From Streptomyces sp. NBC_01428 (GTDB lineage: Bacteria > Actinomycetota > Actinomycetes > Streptomycetales > Streptomycetaceae): a stretch of 64,000 nucleotides of DNA. Each line of letters starts with the position of its first letter. The stretch's first letter is position 1. The notes below the pieces were generated by a model. The model was not told the DNA's origin and ran no database searches. It saw only the letters and a list, made by a program, of their open reading frames with translations. The position numbers and the translations under genes are program-made. The stretch covers positions 7,440,001-7,504,000 of the forward strand of contig NZ_CP109499.1 of the NCBI RefSeq assembly GCF_036231965.1, written 5' to 3'. Positions 1-64,000 of the stretch are shown in pieces.

Positions 1-30
1 TTGTCAGTGGCGTGACATAGGGTTTTGGAC

Positions 31-1386
31 GTGGAGCCCGACCTGTTCACCGCCGCAGCAGAAGAACGCCAGGAGAAGGACCCGTCCAGCAGTCCCCTGG
101 CGGTGCGGATGCGCCCGCGCACCCTCGACGACGTCGTGGGCCAGCAGCATCTGCTGAAGCCGGGCTCACCCCTGCGCAGACTCGTCGCCGAGGGCGGCGG
201 CGGTCCGGCCGGGCCGTCCTCGGTCATCCTCTGGGGCCCGCCCGGCACCGGAAAGACGACCCTCGCGTACGTCGTCTCCAAAGCCACCGAGAAGCGATTC
301 GTCGAGCTCTCCGCGATCACCGCCGGCGTCAAGGAGGTGCGCGCCGTCATCGACGGCGCCCGCCGGGCCACCGGCGGCTTCGGCAAGGAGACCGTCCTCT
401 TCCTCGACGAGATCCACCGCTTCAGCAAGGCCCAGCAGGACTCCCTGCTGCCGGCCGTCGAGAACCGCTGGGTCACGCTGATCGCCGCCACCACCGAGAA
501 CCCCTACTTCTCGGTGATCTCCCCCCTGCTCTCCCGCTCCCTGCTCCTCACCCTGGAGCCGCTCACCGACGACGACCTGCGCGCGCTGCTGCGCCGGGCC
601 CTCGGTGACGAGCGCGGCCTCAAGGGCGCCGTCGGCCTCCCCGAGGACACCGAGGAGCACCTGCTGCGGATCGCCGGCGGAGACGCCCGCCGGGCCCTGA
701 CCGCGCTGGAGGCGGCCGCCGGCGCGGCCCTCGACAAGGGCGAGCCGGAGATCACCCTCCAGACCCTGGAGGAGACCGTCGACCGCGCCGCCGTGACGTA
801 CGACCGCGACGGCGACCAGCACTACGACGTGGCGAGCGCGCTCATCAAGTCCATCCGCGGCTCCGACGTGGACGCCGCCCTGCACTACCTCGCCCGGATG
901 ATCGACGCCGGCGAGGACCCCCGCTTCATCGCCCGCCGCCTGATGATCTCCGCCAGCGAGGACATCGGCCTCGCCGACCCGAACGCGCTGCCCACGGCCG
1001 TCGCCGCCGCCCAGGCGGTCGCGATGATCGGCTTCCCCGAGGCCGCGCTCACCCTGAGCCACGCGACGATCGCCCTCGCCCTCGCCCCCAAGTCCAACGC
1101 GGCGACGACCGCCATCGGCGCCGCCCTGGAGGACGTCCGCAAGGGCCACGCCGGACCCGTGCCGACCCATCTGCGTGACGGGCACTACAAGGGCGCGGCC
1201 AAGCTCGGCCACGCCCAGGGCTACGTGTACCCGCACGACCTGCCCGAAGGCATCGCCGCCCAGCAGTACGCGCCGGAGGAGCTCAAGGACCGGGAGTACT
1301 ACACCCCGACCCGCCACGGATCCGAGGCGCGCTACGCGGACGCCGTGGAGTGGACAAGGAAGCACCTCGGTCGAGGGCGCTCCTGA
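31..1386 (+). CDS. rarA: Replication-associated recombination protein A (RarA/MgsA AAA+ ATPase)
   Basis: AAA+ ATPase of the RarA/MgsA/WRNIP1 family, which acts at stalled replication forks. The Walker A motif GPPGTGKTT lies near residue 70, Walker [10 protein letters not shown] near residue 126, and the sensor region AATTENPYF near residue 157. The C-terminal part (about 230-430) is the tetramerisation region typical of the family, and the length of 451 residues is normal. A TTG lies at position 25 and a GTG at 31. I chose GTG because the AGGG at 19-22 is 8 nt from it but only 2 nt from the TTG. The gene is followed by 340 bases before rpsD, so it is probably not co-transcribed from the rpsD promoter. 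Family assignment is firm; the start is less certain. Confidence 0.93.
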
Positions 1387-1726
1387 GCACCCTGTACGAT
1401 GTCTCGAAGCGCTGCGTCCCGTGTCCGGCTCCGGTCGGCACCACCAGAACGGGACATTCAGCCGGAGCCCCTGCCGTCATGGAGGGATTCCAGGAGCGTC
1501 GCGCACCGTCGAAGGTGTCGCGGGCAACCCACCACCACCCGGATCTCCGGGACCGGTCGGTGGGTCACTCGCGTGCTGCACGTATGTGCCCAGACCCAGG
1601 AGCGGCTGCCCGCCCCGCCCACGTGGATCCTCACGTCGACGGGAAGGGTTTCCCGGGCTGCGGATTGCGACCTCCCCTAACCCTGGTGAAGCCGTATTCG
1701 CATCCGAAACATGAGGTGTTTGGTTC
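1387..1726 (+). promoter_or_regulatory. Intergenic region / structured 5' leader of rpsD
   Basis: This 340-base gap contains no convincing gene. It holds two potential RNA structures on the + strand. One is ACCCACC (1527-1533) pairing with GGTGGGT (1559-1565) and enclosing CCCGG-ATCT-CCGGG (1538-1551). The other is a smaller hairpin GGGAA/TTCCC at 1641-1654. S4 represses its own mRNA in several bacterial phyla through leader structures. Whether this leader does so is inference, since I know of no described actinobacterial S4 leader. GAGG at 1712-1715 is the likely rpsD ribosome binding site. Confidence 0.35.
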
Positions 1727-2341
1727 ATGCCGAACCAGTCCCGCCCCAAGGTCAAGAAGTCGCGTGCCCTCGGCATCGCGCTGACCCCGAAGGCCGTCAA
1801 GTACTTCGAGGCCCGCCCCTACCCGCCGGGCGAGCACGGCCGCGGCCGCAAGCAGAACTCGGACTACAAGGTCCGTCTGCTGGAGAAGCAGCGTCTGCGC
1901 GCGCAGTACGACGTGTCCGAGCGCCAGCTCGTCCGCGCCTACGAGCGTGCCGCCAAGACGCAGGGCAAGACCGGTGAGGCCCTGGTCATCGAGCTCGAGC
2001 GCCGTCTCGACGCGCTGGTGCTGCGTTCGGGCATCGCCCGCACGATCTACCAGGCCCGCCAGATGGTCGTCCACGGCCACATCGAGGTCAACGGCGGCAA
2101 GGTCGACAAGCCGTCGTTCCGTGTCCGTCCCGACGACGTCGTGATGGTCCGCGAGCGCAGCCGCAGCAAGACCCTGTTCGAGGTCTCCCGTGCCGGTGGG
2201 TTCGCCCCCGACGGTGAGACCCCGCGCTACCTCCAGGTGAACCTCCCGGCCCTGGCGTTCCGCCTGGACCGCGAGCCGAACCGCAAGGAGATCCCGGTGA
2301 TCTGCGACGAGCAGCTCGTCGTCGAGTACTACGCCCGCTGA
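1727..2341 (+). CDS. rpsD: 30S ribosomal protein S4
   Basis: Primary 16S rRNA-binding protein of the small subunit, 204 residues, which nucleates assembly of the 30S body. The N-terminal S4 domain (1-90, [18 protein letters not shown] onward) is followed by the S4 RNA-binding domain (about 91-155, containing [20 protein letters not shown] and [12 protein letters not shown]). The typical zinc-knuckle cysteines found in some S4 proteins are absent, so this is the C-minus form. The gene stands alone rather than in the rpsM-rpsK-rpoA operon, as is usual in Streptomyces. A strong hairpin follows at 2384-2426. Confidence 0.97.
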
Positions 2342-2380
2342 TCTACTTCCGGCGGACGTGGCACCACCTGCGCGTCAGTG

Positions 2381-4549
2381 TCAGCCCGTCGTCTCCCCGC
2401 CCTTCGCGGTGGGGGAGACGGCGGGCTTTCGCATGTCCGGGGGCAGTCTGCGCGGCGACGGCACCACCCCGAGCGGCGGCGTTCCCGCCCCGCCGAGCGC
2501 CCGGGCGACCGCGGCCTCCTGCCCGAGCAGCTCCCCCTCCCGCACGCACGCCTCGTACCGCTCGTCGCCCAGCAGCTGTCGGGCCAGCGACGCGCAGCGC
2601 TCGTGCGGCGCGTTGTAGTACGCCGAGCCGAACAGCGGCAGGCCCACCGACGGCCACATCCGCGACGCCGCCCCCTGGAGCAGCGCGGCCTCGGCCGGAT
2701 CGCCCTCCACCACCGTGATCAGCGCGAGCAGCTCGACCGCGAGGACGGCGCCGAGCAGATCGTGGAAGGCGTGCGCGATACCGAGCCCCCGTCGCAGGAG
2801 GTCCCGGGCGCGCCCGGGATCGCCGCCCGCCTGGGCCTCGTACGCCAGGACGTAGAGCGCGTACCCGAGCGCCCAGCGCTCACCGTGGTCCTCGCAGACC
2901 CGGCGGACGTCCTCGCACAGTTTCACCGCGCCCGGCAGATCGCCCTGGAAGGCGAGCGCCATCGCGAGTTCGACCTGCCCCATCAGCACATTGCTGTTGA
3001 GCTCGCCGATCTCGTGATAGCGGTCGAGGGCCGAGCGCAGCAGCGTCTCGGCGCGCGTCATGTCGTCCGTCACCAGGGCCAGACAGCCGGTGCGGTGCTC
3101 GGCGTACGCGATCGCCACGGCGTTCTCGGCGCGCTCCGCCTCCTCACGGCACTCGTGGAGCGCCGACAGCGCGGGCACCGAGTCGCCCTGGAGGACCGCC
3201 ACATAGCCGAGCACCCACAGGGCTTTCAGCCGCGACTGGTCCCGGTCGCCGTCCAGCTCGACACTGCGCTCCAGCCAGTGCCGGCCCTCGGAGAGCCGGC
3301 CGCAGCCCACCCAGTAGAACCAGAGGGCGCCCGCCAGGTACTGGCCGAGATGGGCGTCGTCCGGCTCGGTCAGCGAGAACTCCAGCGCGCAGCGCAGATT
3401 CGGCAGTTCCGTCTCGACCCGCGCCGCGACCTCGCCCTGGCGCGGGGAGAACCAGTCGAGCTCGCACCAGGTGGCGAGCCCCATGTACCAGTCGCGGTGC
3501 CGGCGGCGCAGCCGCTCCGCGTCCCCCGTCGCCTCCAGCCACTCGGCGCCGTACGCCCGGACCGTGTCGAGCATCCGGTAGCGCACCCCGGCCGCCGTCT
3601 CCTCGCGGGACAGCACGGACTGCGCGAGCAGCGCGTCCAGTACGTCGAGGACGTCGTCGGCGTGCAGCCCGTCCCCGCTGCACACGTACTCGGCGGCCTC
3701 CAGGTCGAACCGGCCGGCGAACACCGACAGCCGGGACCACAGCAGGCGCTCCTCCGGGGTGCACAGCTCATGGCTCCAGCCGATCGCGGTCCGCAGCGTC
3801 TGATGCCGGGGCAGTGCGTCCCGCCCGCCCCCGGTCAGCAGCCGGAACCGGTCCTCCAGCCGCGCGAGCAACTGACCGGGGGAGAGGGCGCTGAGGCGTC
3901 CGGCCGCCAGCTCCACCGCCAGCGGGATCCCGTCCAGGCGACGGCACAGCTCCAGGACGTCGGCCCGGTTCCCCTCGTCCAGCGTGAATCCGGGGACCCG
4001 CGCCGCCGCCCGGTCCACGAACAGCTCCGCCGCCTCCGCCTCGGCCAGCGGGGCCAGCGGGAAGACCCGCTCGCCCCCGAGATCCAGCGGCCGGCGTCCC
4101 ACGGCCAGCACCCGCAGTTCCGGCGCCCTGCGCAGCAGCTCGGCCACCAGCGAGGCGGTCACCTCCACCAGGTGCTCGAAGCCGTCCAGGACGAGCAGGA
4201 GGCGTCGGTCGGCGAGATGGCCGAGCAGCACCTGCCGCGGCGGCTTCGCGGTGTGGTCCGTCAGGCCGAGGGCCTCCAGCACCGCGTACTCGACGAGTCC
4301 CGGATCGTGCACGGCGGACAGATCCACGCGGTGTACCGCGCCCGGACGGTCCGCGCTCGCCGCCGCGTGCACCGCGAAACGGGACTTTCCGACGCCACCG
4401 ACCCCGGTCACCGTGACCAGCCTGACCGTTTCCAGCAGCTCGGCCAGCCGCGCCAGTTCGGCCGAGCGCCCCACGAACGCGTCGAGTTCCAGGGGCAGAT
4501 TGCCGGATGTCGCGGGAGCGGAGCGCCGGGCGGGCTGAGAACGCTGCAT
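2381..4549 (-). CDS. STAND-type NTPase with TPR-like C-terminus (AfsR/GutR-like ATP-binding protein without DNA-binding domain)
   Basis: 722 residues. Residues about 20-350 form an NB-ARC-like nucleotide-binding module: DAFVGRSAELARLAELLE, Walker A GVGGVGKSR, Walker B LLLVLDGFEH, sensor LAVGRRPLDL and the GIPLAVELAAGRL (GxP) motif. Residues about 360-700 are helical repeats of TPR/MalT type (for example GRLSEGRHWLERSVEL). Unlike SARP or LuxR relatives, no helix-turn-helix is seen at either end, so a signalling or scaffold ATPase role is inferred. The start was set at the ATG at 4547-4549, directly before the conserved region; an upstream extension to 4708 looks non-coding. It is divergent from the DUF948 gene, with TACGGAG motifs in the shared promoter region. 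Confidence 0.75.
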   Translation of the reverse strand: MQRSQPARRSAPATSGNLPLELDAFVGRSAELARLAELLETVRLVTVTGVGGVGKSRFAVHAAASADRPGAVHRVDLSAVHDPGLVEYAVLEALGLTDHTAKPPRQVLLGHLADRRLLLVLDGFEHLVEVTASLVAELLRRAPELRVLAVGRRPLDLGGERVFPLAPLAEAEAAELFVDRAAARVPGFTLDEGNRADVLELCRRLDGIPLAVELAAGRLSALSPGQLLARLEDRFRLLTGGGRDALPRHQTLRTAIGWSHELCTPEERLLWSRLSVFAGRFDLEAAEYVCSGDGLHADDVLDVLDALLAQSVLSREETAAGVRYRMLDTVRAYGAEWLEATGDAERLRRRHRDWYMGLATWCELDWFSPRQGEVAARVETELPNLRCALEFSLTEPDDAHLGQYLAGALWFYWVGCGRLSEGRHWLERSVELDGDRDQSRLKALWVLGYVAVLQGDSVPALSALHECREEAERAENAVAIAYAEHRTGCLALVTDDMTRAETLLRSALDRYHEIGELNSNVLMGQVELAMALAFQGDLPGAVKLCEDVRRVCEDHGERWALGYALYVLAYEAQAGGDPGRARDLLRRGLGIAHAFHDLLGAVLAVELLALITVVEGDPAEAALLQGAASRMWPSVGLPLFGSAYYNAPHERCASLARQLLGDERYEACVREGELLGQEAAVARALGGAGTPPLGVVPSPRRLPPDMRKPAVSPTAKGGETTG
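2384..2430. terminator. Bidirectional terminator hairpin between rpsD and the convergent ATPase gene
   Basis: The left arm at 2384-2398 (GCCCGTCGTCTCCCC) pairs with the right arm at 2412-2426 (GGGGAGACGGCGGGC), with one G-T wobble and a 13-nt loop, followed by TTTC on the + strand. It lies 42 bases past the rpsD stop. It also falls inside the last codons of the minus-strand gene, so that gene's C-terminus is encoded by the hairpin. Confidence 0.75.
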
Positions 4550-4710
4550 GGGATACGGAGCGTACTGACCTGTGAGCACTCCGTACAATCGCTTCGCGCA
4601 ACTCCGGGTGCGGCAGCCGGTAATGCGGTACGGAGCCGCGGCGTCGGCGCGATAGGCTCGGGTGACGACTTTTCGATGATCAGGCACGCAGTCAGGGAGC
4701 GGGTGCAACA
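4550..4710. promoter_or_regulatory. Divergent promoter region with repeated TACGGAG motifs
   Basis: TACGGAG at 4554-4560 and its reverse complement CTCCGTA at 4579-4585 form an inverted repeat just upstream of the minus-strand ATPase gene. A third copy lies at 4629-4635. On the + strand TAGGCT at 4653-4658 resembles a Streptomyces -10 box for the DUF948-alaS operon. An operator function of the repeats is inference. Confidence 0.3.
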
Positions 4711-5145
4711 GTGACCGGTGGTGAGGTGGCCGGGATCCTGGTGGCCGTGTTCTGGGCGATCCTGGTGTCCTTCCTCGCCGTCGCGCTGGCGAGACTGGCC
4801 CAGACGCTCCGGGCGACCACCAAGCTCGTGGCGGACGTGACCGAACAGGCCGTCCCGCTCCTGGCGGACGCGTCGGCGGCCGTGCGCTCCGCGCAGACCC
4901 AGATCGACCGCGTCGACGCCATCGCGTCGGACGTCCAGGAGGTGACGTCGAACGCGTCGGCCCTGTCGACGACCGTCGCCTCCACCTTCGGCGGCCCCCT
5001 GGTCAAGGTCGCGGCGTTCGGTTACGGCGTGCGCCGGGCCATCGGAGGCCGTCGAGAGAACGAGCCCCCCAAGGCGTCCCGGCGAACCGTGATCGTGGGC
5101 CGCACCGTCCCGTCGTCGCGACGGGGAAAGCGGAAGAAGGACTGA
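4711..5145 (+). CDS. DUF948 domain-containing membrane protein
   Basis: 144 residues with one N-terminal membrane helix (about 5-27, VAGILVAVFWAILVSFLAVALA). A DUF948-like heptad-rich segment (about 30-95) contains LRATTKLVADVTEQAVPLL and a series of small and polar residues, and the protein ends in a very basic tail (SSRRGKRKKD). The start is GTG. It is the first gene of a tight run into DUF6167, alaS and ruvX (7-nt, overlapping and 7-nt spacing), an arrangement common in actinobacteria. Function is unknown. An inner-membrane anchor with a cytoplasmic coiled coil is the visible architecture. Confidence 0.82.
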   Translation: MTGGEVAGILVAVFWAILVSFLAVALARLAQTLRATTKLVADVTEQAVPLLADASAAVRSAQTQIDRVDAIASDVQEVTSNASALSTTVASTFGGPLVKVAAFGYGVRRAIGGRRENEPPKASRRTVIVGRTVPSSRRGKRKKD

Positions 5146-5152
5146 CGCAGCG

Positions 5153-5509
5153 ATGTTCCGCCGTACGTTCTGGTTCACCGCAGGCGCAGCCGCGGGTGTA
5201 TGGGCCACCACCAAGGTCAACCGCAAGATCCGGGCGCTGACCCCCGAGAGCCTCGCGGCGCAGGCCGCCAACAAGGCGATCGACGCGGGTCACCGGCTCA
5301 AGGACTTCGCCCTCGACGTCCGGGACGGGATGGCCCAGCGGGAGGCCGAACTCGGCGAGGTGCTCGGCCTGAACGGCCGCACCGACCCCGAACTCCCCAC
5401 GCAGCGCCGGATCGCCGCGATCGGCGAAGCCGGGCAGCCCGGCAACGACAAGCAGATCAAGTACATCGAGAACACGACGTACACGTACAACCGGAATGAG
5501 GACCACTGA
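5153..5509 (+). CDS. DUF6167 family protein
   Basis: 118 residues. A short hydrophobic N-terminal segment ([21 protein letters not shown]) is followed by a helical stretch (about 30-70, [20 protein letters not shown]) and a polar tail ending in [15 protein letters not shown]. The stop codon overlaps the first base of the alaS ATG, which indicates translational coupling. The family is small, actinobacterial and of unknown function. The hydrophobic start suggests membrane association. Confidence 0.8.
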
Positions 5510-8181
5510 TGGAGTCGGCTGAAATCCGCCGCCGCTGGTTGAGCTTCTACGAGGAGCGCGGTCACACCGTCGTCCCTTCGGCGTCGCTCATCGCGGACGA
5601 CCCGACTCTGCTCCTGGTCCCCGCCGGCATGGTCCCCTTCAAGCCGTACTTCCTCGGTGAGGTCAAGCCGCCGTGGTCGCGCGCCACCAGCGTGCAGAAG
5701 TGCGTGCGCACGCCCGACATCGAAGAGGTCGGCAAGACCACCCGGCACGGCACGTTCTTCCAGATGTGCGGCAACTTCTCCTTCGGCGACTACTTCAAGG
5801 AAGGCGCCATCACCTACGCCTGGGAGCTGCTCACGCTGCCCCGGGACAAGGGTGGTTACGGGCTCGACCCGGAGCGCCTGTGGATCACGGTCTACCTGGA
5901 GGACGACGAGGCCGAGGCCATCTGGCGCGACAAGATCGGCGTCCCGGCCGAGCGCATCCAGCGCCTCGGCAAGAAGGACAACTACTGGTCCATGGGCGTC
6001 CCCGGACCCTGCGGCCCGTGCTCCGAGATCAACTACGACCGCGGCCCCGAGTTCGGCGTCGAGGGCGGCCCGGCCGTCAACGACGAGCGCTACGTGGAGA
6101 TCTGGAACCTGGTCTTCATGCAGTACGAGCGCGGCGAGGGCATCTCGAAGGAAGACTTCGAGATCCTCGGCGAGCTGCCCAGCAAGAACATCGACACCGG
6201 CCTCGGCCTGGAACGTCTCGCGATGATCCTGCAGGACGTGCAGAACCTGTACGAGATCGACACCTCCATGGCGGTCATCAGGAAGGCCACAGAGCTGACC
6301 GGTGTCGAGTACGGGGCGGCCCCCGACTCCGACGTCTCGCTGCGCGTGGTCACCGACCACATGCGCACCTCCGTCATGCTCATCGGTGACGGCGTGAGCC
6401 CCGGCAACGAGGGCCGCGGCTACGTCCTGCGCCGCATCATGCGCCGCGCCATCCGCAACATGCGCCTGCTCGGTGCCACGGGTCTCGTCGTCAAGGACCT
6501 CGTCGACGTCGTGATCGAGATGATGGGTCAGCAGTACCCCGAGCTGGTCAGCGACCGGCAGCGGATCGAGACCGTGGCCCTCGCCGAGGAGGCCGCCTTC
6601 GTCAAGACGCTGAAGGCCGGCACGAACATCCTCGACACCGCGATCTCCGACACCAAGGAGTCCGGCGGCACGGTCCTCGCCGGCGACAAGGCGTTCCTGC
6701 TCCACGACACCTGGGGCTTCCCGATCGACCTCACCCTGGAGATGGCCGCCGAACAGGGCCTCTCGGTGGACGAGGACGGGTTCCGCCGCCTGATGAAGGA
6801 GCAGCGGGACAAGGCCAAGGCCGACGCCCGCGCCAAGAAGACCGGTCACGCCGACCTCGGCGCCTACCGCCAGATCGCGGACGCCGCCGGCGAGACGGAC
6901 TTCATCGGGTACGACCGCACCGAGGGCGAGTCGACCATCGTCGGCATCCTCGTCGACGGTGTCTCCTCCCCGGCCGCCACCGAGGGCGACGAGGTCGAGA
7001 TCGTCCTCGACCGGACCCCCTTCTACGCCGAGGGCGGCGGCCAGATCGGCGACACCGGCCGCATCCGGGTCGAGTCCGGCGCGATCATCGAGATCCGCGA
7101 CTGCCAGAAGCCCGTTCCCGGTGTGTACGTCCACAAGGGCGTCGTGCAGGTCGGCGAGGCCACCGTCGGTGCCAAGGCGCAGGCCGTCATCGACGTGCGC
7201 CGCCGCACCGCCATCGCCCGCGCCCACTCGGCCACCCACCTCACGCACCAGGCGCTGCGGGACGCGCTGGGCCCGACGGCCGCCCAGGCCGGTTCCGAGA
7301 ACCAGCCCGGCCGCTTCCGCTTCGACTTCGGTTCCCCGTCGGCCGTCCCCACGGCCGTCATGACCGACGTCGAGCAGCAGATCAACGAGGTGCTCGCCCG
7401 CGACCTGGACGTCGAGGCCGAGGTCATGAGCATCGACGAGGCCAAGAAGCAGGGCGCCATCGCCGAGTTCGGCGAGAAGTACGGCGAGCGCGTCCGCGTC
7501 GTGACCATCGGCGACTTCTCCAAGGAGCTGTGCGGCGGCACGCACGTGCACAACACCGCCCAGCTCGGCCTGGTCAAGCTGCTCGGCGAGTCGTCCATCG
7601 GCTCCGGCGTGCGCCGCATCGAGGCCCTCGTCGGCGTCGACGCGTACAACTTCCTCGCCCGTGAGCACACGGTCGTCGCCCAGCTCCAGGAACTGGTCAA
7701 GGGCCGCGCCGAGGAGCTTCCGGAGAAGGTCTCCGCCATGCTCGGCAAGCTGAAGGACGCCGAGAAGGAGATCGAGAAGTTCCGCGCGGAGAAGGTCCTC
7801 CAGGCCGCCGCCGGTCTCGTCGAGTCCGCCCAGGACGTCAACGGCGTCGCCCTGGTCACCGGCCAGGTACCGGACGGCACCGGCGCCGACGACCTGCGCA
7901 AGCTGGTCCTCGACGTGCGCGGCCGCATCCAGGGCGGACGGGCCGCCGTCGTGGCCCTGTTCACCGTGGCCGGCGGCAAGCCGCTGACGGTCATCGCCAC
8001 CAACGAGGCCGCCCGTGAGCGCGGGCTCAAGGCCGGCGAGCTGGTGCGGGCCGCGGCCAAGACCCTCGGCGGTGGCGGTGGCGGCAAGCCGGACGTCGCC
8101 CAGGGCGGCGGCCAGAACCCGGCCGCCATCGGCGACGCCGTCGCCGCGGTCCAGCGCCTCGTCGCCGAGACGGCAAAGTAA
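5509..8181 (+). CDS. alaS: Alanine--tRNA ligase
   Basis: Charges tRNA-Ala and edits mischarged Ser and Gly. The 890 residues match full-length bacterial AlaRS. The N-terminal class II catalytic domain (1-about 460) contains [15 protein letters not shown] and the GLGLERLAM motif. The editing domain carries the zinc ligands HSATH (near 573) and CGGTH (near 674). The C-Ala domain ends in a glycine-rich [16 protein letters not shown] segment typical of the DHHA1 domain. It starts on the last base of the preceding stop codon and is followed by ruvX after 7 bases. Confidence 0.98.
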
Positions 8182-8188
8182 GAAGATC

Positions 8189-8659
8189 GTGGAGATGCGC
8201 AGAGGACGACGGCTCGCGATCGACGTCGGGGACGCCCGGATCGGGGTCGCCTCGTGCGACCCCGACGGGATCCTCGCGACACCGGTGGAGACGGTCCCGG
8301 GACGTGACGTCCCGGCCGCCCACCGCCGGCTGAAGCAGCTCGTCGAGGAGTACGAACCGATCGAGGTCGTCGTCGGTCTCCCTCGCTCCCTCAAGGGGGG
8401 CGAGGGGCCCGCCGCCGTCAAGGTCCGTGCCTTCACCCAGGAGCTCGCGCGGGGGATCGCGCCCGTTCCGGTGCGGCTCGTGGACGAGCGGATGACCACG
8501 GTGACGGCCAGTCAGGGGTTGCGCGCCTCGGGCGTGAAGTCGAAGAAGGGCCGGTCGGTCATCGACCAGGCGGCCGCCGTCGTCATTCTCCAGCAGGCCC
8601 TGGAATCCGAACGGGTGTCAGGTAAATCTCCCGGCGAGGGCGTCGAAGTGGTCATGTGA
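8189..8659 (+). CDS. ruvX: Holliday junction resolvase-like RNase H-fold nuclease (YqgF/RuvX)
   Basis: 156 residues of the YqgF family, which has a resolvase and pre-16S rRNA processing role in other bacteria. The RNase H-like fold is visible: RLAIDVGDARIGVA (first acidic residue), VVVGLPRSLKGGEGP, RLVDERMTTV (Glu) and DQAAAVVILQ (final Asp). Two starts are close: GTG at 8189 and ATG at 8195. I chose GTG because AAGAAG upstream is better spaced, but MRRGRR at 8195 is equally plausible. It lies 7 bases downstream of alaS and upstream of mltG, the usual actinobacterial order. Confidence 0.92.
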   Translation: MEMRRGRRLAIDVGDARIGVASCDPDGILATPVETVPGRDVPAAHRRLKQLVEEYEPIEVVVGLPRSLKGGEGPAAVKVRAFTQELARGIAPVPVRLVDERMTTVTASQGLRASGVKSKKGRSVIDQAAAVVILQQALESERVSGKSPGEGVEVVM

Positions 8660-8782
8660 TCGCGATACGGTAACGTTCCGCGCGATGCGGTGGTGTTCGA
8701 ACAGCCCCCGCACAGCAAAGAGGCGGACGGGAGCCGAGCCACTGGAGCCGGCAGCTGCCGGCTCGCGGCTCGTAGGGGATCG

Positions 8783-10597
8783 ATGACTGAGTATGGCCGG
8801 GGCCCAGGCTCCGAACCGTGGCATCCGGAGGACCCGTTGTACGGGGACAGCGGATGGGGCGGACAGGCCGCCGACGGCCGGTCCGCCTACGACGGCGGCC
8901 AGCCGCAGCACTATCCGCAGGCCCAGCCGCACCAGGCCCAGCAGGGCGACTGGGGCACCGGCGGGCAGGCGTACGGCCAAGGGCAGCAGCAGTACCAGCA
9001 GCCTCAGGGCGGTCCCGGCCAGTACCAGGACCAGGGACAGCCGCAGTACCAGGGCCAGCCGCAGTTCCACGGGCAGCAGCAGTACCCCGGCCAGGGGCAC
9101 CCCCCGTACACGGACCAGTCGCAGCAGCACTACGACCCCCAGGGCCGGCAGCAGTACCCCGATCAGGGGCAGCAGCAGTACGGCGGTCAGGGCGGGCAGC
9201 AGTACGAGTCGGGCGAATGGCAGACCGGGGGTCACCCCCAGGTGTCCTACGGCGCCGACCCGACCGACCCCTACGCGGGCCAGTACACCGGCGAGCAGCC
9301 CGACTTCTACAACACCCCCGAGGCCTATCCGCCGCCCGAGCCCCCCGCCCGGCGCCGCGCCGAGCCCGAGCCGAAGACGGACTGGGACCCGGGTCCCGAC
9401 CAGGGCGAGCACGCCTTCTTCGCGGGCGGCGACGATGACGACGACCTCGACGACGATGACGACCCCAAGGGCCGCCGCGGCCGCGGCGACCGCAAGGGCC
9501 GGGGCGGCGGCAAGGGCAAGAAGCGGCGCAGCGGCTGCGCGTGCCTGGTGGTCGTCGCGGTCTTCGGCGGCGGCCTCGCCGGTGTCGGCTACTTCGGCTA
9601 CCACTACTACCAGAACCGTTTCGGCTCGGCGCCCGACTACGCGGGCGACGGCTCGGGCCAGGTGACCGTCGAGATCGGCAAGGGCGCCGGCGGCTACGAG
9701 ATCGGCCAGAAACTCAAAGCGCTCGGCGTCGTCAAGAGCGTGGACGCCTTCGTCTCCGCCCAGCAGGAGAATCCGCAGGGCAAGAGGATCCAGGCGGGCG
9801 CCTATCTGCTGCGCAAGGGGATGTCCGCGGCGAGTGCCGTCGAATTGATGCTCGACCCCAAGAGTCAGAACAACGTGGTCGTCGCCCCCGGGAACCGGAA
9901 CGCCACGGTCTACGCGTCGATCGACAAACAGCTCGGCCTCTCCAAGGGCACCACGAGTGGTGTCGCGAAGAAGGACTACAAGAGCCTCGGTCTGCCGAGC
10001 TGGGCGAACAGCAACAAGGACATAAAGGATCCCCTCGAAGGATTCCTCTGGCCCGCCACCTACCCCGCGGCCAAGGGGATGAAGCCGGAGAGCGTGCTCA
10101 AGGGCATGGTGAAGCAGGCGTCCAGCAACTACGCGGCCATGGGGCTCGCGGAGAAGGCGAAGTCCCTCAAACTCGCCGACCCGTTGCAGGTCGTCACGGT
10201 CGCCAGTCTCGTCGAGGCCGAGGGCAAGACGCACGACGACTACCGGAAGATGGCCGAGGTCGTCTACAACCGTCTCAAGGCCACCAACACCGAGACGAAC
10301 CAATTGCTGCAGTTCGACTCGACCTTCAATTATCTGAAGGGCCAGAGCAACATCCACATCAGCGAGTCCGAGATCAACAGCAACAAGGACCCGTACAACA
10401 CGTACACGCAGAGGGGACTTCCGCCCGGCCCGATCGGCAATCCGGGTGTCGAGGCCCTTAAAGCGACGCTCAATCCGACGAGCGACGGCTGGATGTATTT
10501 CGTGGCGACCGACGGTCACAGCAAGACCGAATTCGCCAAGACGAACGCCGACTTCGAGAAGCTCAAGGAAAAGTTCAATGACAGTTCGGGCAATTGA
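8783..10597 (+). CDS. mltG: Endolytic murein transglycosylase MltG with long Q/P/Y-rich cytoplasmic tail
   Basis: Predicted to cleave nascent glycan strands and so set peptidoglycan chain length. It has 604 residues against about 340 in E. coli. The extra length is an N-terminal low-complexity region: residues about 25-150 repeat QYxGQ/QQYP units. An acidic run (DDDDLDDDDD) and then a very basic GRRGRGDRKGRGGGKGKKRR-type stretch lead to one membrane helix near 252-275 (CLVVVAVFGGGLAGVGYFGY). The YceG domain follows, with ASLVEAEG near 474 holding the expected catalytic glutamate. The start at ATG 8783 has AGGGGAT just upstream. Its 3' end overlaps aroE by 20 bases. Confidence 0.94.
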   Translation: MTEYGRGPGSEPWHPEDPLYGDSGWGGQAADGRSAYDGGQPQHYPQAQPHQAQQGDWGTGGQAYGQGQQQYQQPQGGPGQYQDQGQPQYQGQPQFHGQQQYPGQGHPPYTDQSQQHYDPQGRQQYPDQGQQQYGGQGGQQYESGEWQTGGHPQVSYGADPTDPYAGQYTGEQPDFYNTPEAYPPPEPPARRRAEPEPKTDWDPGPDQGEHAFFAGGDDDDDLDDDDDPKGRRGRGDRKGRGGGKGKKRRSGCACLVVVAVFGGGLAGVGYFGYHYYQNRFGSAPDYAGDGSGQVTVEIGKGAGGYEIGQKLKALGVVKSVDAFVSAQQENPQGKRIQAGAYLLRKGMSAASAVELMLDPKSQNNVVVAPGNRNATVYASIDKQLGLSKGTTSGVAKKDYKSLGLPSWANSNKDIKDPLEGFLWPATYPAAKGMKPESVLKGMVKQASSNYAAMGLAEKAKSLKLADPLQVVTVASLVEAEGKTHDDYRKMAEVVYNRLKATNTETNQLLQFDSTFNYLKGQSNIHISESEINSNKDPYNTYTQRGLPPGPIGNPGVEALKATLNPTSDGWMYFVATDGHSKTEFAKTNADFEKLKEKFNDSSGN

Positions 10598-11417
10598 TGC
10601 CCGCCGGGCCGCCGTGCTCGGGTCGCCGATCGCCCACTCCCTCTCGCCGGTGCTGCACCGCGCCGCGTACCGGGAGCTGGGCCTCGCCGACTGGTCGTAC
10701 GACCGTTTCGAGGTCGACGAGGAGTCGCTGACCGGCTTCCTCGACGGGCTCGGCCCCGAGTGGGCCGGGCTGTCGCTGACCATGCCGCTCAAGCGGGCCG
10801 TCATTCCGCTGCTCGACGGGGTCACCGAGACCGCCGCCTCCGTCGAGGCCGTCAACACCGTGGTGTTCGCCGAGGACGGGCGGCGCACCGGAGACAACAC
10901 CGACATCCCGGGGATGGTCGCGGCGCTGCGCGAGCGCGGGATCGAGCAGGTCGACTCGGCCGCGATCCTCGGTGCCGGTGCCACCGCCTCCTCCGCTCTG
11001 GCCGCGCTCGCGCGGATCTGCACCGGCGAGGTCGTCGCGTACGTCCGCAGCGCGGAGCGGGCCGCCGAGATGCGGCAGTGGGGCGAGCGTCTCGGCGTCG
11101 AGGTGCGGACCGCCGACTGGGCGGACGCCGCCGAGGCGCTGCGGGCACCGCTGGTGATCGCCACGACCCCGGCGGGCACCACGGACGCCCTGGCCGGAGC
11201 CGTCCCGGAACGCCCGGCAACCCTGTTCGACGTGCTCTACGACCCGTGGCCCACGGACCTCGCGGCCCGCTGGTCGGCGTACGGCGGTGCCGTCGTCGGC
11301 GGACTCGACCTGCTCGTCCACCAGGCGGTGCTGCAGGTGGAGCAGATGACCGGGCGCGCCCCCGCCCCGCTCGACGTCATGCGCAAGGCCGGCGAACACG
11401 CCCTCGCGGCCCGTTAG
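10578..11417 (+). CDS. aroE: Shikimate 5-dehydrogenase
   Basis: Reduces 3-dehydroshikimate to shikimate with NADPH. It has 279 residues. The substrate-binding motif GSPIAHSLSPVLHRAAY lies near the N-terminus, LSLTMPLKRAV carries the catalytic lysine, EAVNTVV and GDNTDIPG complete the site, and the NADP Rossmann motif GAGATASSAL is near 128. The ATG at 10578 lies inside the end of mltG with AAGGAAAAG upstream, so translation is coupled to mltG. aroC, aroK and aroB follow. No dehydroquinase gene is present in this cluster. Confidence 0.94.
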   Translation: MTVRAIDARRAAVLGSPIAHSLSPVLHRAAYRELGLADWSYDRFEVDEESLTGFLDGLGPEWAGLSLTMPLKRAVIPLLDGVTETAASVEAVNTVVFAEDGRRTGDNTDIPGMVAALRERGIEQVDSAAILGAGATASSALAALARICTGEVVAYVRSAERAAEMRQWGERLGVEVRTADWADAAEALRAPLVIATTPAGTTDALAGAVPERPATLFDVLYDPWPTDLAARWSAYGGAVVGGLDLLVHQAVLQVEQMTGRAPAPLDVMRKAGEHALAAR

Positions 11418-11650
11418 AGCCCGGCGACAGGACGCTCCGCACACCCTTTGGCTCGCCCCGGCGCGCCGCTCAGGGGCCGCCGCGCCCCGGACGGCCGCGT
11501 CCGCCTGATGGACCTGCGGCCGGTTCCCCCCGTCGGACGTGGGAGGATCGGGGGTGGCGGGCCAGGGCCGCGCACCCGGTCGCGCCGTCGCCGTACGCGA
11601 GGACGCGCGTACGCAGCAGCAGCACCAGGGCGCGAGCATGAGGAGCACCG

Positions 11651-12831
11651 TTGAGCAGGTTGCGCTGGCTGACCGCGGGGGAGTCCCACGGTCCCGCACT
11701 CGTCGCCACGCTGGAGGGACTTCCCGCCGGCGTGCCGATCACCACGGACATGGTGGCGGACCACCTGGCCCGGCGGCGCCTCGGCTATGGACGCGGTGCC
11801 CGGATGAAGTTCGAGCGTGACGAGGTCACCTTCCTCGGTGGCGTCCGGCACGGACTCACCCTCGGCTCCCCGATCGCCGTCATGGTCGGCAACACCGAGT
11901 GGCCCAAGTGGGAGCAGGTCATGGCGGCCGACCCGGTCGCCCCGGAGATCCTCGCCGACCTCGCCCGCAACGCCCCGCTGACCCGCCCCCGGCCCGGCCA
12001 CGCCGACCTCGCCGGCATGCAGAAGTACGGCTTCGACGAGGCCCGGCCGATCCTGGAGCGCGCCTCCGCCCGCGAGACCGCGGCCCGCGTCGCGCTCGGC
12101 GCGATCGCCCGCTCGTACCTCAAGGAGACGGCCGGGATCGAGATCGTCTCCCACGTCGTCGAGCTGGCCGCCGCCAAGGCGCCCTACGGCGTCCTGCCCA
12201 AGCCCTCCGACGTCGAGAAGCTCGACGCCGACCCGGTGCGCTGCCTCGACGCCGACGCGTCGAAGGCGATGGTCGCGGAGATCGACCAGGCCCACAAGGA
12301 CGGCGACACCCTCGGCGGCGTCGTCGAGGTGCTCGCGTACGGCGTGCCGGTGGGCCTCGGCTCGCACGTGCACTGGGACCGGCGCCTCGACGCCCGGCTC
12401 GCGGCCGCGCTCATGGGCATCCAGGCGATCAAGGGCGTCGAGGTCGGCGACGGCTTCGACCTGGCCCGCGTACCCGGCTCCCAGGCGCACGACGAGATCG
12501 TCCACACCGCGGACGGCATCCGGCGCTCCACCGGCCGCTCCGGCGGCACCGAGGGCGGCCTCACCACCGGCGAACTGCTGCGCGTCCGCGCCGCGATGAA
12601 GCCGATCGCCACCGTGCCGCGCGCGCTGGCCACCATCGACGTCGCCACCGGCGAGGCCGCCAAGGCCCACCACCAGCGCTCGGACGTCTGTGCCGTCCCG
12701 GCCGCCGGCATCGTCGCCGAGGCCATGGTCGCGCTCGTCCTCGCCGACGCCGTGGCGGAGAAGTTCGGTGGCGACAGCGTCCCCGAGACCCGCCGCAACG
12801 TGACCGGCTACCTCGAGAACCTGGCCATCCG

Positions 12832-12835
<4 letters not shown>
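11651..12835 (+). CDS. aroC: Chorismate synthase
   Basis: Converts EPSP to chorismate using reduced FMN. It has 394 residues. Family signatures are [14 protein letters not shown] at the N-terminus, [48 protein letters not shown] and [11 protein letters not shown]. The start codon is TTG at 11651, supported by GAGGAG 6 bases upstream and by the conserved [15 protein letters not shown]-terminus. It overlaps aroK by 4 nt (GTGA). The 233 bases between aroE and aroC hold no gene I can support and probably contain the aroC promoter. Confidence 0.97.
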
Positions 12836-14435
<1,600 letters not shown>

Positions 14436-14517
14436 CAGCGACGGCCCGGCGCACGTATGCACCGGGAACACCCTGCTCAACCCGTTCTGCCCCTCTCCAC
14501 CGGGCACTTCGCACGTT

Positions 14518-14546
14518 CCCCGGCCGTTCACACAACGACGGCCGGG
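14518..14546 (+). terminator. Hairpin terminator after aroB
   Basis: Perfect 10-bp stem: CCCCGGCCGT at 14518-14527 pairs with ACGGCCGGGG at 14537-14546, with a short A/C-rich loop. No T-tract follows, as is common in Streptomyces. It separates the aro unit from the next gene. Confidence 0.6.
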
Positions 14547-14625
14547 GAAGGTACCGTTCGGTAGCGGCGGGACCGATGTCCCGTCCGCCAGCGCCCATTG
14601 CCTGTACGAGACGGAGTGGCACCGG

Positions 14626-15528
14626 ATGCAGCACGCAGTGGGGGCCCCGCTGCCGCCGCCCCATCAGCCGGGGCACGGACCGGCCGCAGGCTGGTCACCG
14701 GCCGGACATCACCCGGGGCAGCCGGGTCCGGCACCCGCTCCCGGATTCGCCGGAGGACCGGTCCCGCCGGGCGCCCCTCCCGCCCAACCCCCGCAGCACC
14801 CCATGGCGCCGCACCACGCGCCCGGGCCGCCTCCGCAGCACCCCTCCGCGCAGCCCCCGCAGCACCTCCCCGGGCCGCCGCCGGAGACCACCGGGCACGT
14901 GCAGCTGCCTCCGGGCGCCCCGGTCGCCATGCCGAGCCCTCCGCCGGCCCCCGGCACCCCCGACCCGGCCGCCACCACCCTCGCGGTCCTGCTCATCGGC
15001 CCCGCGGGCGCCGGCAAGACCAGCGTCGCCAAGTACTGGGCCGACCACCGCCGCGTGCCCACCGCCCACATCAGCCTCGACGACGTACGCGAGTGGGTGC
15101 GCTCGGGCTTCGCCGACCCGCAGACGGGGTGGAACGACCACTCCGAGGCGCAGTACCGCCTGGCCCGCCGCACCTGCGGCTTCGCCGCGCGGAACTTCCT
15201 GGCCAACGGCATCTCCTGCATCCTCGACGACGCGGTCTTCCCGGACCGTCCCGTCGTCGGCCTCGGCGGATGGAAGCGGCACGTCGGCCCCGGTCTGCTG
15301 CCGGTCGTCCTCCTGCCGGGCCTGGAAGTCGTCCTGGAGCGCAACGCGGAGCGCTCGGGAAACCGCCGCCTCAGCGACGAGGAGGTCGCCCGCATCCACG
15401 GCCGGATGGCCGGCTGGTACGGCTCGGGCCTGCCGATCATCGACAACTCCCAGCTCGACGTGGCCGCCACGGCCCGCGTCCTGGACGACGTCCTCGCCCG
15501 GTCGATCGCCAGCCCGCCCCAGTGGTGA
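14626..15528 (+). CDS. P-loop kinase-like ATPase with proline/histidine-rich N-terminal tail
   Basis: 300 residues. Residues 1 to about 118 are low complexity, dominated by P, H, Q, G and A (QPPQHPM, GPPPQHPSAQPPQH). Residues about 119-295 form a P-loop NTPase: GPAGAGKTS at about 125, HISLDDVREWVRSGFADPQT as the region following strand 2 of zeta-toxin or polynucleotide-kinase-like enzymes, SCILDDAVFPDR as the Walker B equivalent, and RNAERSGNRRLSDEEV as a lid with arginines. A small-molecule or RNA kinase is inferred and the substrate is unknown. It stands alone between the aroB terminator and the M24 gene. Confidence 0.7.
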   Translation: MQHAVGAPLPPPHQPGHGPAAGWSPAGHHPGQPGPAPAPGFAGGPVPPGAPPAQPPQHPMAPHHAPGPPPQHPSAQPPQHLPGPPPETTGHVQLPPGAPVAMPSPPPAPGTPDPAATTLAVLLIGPAGAGKTSVAKYWADHRRVPTAHISLDDVREWVRSGFADPQTGWNDHSEAQYRLARRTCGFAARNFLANGISCILDDAVFPDRPVVGLGGWKRHVGPGLLPVVLLPGLEVVLERNAERSGNRRLSDEEVARIHGRMAGWYGSGLPIIDNSQLDVAATARVLDDVLARSIASPPQW

Positions 15529-15653
15529 CCCACCCCTGACAGCGCGTACGACACCGTCCGGCCCGCCCGCCACGGACCCGTCCGGCCTCCCCGCCGGACC
15601 CGTCCGGCCCTCTGGAACGGCGCCATCCGCCCGCCGCTCGTACGCTCGGTCTC

Positions 15654-16763
15654 ATGTCAGAGGTGTACGCGACCCGCAGAGAGCGGCTCCGGGAGCGCTG
15701 TACGGCGAGCGGCAGCGCGACCGCGCTGGTGACCCGCCCCGCCAACGTGAGGTATCTCGCCGGTGCCGCGCCGCACGGCTCCGTCCTGCTGCTGCTCGGC
15801 CGCGGCGAGGACGTGCTGCTGTGCGGCGGACCGCCGACCGGTGACGCCGCCGAGGGACGCCCGGACGAGGCGGTGGACGTCAGGGTGCTGCCGCGGGCCG
15901 GCGGAGATCCGGCCGTCGCCGCGGCGGGCATGGCCGCGGGACAGGGCGCCGAGTCCCTCGCCGTCGAGGAGCACCACCTGACCGTGACCCGTCACCGCGC
16001 CCTCGGCTCGGTGGCACCCCGGCTGCGCCTCGCGGACCTGGGCGGCGCGGTCGAGCAGCTGCGGGTCATCAAGGACGAGGAGGAGATCTCCTCCCTGCGG
16101 ATCGGCGCGGAGATCGCCGACCAGGCACTCGGCGAACTCCTGGAATCCATCCTCGTCGGCCGGACGGAACGCCATCTCGCGCTGGAACTGGAGCGCAGGC
16201 TCGTCGACCACGGAGCGGACGGCCCGGCCTTCGCGACCTCGGTCGGCACCGGCCCGAATTCGGGCAGGCGGGGCCACCGTCCCACCGACCGGCGGGTGGA
16301 GGAGGGCGACTTCCTCTCCGTCTGTCTCGGCGCGACCTACCGGGGCTACCGCTGTGAGATCGGCCGTACGTTCGTGATCGGCACCTCGCCCGCCGACTGG
16401 CAGATCGAGCTGTACGACCTCGTCTTCGCCGCTCAGCGCGCCGGACGGGAGGCGCTGCTGCCCGGTGCCGCCTACCGCGACGTGGACCGCGCGGCCCGTC
16501 AGGTGCTCGACTCCGCGGGACACACGGAAGGCGTCTCCTCCCTCACCGGGCACGGTGTCGGGCTCGAAATCGACGAGGACCCGCAGCTTGCCCCCGCGGC
16601 CATGGGTAAACTGGACGCTTGCGTGCCGGTCACCGTCGAACCGGGGGTCCACCTCCCGGGACGGGGCGGCGTCCGGATCGATGACACGCTCGTCGTACGC
16701 CCTGAGGCGGACGGCGGACCCGAGCTACTCACCATCACGACCAAGGAGCTGCTCGCGCTCTAG
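15654..16763 (+). CDS. M24 (Xaa-Pro aminopeptidase-like) protein with degenerate metal-binding site
   Basis: 369 residues. The creatinase-type N-terminal domain (1-about 135, TRPANVRYLAG) and the pita-bread M24 domain (about 140-369) are both recognisable. In active aminopeptidase P/prolidase the metal ligands are Asp, Asp, His, Glu, Glu. Here the first Asp is Cys224 (SVCLGATYRGY), the second is Glu235 (RCEIGRTF), His300 (TGHGVGLE) and Glu329 (TVEPG) are kept, and the last Glu is Asp343 (VRIDDT). The normal IHE histidine is also Asp307. The protein could be a pseudopeptidase or bind a different metal. It lies upstream of efp, a common actinobacterial neighbour. TACGCT at 15641-15646, only 7 nt before the ATG, hints at leaderless transcription. 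Confidence 0.8.
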   Translation: MSEVYATRRERLRERCTASGSATALVTRPANVRYLAGAAPHGSVLLLLGRGEDVLLCGGPPTGDAAEGRPDEAVDVRVLPRAGGDPAVAAAGMAAGQGAESLAVEEHHLTVTRHRALGSVAPRLRLADLGGAVEQLRVIKDEEEISSLRIGAEIADQALGELLESILVGRTERHLALELERRLVDHGADGPAFATSVGTGPNSGRRGHRPTDRRVEEGDFLSVCLGATYRGYRCEIGRTFVIGTSPADWQIELYDLVFAAQRAGREALLPGAAYRDVDRAARQVLDSAGHTEGVSSLTGHGVGLEIDEDPQLAPAAMGKLDACVPVTVEPGVHLPGRGGVRIDDTLVVRPEADGGPELLTITTKELLAL

Positions 16764-16823
16764 CTCTTCGAGCTGTGCGCCTGCGCCGGGGTCGTCCACG
16801 TCAGTCCAGGAGATTCCGCAACC

Positions 16824-17390
16824 GTGGCTTCCACGAACGACCTCAAGAACGGCCTGGTGCTCAAGCTCGACGGAGGCCAGCTCTGGTCCGTCGTCGAGTT
16901 CCAGCACGTCAAGCCCGGCAAGGGCCCGGCCTTCGTGCGCACCAAGCTGAAGAACGTGCTCTCCGGCAAGGTCGTCGACAAGACGTTCAACGCCGGCGTC
17001 AAGGTCGAGACGGCCACGATCGACAAGCGCGACATGCAGTTCTCGTACATGGACGGCGAGTACTTCGTCTTCATGGACATGGACACGTACGACCAGCTCA
17101 TGGTCGACCGCAAGTCCGTCGGCGACGCCGCCAACTTCCTGATCGAGGGCTTCACCGCCACCGTCGCCCAGCACGAGGGCGAGGTGCTCTTCGTCGAGCT
17201 GCCCGCCGCCGTCGAGCTGGTCATCCAGGAGACCGAGCCCGGCGTCCAGGGCGACCGCTCCACCGGTGGCACCAAGCCCGCCACCCTGGAGACCGGCCAC
17301 CAGATCCAGGTCCCGCTCTTCATCACCACCGGTGAGAAGATCAAGGTCGACACCCGCTCGAGCGACTACCTCGGCCGGGTGAACAGCTAA
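16824..17390 (+). CDS. efp: Elongation factor P
   Basis: Relieves ribosome stalling at polyproline stretches. It has 188 residues with three OB-like domains, starting at [20 protein letters not shown]. Loop I, where the modified residue sits, reads [17 protein letters not shown]. The residue between the glycine and GPAF is lysine 33, the site usually modified. The GTG start has AGGAG 15 bases upstream. nusB begins 2 bases after the stop. Several proline-rich proteins are encoded nearby (the P-loop protein and MltG), consistent with a need for EF-P but not proof of linkage. Confidence 0.97.
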
Positions 17391-17392
17391 CC

Positions 17393-17827
17393 GTGGCTGC
17401 CCGCAACACGGCCCGCAAGCGCGCTTTCCAGATCCTCTTCGAGAGCGACCAGCGCGGCGTGGACGTCCTGACGGTCCTCGCGGACTGGATCCGGCACTCC
17501 CGGTCCGACACCCGGCAGCCGCCGGTCAGCGAGTACACGATGCAGCTGGTCGAGGGGTACGCCACCAAGGTGCGCCGGATCGACGACCTCATCGCGCAGT
17601 ACGCCGTCGGCTGGACGCTGGACCGGATGCCGGTCGTCGACCGCAACATCCTGCGTCTCGGCGCCTACGAGCTGATCTGGGTCGACGAGACCCCCGACGC
17701 CGTGGTGCTCGACGAGTCGGTGCAGCTGGCCAAGGAGTTCTCCACGGACGAGTCGCCCTCGTTCGTGAACGGCCTGCTCGGCCGTTTCAAGGAGCTCAAG
17801 CCGTCGCTGCGCCGCGACGAGGACTAG
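17393..17827 (+). CDS. nusB: Transcription antitermination factor NusB
   Basis: RNA-binding antitermination factor used in rRNA operon transcription. It has 144 residues and is all-helical. Family features are RNTARKRAFQILFESDQRG at the N-terminus, the arginine-rich RNA-binding start, DLIAQYAVGWTLDRMPVVDRNILRLGAYEL and FVNGLLGRFKEL at the C-terminus. It starts with GTG 2 bases after efp. A long hairpin follows at 17882-17922. Confidence 0.96.
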   Translation: MAARNTARKRAFQILFESDQRGVDVLTVLADWIRHSRSDTRQPPVSEYTMQLVEGYATKVRRIDDLIAQYAVGWTLDRMPVVDRNILRLGAYELIWVDETPDAVVLDESVQLAKEFSTDESPSFVNGLLGRFKELKPSLRRDED

Positions 17828-17881
17828 CCGCGACCAGCGCGAGAACGACAGACGCGTACGGCCCGCAGGGGACGTAGGCAT

Positions 17882-17924
17882 CGCCGGAGGGCCCGCAGCC
17901 GACCGCTGTGGGCCCTCCGGCGTT
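17882..17924 (+). terminator. Terminator hairpin after nusB
   Basis: CGCCGGAGGGCCC at 17882-17894 pairs perfectly with GGGCCCTCCGGCG at 17910-17922, and the stem can be extended inward by GCAGC/GCTGT. TT follows. It ends the efp-nusB transcript. Confidence 0.7.
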
Positions 17925-18007
17925 CCTCCCGGGGCCTCGGGGGCCCAGGAGGTCTTCCGCCTCTCCTGGTGCCTCTGGGGCCTTTGAGGCCGCCGAGGAT
18001 GCAGAAA

Positions 18008-18053
18008 GCCGCCGGGGTGGCCGGAACCATCAGGTTCCGGCCACCCCGGCGGC
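18008..18053. terminator. Perfect 21-bp bidirectional terminator hairpin downstream of bldD
   Basis: Positions 18008-18028 and 18033-18053 are exact reverse complements (21 bp, 4-nt loop). On the minus strand the hairpin is followed by TTTCT, so it is a good terminator for bldD. On the plus strand it backs up the nusB terminator. Confidence 0.75.
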
Positions 18054-18080
18054 ACGTTTCTGCTGCGCTGTACTGCGGGA

Positions 18081-18581
18081 TCAGCCCTCGTCGTGGGCGA
18101 CCGCGCGGCGCGCGTCGGCGTCCAGGACGCCCCAGCTGATCAGCTGCTCGGTCAGGACCGAGGGGGACTGGTCGTAGATCACGGCGAGGGTGCGCAGGTC
18201 GTCCTGGCGGATCGACAGCACCTTGCCGTTGTAGTCACCGCGCTGCGACTGGATCGTCGCCGCGTAGCGCTGGAGGGGGCCCGCCTTCTCGGCCGGCACG
18301 TGGGCCAGCCGCTCCAGGTCGAGGACCAGCTTCGGCGGCGGCTCGGCGGCACCGCCGGGCGTGGTGCCGGGCAGCAGTTCCTGCACCGGGACCCCGTAGA
18401 AATCGGCCAGCTCGGCGAGGCGCTGGACGGTCACGGCGCGGTCGCCGCGCTCGTACGAACCGACCACGACGGCCTTCCAGCGTCCCTGGGACTTCTCCTC
18501 GACGCCGTGGAGGGAAAGGCCCTGCTGGGTGCGGATGGCGCGGAGCTTGGCCCCGAGCTGTTTGGCGTATTCGCTGGACAT
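18081..18581 (-). CDS. bldD: Developmental master regulator BldD (c-di-GMP-responsive repressor)
   Basis: 166 residues, essentially the known Streptomyces BldD. An N-terminal XRE-type helix-turn-helix (residues about 6-70, AKLRAIRTQQGLSLHGVEEK) precedes a C-terminal c-di-GMP-binding domain. The ligand motif RxD-X8-RxxD is intact: Arg114-Gly-Asp116 and Arg125-Gln-Asp-Asp128. With c-di-GMP, BldD dimerises on DNA and represses sporulation and antibiotic regulatory genes during vegetative growth. The start was set at MSSEYAKQLG (18579-18581); an in-frame ATG 8 codons upstream is not conserved in the family. A BldD-type operator lies upstream at 18637-18647, consistent with autoregulation. Confidence 0.97.
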   Translation of the reverse strand: MSSEYAKQLGAKLRAIRTQQGLSLHGVEEKSQGRWKAVVVGSYERGDRAVTVQRLAELADFYGVPVQELLPGTTPGGAAEPPPKLVLDLERLAHVPAEKAGPLQRYAATIQSQRGDYNGKVLSIRQDDLRTLAVIYDQSPSVLTEQLISWGVLDADARRAVAHDEG

Positions 18582-18627
18582 ATAGCTCCCCGGACGCTGT
18601 ATCAACGTGCGGCTCCGCCGCGCGGCT

Positions 18628-18654
18628 GGTGACTCTGGTGACTCACTGTGAGGT
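18628..18654 (-). promoter_or_regulatory. BldD operator in the bldD promoter
   Basis: On the minus strand positions 18647-18637 read AGTGAGTCACC, matching the described BldD box AGTGA-TCACC. A second GAGTCACC half-site lies next to it (18635-18628). The site is about 56-66 bases upstream of the bldD start. BldD is known to bind its own promoter; assigning the exact operator here is from sequence match only. Confidence 0.7.
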
Positions 18655-18784
18655 TACGCAGCGTTACTCTCCCCCGTCAAGCGGAAGGGGTCGGACCCGG
18701 TCCCCGCACGGGAGTCACCGGGGGTGGCTCAAAGGGGGGTGATCAGGCGCGTTGCCGGGCTGGTACCGTGGATGGCGCAATTCC

Positions 18785-19426
<642 letters not shown>

Positions 19427-19508
19427 CACTCCGGCCCACGCCGCGCAGTGCGCTCCCGCGCGCCCGCATGCCCGAATCCTCCCTGAACTTCCCTACGGAG
19501 CCTGACAG

Positions 19509-20486
19509 ATGCAGCGTCATCTCATCTCGGCCGCCGACCTCACCCGCGACGACGCCGTCCTGATCCTCGACACCGCCGAGGAGATGGCCCGGGTCGCCGA
19601 CCGGCCGATCAAGAAACTGCCGACCCTGCGCGGCCGGACCGTCGTCAACCTCTTCTTCGAGGACTCGACCCGGACCCGGATCTCCTTCGAGGCCGCCGAG
19701 AAGCGCCTCTCCGCCGACGTCATCAACTTCACCGCCAAGGGGTCGAGCGTCTCCAAGGGCGAGTCCCTCAAGGACACCGCCCAGACCCTGGAGGCCATGG
19801 GGGTCGACGCCGTCGTCATCCGGCACGGCGCCTCCGGAGCCCCCTACCGCCTCGCCACCTCGGGATGGATCGACGCCGCCGTGATCAACGCGGGCGACGG
19901 CACCCACCAGCACCCCACGCAGGCTCTGCTCGACGCCTTCACCATGCGCCGCCGGCTGGTCGGCCGGGACGCCGGGATCGGCCAGGACCTGGCCGGCCGG
20001 CGCATCACGATCGTCGGTGACGTCCTGCACAGCCGGGTCGCCCGCTCGAACGTCGACCTGCTGCACACCCTCGGCGCCGAGGTCACGCTCGTCGCGCCGC
20101 CCACGCTGGTCCCCGTCGGCGTCGAGTCCTGGCCCTGCGAGATCTCCTACGACCTCGACAGCACGCTCTCCAAGTCCGACGCGGTGATGATGCTCCGCGT
20201 CCAGCGCGAGCGGATGAACGCCGCGTTCTTCCCGACCGAGCGCGAGTACTCGCGGCGCTACGGCCTCGACGGCGAGCGCATGGCGAAGATGCCCGAGCAC
20301 GCGATCGTGATGCACCCCGGTCCGATGGTCCGCGGCATGGAGATCACCGCCGAGGTCGCCGACTCCGACCGCTGCACGGTCGTCGAGCAGGTCGCCAACG
20401 GCGTCTCGATCCGCATGGCCGTGCTCTACCTGCTGCTGGGCGGCAACGAGCCCGCCGTCACCCACACCCGTACCGAGGAGAAGTAA
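19509..20486 (+). CDS. pyrB: Aspartate carbamoyltransferase catalytic subunit
   Basis: Makes N-carbamoyl-aspartate from carbamoyl phosphate and aspartate. It has 325 residues. The carbamoyl phosphate motif [19 protein letters not shown] is near 50, [18 protein letters not shown] follows, and [11 protein letters not shown] is near the end. No regulatory pyrI subunit is encoded nearby, as expected for the actinobacterial enzyme that associates with dihydroorotase. It starts 82 bases after pyrR, and pyrC follows 5 bases after its stop. Confidence 0.97.
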
Positions 20487-20491
20487 GAGCC

Positions 20492-21778
20492 ATGAGCAAG
20501 ATCCTGATCCGTGGTGCGAAGGTGCTCGGCGGCGAGCCGCAGGACGTCCTCATCGACGGCGACACGATCGCCGCGGTCGGCACCGGACTGTCGGCGGAGG
20601 GCGCCGAGGTCGTCGAGGCCGACGGCAAGGTGCTCCTGCCGGGCCTGGTCGACCTGCACACCCACCTGCGCGAGCCCGGCCGCGAGGACTCCGAGACCGT
20701 GCTGACCGGCACGCGCGCGGCGGCGAGCGGCGGCTTCACGGCCGTGTTCGCCATGGCCAACACCTTCCCCGTCGCCGACACCGCCGGCGTCGTCGAGCAG
20801 GTCTACCGGCTCGGCCAGCAGCACGGCTACTGCGACGTGCAGCCCATCGGCGCCGTCACCGTCGGCCTGGAGGGCAAGAAGCTCGCCGAGCTGGGCGCCA
20901 TGCACGAGTCCGCCGCCGGCGTCACGGTCTTCTCCGACGACGGCAAGTGCGTGGACGACGCGGTCATCATGCGCCGCGCCCTGGAGTACGTGAAGGCCTT
21001 CGGCGGCGTCGTCGCCCAGCACGCCCAGGAGCCCCGCCTCACCGAGGGCGCCCAGATGAACGAGGGCGTCGTCTCCGCCGAGCTGGGTCTCGGCGGCTGG
21101 CCCGCGGTGGCCGAGGAGTCGATCATCGCCCGCGACGTCCTGCTCGCCGAGCACGTCGGCTCCCGCGTCCACATCTGCCACCTGTCGACCGCCGGGTCCG
21201 TCGAGATCGTCCGCTGGGCCAAGTCCCGCGGCATCGACGTCACCGCCGAGGTCACCCCGCACCACCTGCTGCTCACCGACGAGCTGGTGCGCACCTACAA
21301 CCCGGTCTTCAAGGTCAACCCCCCGCTGCGGACCGAGAAGGACGTCATGGCGCTGCGCGAGGCGCTCGCCGACGGGACGATCGACATCGTCGCCACCGAC
21401 CACGCGCCGCACCCGCACGAGGACAAGGACTGCGAGTGGGCCGCCGCCGCCATGGGCATGGTCGGCCTGGAGACGGCCCTGTCCGTCGTCCAGCAGACGA
21501 TGGTCGAGACCGGCCTGCTCGACTGGGCCGGCGTCGCCGACCGCATGTCCGCCAAGCCCGCGCGGATCGGCGGGGCCACCGGCCACGGACGCCCCGTCTC
21601 GGAGGGTGAGCCCGCCAACCTCACGCTGGTCGACACCGCATACCGTGGGGACGTGGACCCCGCGGGCTTCGCCTCGCGCAGCCGCAACACCCCCTACGAG
21701 GGCCGCGAGCTGCCGGGCAGGGTCACCCACACCTGGCTGCGGGGCAAGGCCACCCTCGTCGACGGGAAGCTCGCGTGA
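20492..21778 (+). CDS. pyrC: Dihydroorotase
   Basis: Cyclises carbamoyl aspartate to dihydroorotate. It has 428 residues of the amidohydrolase superfamily (class I). The zinc ligands appear in DLHTHLREPGRED near residue 56, and DVTAEVTPHHLLLTDE and DIVATDHAPHPHEDK follow. It lies 5 bases after pyrB, which suits a pyrB-pyrC complex. Its stop overlaps the next gene by 4 bases (GTGA). Confidence 0.97.
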   Translation: MSKILIRGAKVLGGEPQDVLIDGDTIAAVGTGLSAEGAEVVEADGKVLLPGLVDLHTHLREPGREDSETVLTGTRAAASGGFTAVFAMANTFPVADTAGVVEQVYRLGQQHGYCDVQPIGAVTVGLEGKKLAELGAMHESAAGVTVFSDDGKCVDDAVIMRRALEYVKAFGGVVAQHAQEPRLTEGAQMNEGVVSAELGLGGWPAVAEESIIARDVLLAEHVGSRVHICHLSTAGSVEIVRWAKSRGIDVTAEVTPHHLLLTDELVRTYNPVFKVNPPLRTEKDVMALREALADGTIDIVATDHAPHPHEDKDCEWAAAAMGMVGLETALSVVQQTMVETGLLDWAGVADRMSAKPARIGGATGHGRPVSEGEPANLTLVDTAYRGDVDPAGFASRSRNTPYEGRELPGRVTHTWLRGKATLVDGKLA

Positions 21779-22341
21779 CACCTCTCCTCCCCCTGGCCGC
21801 CGAACAGAAGTCGGCGGAAGTGACCGACTGGGCCGCCCGCATCGGCTGGCTCGTCGGCATCGTCCTCTTCATCGCGCTCGTCTACTGGCTGATGCGCGAG
21901 GGCTGGAAGTGGCGCGGCACCCTCCAGGGCGACCTGCCCGAGCTCCTCACCGCGCCGGAAGACACCGGCCCGGTGAGACTGGGCATGAGCGGCCGCTACC
22001 ACGGCTCCACCACCGCCGGGCAGTGGCTCGACCGGATCGTGGCGCACGGCCTCGGCACCCGCAGCCGGGCCGAGCTCACGCTGACGGACGCGGGACTGGA
22101 CGTCGTACGCCCCGGTGCGAGCGACTTCTTCGTCCCGGCCGCCCACCTGCGTGAGGCCCGGCTCGACAAGGGCATCGCGGGCAAGGTCCTCACCGAGGGC
22201 GGACTGCTCGTCGTCACCTGGCAGCACGGCGACCGGCTGCTCGACTCCGGCTTCCGCTCGGACCGCGCGGACGAGCACGCGGCCTGGGTCGAGGCCCTGA
22301 ACAACATGATCAAGACGACGGAAACGGAAGGCGCACGATGA
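21775..22341 (+). CDS. Conserved membrane protein of the actinobacterial pyr operon (PH-like domain)
   Basis: 188 residues. One membrane helix at about 22-43 ([20 protein letters not shown]) is followed by a basic patch and a C-terminal beta-rich domain (about 65-180, [35 protein letters not shown]). This resembles the PH-like fold predicted for the equivalent gene between pyrC and carA in mycobacteria. It overlaps pyrC and carA by 4 bases each, so it is tightly co-translated with pyrimidine enzymes. Function is unknown. Anchoring or scaffolding a membrane-proximal enzyme complex is only a guess. Confidence 0.82.
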
Positions 22342-23487
22342 CGACCTCCACCCAGGGGAACGCCTCGCAGAGGAAAAAGGCGCTTCCCGCCGTACTCGTC
22401 CTGGAGGACGGCCGGGTCTTCCACGGCCGCGCCTACGGGGCCGTGGGGGAGACCTTCGGCGAAGCGGTGTTCTCCACCGGCATGACCGGCTACCAGGAGA
22501 CCCTCACCGACCCGTCCTACCACCGCCAGGTCGTCGTGATGACCGCCCCGCACGTCGGCAACACCGGCGTGAACGACGAGGACCCCGAGTCGCAGCGGAT
22601 CTGGGTCGCCGGCTACGTCGTCCGCGACCCCGCGCGCGTCCCGTCCAACTGGCGCTCCCGCCGCTCCCTCGACGAGGAACTGCGCACGCAGGGCGTCGTC
22701 GGCATCAGCGGCATCGACACCCGCGCCCTCACCCGCCACCTCCGCGAGCGCGGCGCCATGCGCGTCGGCATCTTCTCGGGCAACGCGCTGCCCGACGAGG
22801 GCACCATGCTGGCCGAGGTCCGCCAGGCGCCCGAGATGAAGGGCGCGAACCTCGCCGCCGAGGTCGCCACCAAGGAGACCTACGTCGTCCCCGCGATCGG
22901 TGAGAAGAAGTTCACCGTCGCCGCCGTCGACCTGGGCATCAAGGGCATGACCCCGCACCGGATGGCCGAGCGGGGCATCGAGGTGCACGTGCTGCCCGCG
23001 ACCGCCACCGCCGAGGACGTCTACGCCGTGAACCCCGACGGTGTCTTCTTCTCCAACGGCCCCGGCGACCCTGCGACCGCCGACGGACCGGTGTCCGTCA
23101 TGCAGGAAGTCCTCTCCCGGAAGACCCCGCTCTTCGGCATCTGCTTCGGCAACCAGATCCTCGGCCGCGCCCTCGGCTTCGGCACCTACAAGCTGAAGTA
23201 CGGCCACCGCGGCATCAACCAGCCGGTGCAGGACCGTACGACCAACAAGGTCGAGGTCACCGCGCACAACCACGGATTCGCCGTCGACGCCCCGCTCGAC
23301 AAGGTCTCCGAGACCCCCTACGGCCGCGCCGAGGTCTCCCACGTCTGCCTCAACGACGACGTGGTGGAGGGCCTCCAGCTGCTCGACCAGCCGGCCTTCA
23401 GCGTCCAGTACCACCCCGAAGCGGCGGCAGGACCGCACGACGCCGCCTACCTGTTCGACCGCTTCGTTTCTCTGATGGAGGGCCAGC

Positions 23488-23495
<8 letters not shown>
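22338..23495 (+). CDS. carA: Carbamoyl-phosphate synthase small (glutaminase) subunit
   Basis: Hydrolyses glutamine and channels ammonia to CarB. It has 385 residues. The N-terminal CPSase small domain contains [20 protein letters not shown]. The class I glutaminase domain has the nucleophile in [17 protein letters not shown] and the His/Glu pair in [15 protein letters not shown]. It overlaps the preceding gene by 4 bases and carB by 8 bases. Confidence 0.97.
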
Positions 23496-26796
<3,301 letters not shown>

Positions 26797-26803
26797 CGGC
26801 CCA

Positions 26804-26836
26804 GAGGGGGACACCGGGAACGGTGTCCCCCTCTTC
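26804..26836 (+). terminator. Hairpin between carB and pyrD (attenuator or partial terminator)
   Basis: GAGGGGGACACC at 26804-26815 pairs perfectly with GGTGTCCCCCTC at 26822-26833 (12 bp, 6-nt loop) and is followed by TTC. It lies inside the otherwise contiguous pyr cluster, so it may lower expression of pyrD-pyrF relative to upstream genes or separate two transcripts. Confidence 0.6.
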
Positions 26837-26890
26837 ATGAGGCCCCCAGACCGCCCGAGGCCCGCATCGGGCTCTTCCGAGGACACGATC

Positions 26891-27997
26891 ATGTACAAGC
26901 CCTTCTTCAACCTCGTCTTCAAGCGGATGGACCCGGAGCAGGCCCACCACCTCGCCTTCCGCTGGATCCGGCTCACCGCCCGCGTCCCCGTCCTGCGCAC
27001 CTTCGTTGCCGCCTCGCTCGCCCCCCGCCACAAGGAACTGCGCACCGAGGCGTTCGGGCTGCGGATGCACGGCCCCTTCGGACTCGCCGCCGGGTTCGAC
27101 AAGAACGCCGTGGCCATCGACGGCATGGCCATGCTCGGCTTCGACCACATCGAGATCGGCACCGTCACCGGGGAGCCGCAGCCCGGCAACCCCAAGAAGC
27201 GCCTGTTCCGCCTCGTCCAGGACCGTGCGCTGATCAACCGCATGGGCTTCAACAACGAGGGCTCTGCGGCCGTCGCCGAGCGCCTGGCGGCCCGCACACC
27301 CGTCTTCAGGACCGTGGTGGGCGTCAACATCGGCAAGACCAAGGTCGTCCCCGAGGAGGAGGCCGCCGGCGACTACGTGAAGTCGACCGAGCGGCTCGCC
27401 CGGCACGCCGACTACCTCGTCGTGAACGTCTCCTCCCCGAACACGCCCGGCCTGCGCAACCTCCAGGCCACCGAGGCGCTCCGCCCGCTGCTGAGCGCGG
27501 TGCGCGAGGCCGCGGACCGCGCGGTCACCGGCCGGCGCGTCCCGCTCCTGGTCAAGATCGCCCCCGACCTCGCCGACGAGGACGTCGACGCGGTCGCCGA
27601 CCTCGCCGTGGAACTCGGCCTCGACGGGATCATCGCGACGAACACCACCATCGCGCGCGAGGGCCTCGGCCTGTCGTCCGACCCGGCCCTGGTGGGGGAG
27701 ACCGGCGGGCTGTCGGGCGCACCGCTCAAGGCGCGCTCGCTGGAGGTGCTCCGCCGCCTCTACGCGCGCGTGGGCGACCGCATCACCCTGGTGGGCGTCG
27801 GCGGCATCGAGAACGCCGAGGACGCCTGGCAGCGCATCCTGGCCGGCGCCACGCTGGTGCAGGGCTACAGCGCCTTCATCTACGAGGGGCCCTTCTGGGC
27901 CCGTGCCCTCCACAAGGGGCTCGCCGCCCGTCTGCGGACGAGCCCGTACGCCACCCTCGCCGACGCGGTCGGCGCCGACGTGAGGAAGTCCGTATGA
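26891..27997 (+). CDS. pyrD: Dihydroorotate dehydrogenase (quinone), class 2
   Basis: Oxidises dihydroorotate to orotate at the membrane with quinone as acceptor. It has 368 residues. The N-terminal helical segment [20 protein letters not shown] is typical of class 2 enzymes and inserts into the membrane face. [45 protein letters not shown] (catalytic Ser region) and [13 protein letters not shown] are present. I chose ATG 26891 because upstream codons up to 26837 lack conservation. It overlaps pyrF by 4 bases. Confidence 0.96.
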
Positions 27998-28836
27998 GCC
28001 TGGAACCCTTCGGCGCCCGCCTGCGCCGCGCCATGGACGAGCGGGGCCCGCTGTGCGTGGGCATCGACCCGCACGCCTCCCTCCTCGCCGACTGGGGCCT
28101 GGCCGACGACATCGCGGGCCTGGAGCGCTTCAGCCGCACGGTCGTCGAGGCGCTCGCCGACCGGGTCGCCGTCCTCAAGCCGCAGAGCGCCTTCTTCGAG
28201 CGGTTCGGCTCACGCGGGATCGCCGTCCTGGAGAAGTCGGTCGAGGAGGCCCGCGCGGCCGGGGCGCTGGTCGTGATGGACGCCAAGCGCGGCGACATCG
28301 GCTCGACCATGGCCGCGTACGCCGAGACCTTCCTGCGCAAGGACGCGCCCCTCTTCTCGGACGCGCTGACCGTGTCGCCCTTCCTCGGCTACGGCTCGCT
28401 GCTGCCCGCGGTCGAGCTGGCGCGCGAGAGCGGGGCCGGGCTCTTCGTCCTTGCGCTCACCTCCAACCCGGAGGGCGGCGAGGTCCAGCACGCCCTGCGC
28501 GAGGACGGCCGGAACGTCGGGGCGACGATGCTCGCGCATCTGGCCGTCGAGAACGCGGGCGAGGCGCCGCTCGGCTCCTTCGGCGCGGTCGTCGGCGCCA
28601 CGCTGGGCGATCTGTCCTCCTACGACCTCGACATCAACGGTCCGCTCCTCGCGCCCGGTATCGGCGCCCAGGGAGCGACGGCGGCCGATCTGGCGGGCGT
28701 CTTCGGCCCCGCGGTGCGCAACGTCGTCCCGAACGTGAGCCGGGGCGTCCTCCGGTTCGGTCCGGACGTGGTCGCGCTGCGTTCCTCCGCGGACCGCTTC
28801 GCGGAGGAGATCAGGGCCGCCGTGACCGCCGCCTGA
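27994..28836 (+). CDS. pyrF: Orotidine 5'-phosphate decarboxylase (type 2)
   Basis: Final step to UMP. It has 280 residues, the longer actinobacterial form. [15 protein letters not shown] lies near the N-terminus and the catalytic motif [17 protein letters not shown] near 88. The C-terminal half carries [13 protein letters not shown] and the phosphate-binding region. It overlaps pyrD by 4 bases and is the last gene of the pyr cluster. Confidence 0.96.
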
Positions 28837-28974
28837 GCCCTTCACGACACTCCGGAACAGCTTCGACGAGGGTCTTCCGGGCGCCCCGAGTCTGAATACA
28901 TTCTCAAATCCGGGGAGTTATGTCGGAAATGTCGGGCTCCAGGGAGGCTGACCAGGACTTTTCCGCTGTTCTCG

Positions 28975-29023
28975 CTGACTCTGGCGCACTTGCCCGCTAG
29001 TCTCCGTCGAGAGAACGGGCAAG
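28975..29023 (+). promoter_or_regulatory. Candidate mihF promoter and 5'-leader inverted repeat
   Basis: CTGACT (28975-28980), a 17-base spacer and TAGTCT (28998-29003) resemble a vegetative -35/-10 pair. CTTGCCCG (28989-28996) and CGGGCAAG (29016-29023) are an 8-bp inverted repeat flanking the putative start site. The promoter call rests on consensus likeness only. Confidence 0.35.
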
Positions 29024-29110
29024 CGTGTTGCTCGTACCTCCCCAGGTGTGGGGCGAACAGGTTCCTCACCGGTCCGTATCCGACAGTTCGACATCCGAGG
29101 TGACGTAGGC

Positions 29111-29434
29111 GTGGCTCTTCCGCCCCTTACCCCTGAACAGCGCGCAGCCGCGCTCGAAAAGGCCGCCGCGGCTCGCCGGGAGCGGGCCGAGGTCAAGAAT
29201 CGACTCAAGCACTCCGGTGCTTCTCTCCATGAGGTCATCAAGCAGGGCCAGGAGAACGACGTCGTCGGCAAGATGAAGGTCTCCGCCCTTCTGGAGTCCC
29301 TGCCGGGCGTGGGCAAGGTCCGCGCCAAGCAGATCATGGAGCGACTCGGGATCTCCGAGAGCCGCCGCGTTCGCGGTCTCGGCTCGAACCAGATCGCCTC
29401 TTTGGAGCGCGAGTTCGGCGGTTCCGGCGCCTGA
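29111..29434 (+). CDS. mihF: Actinobacterial integration host factor (sIHF/mIHF)
   Basis: Small basic nucleoid-associated protein of 107 residues, unrelated in fold to proteobacterial IHF. A long N-terminal helix ([22 protein letters not shown]) is followed by an H2TH-type DNA-binding module, [30 protein letters not shown]. In Streptomyces it affects nucleoid compaction, sporulation and antibiotics; the mycobacterial relative is essential. GTG at 29111 gives the known N-terminus [10 protein letters not shown]. It lies between pyrF and gmk, the conserved position. Confidence 0.95.
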
Positions 29435-29471
29435 GTCCTGGGCACCCCGGGATTGCTGGAATAATCGCTGC

Positions 29472-30029
29472 ATGAGTGAACGTCCGCGGCTGACCGTGCT
29501 CTCCGGCCCCTCAGGGGTCGGCAAGAGCACGGTCGTCGCTCATATGCGCAAGGAACACCCCGAGGTCTGGCTCTCGGTGTCGGCGACGACCCGCAAGCCC
29601 CGCCCCGGTGAGAAGCACGGGGTGCACTACTTCTTCGTCTCCGACGAGGAGATGGACAAGCTGATCGCCAACGGCGAACTGCTGGAGTGGGCCGAGTTCG
29701 CGGGCAACCGCTACGGGACCCCGCGCGCCGCCGTCCTGGAGCACCTGGAGTCGGGTGTGCCCGTCCTCCTGGAGATCGATCTCCAGGGCGCGCGCCAGGT
29801 TCGCGAGTCGATGCCCGAGGCGCTGCTCGTCTTCCTGGCCCCGCCCTCCTGGGAGGAGCTGGTGCGCCGGCTCACCGGTCGTGGCACCGAATCCCCCGAG
29901 GTGATCGAGCGTCGCCTCGCGGCGGCGAAGATCGAACTGGCGGCCGAGCCGGAGTTCGATGTCACCCTGGTCAACACCTCCGTCGAGGACGTGGCGCGTG
30001 AGCTGCTAGCCTTGGTGGAAGTTGTTTGA
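29472..30029 (+). CDS. gmk: Guanylate kinase
   Basis: Phosphorylates GMP to GDP. It has 185 residues. The P-loop [11 protein letters not shown] is at residues about 9-18, the GMP-binding segment reads [29 protein letters not shown] serves as the Walker B-like strand, and the lid has [17 protein letters not shown]. It sits 37 bases after mihF and just before rpoZ, a very conserved pair. Confidence 0.96.
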
Positions 30030-30066
30030 TCTTTCAGGTCTTTTTCCACCATTCGGAAGGCAGAGC

Positions 30067-30339
30067 GTGTCCTCTTCCATCACCGCTCCCGAGGGCATCA
30101 TCAACCCTCCGATCGACGAGCTTCTCGAGGCCACCGACTCGAAGTACAGCCTGGTGATCTACGCGGCCAAGCGTGCCCGCCAGATCAACGCGTACTACTC
30201 GCAGCTCGGCGAGGGCCTCCTCGAGTACGTCGGTCCGCTCGTCGACACCCACGTCCACGAGAAGCCGCTGTCGATCGCCCTGCGCGAGATCAACGCGGGA
30301 CTGCTGACGTCCGAGGCCGTAGAGGGCCCCGCCCAGTAG
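30067..30339 (+). CDS. rpoZ: RNA polymerase omega subunit
   Basis: 90 residues. Helps assemble RNA polymerase by holding the beta-prime subunit. Conserved segments are [32 protein letters not shown] and [18 protein letters not shown] at 30067 was chosen because the conserved protein begins [10 protein letters not shown] and AAGG lies just upstream. It is 37 bases after gmk. A perfect hairpin follows. Confidence 0.95.
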
Positions 30340-30357
30340 TCGTTCACATCCTCATCC

Positions 30358-30386
30358 CAGGCCCGGCGGCGCGACCGCCGGGCCTG
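30358..30386 (+). terminator. Hairpin terminator after rpoZ
   Basis: CAGGCCCGGCGG at 30358-30369 and CCGCCGGGCCTG at 30375-30386 are perfectly complementary (12 bp, 5-nt loop). No T-run follows. coaBC begins 44 bases later. Confidence 0.6.
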
Positions 30387-30430
30387 TGGTGTGTCATGGA
30401 GTCGTACGTTTCCTAGTGCGGGGAGAGACG

Positions 30431-31633
30431 GTGGACAAGCCGAGGGTCGTCCTGGGGGTCAGCGGTGGCATCGCCGCCTACAAGGCCTGTGAGCTGCTGC
30501 GACGGCTGACGGAGTCGGGCCACGACGTACGGGTCGTGCCCACCGCGTCCGCCCTGCACTTCGTCGGCGCCGCCACCTGGTCCGCGCTCTCGGGCCACCC
30601 CGTCTCCACCGAGGTCTGGTCGGACGTCCACGAGGTCCCGCACGTACGCATCGGACAGCACGCCGACCTCGTGGTGGTGGCCCCGGCGACGGCGGACATG
30701 CTGGCGAAGGCCGCCCACGGCCTCGCCGACGACCTGCTCACCAACACCCTGCTCACCGCCCGCTGCCCGGTCGTCTTCGCGCCCGCCATGCACACCGAGA
30801 TGTGGGAGCACCCGGCCACCCGGGAGAACGTGGCGACCCTGCGGCGCCGCGGCGCCGTCGTCATCGAGCCCGCCGTCGGCCGCCTGACCGGCGTCGACAC
30901 CGGCAAGGGCCGGCTGCCCGACCCGGGGGAGATCTACGAGGTCTGCCGGCGCGTCCTCGCCCGGGGTGTCACCGAGACGGATCTCGCCGGACGGCACGTC
31001 GTCGTCAGCGCGGGCGGCACCCGCGAGCCCCTCGACCCCGTCCGCTTCCTCGGCAACCGCTCCTCCGGCAAGCAGGGGTACGCGCTGGCCCGTACCGCCG
31101 CCGCGCGGGGCGCCCGCGTCACCCTGATCGCCGCGAACACCGGCCTCCCGGACCCGGCAGGGGTCGACGTGGTCCAGGTCGGGACCGCCGTGCAGCTGCG
31201 GGAGGCCGTGCTGAAGGCGACGCCCGACGCCGACGCCGTGGTGATGGCGGCCGCGGTGGCGGACTTCCGCCCTCAGACGTACGCGGCCGGAAAGATCAAG
31301 AAGAAGGACGGCCAGGAGCCGGAGCCGGTCGTGCTCGTCCGCAATCCGGACATCCTCGCCGAGATCTCCGCCGAACGGGCGCGCCCCGGCCAGGTGGTCG
31401 TCGGCTTCGCGGCGGAGACGGACGACGTCCTCGCCAACGGACGGACGAAGCTGGCACGCAAGGGCTGCGATCTGCTGGTGGTGAACGAGGTCGGCGAGAG
31501 CCGCACGTTCGGCTCCGAGGAGAACGAGGCCGTGGTGCTCGGGGCCGACGGAAGCGAGACGCCGGTGGCCCACGGACCCAAGGAAGCGCTGGCCGACACG
31601 GTGTGGGACCTCGTGACACGCCGACTGGGGTGA
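30431..31633 (+). CDS. coaBC: Bifunctional phosphopantothenoylcysteine decarboxylase / phosphopantothenate-cysteine ligase
   Basis: Two consecutive steps of coenzyme A synthesis. It has 400 residues. The N-terminal flavin-dependent CoaC half (1-about 185) has GVSGGIAAYKACELLRRL and the PAMHTEMW motif; His in place of the Asn of PxMNxxMW is, to my knowledge, usual in actinobacteria. The C-terminal CoaB half (about 190-400) has SAGGTREPLDPVRFLGNRSSGKQG and KIKKKDGQEPEPVVLVRNPD. GTG 30431 follows GGGAGAG. It is upstream of metK in the conserved order. Confidence 0.95.
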   Translation: MDKPRVVLGVSGGIAAYKACELLRRLTESGHDVRVVPTASALHFVGAATWSALSGHPVSTEVWSDVHEVPHVRIGQHADLVVVAPATADMLAKAAHGLADDLLTNTLLTARCPVVFAPAMHTEMWEHPATRENVATLRRRGAVVIEPAVGRLTGVDTGKGRLPDPGEIYEVCRRVLARGVTETDLAGRHVVVSAGGTREPLDPVRFLGNRSSGKQGYALARTAAARGARVTLIAANTGLPDPAGVDVVQVGTAVQLREAVLKATPDADAVVMAAAVADFRPQTYAAGKIKKKDGQEPEPVVLVRNPDILAEISAERARPGQVVVGFAAETDDVLANGRTKLARKGCDLLVVNEVGESRTFGSEENEAVVLGADGSETPVAHGPKEALADTVWDLVTRRLG

Positions 31634-31872
31634 ATGTCTCATCCACCCCTCCGGATGCCGCGAAGCCCGTGAAATCGGGCGTGGCGACCCTGGCGGACCC
31701 CCCTGGACATGGCGCAGAATGCCCGTGCCGCAGGTCACAGGCTTCCCGAGAGGCGAGACAGGCGTCCCGCGGCTGAGCGCGACCGATAAACTGTTCTCGG
31801 ACGACGCCGGGCGCAGCCCCCGGCCCGTCCACCCATGATCAGCCAGCAGCCGCTGCAACCACAGGGAGCGTT

Positions 31873-33081
31873 GTGTCCCGTCGCCTGTTCACCTCGGAGT
31901 CCGTGACCGAGGGTCACCCCGACAAGATCGCTGACCAGATCAGCGACACCATTCTCGACGCGCTTCTGCGAGAGGACCCGACGTCCCGGGTCGCCGTGGA
32001 GACGCTCATCACCACCGGCCTGGTGCACGTGGCCGGAGAGGTCACCACCAAGGCGTACGCGCCGATCGCGCAGCTCGTCCGGGACAAGATCCTGGAGATC
32101 GGCTACGACTCGTCGAAGAAGGGCTTCGACGGAGCGTCCTGTGGCGTGTCGGTGTCGATCGGCTCCCAGTCCCCGGACATCGCGCAGGGTGTCGACACGG
32201 CTTACGAGTCCCGTGTCGAGGGTGATGAGGACGAGCTGGACAAGCAGGGTGCCGGCGACCAGGGCCTGATGTTCGGGTACGCGACGGACGAGACCCCGAA
32301 CCTGATGCCGCTCCCGATCCACCTCGCGCACAAGCTCTCGCGCCGGCTGTCCGAGGTCCGCAAGAACGGGACCATCCCGTACCTGCGCCCCGACGGCAAG
32401 ACCCAGGTCACCATCGAGTACGACGGCGACAAGGCGGTCCGCCTGGACACCGTCGTCGTCTCCTCGCAGCACGCGTCGGACATCGACCTGGAGTCGCTGC
32501 TCGCCCCCGACATCCGCGAGTTCGTGGTGGAGCCGGAGCTGAAGGCCCTCCTCGACGACGGCATCAAGCTGGAGACCGAGGGCTACCGCCTGCTGGTGAA
32601 CCCGACCGGCCGCTTCGAGATCGGCGGCCCGATGGGCGACGCCGGCCTCACCGGCCGCAAGATCATCATCGACACGTACGGCGGCATGGCCCGCCACGGC
32701 GGCGGCGCCTTCTCCGGCAAGGACCCGTCCAAGGTCGACCGCTCCGCCGCGTACGCGATGCGCTGGGTCGCCAAGAACGTCGTCGCCGCGGGCCTCGCCT
32801 CCCGCTGCGAGGTCCAGGTCGCGTACGCCATCGGCAAGGCCGAGCCGGTCGGTCTGTTCGTCGAGACCTTCGGCACCGCCAAGGTCGACGCCGAGAAGAT
32901 CGAGACCGCCATCTCCGAGGTCTTCGACCTCCGCCCGGCGGCCATCATCCGCGACCTCGACCTGCTCCGCCCGATCTACTCCCAGACCGCCGCCTACGGC
33001 CACTTCGGCCGTGAGCTGCCGGACTTCACGTGGGAGCGGACGGACCGGGTGGACGCGCTCCGCAAGGCCGCGGGCCTGTAG
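31873..33081 (+). CDS. metK: S-adenosylmethionine synthase
   Basis: Makes SAM from methionine and ATP. It has 402 residues. Signatures are [32 protein letters not shown] and [19 protein letters not shown]. The start is GTG with GGGAG upstream. The 239-base upstream gap contains GATAAACTG at about 31785 as a possible -10 element; I see no recognisable SAM riboswitch there. SAM supply is known to affect Streptomyces antibiotic production. Confidence 0.97.
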
Positions 33082-33508
33082 CCCCCGCCTTCTCCGGCTG
33101 ATCCGTGAGGCCCGGCACCCCAGGGTGCCGGGCCTCACGGCTGCCCGGAGCCCGGTGGCGGGGAAACCGGTGGCCCGGGCGGCCCCCGATTCGTACGCTG
33201 GTGATCTCCCGGTGCGCCGGTCGCGGTTACTTCGGTGGAGTACGCCCTTCAAGGCGTGCGGTGAATCTGAGAACAGTCATACCGCTGCCACCCTGATCTC
33301 GGGAGAGCCCCCGGCACCGCCGTGCCCGGTGCGACGGCCGCGGGTACTTCCGGGTGATGTCCCCTCGCAGGTTCGCATCCTGCTGCCGGTCCTGGACCGG
33401 TATGGCCGAGCGGCCCATGGCAGAAGCGCCCTCGTGGCGTTCGCGATCCGCGGCCGGCCTGATCTCGGGCCCACGGCGGTGTCGGTGCTGTCTGGTAGGA
33501 ATACTGCT
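33082..33508 (+). other. Intergenic region metK-priA with metK terminator
   Basis: The 427-base gap begins with a strong hairpin: GTGAGGCCCGGCACC from 33105 pairs with its complement ending at 33138, which terminates metK. No gene can be supported in the rest. TAGGAAT at 33496-33502 lies 7 bases before the priA GTG and could be a -10 box for a leaderless transcript. Confidence 0.5.
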
Positions 33509-35719
33509 GTGAGCAGCAGGAACGGGCAATCCGACGGTGACGGGGCTGACGGGGCCGACGGGGCTGACGGCGCCGAGGCGACGGACACGGGCGGCGCGGA
33601 CGGCGGGCCGCCCGAGCAGCTTGCGCTGATCCGGGAGACGGTCCGCCGGTCGAAGGAACCGAAGGCGCCCAAGGCCAGGCCGCGGACCTGGCGCGGTGCG
33701 GCGGTGGCGAAGGAGCTTCCGGTCGCGCGGGTCCTCGTCGACAAAGGGGTGCTGCACCTCGACCGCTACTTCGACTACGCCGTGCCCGAGGACCTCGACG
33801 AAGCGGCCCAGCCGGGCGTGCGGGTACGGGTGCGGTTCGGCGCGGGGGGACGCAACGTCCGGGGCGGCCGGCGCGAGGGCGGCGGTCTGATCGACGGCTA
33901 CCTCGTCGAGCGGGTCGACGAGTCCGACTATGCGGGGCCGCTCGCCGCCCTCGCCCAGGTCGTCTCGCCCGAGCCCGTCCTCGGGCCCGAACTGCTGGGA
34001 CTCGCCCGCGCCGTCGCCGACCGGTACGCGGGATCGCTCGCCGACGTCCTGCAACTGGCCGTTCCGCCCCGGCACGCCCGCGCCGAGGCCCGCGAATCGC
34101 CTCCGCCTCCGCCACCGCCCCCCGCTCCCGACCCCGGGACCTGGCGGCGGTACGGGCGGGGGGCCGACCTCCTCGCCTCACTCGCCTCCGGCGGCGCCCC
34201 GCGCGCCGTGTGGACGGCGCTGCCCGGGCCGGAGTGGGCCGAGGAGATCGCCCGGGCCGTGCAGGCGACGCTCGCCTCGGGGCGCGGCGCCCTCGTCGTC
34301 GTGCCGGCCGGACGTCCCACCGCCCGCGTGGACGCGGCGCTCCGGGCCCTGCTGGGGGAGGGGCGGCACGCGGTGCTGACCGCCGACGCCGGACCCGAGC
34401 GGCGCTACCGCGAGTGGCTGGCCGTACGACGCGGTGCGGTGCGGGCGGTCGTCGGCACCCGCGCCGCGATGTTCGCGCCCGTACGGGACCTCGGACTCGT
34501 CGTCGTGTGGGACGACGGCGACGCCGGACACAGCGACGACAACGCCCCCTTCCCCCATGTCCGCGAAGTGCTGGAGCTGCGCGCGTCGCGGGACAAGTGC
34601 GGCTTCCTGCTGGGCAGTTGGACGTGCACCGTGGAAGCCGCGCAACTGGTCGAGAGCGGCTGGGCGCTGCCGCTGGCCGCCGACCGGGAACAGGTGCGCG
34701 CCGCCGCGCCCCTGGTACGGACCGTCGGGGACGGCGATCTCGCGCGCGACGAGGCGGCCCGCGCCGCGCGCCTGCCCACGATCGCCTGGCAGATCGTGCG
34801 GGAGGGGCTCCGGCAGGGCCCCGTGCTGGTCCAGGTGCCCCGGCGGGGTTATGTGCCGCGGATGGCGTGCGCCCAGTGCCGGGCGCCCGCGCGGTGCCGG
34901 CACTGCGCGGGCCCGCTGGAGGCACAGGACGCGCAGGCCCTGCGGTGCGCCTGGTGCGGGCGCGACGAGACGGCCTGGCACTGCCAGGAGTGCGGCGGGT
35001 TCCGGCTGCGGGCCCAGATCGTCGGCGCGCGCCGGACCGCCGAAGAGCTGGGACGGGCGTTCCCGGCCGTGCCGGTCCGCACGTCAGGGCGGGAGCAGGT
35101 GCTGGACACGGTGTCCGGGACCCCCGCCCTGGTGGTGAGCACTCCGGGCGCCGAGCCGGTCGCCGAGGGCGGCTACGCGGCGGCCCTGCTGCTCGACGGC
35201 TGGGCCATGCTCGGCCGCCCCGACCTGCGGGCCGGGGAGGACGCGCTGCGCCGCTGGATCGGCGCGGCGGCCTTGGTCCGCCCGCAGGGCGACGGCGGAA
35301 CGGTCGTGGTGGTGGCCGAACCGACCCTGCGGCCCGTGCAGGCGCTCGTGCGGTGGGATCCCGTCGGCCACGCGGTGCGTGAACTCGCCGAGCGGGCCGA
35401 GCTGGGTTTCCCGCCGGTCTCCCGGATGGCGGCCGTGTCCGGTACCCCGGAGGCGCTCGCAGGTTTCCTGTCCGGCGTCGAACTGCCGAGCGACGCAGAG
35501 GTGTTGGGACCCGTACCGATCCCGGCAGCCGAGGCCGCCCGCGGACGTCGGCCCGGCGGCCCGCCCACCGGGGAGCCGGCGGAGCGCGTGCTGGTGCGGG
35601 TGCCACCGGGCAGCGGCGCCGCGCTGGCGGCGGCCCTGAAGCACGCGCAGGCGGCCCGCATGGCCCGCGGCGGAACCGAGCCCGTACGGATCCGGATCGA
35701 TCCCCTCGACATCGGCTGA
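33509..35719 (+). CDS. priA: Primosomal protein N' (PriA), helicase motifs degenerate
   Basis: 736 residues with PriA domain order but without a working ATPase site. After an acidic low-complexity leader (DGDGADGADGADGAEATD), residues about 70-190 form the 3'BD DNA-binding domain (VARVLVDKGVLHLDRYFDYAVP). Where canonical PriA has GxTGSGKT, this protein reads ALPGPEWAEEIARAV (about 235), and the DEEH box is replaced by VVWDDGDAGHSD (about 333). The zinc-binding cysteines are intact (CAQC, CRHC, CAWC, CQEC; about 455-500). Loss of the helicase motifs is known in actinobacterial PriA, so a structural role in replication restart is more likely than unwinding. Confidence 0.9.
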   Translation: MSSRNGQSDGDGADGADGADGAEATDTGGADGGPPEQLALIRETVRRSKEPKAPKARPRTWRGAAVAKELPVARVLVDKGVLHLDRYFDYAVPEDLDEAAQPGVRVRVRFGAGGRNVRGGRREGGGLIDGYLVERVDESDYAGPLAALAQVVSPEPVLGPELLGLARAVADRYAGSLADVLQLAVPPRHARAEARESPPPPPPPPAPDPGTWRRYGRGADLLASLASGGAPRAVWTALPGPEWAEEIARAVQATLASGRGALVVVPAGRPTARVDAALRALLGEGRHAVLTADAGPERRYREWLAVRRGAVRAVVGTRAAMFAPVRDLGLVVVWDDGDAGHSDDNAPFPHVREVLELRASRDKCGFLLGSWTCTVEAAQLVESGWALPLAADREQVRAAAPLVRTVGDGDLARDEAARAARLPTIAWQIVREGLRQGPVLVQVPRRGYVPRMACAQCRAPARCRHCAGPLEAQDAQALRCAWCGRDETAWHCQECGGFRLRAQIVGARRTAEELGRAFPAVPVRTSGREQVLDTVSGTPALVVSTPGAEPVAEGGYAAALLLDGWAMLGRPDLRAGEDALRRWIGAAALVRPQGDGGTVVVVAEPTLRPVQALVRWDPVGHAVRELAERAELGFPPVSRMAAVSGTPEALAGFLSGVELPSDAEVLGPVPIPAAEAARGRRPGGPPTGEPAERVLVRVPPGSGAALAAALKHAQAARMARGGTEPVRIRIDPLDIG

Positions 35720-35800
35720 CACCGGCCCGCGCAGGGGTGTTCCACCAGCCCGAAGGGGGTGCGGGACGGGTGCTTGATGTCCGGTGGGGGCGGACGCGCG

Positions 35801-35832
35801 ACTGCCTCCCGGGGCCCTGGCCGGGAGGCAGT
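35801..35832. terminator. Bidirectional terminator between priA and the HTH gene
   Basis: ACTGCCTCCCGG at 35801-35812 and CCGGGAGGCAGT at 35821-35832 form a perfect 12-bp stem with an 8-nt loop, placed between convergent genes. Confidence 0.65.
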
Positions 35833-35857
35833 TCTGGGTCTCTGGTGGGGGAGTGGG

Positions 35858-37679
<1,822 letters not shown>

Positions 37680-37758
37680 CGGCCGCCCCACGGCCGGCCC
37701 GCGCCGCGCGGCGTAGGCTGATGAACGCACCCTTTCCTGGATCCGGAGCACCTTTTTC

Positions 37759-39192
37759 GTGAGTGAGCAGTCCCGTCGGCCGGCCAAGCCCGGCAAGCCC
37801 TACCGTCGCCCCCAGAAGGACCCGGTCCGCATGCTCGCCTTCGAGGCGCTGCGGGCCGTGGACGAGCGCGACGCGTACGCCAACCTCGTCCTGCCGCCGC
37901 TGCTGCGCAAGGCGCGGGAGAAGGGCGACTTCGACGGCCGGGACGCCGCACTCGCCACGGAACTGGTCTACGGCACGCTGCGCCGGCAGGGAACGTACGA
38001 CGCCGTCATCGGGGCCTGTGTCGACCGGCCGCTGCGCGAGGTCGATCCGCCGGTCCTCGACGTGCTCAGCCTCGGCGTCCACCAGCTGCTCGGCACGCGC
38101 ATCCCGACCCACGCCGCCGTCTCCGCCTCGGTGGAGCTGGCCCGGGTGGTGCTCGGCGACGGGCGGGCCAAGTTCGTCAACGCCGTCCTGCGCAAGGTCG
38201 CGCGGCAGGACCTCGACGCCTGGGTCGAGCAGGTCGCGCCGCCCTACGACGAGGACCCCGAGGACCACCTCGCCGTCGTGCACTCGCACCCCCGCTGGAT
38301 CGTCTCCGCCCTGTGGGACTCCCTCGGCGGCGGCCGGGCCGGCATCGAGGACCTGCTGGAGGCGGACAACGAACGGCCCGAGGTGACACTCGTCGCCCGG
38401 CCCGGACGCACCACCGCCGACGAGATCCTCGGCGCGCTCGACGAGGACTCGGCCCTGCCGGGCCGCTGGTCGCCGTACGCCGTGCGCCTCTCCGAGGGCG
38501 GCGAACCCGGCGCGATCGACGCCGTCCGCGAGGGGCGCGCGGGCGTCCAGGACGAGGGCAGCCAGCTCGTCGCCGTCGCCCTCGCGAACGCGCCGCTCGA
38601 CGGGCCCGACCGGCTCTGGCTGGACGGCTGCGCCGGACCCGGCGGCAAGGCCGCGATGCTGGCGGGGCTCGCGGCCCGGCGCGGCGCGACGCTGCTCGCC
38701 TCCGAGAAGCAGCCCCACCGCGCGGGACTGGTCGCCAAGGCGCTCGCCGGGAACCCCGGCCCCTACCAGGTCATCACCGCGGACGGCACGCGTCCGCCGT
38801 GGCGTCCCGACACCTTCGACCGGGTGCTCATGGACGTGCCCTGCACCGGTCTGGGCGCCCTGCGGCGTCGTCCCGAGGCCCGCTGGCGGCGCCGCCCCGA
38901 GGACCTCGACGGCTTCGCCCCGCTCCAGCGCGGTCTGCTGCGCACGGCCCTCGACTCGGTGCGGGTCGGCGGTGTCGTCGGCTACGCGACCTGCTCGCCG
39001 CACCTCGCCGAGACCCGCGCGGTCGTCAACGACGTCCTCAAGCACTACGACGGCGGCTCCGCCGAACTCCTCGACGCCCGCCCGCTGCTGCCCGGCGTCC
39101 CGGCCCTCGGCGACGGCCCCGACGTCCAGCTGTGGCCGCATCTGCACGGCACCGACGCCATGTACCTGGCACTGATCCGCCGGACGGGCTGA
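37759..39192 (+). CDS. rsmB: 16S rRNA (cytosine-967-C5)-methyltransferase
   Basis: 477 residues. The N-terminal NusB-like RNA-binding domain (about 20-160, ELVYGTLRRQGTYDAVI) is fused to the SAM-dependent methyltransferase (about 260-477). The SAM motif reads LDGCAGPGGKAAMLAG, the catalytic cysteine sits in MDVPCTGLGALRRRPEARW and the second cysteine in GYATCSPHLAET. The start is GTG. TAGGCT at 37714-37719 may be its own -10 element. It is convergent with the MMPL gene after only 34 bases. Confidence 0.95.
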   Translation: MSEQSRRPAKPGKPYRRPQKDPVRMLAFEALRAVDERDAYANLVLPPLLRKAREKGDFDGRDAALATELVYGTLRRQGTYDAVIGACVDRPLREVDPPVLDVLSLGVHQLLGTRIPTHAAVSASVELARVVLGDGRAKFVNAVLRKVARQDLDAWVEQVAPPYDEDPEDHLAVVHSHPRWIVSALWDSLGGGRAGIEDLLEADNERPEVTLVARPGRTTADEILGALDEDSALPGRWSPYAVRLSEGGEPGAIDAVREGRAGVQDEGSQLVAVALANAPLDGPDRLWLDGCAGPGGKAAMLAGLAARRGATLLASEKQPHRAGLVAKALAGNPGPYQVITADGTRPPWRPDTFDRVLMDVPCTGLGALRRRPEARWRRRPEDLDGFAPLQRGLLRTALDSVRVGGVVGYATCSPHLAETRAVVNDVLKHYDGGSAELLDARPLLPGVPALGDGPDVQLWPHLHGTDAMYLALIRRTG

Positions 39193-39226
39193 CCGCCGCC
39201 GCACTCTCTTCCGTACCGCTGCGCGC

Positions 39227-41416
39227 TCAGCCCGGGGGAGCGGCCGGTCGCGGAGGCTTGTCCGGCTTGTCCGGATCCGGCGCGGCGGGGTCCGGCGGAG
39301 GCCGGGTGCCACCGTCCTCGTGCGCCAGCCGGTTCGGCCACCACACCTTCGGGCCCACATCCAGGAAGAGCGAGGTCACGAGGACCGAGCGCACGATGAA
39401 GGTGTCCAGCAGCACGCCGAAGGCGACCGCGAAGCCGATCTCGGCGAAGCCCACCACCGGCAGGGTGCCGAGCGCGGCGAACGTGCCCGCGAGGACCAGA
39501 CCGGCCGAGGTGATCACCGCCCCGGTGGTGGCCAGCCCGGTGACCACTCCGCGCCGGGTGCCCTGATGGGCCGCCTCCTCGCGGATTCGGGTGGTCAGGA
39601 AGATGTTGTAGTCGATGCCGAGCGCCACCAGGAACACGAAGACGAACAGCGGGAAGGACACGTCCTCGCCCGCGTAGTCGAAGACGTGCCGGAAGACCAG
39701 TGCGCTCACCCCGAGCGCGGCGGCCAGCGAGAGCACCACGGTCCCGATCAGCAGCAGTGGGGCCACCAGGGCCCGTAGCAGCACGCTCAGCACGAGCAGG
39801 ACCACGATCAGGACGAGCGGGATCACCAGGTAGTTGTCGTGCGTCTGGGCGTCCTCCATGTCCAGCAGGGCCGCGGTGCCGCCGCCGACCTTCGCGTCGG
39901 CGTCGGGCAGCGCGTGCACGGAGTCCCGCACGCGGTCCACCGTGGCTTTCGCCGCGTCGCTGTCGGACGGATCGCGCAGCGTCGCCTCGAACAGCACCCT
40001 GCCGTCGTGCTCCGGCGCCGTGCCCGGTGGCACCCCGATGCTCGCGGGCACCACGCCCGGATCCGCCGCCACGGTCCGGCGCACCTGCCCGGCCGCCGCC
40101 GCGTCCGAGACCACCACCAGCGGATCGCCGGCGCCCGCCGGGAAGTACTGCTCGGAGATCTCCTGGCCCACGATCGAGTCCGGCTTGCCGGTGAACTGAT
40201 CGGCGGCCGGGATGCCCGCGGCCCGCAGTTCGACGAGCCCGACCGAGAGGGCGGCGAGGACCAGCGCCGTCCCGATCCAGGTGGTCCGGGGACGGCGGGC
40301 GATGCGGTGGCCGACACGCGACCAGAAGCCGCTGCGGGTCGGGTCGGACGAACCGACGTGCGGCACGGCGGGCCAGAAGATCCAGCGCCCGAACACCAGG
40401 AGCAGGGCGGGGAACAGGGTGAGCATGGCCAGCAGGGCGACGGCCACGCCGATCGCCGCGACCGGGCCGAGGCCCCGCGTCGAGTTCATCTCGGCGACCA
40501 GCAGCACCAGCATGCTCAGCACGACCGTCGCGCCCGAGGCGAGGACCGCCGGGCCCGCCCGGTTCATGGCGCGCGCCATCGCCTCGTGCCGGTCCTCGTG
40601 ACGGCGCAGCTCCTCCCGGTAACGGGCGACGAGCAGCAGGGCGTAGTCGGTGCCCGCGCCGAACACGAGCACCGTGAGGATGCCGGCGCTCTGCCCGTTG
40701 ACGGTCAGCCCGGCATGGGTCGCCAGCAGATAGATCAGCGCCTGGGCCGTGAAGAGGGCGACGATCACCCCGAGCAGCGGCACGAAGAGCAGGGTCGGAC
40801 TGCGGAAGGTGATCAGCAGCATCACGATGACGACGGCCATCGCCGCGTAGAGCAGCGTGGAGTCGATGCCCTCGAAGGCCTTCGAGGAATCGGCCGAGGT
40901 GCCGCCGGGCCCGGTGATGTGCACGGCGAGCCCGTCGCCGCCCTTGCCCACCTGGTCGCGGATGGAGTCGACGGCGGGAGCGATCCGCTGCCAGCCGGCC
41001 GCGTCCATGGTGATCGGCACGTAGATCTGCGCGGCGCGCGGATCGGCCGGCCGGTCGAAGACCGGGCCCCGGGTCTCCGCACCGCGGATGCCGTGGTCCC
41101 GCAGTTTCTCGATCTGCTGGACGTCCTCGGCGATCTGCCGCCGGTCCTGCGTCGTCAGACCGCCCTCACGGGCGTAGACGACGACCGCGGGGATCTGCTC
41201 GGGACGGAACTCGTTCGAGACGTCCAGGACTTGGGTCGACTCCGCCGAGCCGGGCAGCCAGGACTGCGCGTCGTTGTCCTGGGCGTCGCTGAGCTTCATG
41301 CCGAGCGGTGCCACGAAGAGCAGCACCAGCAGCCACAGGGCCAGCACCAGCCACTTGGACCGGCGTCCGCACACGGCGCCGATGCCCGCCCGCTTCCAGG
41401 CGTCGAGCCGCTTCAT
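39227..41416 (-). CDS. MMPL family (RND superfamily) transporter
   Basis: 729 residues with the two-fold MMPL layout. A first membrane helix near 22-42 (WLVLALWLLVLLFVAPLGM) precedes a large external loop (about 45-195), then five helices containing AGILTVLVFGAGTDYALLLVARYREEL. A second half has its loop at about 395-520 and helices with FPLFVFVFLVALGIDYNIFLTTRIREE. The paired GTDYALL/GIDYNIF helices with acidic residues are the expected proton relay. ATG 41414-41416 was chosen because MKRLDAWKRAG directly precedes the first helix. Actinobacterial MMPLs export lipids or drugs; the substrate here is unknown. Confidence 0.88.
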   Translation of the reverse strand: MKRLDAWKRAGIGAVCGRRSKWLVLALWLLVLLFVAPLGMKLSDAQDNDAQSWLPGSAESTQVLDVSNEFRPEQIPAVVVYAREGGLTTQDRRQIAEDVQQIEKLRDHGIRGAETRGPVFDRPADPRAAQIYVPITMDAAGWQRIAPAVDSIRDQVGKGGDGLAVHITGPGGTSADSSKAFEGIDSTLLYAAMAVVIVMLLITFRSPTLLFVPLLGVIVALFTAQALIYLLATHAGLTVNGQSAGILTVLVFGAGTDYALLLVARYREELRRHEDRHEAMARAMNRAGPAVLASGATVVLSMLVLLVAEMNSTRGLGPVAAIGVAVALLAMLTLFPALLLVFGRWIFWPAVPHVGSSDPTRSGFWSRVGHRIARRPRTTWIGTALVLAALSVGLVELRAAGIPAADQFTGKPDSIVGQEISEQYFPAGAGDPLVVVSDAAAAGQVRRTVAADPGVVPASIGVPPGTAPEHDGRVLFEATLRDPSDSDAAKATVDRVRDSVHALPDADAKVGGGTAALLDMEDAQTHDNYLVIPLVLIVVLLVLSVLLRALVAPLLLIGTVVLSLAAALGVSALVFRHVFDYAGEDVSFPLFVFVFLVALGIDYNIFLTTRIREEAAHQGTRRGVVTGLATTGAVITSAGLVLAGTFAALGTLPVVGFAEIGFAVAFGVLLDTFIVRSVLVTSLFLDVGPKVWWPNRLAHEDGGTRPPPDPAAPDPDKPDKPPRPAAPPG

Positions 41417-41550
41417 GCCCACCCCCGTGACCGGACGCGGCGCCGCTGGGCCGCCGGGCACGGCACCCGGGACGCCCGCCGGACGTCGGCGGAGAGACCG
41501 AGGTCCGGACCGAGGAGAGCAACCGGCCCGGGACATGGCAGGCTTGGGGC

Positions 41551-42237
41551 ATGGCCGCGCAGATCAACCCCAGCATCCTGTCCGCCGACTTCGCCCGTCT
41601 TGCCGAGGAGGCAACAGCGGTGCAGGGGGCGGACTGGCTCCATGTCGACGTGATGGACAACCATTTCGTACCGAACCTCACGCTCGGTGTTCCGGTCGTG
41701 GAGTCCCTGGCGCGGGCGACGGACACTCCGCTGGACTGCCATCTGATGATCGAGGACGCCGATCGGTGGGCGCCCCAGTACGTGGAAGCGGGGGCCGGCT
41801 CGGTCACCTTCCACGTGGAGGCGACCGGGGCACCGATCAGGCTCGCCCGCGAGATCCGGGCCAAGGGTGCCCGTGCCTCGATGGCACTCAAGCCGGCGAC
41901 GCCCATCGAGCCGTACGAGGATCTGCTTCCCGAGCTCGACATGCTGCTGATCATGACCGTCGAGCCCGGGTTCGGGGGTCAGGCCTTTCTCGACATCATG
42001 CTCCCGAAGATCCGCCGCACCCGCGAGTTGATCAAAAAGCACGGCCTCGAACTGTGGCTCCAGGTCGACGGCGGCGTCTCGGCGTCCACCATCGAGCGGT
42101 GCGCCGAAGCGGGGGCCGACGTCTTCGTCGCCGGATCGGCCGTCTACGGGGCCGCGGACCCGGCCCAGGCGGTACGTGCACTGCGCACCCAGGCCGAGGA
42201 GGCGACGGCCCGCGCCTCGTGGGCGTGCGGCCACTGA
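41551..42237 (+). CDS. rpe: Ribulose-phosphate 3-epimerase
   Basis: Interconverts Ru5P and Xu5P in the pentose phosphate pathway. It has 228 residues in a TIM barrel. [15 protein letters not shown] is near the N-terminus, [16 protein letters not shown] holds metal and catalytic residues, and [21 protein letters not shown] and LQVDGGV complete the site. The SorC-type regulator follows, a plausible sugar-linked neighbour. Confidence 0.96.
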
Positions 42238-42339
42238 ACCAAGGGAACGTGAACGGCGCCCTTCGGGGCGGATCAAGTGCGCCGGATCTGCGAGGATGAA
42301 CGGCGAATCCAGAGTGTGAACAGCAGTGAGGAGATCGCC

Positions 42340-43359
42340 GTGTCGGGTATGTCGGCGGGCCGGTCAGCCATGCGGATGGGACCCGCTGAGCTGGTGCAGG
42401 CGGCGGCCATGGCCCGCCGCTTCTACCTCGAGGGCAAGTCCAAGATCCAGATCGCCGAGGAGTTCGGCGTCAGCCGCTTCAAGGTGGCCCGGGTCCTGGA
42501 GACCGCTCTCGAACGGGATCTCGTGAGGATCGAGATCCGCGTCCCCGCCGAGCTGGACGCGGAGCGCTCGGACGCGCTGCGCGCCCGCTACGGCCTTCGG
42601 CACGCCGTGGTCGTCGAGTCCCCGGCGGACGCCGAGGAGTCGCCCGACCCGGAGAACCTCGGTGAGGTGGCCGCGGACCTGCTCGGCGAACTGGTCAACG
42701 AGGGCGATGTGCTCGGCCTCGCCTGGGGCCGCTCCACGATCCACATGGCGGCGGCGCTGGACCGGCTCCCGCCGTGCACCGTGGTGCAGCTGACGGGTGT
42801 CTACGACGCCGGTACCGCCGAGCGCGGCTCCGTCGAGGCCGTACGGCGTGCGGCGCAGGTGTCGGGCGGCGACGCCCACCCCATCTACGCGCCGATGCTG
42901 CTGCCCGACGAGGCCACCGCGGCGGCGCTGCGCAACCAGACGGGGATCGCTCGCGCCTTCGAGTACTTCGACAAGGTCACGGTCGCCTGTGTCTCCATCG
43001 GCTCCTGGGAGCCCGGCATCTCTACGGTGCACGACATGCTCAGCGACGAGGAGCGCGCCCACTACGCGTCCCTCGGTGTCGCCGCCGAGATGTCCGCCCA
43101 CCTCTTCGACGCCGAGGGCCGGCGGGTCGGCCGCGATCTGGGCGAGCGCTGCATCACGGTCGAGGCCGACCGGCTGCGCCGTATCCCCGAGGTGGTGGCG
43201 ATCGCGGGCGGCCAGCGCAAGGCGGCCGCCATCGACGCGGTGCTGCGCTCCGGGCTGGTCACCAGCCTGGTGACGGACACCTCCGCCGCGGACTATCTGA
43301 TGACGGCGGGCACGACCCCGCGTCCGGCGCTGAACCGGGCGGACCCGGACGGCCCCTGA
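42340..43359 (+). CDS. SorC/DeoR-family sugar-binding transcriptional regulator
   Basis: 339 residues. The N-terminal helix-turn-helix (about 20-60) reads YLEGKSKIQIAEEFGVSRFKVARVLE. The rest is the SorC effector domain (about 80-325), with GLAWGRSTIHMAAALD and VVQLTGVY typical of phosphosugar binding. I chose GTG 42340, which has GAGGAG 6 bases upstream; a GTG at 42316 is the alternative. It may control carbohydrate uptake or adjacent pentose metabolism. The 3' end is followed 21 bases later by a perfect hairpin that also covers the start of the RNase gene. Confidence 0.88.
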   Translation: MSGMSAGRSAMRMGPAELVQAAAMARRFYLEGKSKIQIAEEFGVSRFKVARVLETALERDLVRIEIRVPAELDAERSDALRARYGLRHAVVVESPADAEESPDPENLGEVAADLLGELVNEGDVLGLAWGRSTIHMAAALDRLPPCTVVQLTGVYDAGTAERGSVEAVRRAAQVSGGDAHPIYAPMLLPDEATAAALRNQTGIARAFEYFDKVTVACVSIGSWEPGISTVHDMLSDEERAHYASLGVAAEMSAHLFDAEGRRVGRDLGERCITVEADRLRRIPEVVAIAGGQRKAAAIDAVLRSGLVTSLVTDTSAADYLMTAGTTPRPALNRADPDGP

Positions 43360-43380
43360 GGGCGCCTCAACGCGTGCCTG

Positions 43381-43430
43381 GAGGGGACGGCCGTGGCAGC
43401 ATCGACTCATGCTGCCACGGCCGTCCCCTC
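43381..43430 (+). terminator. Perfect 21-bp hairpin spanning the RNase start codon (terminator and/or translational block)
   Basis: Positions 43381-43401 and 43410-43430 are exact reverse complements with an 8-nt loop (TCGACTCA). The ATG of the RNase gene is at 43409-43411, at the loop/right-arm junction. A GGAGGGG that could serve as ribosome binding site is at 43380-43386, in the left arm and 22 bases from the ATG. The hairpin can act as terminator for the SorC gene and would also hide the RNase translation start. Confidence 0.8.
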
Positions 43431-43852
43431 GCACGTTCGCGGGCCCTTTGACGGCCGTTCTGCTGGCCTGTCTCGCGCTGCTGCTCACGGGCTGCTCGTC
43501 GACGGACACCGCCGCCCCGGGCGACCGTGCCACCACCGCGAGCGGGTCCGCGGCCCTGCCCTCCTGGGTGGGCGACCGGCCGACCGTCAGCGCCGCCGAA
43601 CTACCGGCCGAGGGCCGTGCGACGCTCGCCCTCATCGACCGGGGCGGCCCGTACCCGTACGCCAAGGACGGAGCCGTCTTCGGCAACTTCGAGCGGGAGC
43701 TGCCGCAGCGCCCCCGGGGGTACTACCACGAGTACACCGTGCGGACGCCCGGCGAGGGCGACCGGGGCGCCCGACGCATCGTCACCGGGCAGAGCGGGGA
43801 GATCTACTACACCGATGATCACTACGACTCGTTCAAGGCGGTGCTGAGATGA
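43409..43852 (+). CDS. Secreted guanyl-specific ribonuclease (RNase Sa/barnase family), lipoprotein-like
   Basis: 147 residues. A signal peptide with lipobox LLLTGC (Cys29) is followed by a spacer (about 30-60) and the ribonuclease domain. Compared with RNase Sa of Streptomyces aureofaciens, the catalytic Glu is present as Glu108 in YYHEYTV, the arginines in GARRIVTG (122-123) and the catalytic His as His138 in TDDHYDSF. The DGAVFGNFERELPQRP substrate loop is also kept. No C-terminal disulphide cysteine is seen, unlike RNase Sa. The barstar gene starts within its stop codon (ATGA). The start codon is inside a perfect hairpin, implying low or conditional translation. Confidence 0.9.
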   Translation: MLPRPSPRTFAGPLTAVLLACLALLLTGCSSTDTAAPGDRATTASGSAALPSWVGDRPTVSAAELPAEGRATLALIDRGGPYPYAKDGAVFGNFERELPQRPRGYYHEYTVRTPGEGDRGARRIVTGQSGEIYYTDDHYDSFKAVLR

Positions 43853-44226
43853 CCCGTGGGCCGCTCGCGGAGGTGTGCCACGCGGCCGGGTGGCAGGTCA
43901 GCGAGCTCGACCTCTCCGGCGTTCTCGACAAGGCCGGCTTCATGGCCCGCTGCGTCCGCGCCCTCGACCTGCCCGAGTGGTTCGGCCGGAACTGGGACGC
44001 GCTCGCCGACGTCCTGGGCGACCCCGACTGGGGACCCGCCACCCCGGGCAGGCTCCTCGTGGTGAGCGGCTGGCGCCCGTACGCGCGGGCACGGCCCGCC
44101 GAGTGGGAGACCGCCCAGGGGATCCTGGAGGCGGCCTCCGGCCACTACCAGCAGTTCGACGCCACGCTGTCGGTCGTCCTCGTCCTTGGAGGATCCGACC
44201 AATTGCCCCCTGACCTGCCTGGATGA
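43849..44226 (+). CDS. Barstar family RNase inhibitor
   Basis: 125 residues. The barstar core is visible: LDLSGVLDKAGFMARCVRALDLPEWFGRNWDALADVL, where the GRNWDAL segment and the acidic Asp of the helix form the RNase-binding face, and a final strand, LSVVLVLGG. There is no signal peptide, so it acts in the cytoplasm. It overlaps the RNase gene by 4 bases (ATGA), giving coupled synthesis of the enzyme and its cytoplasmic inhibitor. Confidence 0.9.
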   Translation: MTRGPLAEVCHAAGWQVSELDLSGVLDKAGFMARCVRALDLPEWFGRNWDALADVLGDPDWGPATPGRLLVVSGWRPYARARPAEWETAQGILEAASGHYQQFDATLSVVLVLGGSDQLPPDLPG

Positions 44227-44291
44227 TCTGTCCGGGCACCGCACACCAGCCGTCATGGGACAATGAAGTACGTGCTCTTCCCCCTGGCTGA

Positions 44292-45776
<1,485 letters not shown>

Positions 45777-45839
45777 CTTCCCCGGTCCACGGCCGAGCCC
45801 GCCGCACGCCGACGACGGCGGCCCGGTCCGTCGGCCTCC

Positions 45840-45875
45840 ACGGCCCCTGTCCCCCCGCGTGGGAACAGGGGCCGT
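45840..45875 (+). terminator. Terminator hairpin after guaB1
   Basis: ACGGCCCCTGT (45840-45850) pairs with ACAGGGGCCGT (45865-45875), extended inward by CCC/GGG. The perfect outer stem is 11 bp. Confidence 0.65.
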
Positions 45876-46030
45876 ACGCGTGCGTGGGGTGCCCGCGACG
45901 GACGGACGGGCGTGCCCGCGGACGACGGACGGCTTCGCGCGAGGGGGTGGACGGGCGTCTCCGGAGCGGGAATTGACGCACCGTCGGTTCGGCGGCCGGC
46001 GAACCCCTTTCACCAGCGAAAAGGCGCCGT

Positions 46031-46114
46031 GCGCAACCATCGAAAGGCCCCGCGCAACGAACATCCGCACCGCCGCGATGAACGCAACGATCTTGCGGAG
46101 ACGCGCAAGGTTGC
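46031..46114. promoter_or_regulatory. Phased CGCAAC motif array upstream of the amino-acid permease (putative AsnC/Lrp operator)
   Basis: The 481-base gap 45777-46257 has no supported gene. It contains GCGCAACCAT (46031), GCGCAACGAA (46052), ACGCAACGAT (46082) and GCGCAAGGTTGC (46103-46114). The third is part of a perfect inverted repeat CGCAA-N5-TTGCG at 46083-46097, and the fourth contains GCAA-GG-TTGC. The spacings are 21, 30 and 21 bases, close to whole helical turns, as expected for Lrp-type octamers. The same motif occurs upstream of davA. Operator function is inference. Confidence 0.55.
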
Positions 46115-46257
46115 TGCATTACGCCCGCGAAGCCCTGGCTCATAGGGTCAAGCGCTGTACACAGGCGTGGCGGGGACCCCGCTCGGTGGGTCCCTCCTGT
46201 CAGGGGTGCCGCCGGTCTCCGCCCTTTTCGACCGGCAGCGATGAAGGAGCCACCCGC

Positions 46258-47739
46258 GTGCTCGACCACGGCGCACCCCCGCAGTCCCGAACCACCTCGT
46301 CCCCACCGTCCCCGGGGTTCGGCGCGCGCCTGATGCGCCGCAAGCCCGTGGAACGCCTGGTCGCGGAGGGTGGCCAGGGCGAGGGAGGCTCGCTGCGCCG
46401 CTCCCTCGGGCTGTGGCAGCTCACGATGATCAGCATCGGTGCCACGCTCGGCACCGGCATCTTCGTCGTCCTCGGCGAGGCCGTCCCCAAGGCCGGACCC
46501 GCGGTCACCCTCTCCTTCGTGATCGCCGGCCTCACCGCGCTCTTCTCCGCCCTCTCCTACGCCGAACTGGCGGGCACCATCCCGGTCGCCGGGTCGTCGT
46601 ACTCGTACGCGTACGCAACGATGGGCGAACTGATCGCCTGGATCTGCGGCTGGTGTCTCGTCCTGGAGTACGGCGTCTCGGTCGCGGCCGTCGCGGTCGG
46701 CTGGGGCGAGTACCTGAACGAACTGCTCGACGGCACCATAGGCGTCACCATCCCGGACGCGCTGTCCGCGCCGCCCGGCGACGGAGGCGTCTTCAACCTG
46801 CCGGCCCTCATCGTCGTCCTGCTCGCCATGGCGTTCCTGCTCGGCGGGGCCAAGGAGTCGGCGCGCGCCAACACCGTCATGGTGACCGTGAAGATCGCCG
46901 CGCTGGTGATGTTCTGCGCGATCGGCATCCAGGGCTTCCGCTCGGGCAACTACGAGCACTTCATGCCGCTCGGCATGGCGGGCGTCAGCGCCGCCGGTGC
47001 CACGCTGTTCTTCTCCTACATCGGCTTCGACGCGGCCTCCACGGCCGGCGAGGAGGCCAAGGACGCGCAGCGCGACCTGCCGCGCGCGATCATGCTGTCG
47101 CTGGTCATCGTGACCGCGCTGTACGTCCTGGTCGCGGCCGTCGCCGTCGGTGCGAAGCCCTGGCGCCGCTTCAACGACTCCGAGGCCGCGCTCGCCGAGA
47201 TCATGAAGGACGTCACCGGTCAGACCTTCTGGGGGACGCTGCTGGCGGCCTGTGCGGTCATCGCCATCGCCAGCGTCGTGCTCACCGTGCTGTACGGCCA
47301 GACCCGCATCCTGTTCGCGATGTCCCGGGACGGTCTCGTCCCCAAGATCTTCGCCCGCGTCGACCCGAAGACCGGCACGCCGCGTGCCAACACGGTGATC
47401 GTCTCGCTGTTCTGCGGTGTCCTCGCCGCCGCGATCCCGCTCGGCCAGCTCGCCGACGCCACCAGCATCGGCACGCTCTTCGCCTTCGCGCTGGTCAACA
47501 TCGCCGTCGTGGTGCTGCGCCGGACGCGCCCGGGCATGCGCCGCACTTTCCGGGTCCCGCTCGCGCCGGTGCTGCCCGCGATCGGCTTCCTGCTGTGCCT
47601 GTGGATGATGGCCAGTCTCTCCGCCGTCACCTGGGTGGTCTTCGGTGTCTGGATGGCCGTCGGGCTCGTGTTCTACTTCAGTTACGGCTATCGCCGGTCC
47701 CGTATGGCGACCGCGGAGACCGTCTCCGAGCAACCGTAG
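46258..47739 (+). CDS. APC superfamily amino-acid permease (CAT/YfnA-like, probable cationic amino acids)
   Basis: 493 residues with about twelve membrane helices. After a polar N-terminus (GGSLRRSLGLWQLTMISIGA), the first helix carries the substrate-binding signature GATLGTGIFVVLGE, followed by FVIAGLTALFSALSYAELAG and the helix 6 motif FFSYIGFDAASTAGEEAKD typical of CAT-type transporters. GTG 46258 has AAGGAG 9 bases upstream and was preferred to starts further upstream that would put a basic non-conserved region first. An AsnC/Lrp gene follows 41 bases downstream. Together with the shared operator at davA this suggests lysine or another cationic amino acid as substrate; this is inference. 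Confidence 0.88.
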   Translation: MLDHGAPPQSRTTSSPPSPGFGARLMRRKPVERLVAEGGQGEGGSLRRSLGLWQLTMISIGATLGTGIFVVLGEAVPKAGPAVTLSFVIAGLTALFSALSYAELAGTIPVAGSSYSYAYATMGELIAWICGWCLVLEYGVSVAAVAVGWGEYLNELLDGTIGVTIPDALSAPPGDGGVFNLPALIVVLLAMAFLLGGAKESARANTVMVTVKIAALVMFCAIGIQGFRSGNYEHFMPLGMAGVSAAGATLFFSYIGFDAASTAGEEAKDAQRDLPRAIMLSLVIVTALYVLVAAVAVGAKPWRRFNDSEAALAEIMKDVTGQTFWGTLLAACAVIAIASVVLTVLYGQTRILFAMSRDGLVPKIFARVDPKTGTPRANTVIVSLFCGVLAAAIPLGQLADATSIGTLFAFALVNIAVVVLRRTRPGMRRTFRVPLAPVLPAIGFLLCLWMMASLSAVTWVVFGVWMAVGLVFYFSYGYRRSRMATAETVSEQP

Positions 47740-47780
47740 AACCCCCGCCAGGCACCTCGCAGAAAAGTGAACCACCCGCA

Positions 47781-48233
47781 GTGCTGAACGATCTCGACGA
47801 ACGCATCGTGCACGCCCTCGCCGAGGACGCCCGCCGCTCCTACGCCGACATCGGGCAACAGGTCGGCCTGTCCGCGCCCGCGGTGAAGCGGCGGGTCGAC
47901 CGGCTGCGGGCCACCGGCGCCATCACCGGGTTCACCGTCCGGGTGGACCCGGCGGCGCTCGGCTGGGAGACCGAGGGGTTCGTCGAGATCTACTGCCGCC
48001 GCAACACCTCGCCGGAGACGATCCAGCGTGGTCTCGAGCGGTACCAGGAAGTCGTGGCCGCCTCCACCGTCACCGGGGAGGCGGACGCGGTCGTGCAGGT
48101 CTTCGCCTCGGACATGCGGCACTTCGAGCGGGTGCTGGAACGGATCGCGGGGGAGTCGTTCGTGGAACGGACGAAGTCCGTTCTCGTGCTGTCGCCGCTG
48201 CTGCGGAGGTTTTCCTCGGGGTCACCCACGTAG
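47781..48233 (+). CDS. AsnC/Lrp family transcriptional regulator
   Basis: 150 residues. The N-terminal winged HTH (about 2-60) reads LNDLDERIVHALAEDARRSY, ADIGQQVGLSAPAVKRRVDRL. The C-terminal RAM domain (about 65-140) includes GFTVRVDPAALGWE and VVAASTVTGEADAVVQVFA. GTG at 47781 gives the canonical start. It sits directly behind the permease and is the best candidate for binding the CGCAAC arrays upstream of the permease and of davA. Confidence 0.92.
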   Translation: MLNDLDERIVHALAEDARRSYADIGQQVGLSAPAVKRRVDRLRATGAITGFTVRVDPAALGWETEGFVEIYCRRNTSPETIQRGLERYQEVVAASTVTGEADAVVQVFASDMRHFERVLERIAGESFVERTKSVLVLSPLLRRFSSGSPT

Positions 48234-48287
48234 GTGGGGCCCCCGTCAACGCCGTTGCGCCCAGCAGGGTGGGGGGTTCCCGCCGCG

Positions 48288-48345
48288 CGGGCGACTGCGG
48301 GTGGGTTGTGGCTGGTCGCGCAGTTCCCCGCGTCCCTGAAGGGCG
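48288..48345. repeat. Probable dispersed Streptomyces intergenic repeat
   Basis: The stretch containing GCGGGTGGGTTGTGGCTGG and TCGCGCAGTTCCCCGCGT resembles an intergenic element I know to recur many times in Streptomyces genomes. It lies between the convergent AsnC and GntR genes and abuts the GntR stop. Copy number cannot be tested from this window. Confidence 0.4.
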
Positions 48346-49086
48346 CTATTCGGCCGTCTGTCGTGCCAGGGCGTTGTTGTCCATCGAGTTGTGGACGCTG
48401 AAACTGACCGCGTCCGAGCGGTAGCGGTCGTCGGACCATTCGACCGGGCGGCCCTCGCGGGTGGTGGTGACGCGGCGGACCCGCAGCAGGGGGCTGGTGC
48501 GGCGGACGCCGAGGAGGTCGGCATCCTGCGCGCCCGCGGCGACGGCGTCGATGACGTGCTCGCCGTACGCGAAGACCAGCCCGGTGTCCTCGAAGAGGCG
48601 CTGTGTGACGGACGGGCACTCGGGCTCGATGGCCGCCACGGCGGGCGAGATCCAGTCCGCGTACACCGTGCGCTCCAGCAGGACCGGCTCGCCGTCCAGT
48701 CCGCGGACCCGCAGCACGTGCAACACCGGTGTCCTTTCCCGCAGTTGCAGCCGGACGGCGTCCGCCGCCGTGGCCGGAAGGTACTCCTGCGACACCACGT
48801 GCCCGGTCGCCTCGCGGCCCATCGCGCGCGCCCACTGGGCGAAACTGCGCAGCTCGGCGAAGCTCTGGCTGCGGCGGCTGGCCAGGACCACGCGGCGGGC
48901 GCCCTGGCGGGAGCCGATCAGCCCCTCGGCGGTCAGGGCCGCGACCGCCTGGCGGACCGTGCCGCGCGAGACGCCGTACTGGGCGGCGAGGTCGGTCTCC
49001 GCGGGCAGCAGGCTGCCCACGGTGTACTCCTCCCGGTCGATCGCCCGCCGCAGCTCCTCGGCGATCTCCTCGTGTCGCGCCGGCAT
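48346..49086 (-). CDS. GntR family regulator, HutC subfamily (UTRA domain)
   Basis: 246 residues. The winged HTH (about 5-68) contains LLPAETDLAAQYGVSRGTVRQAVAAL, and the UTRA effector domain (about 85-240) has GHVVSQEYLPATAADAVRLQL and RVTTTREGRPVEWSDDRYRS. It is divergent from the ABC importer genes. Position and subfamily parallel PhnR/PhnF regulators of phosphonate or phosphate-ester uptake. A palindrome ACTTGT-TCAG-ACAAGT in the shared promoter (49240-49255) is its likely operator. Confidence 0.88.
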   Translation of the reverse strand: MPARHEEIAEELRRAIDREEYTVGSLLPAETDLAAQYGVSRGTVRQAVAALTAEGLIGSRQGARRVVLASRRSQSFAELRSFAQWARAMGREATGHVVSQEYLPATAADAVRLQLRERTPVLHVLRVRGLDGEPVLLERTVYADWISPAVAAIEPECPSVTQRLFEDTGLVFAYGEHVIDAVAAGAQDADLLGVRRTSPLLRVRRVTTTREGRPVEWSDDRYRSDAVSFSVHNSMDNNALARQTAE

Positions 49087-49189
49087 GCTTCCCCTCAGCC
49101 TGGACCACTGTGCACAGCGTGATCACCCTAATCGACCGCGCGGCGCGATCCGCGTCTGCCGGAATTGTGCAGGGAACCAGGGGTCACGG

Positions 49190-49256
49190 TTTGGCCAAAG
49201 TTTACGAACAGGACACCAACGCCGGGCCTACTTGGGCCAACTTGTTCAGACAAGTT
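49190..49256. promoter_or_regulatory. Candidate GntR/HutC operators in the divergent promoter
   Basis: AACTTGT (49239-49245), TCAG and ACAAGTT (49250-49256) form an 18-base inverted repeat of the size and style of HutC-subfamily sites such as the DasR box. A half-site ACTTG lies 10 bases upstream (49230-49234). A separate 10-bp palindrome TTTGGCCAAA occupies 49190-49199. Assignment to the adjacent regulator is inference from position and symmetry. Confidence 0.5.
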
Positions 49257-49297
49257 CTCCGTACCACCACACCCTCGTGCGTCATCCTGGAGAGACC

Positions 49298-50455
49298 GTG
49301 ACCGTGTTCCTGCCGAGGACCGCCCTCCTCACCGGCGGCCTCGCCGTCGCCGCAGCCCTCACCCTGAGCGCCTGCGGCGCCGCCCCCGACGACAAGGCGA
49401 CCACCGCCGACGGCAAGAGCGCGGCCACCGCGACCTCCGCCGCGGACCTCGGCGGCCTCGACGCCCTGGTCAAGGCCGCGAAGAAGGAGGGCACGCTGCA
49501 CGCGATCGCCCTCCCCCGTGACTGGGCCAACTACGGCGCCCTGATCGACGGCTTCACCAAGAAGTACGGCATCAAGATCGATGTCGAGAGCCCCGACGGC
49601 TCCAGCCAGGACGAGATCACCGCCGTCACCTCGCGCAAGGGCCAGGACCGCGCCCCGGACGTCCTCGACCTCGGCAGCTCCTTCGCCCTGAGCGCCGCCC
49701 AGCAGGGACTGCTCGCCCCCTACAAGGTGGCCGCCTTCGGTGACATCCCCGAGGGCCAGAAGGACGCCGCCGGCCGCTGGTTCAACGACTACGGCGGCTA
49801 CATCTCCATCGGCTGCGACGCCAAGAAGGTCAAGGAGTGCCCGACGACCTTCAAGGACCTGCTCAAGCCGCAGTACAAGGGCCAGGTCGCCCTCAACGGC
49901 AACCCGACCAAGTCCGGTTCGGCGTTCGGCGGCGTGTACGCGGCCTCGCTCGCGAGCGGCGGCTCCTTCGACGACATCCAGCCCGGCCTCGACTTCTTCG
50001 CCAAGCTGAAGAAGAACGGCAACTACACGCCCGTCGAGTCGACCCCGGCCACCGTCGAGAAGGGCGAGACGCCCATCAGCATCGACTGGGACTATCTGAA
50101 CGCCGGTTACGCCGACGAGTTCAAGTCCAAGGGCGTCGACTGGAAGGTCGCCATCCCCTCCGACGGCCAGTTCGCCCAGTACTACTCCCAGGCCGTCAAC
50201 AAGGACGCGCCGCACCCCGCGGCCGCCCGCCTGTGGCAGGAGTACCTCTACAGCGCCGAGGGCCAGAACCTCTGGCTCAAGGGCTACGCCCGCCCGGTCC
50301 TGATGCCCGCGATGGACAAGGCCGGCACGCTCGACAAGACGGCCGCCGCGAAGCTCCCCGCGGTCACCGGGACGCCGAGCTTCCCGACCGAGGACCAGCA
50401 GAGCAAGGCCAAGACCGTGCTCGGTCAGGGCTGGGGCAAGGCCGTCTCCGGATGA
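49298..50455 (+). CDS. ABC transporter substrate-binding lipoprotein (iron/phosphonate/polyamine type)
   Basis: 385 residues. The signal peptide has lipobox LTLSAC (Cys26), followed by a Thr/Ala/Ser-rich linker and a type 2 periplasmic-binding fold of extracellular solute-binding family 1 (KEGTLHAIALPRDWANYGAL, GIKIDVESPDGSSQDEITAV, PTTFKDLLKPQYKGQVAL). GTG 49298 is preceded by GGAGAG. It is the first gene of an ABC operon (permeases overlapping by 4 bases) divergent from the GntR gene. The substrate is unknown. The family includes 2-aminoethylphosphonate-, iron- and thiamine-binding proteins. Confidence 0.88.
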   Translation: MTVFLPRTALLTGGLAVAAALTLSACGAAPDDKATTADGKSAATATSAADLGGLDALVKAAKKEGTLHAIALPRDWANYGALIDGFTKKYGIKIDVESPDGSSQDEITAVTSRKGQDRAPDVLDLGSSFALSAAQQGLLAPYKVAAFGDIPEGQKDAAGRWFNDYGGYISIGCDAKKVKECPTTFKDLLKPQYKGQVALNGNPTKSGSAFGGVYAASLASGGSFDDIQPGLDFFAKLKKNGNYTPVESTPATVEKGETPISIDWDYLNAGYADEFKSKGVDWKVAIPSDGQFAQYYSQAVNKDAPHPAAARLWQEYLYSAEGQNLWLKGYARPVLMPAMDKAGTLDKTAAAKLPAVTGTPSFPTEDQQSKAKTVLGQGWGKAVSG

Positions 50456-51360
50456 CCACCGCTCTCACCGAGGCCCCGGCCGACGTGGCGCCCGCCGCTG
50501 CCCCCCGGCAGCGGCGGCGCCGCCGCGCGCCCGGCTGGCTCGCCGTCGCCCCCCTGCTCGTCTTCGTGGCGATCGCCTTCGGCATCCCCGCCCTCGCCAT
50601 GCTCAACGGCGCTTTCACCGTCAAGGACCAGGCGACCGGCGCCAGTTCGTACACGATGGACAACCTGACCGGCTCGTTCCAGGGCGCCTACCTGACCGCC
50701 CTGATCGGCAGCGTCAAACTGTCCGCGGTCTCCGCGGGCATCGCGACCGTCCTCGGACTGCCGCTCGCCCAGGCCGTGGTGACCTCCCGCTTCCGCGCGC
50801 TGCGCGAGGCCGTGCTCACCGCCTCCGGCGTCCTCGCCAACTTCGGCGGCGTCCCGCTGGCCTTCGCCTTCGTCGCCACCCTCGGCAACTCCGGTGTCCT
50901 GACCCGGCATCTCGGCCTGGCCGACAAGGGCTGGAGCCTCTACAGCTTCTGGGGCCTGGTCATCGTCTACCTGTACTTCCTGATCCCGCTCATGGTCCTC
51001 ACCATCACGCCCGCCCTCGACGGACTGCGCTCGCAGTGGCGCGAGGCGGCGCAGAACAACGGCGCGACCTCCGTCCAGTACTGGCGGCACGTGGCCCTGC
51101 CCGTGCTCGCTCCCTCGCTGCTCGGCGGCCTGGTGCTCCTGTTCGGCAGCGCCTTCGCCGCGTACGCCACCGCCGCCGCCATGGTCGGCAGCGCCGTCCC
51201 GCTGGTCACCCTCCAGATCGCCGACGCCATCTCCGGCAACGTGCTGGTCGGCCAGGAGAACGTGGCGCTCGCCCTCAGCCTCGACATGGTCCTCATCGCG
51301 GGCCTGGTCATGGCCGTGTACCTGCCCCTGCAACGACGGAGCGCGCGATGGCTCGCCTGA
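50452..51360 (+). CDS. ABC transporter permease (first)
   Basis: 302 residues with six predicted membrane helices, the first near 28-48 (WLAVAPLLVFVAIAFGIPAL). The EAA loop that contacts the ATPase reads WREAAQNNGATSVQYWRHVALP. It overlaps the binding-protein gene by 4 bases (ATGA) and the second permease by 13 bases. It is the PotB/PhnU-like member of the pair. Confidence 0.9.
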   Translation: MTTALTEAPADVAPAAAPRQRRRRRAPGWLAVAPLLVFVAIAFGIPALAMLNGAFTVKDQATGASSYTMDNLTGSFQGAYLTALIGSVKLSAVSAGIATVLGLPLAQAVVTSRFRALREAVLTASGVLANFGGVPLAFAFVATLGNSGVLTRHLGLADKGWSLYSFWGLVIVYLYFLIPLMVLTITPALDGLRSQWREAAQNNGATSVQYWRHVALPVLAPSLLGGLVLLFGSAFAAYATAAAMVGSAVPLVTLQIADAISGNVLVGQENVALALSLDMVLIAGLVMAVYLPLQRRSARWLA

Positions 51361-52166
51361 ACCTGTGGCGCTGGGTGGTCCTCGCCCTCGCCGCGCTGTA
51401 CTTCCTGGTGCCCATGGCCGCGTCCGTGATCTTCACGGTCGACGTGCCCGGGCAGGGCGTCACCTTCGACGCCTACAGCCAGATCGTCTCCGCCGACGGC
51501 TTCGTCTCCAGCCTGCTGCTCTCGCTGGAACTCGCCCTCGCCACCATCGTCGTGGTGCTGCTCCTCATGGTGCCGGCCACCGTCGCGCTGCGGCTCGGCT
51601 CGCCCCGGCTGCGGCCGGTCGTCGAGGTGGTGTGCTCGCTGCCCCTGGTCGTCCCGCCGATCGCCTTCGTCGCCGGCATGGCCACCGTCCTCAAGTGGGG
51701 ACCCGAACATCTCTCGCGCACCCCGCTGTTCCAGACCTTCGTGGCCATCCAGAACCCGGACTTCCCGGTGGTGCTCGTCCTCGCGTACGTGGTGATGGCG
51801 CTGCCGTTCGTCTACCGGGCCCTGGACGCCGGACTGCGCGCCGTCGACGTGCGCACCCTCGTCGAGGCCGCCCGCAGCTGCGGCGCGAGCTGGCCGCAGG
51901 CGCTCGTCCGGGCGGTGCTGCCCAATCTGCGCGGCGCACTGCTCAACTCCTCCTTCCTCACCCTCGCCCTGGTGCTCGGCGAGTTCACGGTCGCCCGGCT
52001 CCTCGGCTACCAGCCGTTCGCCGTGTGGATCTACAACGTCGGCGGCTCGCAGGCCCAGATGTCCGTCGCCGTCTCCGTGCTCAGCCTGTTCGTCACCTGG
52101 GCCCTGCTCCTCGCGCTCGCCGGATTCGGCGGCCGCTCCCGTACCGCTTCCGCCTCCCGGGGATGA
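51348..52166 (+). CDS. ABC transporter permease (second)
   Basis: 272 residues with six predicted membrane helices starting WVVLALAALYFLVPMAASVIF. The EAA loop reads LVEAARSCGASWPQALVRAVLP. It overlaps the first permease by 13 bases and the ATPase gene by 4. It is the PotC/PhnV-like member. Confidence 0.9.
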   Translation: MARLNLWRWVVLALAALYFLVPMAASVIFTVDVPGQGVTFDAYSQIVSADGFVSSLLLSLELALATIVVVLLLMVPATVALRLGSPRLRPVVEVVCSLPLVVPPIAFVAGMATVLKWGPEHLSRTPLFQTFVAIQNPDFPVVLVLAYVVMALPFVYRALDAGLRAVDVRTLVEAARSCGASWPQALVRAVLPNLRGALLNSSFLTLALVLGEFTVARLLGYQPFAVWIYNVGGSQAQMSVAVSVLSLFVTWALLLALAGFGGRSRTASASRG

Positions 52167-53230
52167 CCATGACCCTCGCCACGCTCGAAAAGGCCGCCAC
52201 CGTCGAATTCCGCGGACTGCGGCGGGAGTTCGGTCCGACCGTCGCCCTCGACGGCCTTGACCTCACCGTCCGGCCCGGCGAACTCCTCGCCCTGCTCGGC
52301 CCCTCCGGCTGCGGCAAGACCACCGCCCTGCGCATGCTCGCCGGCTTCGAACACCCCGACTCCGGCGAGGTGCTGGTCGACGGCGAGGACGTCACCCGGG
52401 TCCCGGCGCACCGCCGCGACGCCGGGATGGTCTTCCAGTCGTACAGCCTCTTCCCGCATCTGAGCGCCGTCGACAACGTCGCCTTCGGGCTGCGGATGCG
52501 CAAGGTCCGCACGGCCGAACGGCGCGCTCGGGCCGCCGAGTTGCTCGACCTGGTCGGCCTCGCGGACAAGGGGGAGCAGTACCCGCACCAGCTCTCCGGC
52601 GGTCAGCAGCAGCGCGTCGCGCTGGCCCGCGCGCTCGCCCTGCGGCCCCGCGTGCTGCTGCTCGACGAACCGCTGTCGGCCCTGGACGCCAAGGTGCGCC
52701 TCTCGCTGCGCGAGGAGATCAGCCGCCTCCAGCAGGAACTCGGGATCACCACCCTGTTCGTGACGCACGACCAGGAAGAGGCGTTGTCCATGGCGGACCG
52801 GGTCGCGGTGATGCGGTCCGGGAAGCTCGAACAGTGCGCGGCGCCCGCCGAGTTGTACGGGCGTCCCGCCACCGCCTTCGTCGCCGAGTTCGTCGGCACG
52901 ATGAGCCGGATACCCGGGACGCTCGACGGCGAGTCGGTCGAGGTCCTCGGCCGGCGCCTGCCGGTGGACGGGGAGGCGCCCGCCGCACGGGAGGTGGACG
53001 TGCTGGTCCGGCCGGAGGCGGTACGGGTGAGCGCCGACGAGTCGGGTGACGCGCGGCTCGTGGCCACCGCGTTCCTCGGCGCGGCCACCCGGGTCACCGT
53101 GCGGCTCGCCGACGGCACCGAGGTCAAGGCCGACCTGCCCACGCACGAGGCCGCGGCCCTCGCGCCGGGCGCGCCCGTCACGGTCACCCTTCCGGAGCGT
53201 CCCGTGCTCGTCGCCGCCCGGACGAGCTGA
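52163..53230 (+). CDS. ABC transporter ATP-binding protein
   Basis: 355 residues. Walker A GPSGCGKTT is near 50, the Q-loop is in VFQSYSLFPHLS, the signature reads QLSGGQQQRVALARAL, Walker B LLLDEPLSALD and the H-loop TLFVTHDQEEALSMADR. A C-terminal TOBE/MOP-like regulatory domain (about 240-355) ends in VTVTLPERPVLVA. It overlaps the permease stop by 4 bases. A hairpin follows, so the HAD-EEP gene 1 kb downstream is probably on a separate transcript. Confidence 0.93.
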   Translation: MTMTLATLEKAATVEFRGLRREFGPTVALDGLDLTVRPGELLALLGPSGCGKTTALRMLAGFEHPDSGEVLVDGEDVTRVPAHRRDAGMVFQSYSLFPHLSAVDNVAFGLRMRKVRTAERRARAAELLDLVGLADKGEQYPHQLSGGQQQRVALARALALRPRVLLLDEPLSALDAKVRLSLREEISRLQQELGITTLFVTHDQEEALSMADRVAVMRSGKLEQCAAPAELYGRPATAFVAEFVGTMSRIPGTLDGESVEVLGRRLPVDGEAPAAREVDVLVRPEAVRVSADESGDARLVATAFLGAATRVTVRLADGTEVKADLPTHEAAALAPGAPVTVTLPERPVLVAARTS

Positions 53231-53246
53231 GGAGCGGCCGCCTCCC

Positions 53247-53275
53247 GGATCCGGTGCCGTCCGGCACCGGCATCC
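53247..53275 (+). terminator. Hairpin after the ABC operon
   Basis: CCGGTGCCG (53251-53259) and CGGCACCGG (53262-53270) are perfectly complementary. Outer GGAT (53247-53250) and ATCC (53272-53275) extend the stem past one bulged base. It lies 17 bases after the ATPase stop. Confidence 0.55.
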
Positions 53276-53465
53276 GGCGGGGCGGCCCGCCCCGAGACCG
53301 CGCCGGGCCGCACGTCCGCCGACCTCCCGGCGGACCGGCCCGGCCTCCGTGGCCGGGCGAGGGCCGCGGCGCGGCAGCGGCCCTCGCCCCGAGCCGTGCC
53401 ACGGCCCGGCGGCCTTCCGGCCGACAGCCTCCCGACCGGCGACTGCCGACCGGGCGACCACCTGC

Positions 53466-53702
53466 CGGGAGTCGTCCGGCCGGGAGCCTCCGATCGGAAG
53501 TCCCTCCGGTCGGGAGACCACTTGATCGGGAGCCTTCCGATTCGGGATCCCTTCGGTCGGGAGACCACTTGATCGGGAGCCTTCCGATTCGGGATCCCTC
53601 CGATCGGGAGACCACCTGACCGGGAGCCCTCCGATCGGGAGCCCTCCGATCGGGAGCCCTCCGGCCGGGAGACCACCTGTCCGGGAGCCGTCCGATCGGG
53701 AG
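53466..53702. repeat. Minisatellite of CGGGAG-containing units (47-bp and 15-bp tandem repeats)
   Basis: CGGGAG occurs 13 times between 53466 and 53702, mostly within imperfect palindromes such as CCGATCGGGAG. A 47-bp unit is tandemly repeated: 53508-53554 and 53555-53601 differ in one base near the end, and a diverged third copy occupies 53602-53647. A 15-bp unit CCGATCGGGAGCCCT repeats at 53631 and 53646. The unit of 47 is not a multiple of three, which argues against coding on either strand. Confidence 0.85.
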
Positions 53703-53900
53703 TCCTCCGGCCGGGCGGCCGCCCGTCAGGCGGCCTCTGCCGGAGGCGACCTGACCGGACGTCCTGCCGGGCGTGAGGACCTCCGACCGTGCGGCGTCCT
53801 GACCGGCGGCTGACGAGCCGGCGGTCATCCGACCGGGAGGTCTCCGGTCGGGCGGCCTTCTGCCGGGGGAACCTGACCAGAAGGTCCTCCGAGCGCGTGG

Positions 53901-54100
53901 CCTTCCGACCGGGCGGGCCACCGGATCAGACGTCCTTCCGGCCGGGAGGTACCCCTCTGCGGGGTGGCCTCCCGGCTCCACGGCCGCCCGACCGGACGGC
54001 CCTTCCGACCGGGCGGGCCACCGGATCAGACGTCCTTCCGGCCGGGAGGTACCCCTCTGCGGGGTGGCCTCCCGGCTCCACGGCCGCCCGACCGGACGGC
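53901..54100. repeat. Exact 100-bp tandem duplication
   Basis: Positions 53901-54000 and 54001-54100 are identical over all 100 bases, starting with CCTTCCGACCGGGCGGGCCA. Perfect identity indicates a recent duplication or ongoing homogenisation. A unit of 100 is not divisible by three, so any frame would shift between copies. Confidence 0.95.
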
Positions 54101-54268
54101 CAGATGAACGGGCAGCCTTCCGCCGGGCGGCCCCCCACGGGGCGGGTTTCCTGGCCGGGCGGCGTTCTGCCGGGAGCGTTCCGATCAGGAGCCTTCCGGC
54201 CTGGCGGTCGGGGACGCCCCCGTCCCCGACCGCCCCCCTCGCATCCCCCACCGACGAAAGAGACCACC

Positions 54269-55753
54269 GTGAGCCACCGCACCACCGCCCGACTCCCGCT
54301 CCAGGCCGTCCTGTTCGACATGGACGGCACGCTCGTGGACACCGAGCGACTGTGGTGGGAGGCGGTGGAACAGGTGGCCGACGGGCTCGGACACGCGCTC
54401 ACGGGGGCCGACCAGCCCGAGGTGCTCGGACGGCCCGTCGAGCACACCGCCTCCTGGCTGGCCGGCGTCACCGCGTCCCCGGCGGAGGCGATCGCCGCCG
54501 AACTCCACCGTGAGTTCGCGGACCGCGTCCGCACCGGCATCGTGCCCCGCCCCGGGGCGACCGAACTGCTCGACGCGCTCGCCCGCGAAGGCGTCCCCAC
54601 CGCCCTCGTCACCGCCTCCCCGCGCGCCGTCGCCGACACCGTGCTGGCGGCGCTCGGTGCCGAGCGCTTCGCCGTCTCCGTCACCGCCGACGACACCGAA
54701 CGCACCAAGCCCGCCCCCGACCCCTACCTCGCCGCCTGCCGCGCCCTCGGCGTCGAACCCGCCGCCTGCGTCGCCGTCGAGGACACCCAGACCGGCGTCA
54801 CCTCCGCCGAGTCCGCGGGCTGCGCCGTCCTCGCCGTGCCCTCGCTCGCGCCCATCGGCCCCGCCGCCGGACGCACCGTGCTCAGCAGCCTGGAGGAGGT
54901 GTCCCCGGCGCTGCTGCGTGCCATGGTCGCCCCGGCCGAGCTGCGGGTGCTGAGCTGGAACCTCTGGTTCGGCGGCACCAAGGTCGACGACCACCGCGCG
55001 AAGCAGCTCAAGGTCATCGCCGAGACGGGCGCGGACGTGGTCGGCCTCCAGGAGACGTACGGGGACGCGGCCCGCGAACTCGCCGAGGCCCTCGGCTGGC
55101 ACCACCACCGGGCGGGCGACAACCTCGGCGTCATCAGCCGCCACCCGATCGTCGCGCGGCTGGGCGACCCGGACGTCGGCTTCTACGGCGGCACCGGCGT
55201 CCGCGTCGAGCTGCCCGGCGGCCGGCGGGTGGACGTGTGGAGCGCCCACCTCGACTGCGCGCCGTACGGACCCTACGAGGCCCGCTTCGACGGGCTCCCG
55301 GCCGCCGAGCTGATCGCGCACGAGAGCGGGCGACTCGCCCGGATGCGCGAGATCCTGCGGATGATCGCCGACTCCACGGAGCCGGCCACGCCGGTCGTCC
55401 TCGTCGGCGACTTCAACGCCCCCTCGCACCGGGACTGGCCCGAGGTCGCGTGGCCGGTGACGCAGGCGGCCGAGGAGGCGGGCCTGCGCGACTCCTACCG
55501 CGAGATCCACCCCGACCCGGTGCGCGACCCGGGACACACCTGGTCGCCGGTCCACACCGACCACGAGGACGGCAGCGGGCGCCCCGAACCCCAGGACCGC
55601 ATCGACTTCGTCCTGCACCGCGGGCTGACCGCCCTCGACTCCCGCACCATCGTCAGCGGCACCCCGCGCTCCTGGCCCGATGTGGCGGGCAACGACTGGC
55701 CCTCCGACCACGCGGCGGTCCTCACCGCCTTCGGAGTGCCCCGCGGGGAGTGA
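54269..55753 (+). CDS. Fusion of HAD-superfamily phosphatase and EEP (endonuclease/exonuclease/phosphatase) hydrolase
   Basis: 494 residues in one frame. Residues about 9-212 are a HAD subfamily IA hydrolase: nucleophile motif LFDMDGTLVDTE, motif II TALVTAS, motif III ERTKPAPDPY and motif IV VEDTQTGVTSA, with an alpha-helical cap. Residues about 222-490 are an EEP-fold metal-dependent hydrolase: LSWNLWFGG, VVGLQE, SAHLDCAPYGPYEARFDG, VVLVGDFNAPSHRDW, RIDFVLHRG and WPSDHAAVLTAF. All catalytic motifs look intact. GTG 54269 follows AAAGAG; upstream codons come from repeat DNA. The pairing suggests phosphodiester cleavage followed by phosphate removal. Whether the ABC importer supplies the substrate is inference. 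Confidence 0.85.
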   Translation: MSHRTTARLPLQAVLFDMDGTLVDTERLWWEAVEQVADGLGHALTGADQPEVLGRPVEHTASWLAGVTASPAEAIAAELHREFADRVRTGIVPRPGATELLDALAREGVPTALVTASPRAVADTVLAALGAERFAVSVTADDTERTKPAPDPYLAACRALGVEPAACVAVEDTQTGVTSAESAGCAVLAVPSLAPIGPAAGRTVLSSLEEVSPALLRAMVAPAELRVLSWNLWFGGTKVDDHRAKQLKVIAETGADVVGLQETYGDAARELAEALGWHHHRAGDNLGVISRHPIVARLGDPDVGFYGGTGVRVELPGGRRVDVWSAHLDCAPYGPYEARFDGLPAAELIAHESGRLARMREILRMIADSTEPATPVVLVGDFNAPSHRDWPEVAWPVTQAAEEAGLRDSYREIHPDPVRDPGHTWSPVHTDHEDGSGRPEPQDRIDFVLHRGLTALDSRTIVSGTPRSWPDVAGNDWPSDHAAVLTAFGVPRGE

Positions 55754-55953
55754 CGGGAGGGGGGCCGGCGGCCGGGGCGCGCCGGCCCGCGCCGGAGCCC
55801 GGCCGGTCGTGGAACGCCCGGCGGGCTCCGGCACCGCCCGCGGCACGGGCGTCGCGTGAAGTGAGCCGCGCGTCACCGTGCCGTGACACCGAAACCCGCC
55901 TGTGACCTGCGTCTCCCCGCGTTCTCCGGGCGCATCGGGGCCCCCGGGCGGAC

Positions 55954-56016
55954 ACGCAACGAATCGCCGCCGGGGACCCGGCGCACGCAACGATTCGTTC
56001 GGTGGCGCGCAACGGG
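55954..56016. promoter_or_regulatory. Phased CGCAAC motifs upstream of davA (putative AsnC/Lrp operator)
   Basis: The 341-base gap 55754-56094 has no supported gene. It contains ACGCAACGAA (55954), ACGCAACGAT (55985; continuing as the palindrome AACGA-T-TCGTT at 55989-55999) and GCGCAACGGG (56007). The spacings of 31 and 22 bases match those upstream of the permease at 46031-46114. This points to a shared regulator, most simply the AsnC/Lrp protein encoded at 47781. Confidence 0.55.
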
Positions 56017-56094
56017 TCCTGCTTGTCCGGCCGAGGCCGCCGACCGTACCGTCTAACAAGCCCCCCAAACCCTCCGTACCGGTGGAGAACACGC

Positions 56095-56913
56095 ATGCGC
56101 ACAGCCCTGCTCCAGAGCTCCGGCCGCCCCGGCTCGGTCGCCGAGAACCTCAAGGTGCTCGACGACGCCGCGGGCCGCGCCGCCGCAGCGGGCGCAGGGC
56201 TCCTCGTGACCGCCGAGATGTTCCTCACCGGCTACGCCATCGGCGACGACATCGGCCGCCTCGCCGAACCCGCCGACGGCGACTCGGCCGACGCGGTCGC
56301 CGAGATCGCCGGGCGGCACGGCGTGGCCGTCGCCTACGGCTACCCCGAGCGCGGGCACGGCGAGGACTCCCCGGCCGACGGCGACACGGCCGACGTGTAC
56401 AACTCCGTCCAGCTGATCTCCGCCGACGGGACCCGGCTCGCGAACTACCGCAAGACCCATCTCTTCGGCTGCTTCGAGCGCGACCACTTCACGCCCGGCG
56501 ACCGGCCCGTCGTGCAGGCGGAGCTGAACGGCCTCCGGGTCGGCCTCATGATCTGCTACGACGTCGAGTTCCCGGAGAACGTCCGCGCGCACGCCCTCGC
56601 CGGCACCGACCTGCTGCTCGTCCCGACCGCGCAGATGCACCCCTTCCAGTTCGTCGCGGAGTCCGTCGTCCCCGTCCGCGCCTTCGAGAACCAGATGTAC
56701 GTCGCGTACGTCAACCGCACGGGCCCGGAAGGGGAGTTCGAGTTCGTCGGGCTCTCCACGCTGGCCGGCCCCGACGGAGTCGCCCGGGCCCGCGCCGGCC
56801 GCGGTGAGGAACTGGTCCTCGGCGACGCCGACCCCGTCCTGCTCGCGGCCTCGCGCGAGACGAACCCGTACCTCCAGGACCGCCGCCCCGGCCTCTACGG
56901 GTCCCTCGTCTGA
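56095..56913 (+). CDS. davA: 5-Aminopentanamidase (DavA-like, nitrilase superfamily)
   Basis: 272 residues of the carbon-nitrogen hydrolase superfamily. The catalytic triad is visible as Glu in TAEMFLTGYAIG, Lys in YRKTHLFG and Cys in MICYDVEFPEN. The sequence closely tracks Pseudomonas putida DavA, as I recall it, through EMFLTGY, YGYPERG, YNSVQLI and NYRKTHLFG. It would hydrolyse 5-aminopentanamide to 5-aminovalerate and ammonia. GGTGGAG precedes the ATG. The matching monooxygenase davB follows 82 bases later, which strongly supports the function. Confidence 0.88.
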   Translation: MRTALLQSSGRPGSVAENLKVLDDAAGRAAAAGAGLLVTAEMFLTGYAIGDDIGRLAEPADGDSADAVAEIAGRHGVAVAYGYPERGHGEDSPADGDTADVYNSVQLISADGTRLANYRKTHLFGCFERDHFTPGDRPVVQAELNGLRVGLMICYDVEFPENVRAHALAGTDLLLVPTAQMHPFQFVAESVVPVRAFENQMYVAYVNRTGPEGEFEFVGLSTLAGPDGVARARAGRGEELVLGDADPVLLAASRETNPYLQDRRPGLYGSLV

Positions 56914-56995
56914 CCCCGCCCGCCCGGACCCCCCGATCCGGCCCGGACGAACCAGCCTTCCCCTCACCAGCTTTCGCGCAAGGAGTCCGTACCCC

Positions 56996-58705
56996 ATGAC
57001 GTCCACCGTGCCCAACGCCGTCCAGCACGCCGACGTGCAGCAGCCGCCGATCACCATGTTCGGCCCGGACTTCCCCTACGCCTACGACGACTTCCTCGAG
57101 CACCCCGCGGGCCTCGGACAGATACCCGCGACCGAGCACGGCACCGAGGTCGCCGTCATCGGCGGCGGACTCTCCGGCATCGTGGCCGCGTACGAGCTGA
57201 TGAAGATGGGCCTCAAGCCCGTCGTGTACGAGGCCGACGAGATCGGCGGCCGGCTGCGCACCGTCGGCTTCGAGGGCTGCGACCCCTCGCTGACCGCCGA
57301 GATGGGCGCGATGCGCTTCCCGCCCTCCTCCACGGCCCTCCAGCACTACATCGACCTGGTGGGTCTCACCACCCGCCCCTTCCCCAACCCGCTCGCGGAG
57401 TCCACGCCCTCGACGGTCGTCGACCTCAAGGGCGAGTCCCACTACGCGACCTCCGTCGACGACCTGCCGCAGGTCTACCGCGACGTGATGAACGCCTGGA
57501 ACGCCTGTCTGGAGGACGGCGCCGACTTCTCCGACATGAACCAGGCGATGCGGGAGCGCGACGTGCCGCGCATCCGGGAGATCTGGGCGAAGCTCGTCGA
57601 GAAGCTCGACAACCAGACCTTCTACGGGTTCCTCTGCGACTCGGAGTCCTTCAAGTCCTTCCGGCACCGGGAGATCTTCGGCCAGGTCGGCTTCGGCACC
57701 GGCGGCTGGGACACCGACTTCCCGAACTCCATCCTGGAGATCCTGCGCGTCGTCTACACCGAGGCCGACGACCACCACCGCGGCATCGTCGGCGGCTCCC
57801 AGCAGCTCCCGCTGCGCCTGTGGGAGCGCGAGCCGGAGAAGATCGTCCACTGGGCTTACGGCACCTCGCTGTCGTCGCTGCACGACGGCACCCCGCGCCC
57901 GGCCGTGACCCGGCTGCACCGCACCGCGGGCAACGGCATCACCGTCACCGACGCGAACGGCGACATCCGGACCTTCAAGGCCGCGATCTTCACCGCCCAG
58001 TCCTGGATGCTGCTCTCCAAGATCGCCTGCGACGACTCGCTCTTCCCGATCGACCACTGGACCGCGATCGAGCGCACCCACTACATGGAGAGCTCCAAGC
58101 TCTTCGTCCCCGTCGACCGGCCGTTCTGGCTCGACAAGGCCGTCGACGACAAGGGGAATCCGACCGGCCGGGACGTCATGTCGATGACCCTCACCGACCG
58201 CATGACGCGCGGCACCTACCTCCTGGACGAGGGCCCGGACAAGCCCGCCGTCATCTGCCTCTCGTACACGTGGTGCGACGACAGCCTGAAGTGGCTGCCG
58301 CTGTCCGCGAGCGAGCGCATGGAGGTCATGCTGAAGTCGCTCGGCGAGATCTATCCGAACGTCGACATCCGGGCGCACATCATCGGCAACCCGGTGACGG
58401 TGTCCTGGGAGAACGAGCCCTACTTCATGGGCGCCTTCAAGGCCAACCTGCCGGGCCACTACCGCTACCAGCGCCGTCTGTTCACGCACTTCATGCAGGA
58501 CGGACTGCCCGAGGACAAGCGGGGCATCTTCCTCGCCGGCGACGACATCTCCTGGACGGCCGGCTGGGCCGAGGGCGCCGTCCAGACCGCGCTGAACGCG
58601 GTCTGGGGCGTCATGCACCAGCTCGGCGGCACGACCGACCCGACCAACCCCGGGCCCGGTGACGTCTACGACGAGATCGCGCCCGTCGAACTCCCCGAGG
58701 ACTAG
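56996..58705 (+). CDS. davB: L-lysine 2-monooxygenase (DavB-like flavin amine oxidase)
   Basis: 569 residues. The FAD-binding Rossmann motif is AVIGGGLSGIVAAYELMKMG with the following acidic YEADEIGGRLR. Family-specific segments shared with P. putida DavB are FGPDFPYAYDDFLEHPAGLG, MRFPPSSTALQHYIDLVGL, HREIFGQVGFGTGGWDTDFP and the C-terminal GDDISWTAGWAEGAVQTALN. It would convert L-lysine to 5-aminopentanamide, CO2 and water. A related tryptophan 2-monooxygenase activity is the main alternative. AAGGAG lies upstream of the ATG. With davA it forms the first half of the 5-aminovalerate lysine route. Confidence 0.87.
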   Translation: MTSTVPNAVQHADVQQPPITMFGPDFPYAYDDFLEHPAGLGQIPATEHGTEVAVIGGGLSGIVAAYELMKMGLKPVVYEADEIGGRLRTVGFEGCDPSLTAEMGAMRFPPSSTALQHYIDLVGLTTRPFPNPLAESTPSTVVDLKGESHYATSVDDLPQVYRDVMNAWNACLEDGADFSDMNQAMRERDVPRIREIWAKLVEKLDNQTFYGFLCDSESFKSFRHREIFGQVGFGTGGWDTDFPNSILEILRVVYTEADDHHRGIVGGSQQLPLRLWEREPEKIVHWAYGTSLSSLHDGTPRPAVTRLHRTAGNGITVTDANGDIRTFKAAIFTAQSWMLLSKIACDDSLFPIDHWTAIERTHYMESSKLFVPVDRPFWLDKAVDDKGNPTGRDVMSMTLTDRMTRGTYLLDEGPDKPAVICLSYTWCDDSLKWLPLSASERMEVMLKSLGEIYPNVDIRAHIIGNPVTVSWENEPYFMGAFKANLPGHYRYQRRLFTHFMQDGLPEDKRGIFLAGDDISWTAGWAEGAVQTALNAVWGVMHQLGGTTDPTNPGPGDVYDEIAPVELPED

Positions 58706-58744
58706 CGGGAGCCGGCCGCGGACCAGGGGCCCCGGACGGGCGGC

Positions 58745-59674
58745 TCAGACGCCGGCCGCCCGCGCCGCCTCGTACACGGCGGCGGCCACGTCCTTGAGCT
58801 CCTCGGCGTCCCGGACCGTGCTCTGCAGGTCGAGGAAGATCTCGTCCAGGCCGATCGCGGCGTGCGCGACGAGGTCCTCCACGATCTGGTCGACCCCGCC
58901 GTGGAAGGGCTGCCGGTCCCCGCCCTCGTGGCCCTTCGCGGTGTAGCGCACGTTCGTCCGCAGGACCGTACGGAGCGGGTCGGTGCGCCCGCGCTCGGCG
59001 GCCAGCTCCTGCAACGCGCGCCACTGCGCGGTCAGTTGGTCCACGCCCATGCCGATCGGCATCCACCCGTCGGCGTGGTCCACCAGCCGGCGCCGTGCCC
59101 TGCCGGTGTTCGCGGCGAGCAGGACGGGGATCGGCCGGGCGGGCTTGGGGCCGACCACGGCCGAGGCGATCCGGGTGAGGTCGCCCTCGTAGACCACCGG
59201 GTCGGGGCCCCAGACCGCGCGGCACACCTCGATCACCTCGTCGAGGACCCGGCCGCGGTCCTCGAAGGGGCGCGGTGACGCCGCCGCGTACTCGTCGTGC
59301 GACCAGCCCGTGCCCAGGCCCGCGACGACCCGGCCGCCGCTCGCCGCGTCGAGCGTGGCGAGGGACTTGGCGAGCTGGAAGGGGAGGTGCAGCGGGGCGA
59401 CCAGGACACTGGTGCCGAGCAGGGCGCGCTCGGTGACGGCGGCGGCGAGCGCCAGGGTGACCAGCGGGTCGGCGACCCCGCGGTAGGTGTCCGGCCAGGG
59501 CAGCCCCTCGATGCCGTACAGCCCCTGGGTGGCGGGCTCCGGGAACAGGGCGCGTTCGAAGACCCACAGGCTGTCGTAGCCGATCGTCTCGGCGGTGCGT
59601 GCCACGTCGGGCACGTCCCGTCCGATGTCGTACTGCCTCATCTGGGGGAGGGCCAGACCGAGTCGCGTCGCCAT
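58745..59674 (-). CDS. LLM class F420-dependent oxidoreductase
   Basis: 309 residues with a luciferase-like TIM barrel. RLGLALPQMRQYDIGRDVPDVAR is at the N-terminus, YDSLWVFERALFPEPA follows, and GGRVVAGLGTGWSHDEYAA and FEDRGRVLDEVIEVCRAVW are typical of F420-binding members. Cofactor F420 is inferred from family and organism. The substrate is unknown. It is convergent with davB after 39 bases. Confidence 0.87.
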   Translation of the reverse strand: MATRLGLALPQMRQYDIGRDVPDVARTAETIGYDSLWVFERALFPEPATQGLYGIEGLPWPDTYRGVADPLVTLALAAAVTERALLGTSVLVAPLHLPFQLAKSLATLDAASGGRVVAGLGTGWSHDEYAAASPRPFEDRGRVLDEVIEVCRAVWGPDPVVYEGDLTRIASAVVGPKPARPIPVLLAANTGRARRRLVDHADGWMPIGMGVDQLTAQWRALQELAAERGRTDPLRTVLRTNVRYTAKGHEGGDRQPFHGGVDQIVEDLVAHAAIGLDEIFLDLQSTVRDAEELKDVAAAVYEAARAAGV

Positions 59675-59767
59675 GCCTGTTCGCTCCTTCGTGTCGGGGG
59701 TGCCGACCGGTCAACGTACAGCGGGGGCCCGTGAGTTTCGCGGCGGCCCGCGAGAGGTGTGGCCGGA

Positions 59768-60442
59768 TCAGTCCGGCAGCGGAGTGAGCAGCATCCGCCC
59801 GGCCAGGCCGACCACGGCGTCGAGGCGCTCGGCGAACTCCTCGGCCAGATCGGGCAGTCCGCGCAGCGCCCACAGGGTCCGGGCCGCGGACCAGGTCGCG
59901 TCGCGGGCCCGCTCCAGGCTCCAGGAGCCGAGCAGATGGGTGAGCGGGTCGGCGATCTGGAGCAGGTCGGGGCCCGGCATCAGATCCTCGCGGATGTGTT
60001 CCTCCAGCGAGGCGAGAAGGTCTCCCACCCGGTCGAACTCGTCCTCCAGATCGGCCGGTTCGCAGCCGAGCGTACGGCAGGTGTCCACGAGGGCGAGCGC
60101 GAGGTCGTGCCCGATGTGCGCGTTGATGCCCGCGACCGCGAACTGCAGCGGACGTACTCCCGGATGGCGCCGGAACTGGAGCAACGGGCGCCAGCAGGCG
60201 GGTGCCCGGCCCTCCTCGGCCACCGCCAGATAGCGTTCCGCGAACCGCACGTCCAGGACGGTCGCCGCCCGGCGGTCCGGGAAGAACCCGGAGTCCAGGC
60301 GCCGGTCGAACTCCTCGGTGACGGTGAGGTAGACACGGTTGAAGACCCGGACACCGTCCCGCTCCGGCAGCGTCGCGTCCAGGTTCCGCATCCGCGCGAC
60401 GACCGCGTCTACGGGAGTGGTGAGGTGTGCCGACTGGGCCAT
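59768..60442 (-). CDS. DUF5995 family protein
   Basis: 224 residues, soluble and mainly helical. Recognisable segments are VDAVVARMRNLDATLPERDGVRVFNRVYL, FAERYLAVAEEG, WRPLLQFRRHPGVRPLQFAVAGINAHIGHDL and LGSWSLERARDATWSAA. The conserved NAHIGHDL histidines might bind metal, but no function is established. It is transcribed with or near the F420 oxidoreductase gene on the same strand and is divergent from the GH6 gene. Confidence 0.78.
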   Translation of the reverse strand: MAQSAHLTTPVDAVVARMRNLDATLPERDGVRVFNRVYLTVTEEFDRRLDSGFFPDRRAATVLDVRFAERYLAVAEEGRAPACWRPLLQFRRHPGVRPLQFAVAGINAHIGHDLALALVDTCRTLGCEPADLEDEFDRVGDLLASLEEHIREDLMPGPDLLQIADPLTHLLGSWSLERARDATWSAARTLWALRGLPDLAEEFAERLDAVVGLAGRMLLTPLPD

Positions 60443-60542
60443 GGGGGCAGCGTCCCAGTCCTAGGGTGGCCGCGGTGCCACCGGGCCGGAGGCTTCCCCA
60501 GAACGGGGGAACGCGTCCGGGGCGCCGTGGGGGGAACAGGAC

Positions 60543-61721
60543 GTGCCAGGCTTACGTGCCCAGCGGCTGTCCGAGCGCAGGGCGGAGCGCAGGCGGTCCG
60601 CCGGACGGGGGTTCATGGTCGCGGCGGCCTCGGCCGTGGTGGCGATCGCGACGGTGACGGGGATGGTGGCCGCGCTGGGTGAGGGCCGCGCCTCCGACGA
60701 GGCGAGGCCGCTGCCGAGCGGGGGGCCCAGCTTCCGCCCGTTGCCCGCCGTGCCGACGTCGTCCCCGAGCCGGGCGACCCCGTCCCCGTCGGCCTCGGTG
60801 AGGAAGTCCACCCCGAGCCCGTCGGCGCGCGCGGGCAGGACACGGGCGGCGGCCGCTCCGGCGCGCCTCTACGGCCATCCCGACTCGCAGGTCCAGGAGT
60901 GGGTCGACGCTCATCCCGGTGACGCGCGGCGCGAGGTGATCGAGTCCCGGATCGCGGACCGGCCGGCCGCGGTGTGGTTCGCGGACTTCACGCCGTCCAC
61001 CGTCACCGCGCGGGTCAGGGCGGTGACGTCGGCCGCCGCCGCGGAGGGCCGGGTCCCGGTGGTCGTGCCGTACGCCGTGCCGCAGCGCGACTGCGGCGGC
61101 GCCTCGGAGGGCGGGGCGCCCGACCTCGCCGCGTACGACGCCTGGATCGACGACTTCGCGGCGGGCCTCGGCTCCGGCGAGGTCGTCGTCGTCCTGGAGC
61201 CCGACTCGATCGCCCAGACCGACTGCCTCACCGCGGACCAGCGGGACGGCCGTTTCGCCTCCCTCGCCCGCGCGGGCCGGGTCCTGAAGGCGGCCGACCC
61301 CCGCGCCCGGGTCTATTACGACGCCGGTCACTCCGACTGGAACCCGGCGGCCCGCCAGGCTGAACTGCTCCGGCAGGCGGGAGCCGCGTCGGCGGCCTCC
61401 TCCGACGGTGTCTTCACCAACGTGTCCAACTTCAACCGGACGAGCGACGAGACCGCCTACGCCCGCAGCGTGCTGTCCGCGCTCGGCGGACCGCCCGGGC
61501 TCGGCGCCGTCATCGACACCAGCCGCAACGGCAACGGCGCCCCGGCCGACGGGGAGTGGTGCGACCCGTCGGGCCGCAGCATCGGACAGGCGCCGACCCT
61601 CGCCACCGGGGTGGCCGGGATCGACGCCTATCTCTGGGTGAAGCTGCCCGGCGAGTCGGACGGCTGCAAGGGCTCACCGGGCACCTTCTCGCCGGAGTAC
61701 GCCTATGAGCTGGCGCGCTGA
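60543..61721 (+). CDS. Glycoside hydrolase family 6 (cellulase/endoglucanase)
   Basis: 392 residues. A basic N-terminus and one hydrophobic helix (about 24-45, FMVAAASAVVAIATVTGMVA) act as secretion signal or anchor. A Pro/Ser/Thr-rich linker follows (about 55-105), then the GH6 catalytic domain (about 108-392). Active-site motifs are VVVPYAVPQRDCGG, VVVLEPDSIAQTDC with the proton-donor Asp, YYDAGHSDW, VIDTSRNGNG and DAYLWVKLPGESDG. No carbohydrate-binding module is seen. GTG start. Its 3' end overlaps the convergent permease gene by 19 bases. Confidence 0.9.
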   Translation: MPGLRAQRLSERRAERRRSAGRGFMVAAASAVVAIATVTGMVAALGEGRASDEARPLPSGGPSFRPLPAVPTSSPSRATPSPSASVRKSTPSPSARAGRTRAAAAPARLYGHPDSQVQEWVDAHPGDARREVIESRIADRPAAVWFADFTPSTVTARVRAVTSAAAAEGRVPVVVPYAVPQRDCGGASEGGAPDLAAYDAWIDDFAAGLGSGEVVVVLEPDSIAQTDCLTADQRDGRFASLARAGRVLKAADPRARVYYDAGHSDWNPAARQAELLRQAGAASAASSDGVFTNVSNFNRTSDETAYARSVLSALGGPPGLGAVIDTSRNGNGAPADGEWCDPSGRSIGQAPTLATGVAGIDAYLWVKLPGESDGCKGSPGTFSPEYAYELAR

Positions 61722-63097
61722 TCGCCGGGCTCGTCGTACGAGGACGTCCCCGAGTCGAGGAGCGGCTCCTGCCCCTTGAGGTGGGCCGGGGCCATCGCCC
61801 GTAGCGCGTGGTAGCCGGTGATGACGACGATGGTGCCGAGGGCGATCCCGTTCAGCGAGAAGTTGTCGCTGAACTTCAGGCTCACGCCGCCGATCCCGAT
61901 GATGATGCCCGCGGCGGCCGGCACCAGGTTCAGCGGATTGCGCAGGTCCACCCGGGCGTTGAGCCAGATCTGCGCGCCGAGCAGGCCGATCATTCCGTAC
62001 AGGATGACGGTGATGCCGCCGAGGACACCGCCCGGGATCGCCGCCACCACCGCGCCGAACTTGGGGCAGAGGCCGAAGAGCAGGGCGAAGCCGGCGGCGG
62101 CCCAGTAGGCGGCGGTGGAGTAGACGCGGGTCGCGGCCATCACGCCGATGTTCTCGGAGTACGTGGTGTTGGGCGGTCCGCCGACCGCGGTGGAGAGCAT
62201 CGACGCGACGCCGTCCGCGGAGATGGCGGTCCCCAGCTTGTCGTCCAGCGGGTCGCCGGTCATCTCGCCGACGGCCTTGACGTGTCCGGCGTTCTCCGCG
62301 ACGAGCGCGATGACGACCGGGAGGGCCACGAGGATCGCCGACCACTGGAACGTGGGCCCGTGGAACGTCGGGAGCCCGACCCAGTCGGCGTTCCCGACGG
62401 CGGAGAGGTCGAGGCGCCAGTGGTCGGTGACCTTGCCGCTCGCGTCCATCGAGTGGATGCGGCCGAAGATCCGGTCGAAGACCCAGGAGATCACGTAGCC
62501 GAAGACGAGGCCGAGGAAGATCGCGACACGTGACCAGAAGCCGCGCAGGCACACCACGGCCGCGCCGGTGACCAGCATGGTGAGCAGGGCCGTCCACTGG
62601 TCCTGCGGCCAGTAGGTGGACGCGGTCACCGGCGCCAGGTTGAAACCGATCAGCATGACCACCGCGCCGGTCACGATCGGCGGCATCGCGGCGTGGATGA
62701 TCCGCGCTCCGAAGCGCTGCACGGCGAGTCCCACCAGGAACAGCGCGACCCCGACCACGAAGACCGCACCGGTCACCGTCGCGCTGGTGCCGCCCTGCGC
62801 GCGGATCACGGCGGCGACGCCCACGAAGGAGAGCGAGCAGCCCAGGTAGCTGGGCACCCGGCCGCGGGTGGCGAGCAGGAAGATGACCGTCGCCACGCCG
62901 GACATCATGATCGCGAGGTTCGGGTCGAGTCCCATCAGGACGGGTGCCACGAACGACGCCCCGAACATGGCCACCACGTGCTGGGCGCCGAGCCCCAACG
63001 TGCGGGGCCAGGAGAGGCGTTCATCGGGGCGGACGACCGCTCCGGGGGCGGGAGTCCGCCCGTCGCCGTGCAGTTTCCAGCGCACGCCGAGGTCCAT
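61703..63097 (-). CDS. NCS2 family uracil-xanthine permease
   Basis: 464 residues with about fourteen membrane segments. Family motifs are LGAQHVVAMFGASFVAPVLMG in helix 1, the helix 3 serine region YLGCSLSFVGV, ENAGHVKAVGEMTG near residue 270 (helix 8, substrate-binding Glu) and STAVGGPPNTTYSENIGVMA (helix 10). It takes up a nucleobase such as uracil or xanthine by proton symport. It is divergent from the alginate-lyase-like gene and convergent with the GH6 gene. Confidence 0.93.
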   Translation of the reverse strand: MDLGVRWKLHGDGRTPAPGAVVRPDERLSWPRTLGLGAQHVVAMFGASFVAPVLMGLDPNLAIMMSGVATVIFLLATRGRVPSYLGCSLSFVGVAAVIRAQGGTSATVTGAVFVVGVALFLVGLAVQRFGARIIHAAMPPIVTGAVVMLIGFNLAPVTASTYWPQDQWTALLTMLVTGAAVVCLRGFWSRVAIFLGLVFGYVISWVFDRIFGRIHSMDASGKVTDHWRLDLSAVGNADWVGLPTFHGPTFQWSAILVALPVVIALVAENAGHVKAVGEMTGDPLDDKLGTAISADGVASMLSTAVGGPPNTTYSENIGVMAATRVYSTAAYWAAAGFALLFGLCPKFGAVVAAIPGGVLGGITVILYGMIGLLGAQIWLNARVDLRNPLNLVPAAAGIIIGIGGVSLKFSDNFSLNGIALGTIVVITGYHALRAMAPAHLKGQEPLLDSGTSSYDEPGDQRASS

Positions 63098-63183
63098 GGT
63101 GAGGGTTCGCTTTCTCTGTACGTGAATCTGTCCGGACCATTGTCAGGGGTAACCAGCGGCCCTACGCTCACACGGTCCTACTC

Positions 63184-63198
63184 ATGAACGTCGTTCAT
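63184..63198. promoter_or_regulatory. 15-bp palindromic operator candidate
   Basis: ATGAACG-T-CGTTCAT is a perfect inverted repeat 21 bases upstream of the GTG of the alginate-lyase-like gene, in the divergent region with the NCS2 permease. Its size and symmetry fit a dimeric repressor; the regulator is unknown. Confidence 0.5.
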
Positions 63199-63218
63199 AT
63201 GTCTGATCGGAGTGTTCT

Positions 63219-64000
63219 GTGAGTGCACGTTCCCGACTGGGCCTGCTCGCGGCCGCCGCCGTCGCGCTCGCGTCCGTCGTCGTCCCCACGGCGTCCGCGG
63301 CACCCTCGGCGTCCGAGGCGCCCTCGGTGTCCGCCCACGCGGTGCCGCCCGTGCCGAGAACCGCCGTCCTCGACGGTCACCGCCTTCAGCTGACCCGGAT
63401 CCGCCTCGACCACGGCGACCGCCGACTCGGCCGTTCGCTGCGGGACTTGACCACCCGCGCCGACACCTGGCTGGACCAGGGGCCCTGGACGGTGGTCGAC
63501 AAGCCGAAGCCCGCGCCCGGCGGCGACGTCCACGACTACCTGAGCCAGGCGCCCTATTGGTGGCCCTCGCAGCCCGCCACCGCCGACAACCCGTGGGGCT
63601 GCCCCTACGTCCAGCGCGACGGGCAGCGGAACCCCGAGGTCGACACCGGAACCGACCGCCAGGACGTCGAGAAGGTCTTCGACTCCACGTACGACCTCGC
63701 GCTCGCCTGGTACTACACCGGACGACGGCAGTACGCCGAGAAGGCCTCCGAGGTCCTGCGCACCTGGTTCCTCGACCCGGCGACCCGGATGAACCCGAAC
63801 CTGGACCACGGCCAGTTCATCCCCTGCAAGTACGACGGCCGCGCCATCGGCATCATCGACTTCTCGCAGTCCTACACCAGTGTCCTCGACGCGATCGCCC
63901 TGCTCGACACCGGGGCGCCCGGCTGGTCCCGGCGCGACCGCGCGGCGATGCTCGACTGGAACACCGGCTTCCGCGACTGGCTGGCGGACGGCGCCTTCGG
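63219..64000 (+). CDS. Alginate lyase domain protein, secreted (partial, runs off the window)
   Basis: At least 260 residues; no stop before the window end. Starting at GTG 63219, a Sec signal peptide (about 1-29, LGLLAAAAVALASVVVPTASA) precedes an Ala/Pro/Ser spacer and an alpha-helical alginate-lyase-type domain. Typical segments are HDYLSQAPYWWPSQPA (the family's YxS/PYWWP motif), NPNLDHGQFIPCKYDGRAIG and DFSQSYTSVLDAIALL. It probably degrades uronate polysaccharide outside the cell; the exact substrate is uncertain. A palindromic operator candidate lies 21 bases upstream. Confidence 0.85.
   Translation, partial: MSARSRLGLLAAAAVALASVVVPTASAAPSASEAPSVSAHAVPPVPRTAVLDGHRLQLTRIRLDHGDRRLGRSLRDLTTRADTWLDQGPWTVVDKPKPAPGGDVHDYLSQAPYWWPSQPATADNPWGCPYVQRDGQRNPEVDTGTDRQDVEKVFDSTYDLALAWYYTGRRQYAEKASEVLRTWFLDPATRMNPNLDHGQFIPCKYDGRAIGIIDFSQSYTSVLDAIALLDTGAPGWSRRDRAAMLDWNTGFRDWLADGAF

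Follow-up and report, generated by a model that had tools for sequence, protein, structure and literature searches.

CGCAA arrays before a permease–lrp unit and davAB of Streptomyces: probable operators of a linked Lrp-family regulator of basic amino acid catabolism

In Streptomyces sp. NBC_01428, two arrays of CGCAA sites, one ahead of an amino acid permease gene and its neighbour lrp1, the other ahead of davA and davB, are most probably operators through which the adjacent Lrp, a predicted sensor of cationic amino acids, would control both units, probably as an activator. The sequence, geometry, conservation and linkage of the arrays are all directly established. If correct, this assignment provides a regulator, operators and probable promoters for basic amino acid catabolism in most Streptomyces genomes sampled. 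The DNA analysed, here called the window, is a stretch of 64,000 nt (GCF_036231965.1, NZ_CP109499.1, 7,440,001 to 7,504,000, forward strand); its relevant features, in window positions, are:

46032..46046, + strand: permease array, outermost site CGCAACCATCGAAAG, 21 bp upstream of the next site (sequence)
46053..46067, + strand: permease array site 1 CGCAACGAACATCCG (sequence, genome pattern match, conservation)
46083..46097, + strand: permease array site 2, CGCAA-CGATC-TTGCG, a perfect 15-bp palindrome
46104..46118, + strand: permease array site 3 CGCAAGGTTGCTGCA (sequence, conservation)
46119..46148, + strand: proposed permease core promoter, TTACGC 46119-46124, 18 bp, TAGGGT 46143-46148 (position kept in relatives)
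46258..47739, + strand: APC-family amino acid permease (PF13520; TIGR00909 above cut-off)
47781..48233, + strand: Lrp/AsnC-family regulator Lrp1, proposed cognate protein (PF13404, PF01037; linkage in relatives)
55955..55969, + strand: davA array site 1 CGCAACGAATCGCCG (sequence, genome pattern match, conservation)
55986..56000, + strand: davA array site 2 CGCAACGATTCGTTC (sequence, genome pattern match, conservation)
56008..56022, + strand: davA array site 3 CGCAACGGGTCCTGC, abutting the proposed -35 (sequence, genome pattern match, conservation)
56023..56052, + strand: proposed davA core promoter, TTGTCC 56023-56028, 18 bp, TACCGT 56047-56052 (conserved offsets)
56095..56913, + strand: davA-like carbon-nitrogen hydrolase, probable 5-aminovaleramidase (PF00795; nearest solved relatives are amidases)
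56996..58705, + strand: davB-like flavin L-lysine/basic amino acid 2-monooxygenase (769.5 bits and 58% aligned identity to 3we0)

A sequence-only reading of this DNA had listed [AG]CGCAAC motifs at both promoters. The heptamer RCGCAAC is indeed found at 46031, 46052, 46082, 55954, 55985 and 56007, but not at 46103, where the sequence is GCGCAAG; the fourth permease site is thus a CGCAA site (46104-46108) followed by G. The start-to-start spacings, 21/30/21 at the permease and 31/22 at davA, are as claimed, and the reported CGCAA-N5-TTGCG element lies at 46083-46097.

By itself, the heptamer occurs at background frequency in the window (20 seen against 19.45 expected, with 48/100 shuffles reaching 20), as would suit a reading in which chance recurrence of a common heptamer accounts for the arrays. 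Yet the pattern CGCAA-N24-27-CGCAA-N14-18-CGCAA has only two matches in the whole 9.08-Mb genome, both of them here, compared with 0 for the reversed control, so that the three-site array stands above the genome-wide background, as had been supposed. Likewise, a CGCAR three-site pattern with TT 15 bp past the last site yielded 95 matches in 61 Streptomyces genomes and 2 in the reversed control; a looser three-site pattern has a real background (201 matches against 67 in the control, 150 genomes). At least two copies of CGCAAC/GTTGCG lie within 300 bp upstream of davA in 57/59 cases and of the permease gene in 36/57, compared with davB (0/58), guaB1 (0/77) and lrp (2/81). Given that the spacing is fixed over dozens of species, and at ddaH in other families, the probability left to chance is negligible; in our view, the genome pattern search, the 61-genome search and the promoter conservation refute it.

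A wider regulon was sought in the same genome via a palindromic 15-mer search and a loose two-site search, neither of which found one. The former (at most 2 mismatches) returned 25 matches against 8 in the control, the sole exact one being the permease site, and the latter 10 against 2, three of them within the two arrays. The seven matches elsewhere include no three-site array, one of the seven has a matching spacing (22 bp), and their surroundings are uninformative.

Among relatives, the exact 31/22 spacing recurs in 57/59 davA promoters and the exact 30/21 spacing in 55/57 permease promoters; the array is therefore kept, with fixed spacing, upstream of the orthologous genes, which was a further expectation of the first reading. 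Together with the excess over background, this supports its proposal of a regulon for lysine uptake and breakdown, with lysine itself as the presumed substrate. The outermost permease site (46032) is present as CGCAR, with at most one mismatch, at the same offset in 40/57 promoters, compared with an average of 6.8% over the offsets tested and 25/57 at the next best offset; a fourth site sought upstream of davA and ddaH was not found there. Symmetry differs among the sites: the right half TTGCG (at most one mismatch) is present at permease site 2 in 48/55 promoters, the middle ddaH site keeps its palindrome in 22/24 pattern-selected loci, and the davA sites have the left half only, with the right half in 0/57 for each of the three. 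This missing half is unusual for a dimer site and counts against reading the davA sites as Lrp1 operators.

The array also follows its genes through rearrangement. In loci devoid of davA it lies 134-361 bp upstream of davB (6/6), and in loci L138, L139, L140 and L144 the order is lrp-array-davA-davB with no intervening genes. The strict three-site pattern is absent from 12/139 davA-bearing genomes, and a CGCAAY pair is present in 11 of those 12 loci. Genome G028, whose contigs are short, has davA and the array with no Lrp1 seen. In another family, f17, the permease gene, davA and davB stand together in 9/11 loci, with a four-gene order different from that in Streptomyces; in 10/11 loci davB is followed, on the opposite strand, by an Lrp gene of 59-61% identity, and (C/T)GCAA pairs 31 bp apart precede davA in 6/10 loci with a davA match. 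Overall, arrays and Lrp genes co-occur in six families, including that of Streptomyces, in varying gene orders.

The Lrp gene expected beside the permease array is there: the product of 47781-48233, starting 42 bp past the permease stop codon, combines an N-terminal AsnC-type HTH with a C-terminal ligand-binding domain, as is typical of Lrp/AsnC proteins (PF13404, 59.7 bits; PF01037, 50.7 bits; each exceeding its gathering score). None of the named NCBIfam equivalogs (AsnC, LysM, Lrp, LrpA) scores above its cut-off, the best being NF008384 (70.6 bits against 227), with LysM at 67.5 against 180. The description of the permease as CAT-type is not supported: it passes only TIGR00909 (610.8 against 556.8 bits), its score for TIGR00906, the CAT subfamily, being 320.5 bits where 681.7 are required, which leaves basic amino acids as its putative substrates. 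Could another, unlinked regulator bind the arrays, with Lrp1 a mere bystander? Most of the sites are direct repeats that lack symmetry, and Lrp1 binding is a prediction, both of which leave room for such a protein; the company that arrays and Lrp genes keep across six families despite changing gene orders, a paralogous Lrp with a similar array and a recognition-helix residue that tracks an operator base nonetheless make it very unlikely. These same three lines, i.e. conserved linkage, the paralogue and the correlation of helix residue with operator base, support tying Lrp1 to the arrays. General self-regulation of lrp1 through the array was considered and dropped for permease-less loci: none of the 19 checked has an array upstream of lrp (0/19), and Lrp1 is therefore not generally self-regulated in this way.

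A strict sigma-70 scan of the permease region detected no promoter, and the promoter elements proposed for permease and davA are predictions from conserved position. A -35-like hexamer begins 15 bp after the last array site at the davA and permease promoters of relatives; at the same offsets, davA promoters have TTGTCC in 52/57 and TACCGT in 44/57. Lrp/AsnC regulators are dimers that assemble into octamers, respond to an amino acid effector and occupy multiple phased, palindromic operator sites of near 15 bp. We infer that Lrp1 dimers, joined in an octamer-like assembly, would bind the CGCAA sites, which lie along a single face of the DNA at separations of two and three helical turns. Since the innermost site lies next to the -35, bound Lrp1 would probably recruit RNA polymerase and thus activate transcription in the presence of a basic amino acid, of which lysine is the likeliest. 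It would turn on the permease-lrp unit, providing uptake and positive feedback, and davAB, whose products would convert lysine to 5-aminovaleramide and then to 5-aminovalerate. Alternatively, Lrp1 might bind the same arrays as a repressor that lysine relieves, for Lrp proteins can repress, as does SCAB_Lrp2 on its own gene and txtR (PMC11609053, available portion). This is rather unlikely, as the innermost site abuts rather than covers the proposed -35, at the same offset in three types of Streptomyces promoter. In Mycobacterium tuberculosis, arginine raises expression of the rocD/Rv2323c cluster and of the regulator gene Rv2324 (PMC4569260, available portion), a response compatible with activation and derepression alike.

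Lysine 2-monooxygenase chemistry is that of Pseudomonas davBA, where the gene neighbours differ from the APC permease and Lrp genes found here, and the same chemistry is performed by L-AAO/MOG of Pseudomonas sp. AIU 813, to which the DavB of the window is 58% identical (3we0). DavB combines an Amino_oxidase domain (PF01593) with the substrate-binding residues of L-AAO/MOG, keeping the equivalents of Asp238, Trp235, Trp418 and Trp516 and replacing Ala515 with Gly and Cys254 with Ala (numbering taken as chain minus 20). Activity on L-lysine is predicted by homology, and lysine is probably a likelier pathway substrate than arginine. The same regulator and operators might instead serve ornithine, or else arginine, which would be degraded by an arginine 2-monooxygenase and a 4-guanidinobutyramidase like those that make arginoketide starters. 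The homologous enzyme accepts Lys, Orn and Arg (monooxygenase kcat/Km 74, 200 and 24 per s per mM; PMC5832979, available portion), azalomycin production is known to involve an arginine monooxygenase and a 4-guanidinobutyramide hydrolase (PMC5082578, available portion), and the sister regulon of Lrp2 concerns arginine/ornithine. We regard this as unlikely: in another Streptomyces (L176), a 60% identical DavB paralogue adjoins an arginase-family gene and, as judged by eye, CoA ligase and PKS genes, so the arginine enzyme is apparently separate from the DavB of the window. The L176 protein has Phe at 516, where DavB keeps the Trp516 equivalent, and the genome under study also has ddaH for arginine.

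Lrp1 would be one of a set of actinobacterial Lrp regulators with a common promoter layout, its paralogue Lrp2 (54-56% identical) being encoded in the same genome before ddaH-rocD with nearly the same geometry. An Lrp2-type array with 31/21 spacing precedes ddaH-rocD, an arginine/ornithine locus, in this genome as in others. Thirty Lrp2 loci were gathered by protein alone; downstream of the gene, 24 of them show three exact CGCA spaced 31/21, a fit equalled by 0/115 random windows from the same loci. Outside Streptomyces, the 35 raw pattern matches are no more numerous than in the control (39, hand count) and are informative by location only: 24/35 lie immediately upstream of ddaH, and for 23 an Lrp gene is no more than 1 kb away. 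Across the Lrp loci compared, helix residue T accompanies CGCAG in the middle site, and P mostly accompanies CGCAA. Tentatively, then, one promoter grammar (three CGCAR sites, the second at +30/31 and the third at +51 to +53 relative to the first, and a -35 that begins 15 bp past the third) may have been kept in several actinobacterial families as its Lrp reader was duplicated and split between arginine/ornithine and lysine catabolism, the Streptomyces regulons possibly beginning to separate through a specificity code of CGCAA->CGCAG in the operator and Pro->Thr in the recognition helix. Such a layout would amount to an exact rule, open to test, for placing an Lrp protein to activate, and the paired systems in one cell to a clean case of duplicated regulators escaping cross-talk. 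In a 48-row Lrp tree that includes 19 ddaH-linked Lrps from outside Streptomyces, the f17 davAB Lrps cluster with f17 ddaH Lrps (support 83/87), while Streptomyces Lrp1 joins f19 ddaH Lrps (88/92), and both groupings fall short of the 95/80 mark; with a long-branch warning, this tree does not settle the direction and number of duplications or the origins of the davAB-linked Lrps.

The regulator is of a known kind, and its operator layout appears to lack a description in the open-licence literature, where nothing on a CGCAA operator layout or on control of Streptomyces davAB was found among the matches listed. Local Lrp/AsnC regulators share the small HTH and ligand-binding-domain protein and repeated sites, for which periodicities of 7-8, 18 or 30-31 bp are mentioned (PMC8707732, available portion); what differs here is the combination of 30/31 and 21/22 bp with 15 bp to the proposed -35, across several families and in two paralogous regulons. 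SCAB_Lrp and SCAB_Lrp2 of Streptomyces scabies, amino-acid-responsive members of the same protein family in the same genus, have 18-bp sites, GTCCACGTCCCCGTCGAC and GGCCAACTGCCGGTCGAT, unlike the CGCAA arrays, and SCAB_Lrp2 differs in repressing the thaxtomin regulator gene txtR (PMC11609053, available portion). Rv2324 / Rv2323c-rocDE of M. tuberculosis is alike in that its regulator gene adjoins a ddaH-like gene and rocD/rocE; it concerns arginine rather than lysine, and the available portion of PMC4569260 describes no operator. The f4 loci, with divergent lrp, array and ddaH, resemble this cluster and, judging by gene order, probably belong to Mycobacterium; in one of them (L275), ddaH is followed by an aminotransferase-sized gene and a permease gene.

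Two rows of short CGCAA sites (arrays) in the window stand upstream of a permease gene, which is followed by the gene of an Lrp/AsnC-family protein (Lrp1), and of davA, a probable 5-aminovaleramidase gene followed by davB, which resembles L-lysine/basic amino acid 2-monooxygenase genes:

46032, 46053, 46083, 46104: CGCAA site starts of the permease array, upstream of the permease gene
46258-47739: permease gene
47781-48233: Lrp-family gene (lrp, Lrp1), 42 bp downstream of the permease gene
55955, 55986, 56008: CGCAA site starts of the davA array, upstream of davA
56095-56913: davA
56996-58705: davB

The sequence-only reading had counted four [AG]CGCAAC motifs before the permease; three hold, and the fourth (46104) reads CGCAAG. 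A perfect palindrome, CGCAA-CGATC-TTGCG, lies at 46083-46097. The same reading had treated the heptamer RCGCAAC as the shared motif, yet in the window it occurs at background frequency (20 occurrences vs 19.45 expected), and it is the three-site arrangement that stands above background. In the whole genome, a single contig of 9.08 Mb in which the window occupies 7,440,001-7,504,000, this arrangement has two matches, both at the permease and davA promoters, and its reversed control none. Of 150 Streptomyces genomes sampled, 134 have the pattern, against a real chance background (201 matches vs 67 for the control, the latter in 56 genomes). A stricter pattern, which allows CGCAR but narrows the gaps and requires TT at +15, counted from where the last site starts, gave 95 matches in 61 Streptomyces genomes vs 2 for the control; the narrowed gaps and the TT at +15 thus removed the chance background of the looser one. 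Four of the 95 (G002:C229, G003:C4, G030:C33 and G058:C1) were judged chance because they are unlike the other matches beyond the pattern itself.

The near relatives of the window are Streptomyces: an Lrp scan gave at least 506 relatives, and the best 80 that were kept are all Streptomyces loci. Usable upstream regions were available for davA in 58 of these and for the permease in 56, in each case plus the window. The conservation on which the earlier claim depended was borne out at both promoters, the davA array being spaced 31/22 in 57/59 regions (L025 and L041 have no site triple within one mismatch in all) and the permease array 30/21 in 55/57 and 31/21 in the other two. With offsets again counted from the first base of the last site, TTGTCC is found at +15 in 52 and TACCGT at +39 in 44 of 57 davA promoters, while the commonest hexamers at the same offsets in permease promoters are TTACGC (20/57) and TAGGGT (35/57). 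Since a strict search for sigma-70 promoters found none in the permease region, we propose these as -35 and -10 hexamers from their position and conservation. An additional site 21 bp further upstream is retained in 40/57 permease promoters (at most one mismatch), giving the permease four sites (21/30/21) vs three for davA. In 20 of the 80 loci (L009-L088), the permease match beside lrp is absent or a fragment only and lrp is kept; 19 loci without the permease have no such array before lrp.

Across the 150 genomes, the Lrp query (E 1e-40) matched in 147, but the best match in G028, G120 and G121 is only as strong as that of the 55% identical Lrp2 type, a paralogue encoded beside ddaH, and Lrp1 was therefore counted in 144. 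davA was found in 139 (E 1e-60). Five of the six Lrp1-less genomes also lack davA; in the sixth, G028, davA and its array lie close to the edge of a short contig. Counted anywhere in the genome and with chance matches included, the three-site pattern occurs in 127/139 genomes with davA and 7/11 without. All 12 davA loci without it were fetched, and in 11 a CGCAAY pair precedes davA or the permease; L141 has none. Where davA is missing (five genomes) or a davA-like gene sits elsewhere (G045), the array ends 134-361 bp upstream of davB (L131-L135, L145); in the other two davA-less genomes with the pattern it lies before ddaH (G120) or at a contig end (G130).

Four loci (L138, L139, L140, L144) carry lrp, array, davA and davB consecutively without intervening genes, with guaB1 upstream of lrp, separated from it by one additional gene in L138 and L140. 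In the window, about 7.7 kb of other genes separate lrp from the davA array. These include, within 48346-50455, a GntR/UTRA regulator gene (best NCBIfam match PhnF, score under its cut-off) and the gene of a solute-binding protein similar to binders of 2-aminoethylphosphonate (scores under cut-offs), both absent between lrp and davAB in the four compact loci. Two stretches between lrp and davA, 53466-53715 and 53901-54101, are repetitive, with tandem units of 15/47 bp (about CGGGAGCCCTCCGAT) and a 100-bp sequence present in two identical copies.

Lrp2, a second Lrp (54-56% identical), is encoded upstream of ddaH, a dimethylargininase/arginine-dihydrolase-like gene (profile NF045659, 395.8 bits); in L151, where this was tested, an ornithine aminotransferase gene (TIGR01885) also lies downstream of Lrp2. 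The genome of the window has this system too, as its third stricter-pattern match:

G000:C1:7746507-7746575, minus strand: three-site array with CGCAG sites, between the paralogous Lrp and ddaH (locus L226)

Lrp2-type matches (E 1e-60) occur in 211/392 Streptomyces genomes. In the 30 loci that ranked best in this search, picked by protein alone, 31/21 is the best-fitting spacing in 28, 24 of these with three exact CGCA, and TT stands at +15 in 29; random windows of the same loci gave a perfect fit in 0/115. Over all 46 Lrp2 rows, ten fetched for having the pattern and six duplicating a place, 31/21 is best in 44 and exact in 39.

The presumed recognition helix of the aligned Lrps reads LS[APS][PST]AVKRR[VL]D. 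With repeats removed by hand, the middle site has G as its fifth base in 25/26 Lrp2 loci with Thr in the helix and A in 3/4 with Pro, and the fifth bases of the three sites are A/G/G in 9/9 loci with Ser; Lrp1 combines Pro with CGCAA sites. Ser is seen with both kinds of site. The Lrps of other families have Pro or Ser, and they are no independent test because their loci were found with the CGCAA pattern. Helix residue and operator base are correlated, with few independent changes and among related rows. In L136 (G120:C189), from a Streptomyces in which the Lrp query at E 1e-40 matched nothing but an Lrp2-type protein, the sites before ddaH are CGCAA rather than CGCAG and the helix has Pro.

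We also searched 345 genomes of the class for the pattern at spacings of 30/31 and 21/22 bp; the 35 matches outside Streptomyces do not exceed those of the reversed control (39 by a manual count), making the count by itself uninformative. All 35 places were fetched: 24 lie 38-184 bp upstream of ddaH on the same strand (families f4, f17, f18, f19, f26 and f31), and in 23 of these pattern-selected loci an Lrp gene (50-66% identity) is found no more than 1 kb away; the remaining 11 have neither ddaH downstream nor an Lrp gene. TTG at +15 and TA...T at +38 or +39 recur in the four f4 and the four f17 loci, and the 12 f19 loci have TCGATC at +15 in six and TACCTT at +39 in eight; the f26 locus has neither type of element. 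davB itself was found in 52/345 genomes (E 1e-120). Permease, davA and davB adjoin in 9/11 f17 loci (no permease was seen in L160 or in L166, which starts at davB), and all but L165 have an Lrp gene (59-61% identity) downstream of davB on the opposite strand. Pairs of (C/T)GCAA 31 bp apart precede davA in 6/11 loci tested (10 f17, one f28) and are absent there in L158, L161, L167, L168 and L169.

In well-studied proteins of the Lrp family, four dimers assemble into an octamer. With sites two and three turns apart, the dimers would lie on one DNA face, and the last site, abutting the proposed -35, would suit contact with RNA polymerase; lrp in the window would be driven by the permease array as well. 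For repeated Lrp sites, PMC8707732 describes periods that include 30-31 bp. The S. scabies Lrp sites given in PMC11609053 look different from CGCAA arrays. The likeliest mode of the predicted control is amino acid-triggered activation, and a similar system is the arginine cluster of M. tuberculosis, which, like its regulator gene Rv2324, is raised by arginine (PMC4569260). Among the matches listed, open-licence literature gave no description of this operator or of davAB control in Streptomyces; we file the system with the local-regulator kind of Lrp, with an unusually fixed promoter layout.

As to the substrate, DavB shares 58% identity with the lysine oxidase/monooxygenase 3we0. In L-AAO/MOG, Asp238 binds the side-chain charge and an aromatic cage includes Trp516; the enzyme accepts Lys, Orn and Arg (Im et al. 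2018, PMC5832979). At the equivalent positions (chain numbering minus 20), the window DavB keeps Asp238, Trp235, Trp418 and Trp516 and has Gly instead of Ala515 and Ala instead of Cys254. A 60% identical paralogue in L176 (G434:C10:136000-150000) has Phe at 516 and lies beside an arginase-family gene, in surroundings (acyl-CoA ligase, LuxR-type regulator and PKS genes, read by eye) resembling the arginine-to-4-guanidinobutyrate route of arginoketides (PMC5082578 and PMC10322714). The kept residues, together with this paralogue, favour lysine over arginine or ornithine as the window enzyme's substrate. The L176 paralogue itself appears to be an arginoketide-cluster arginine monooxygenase.
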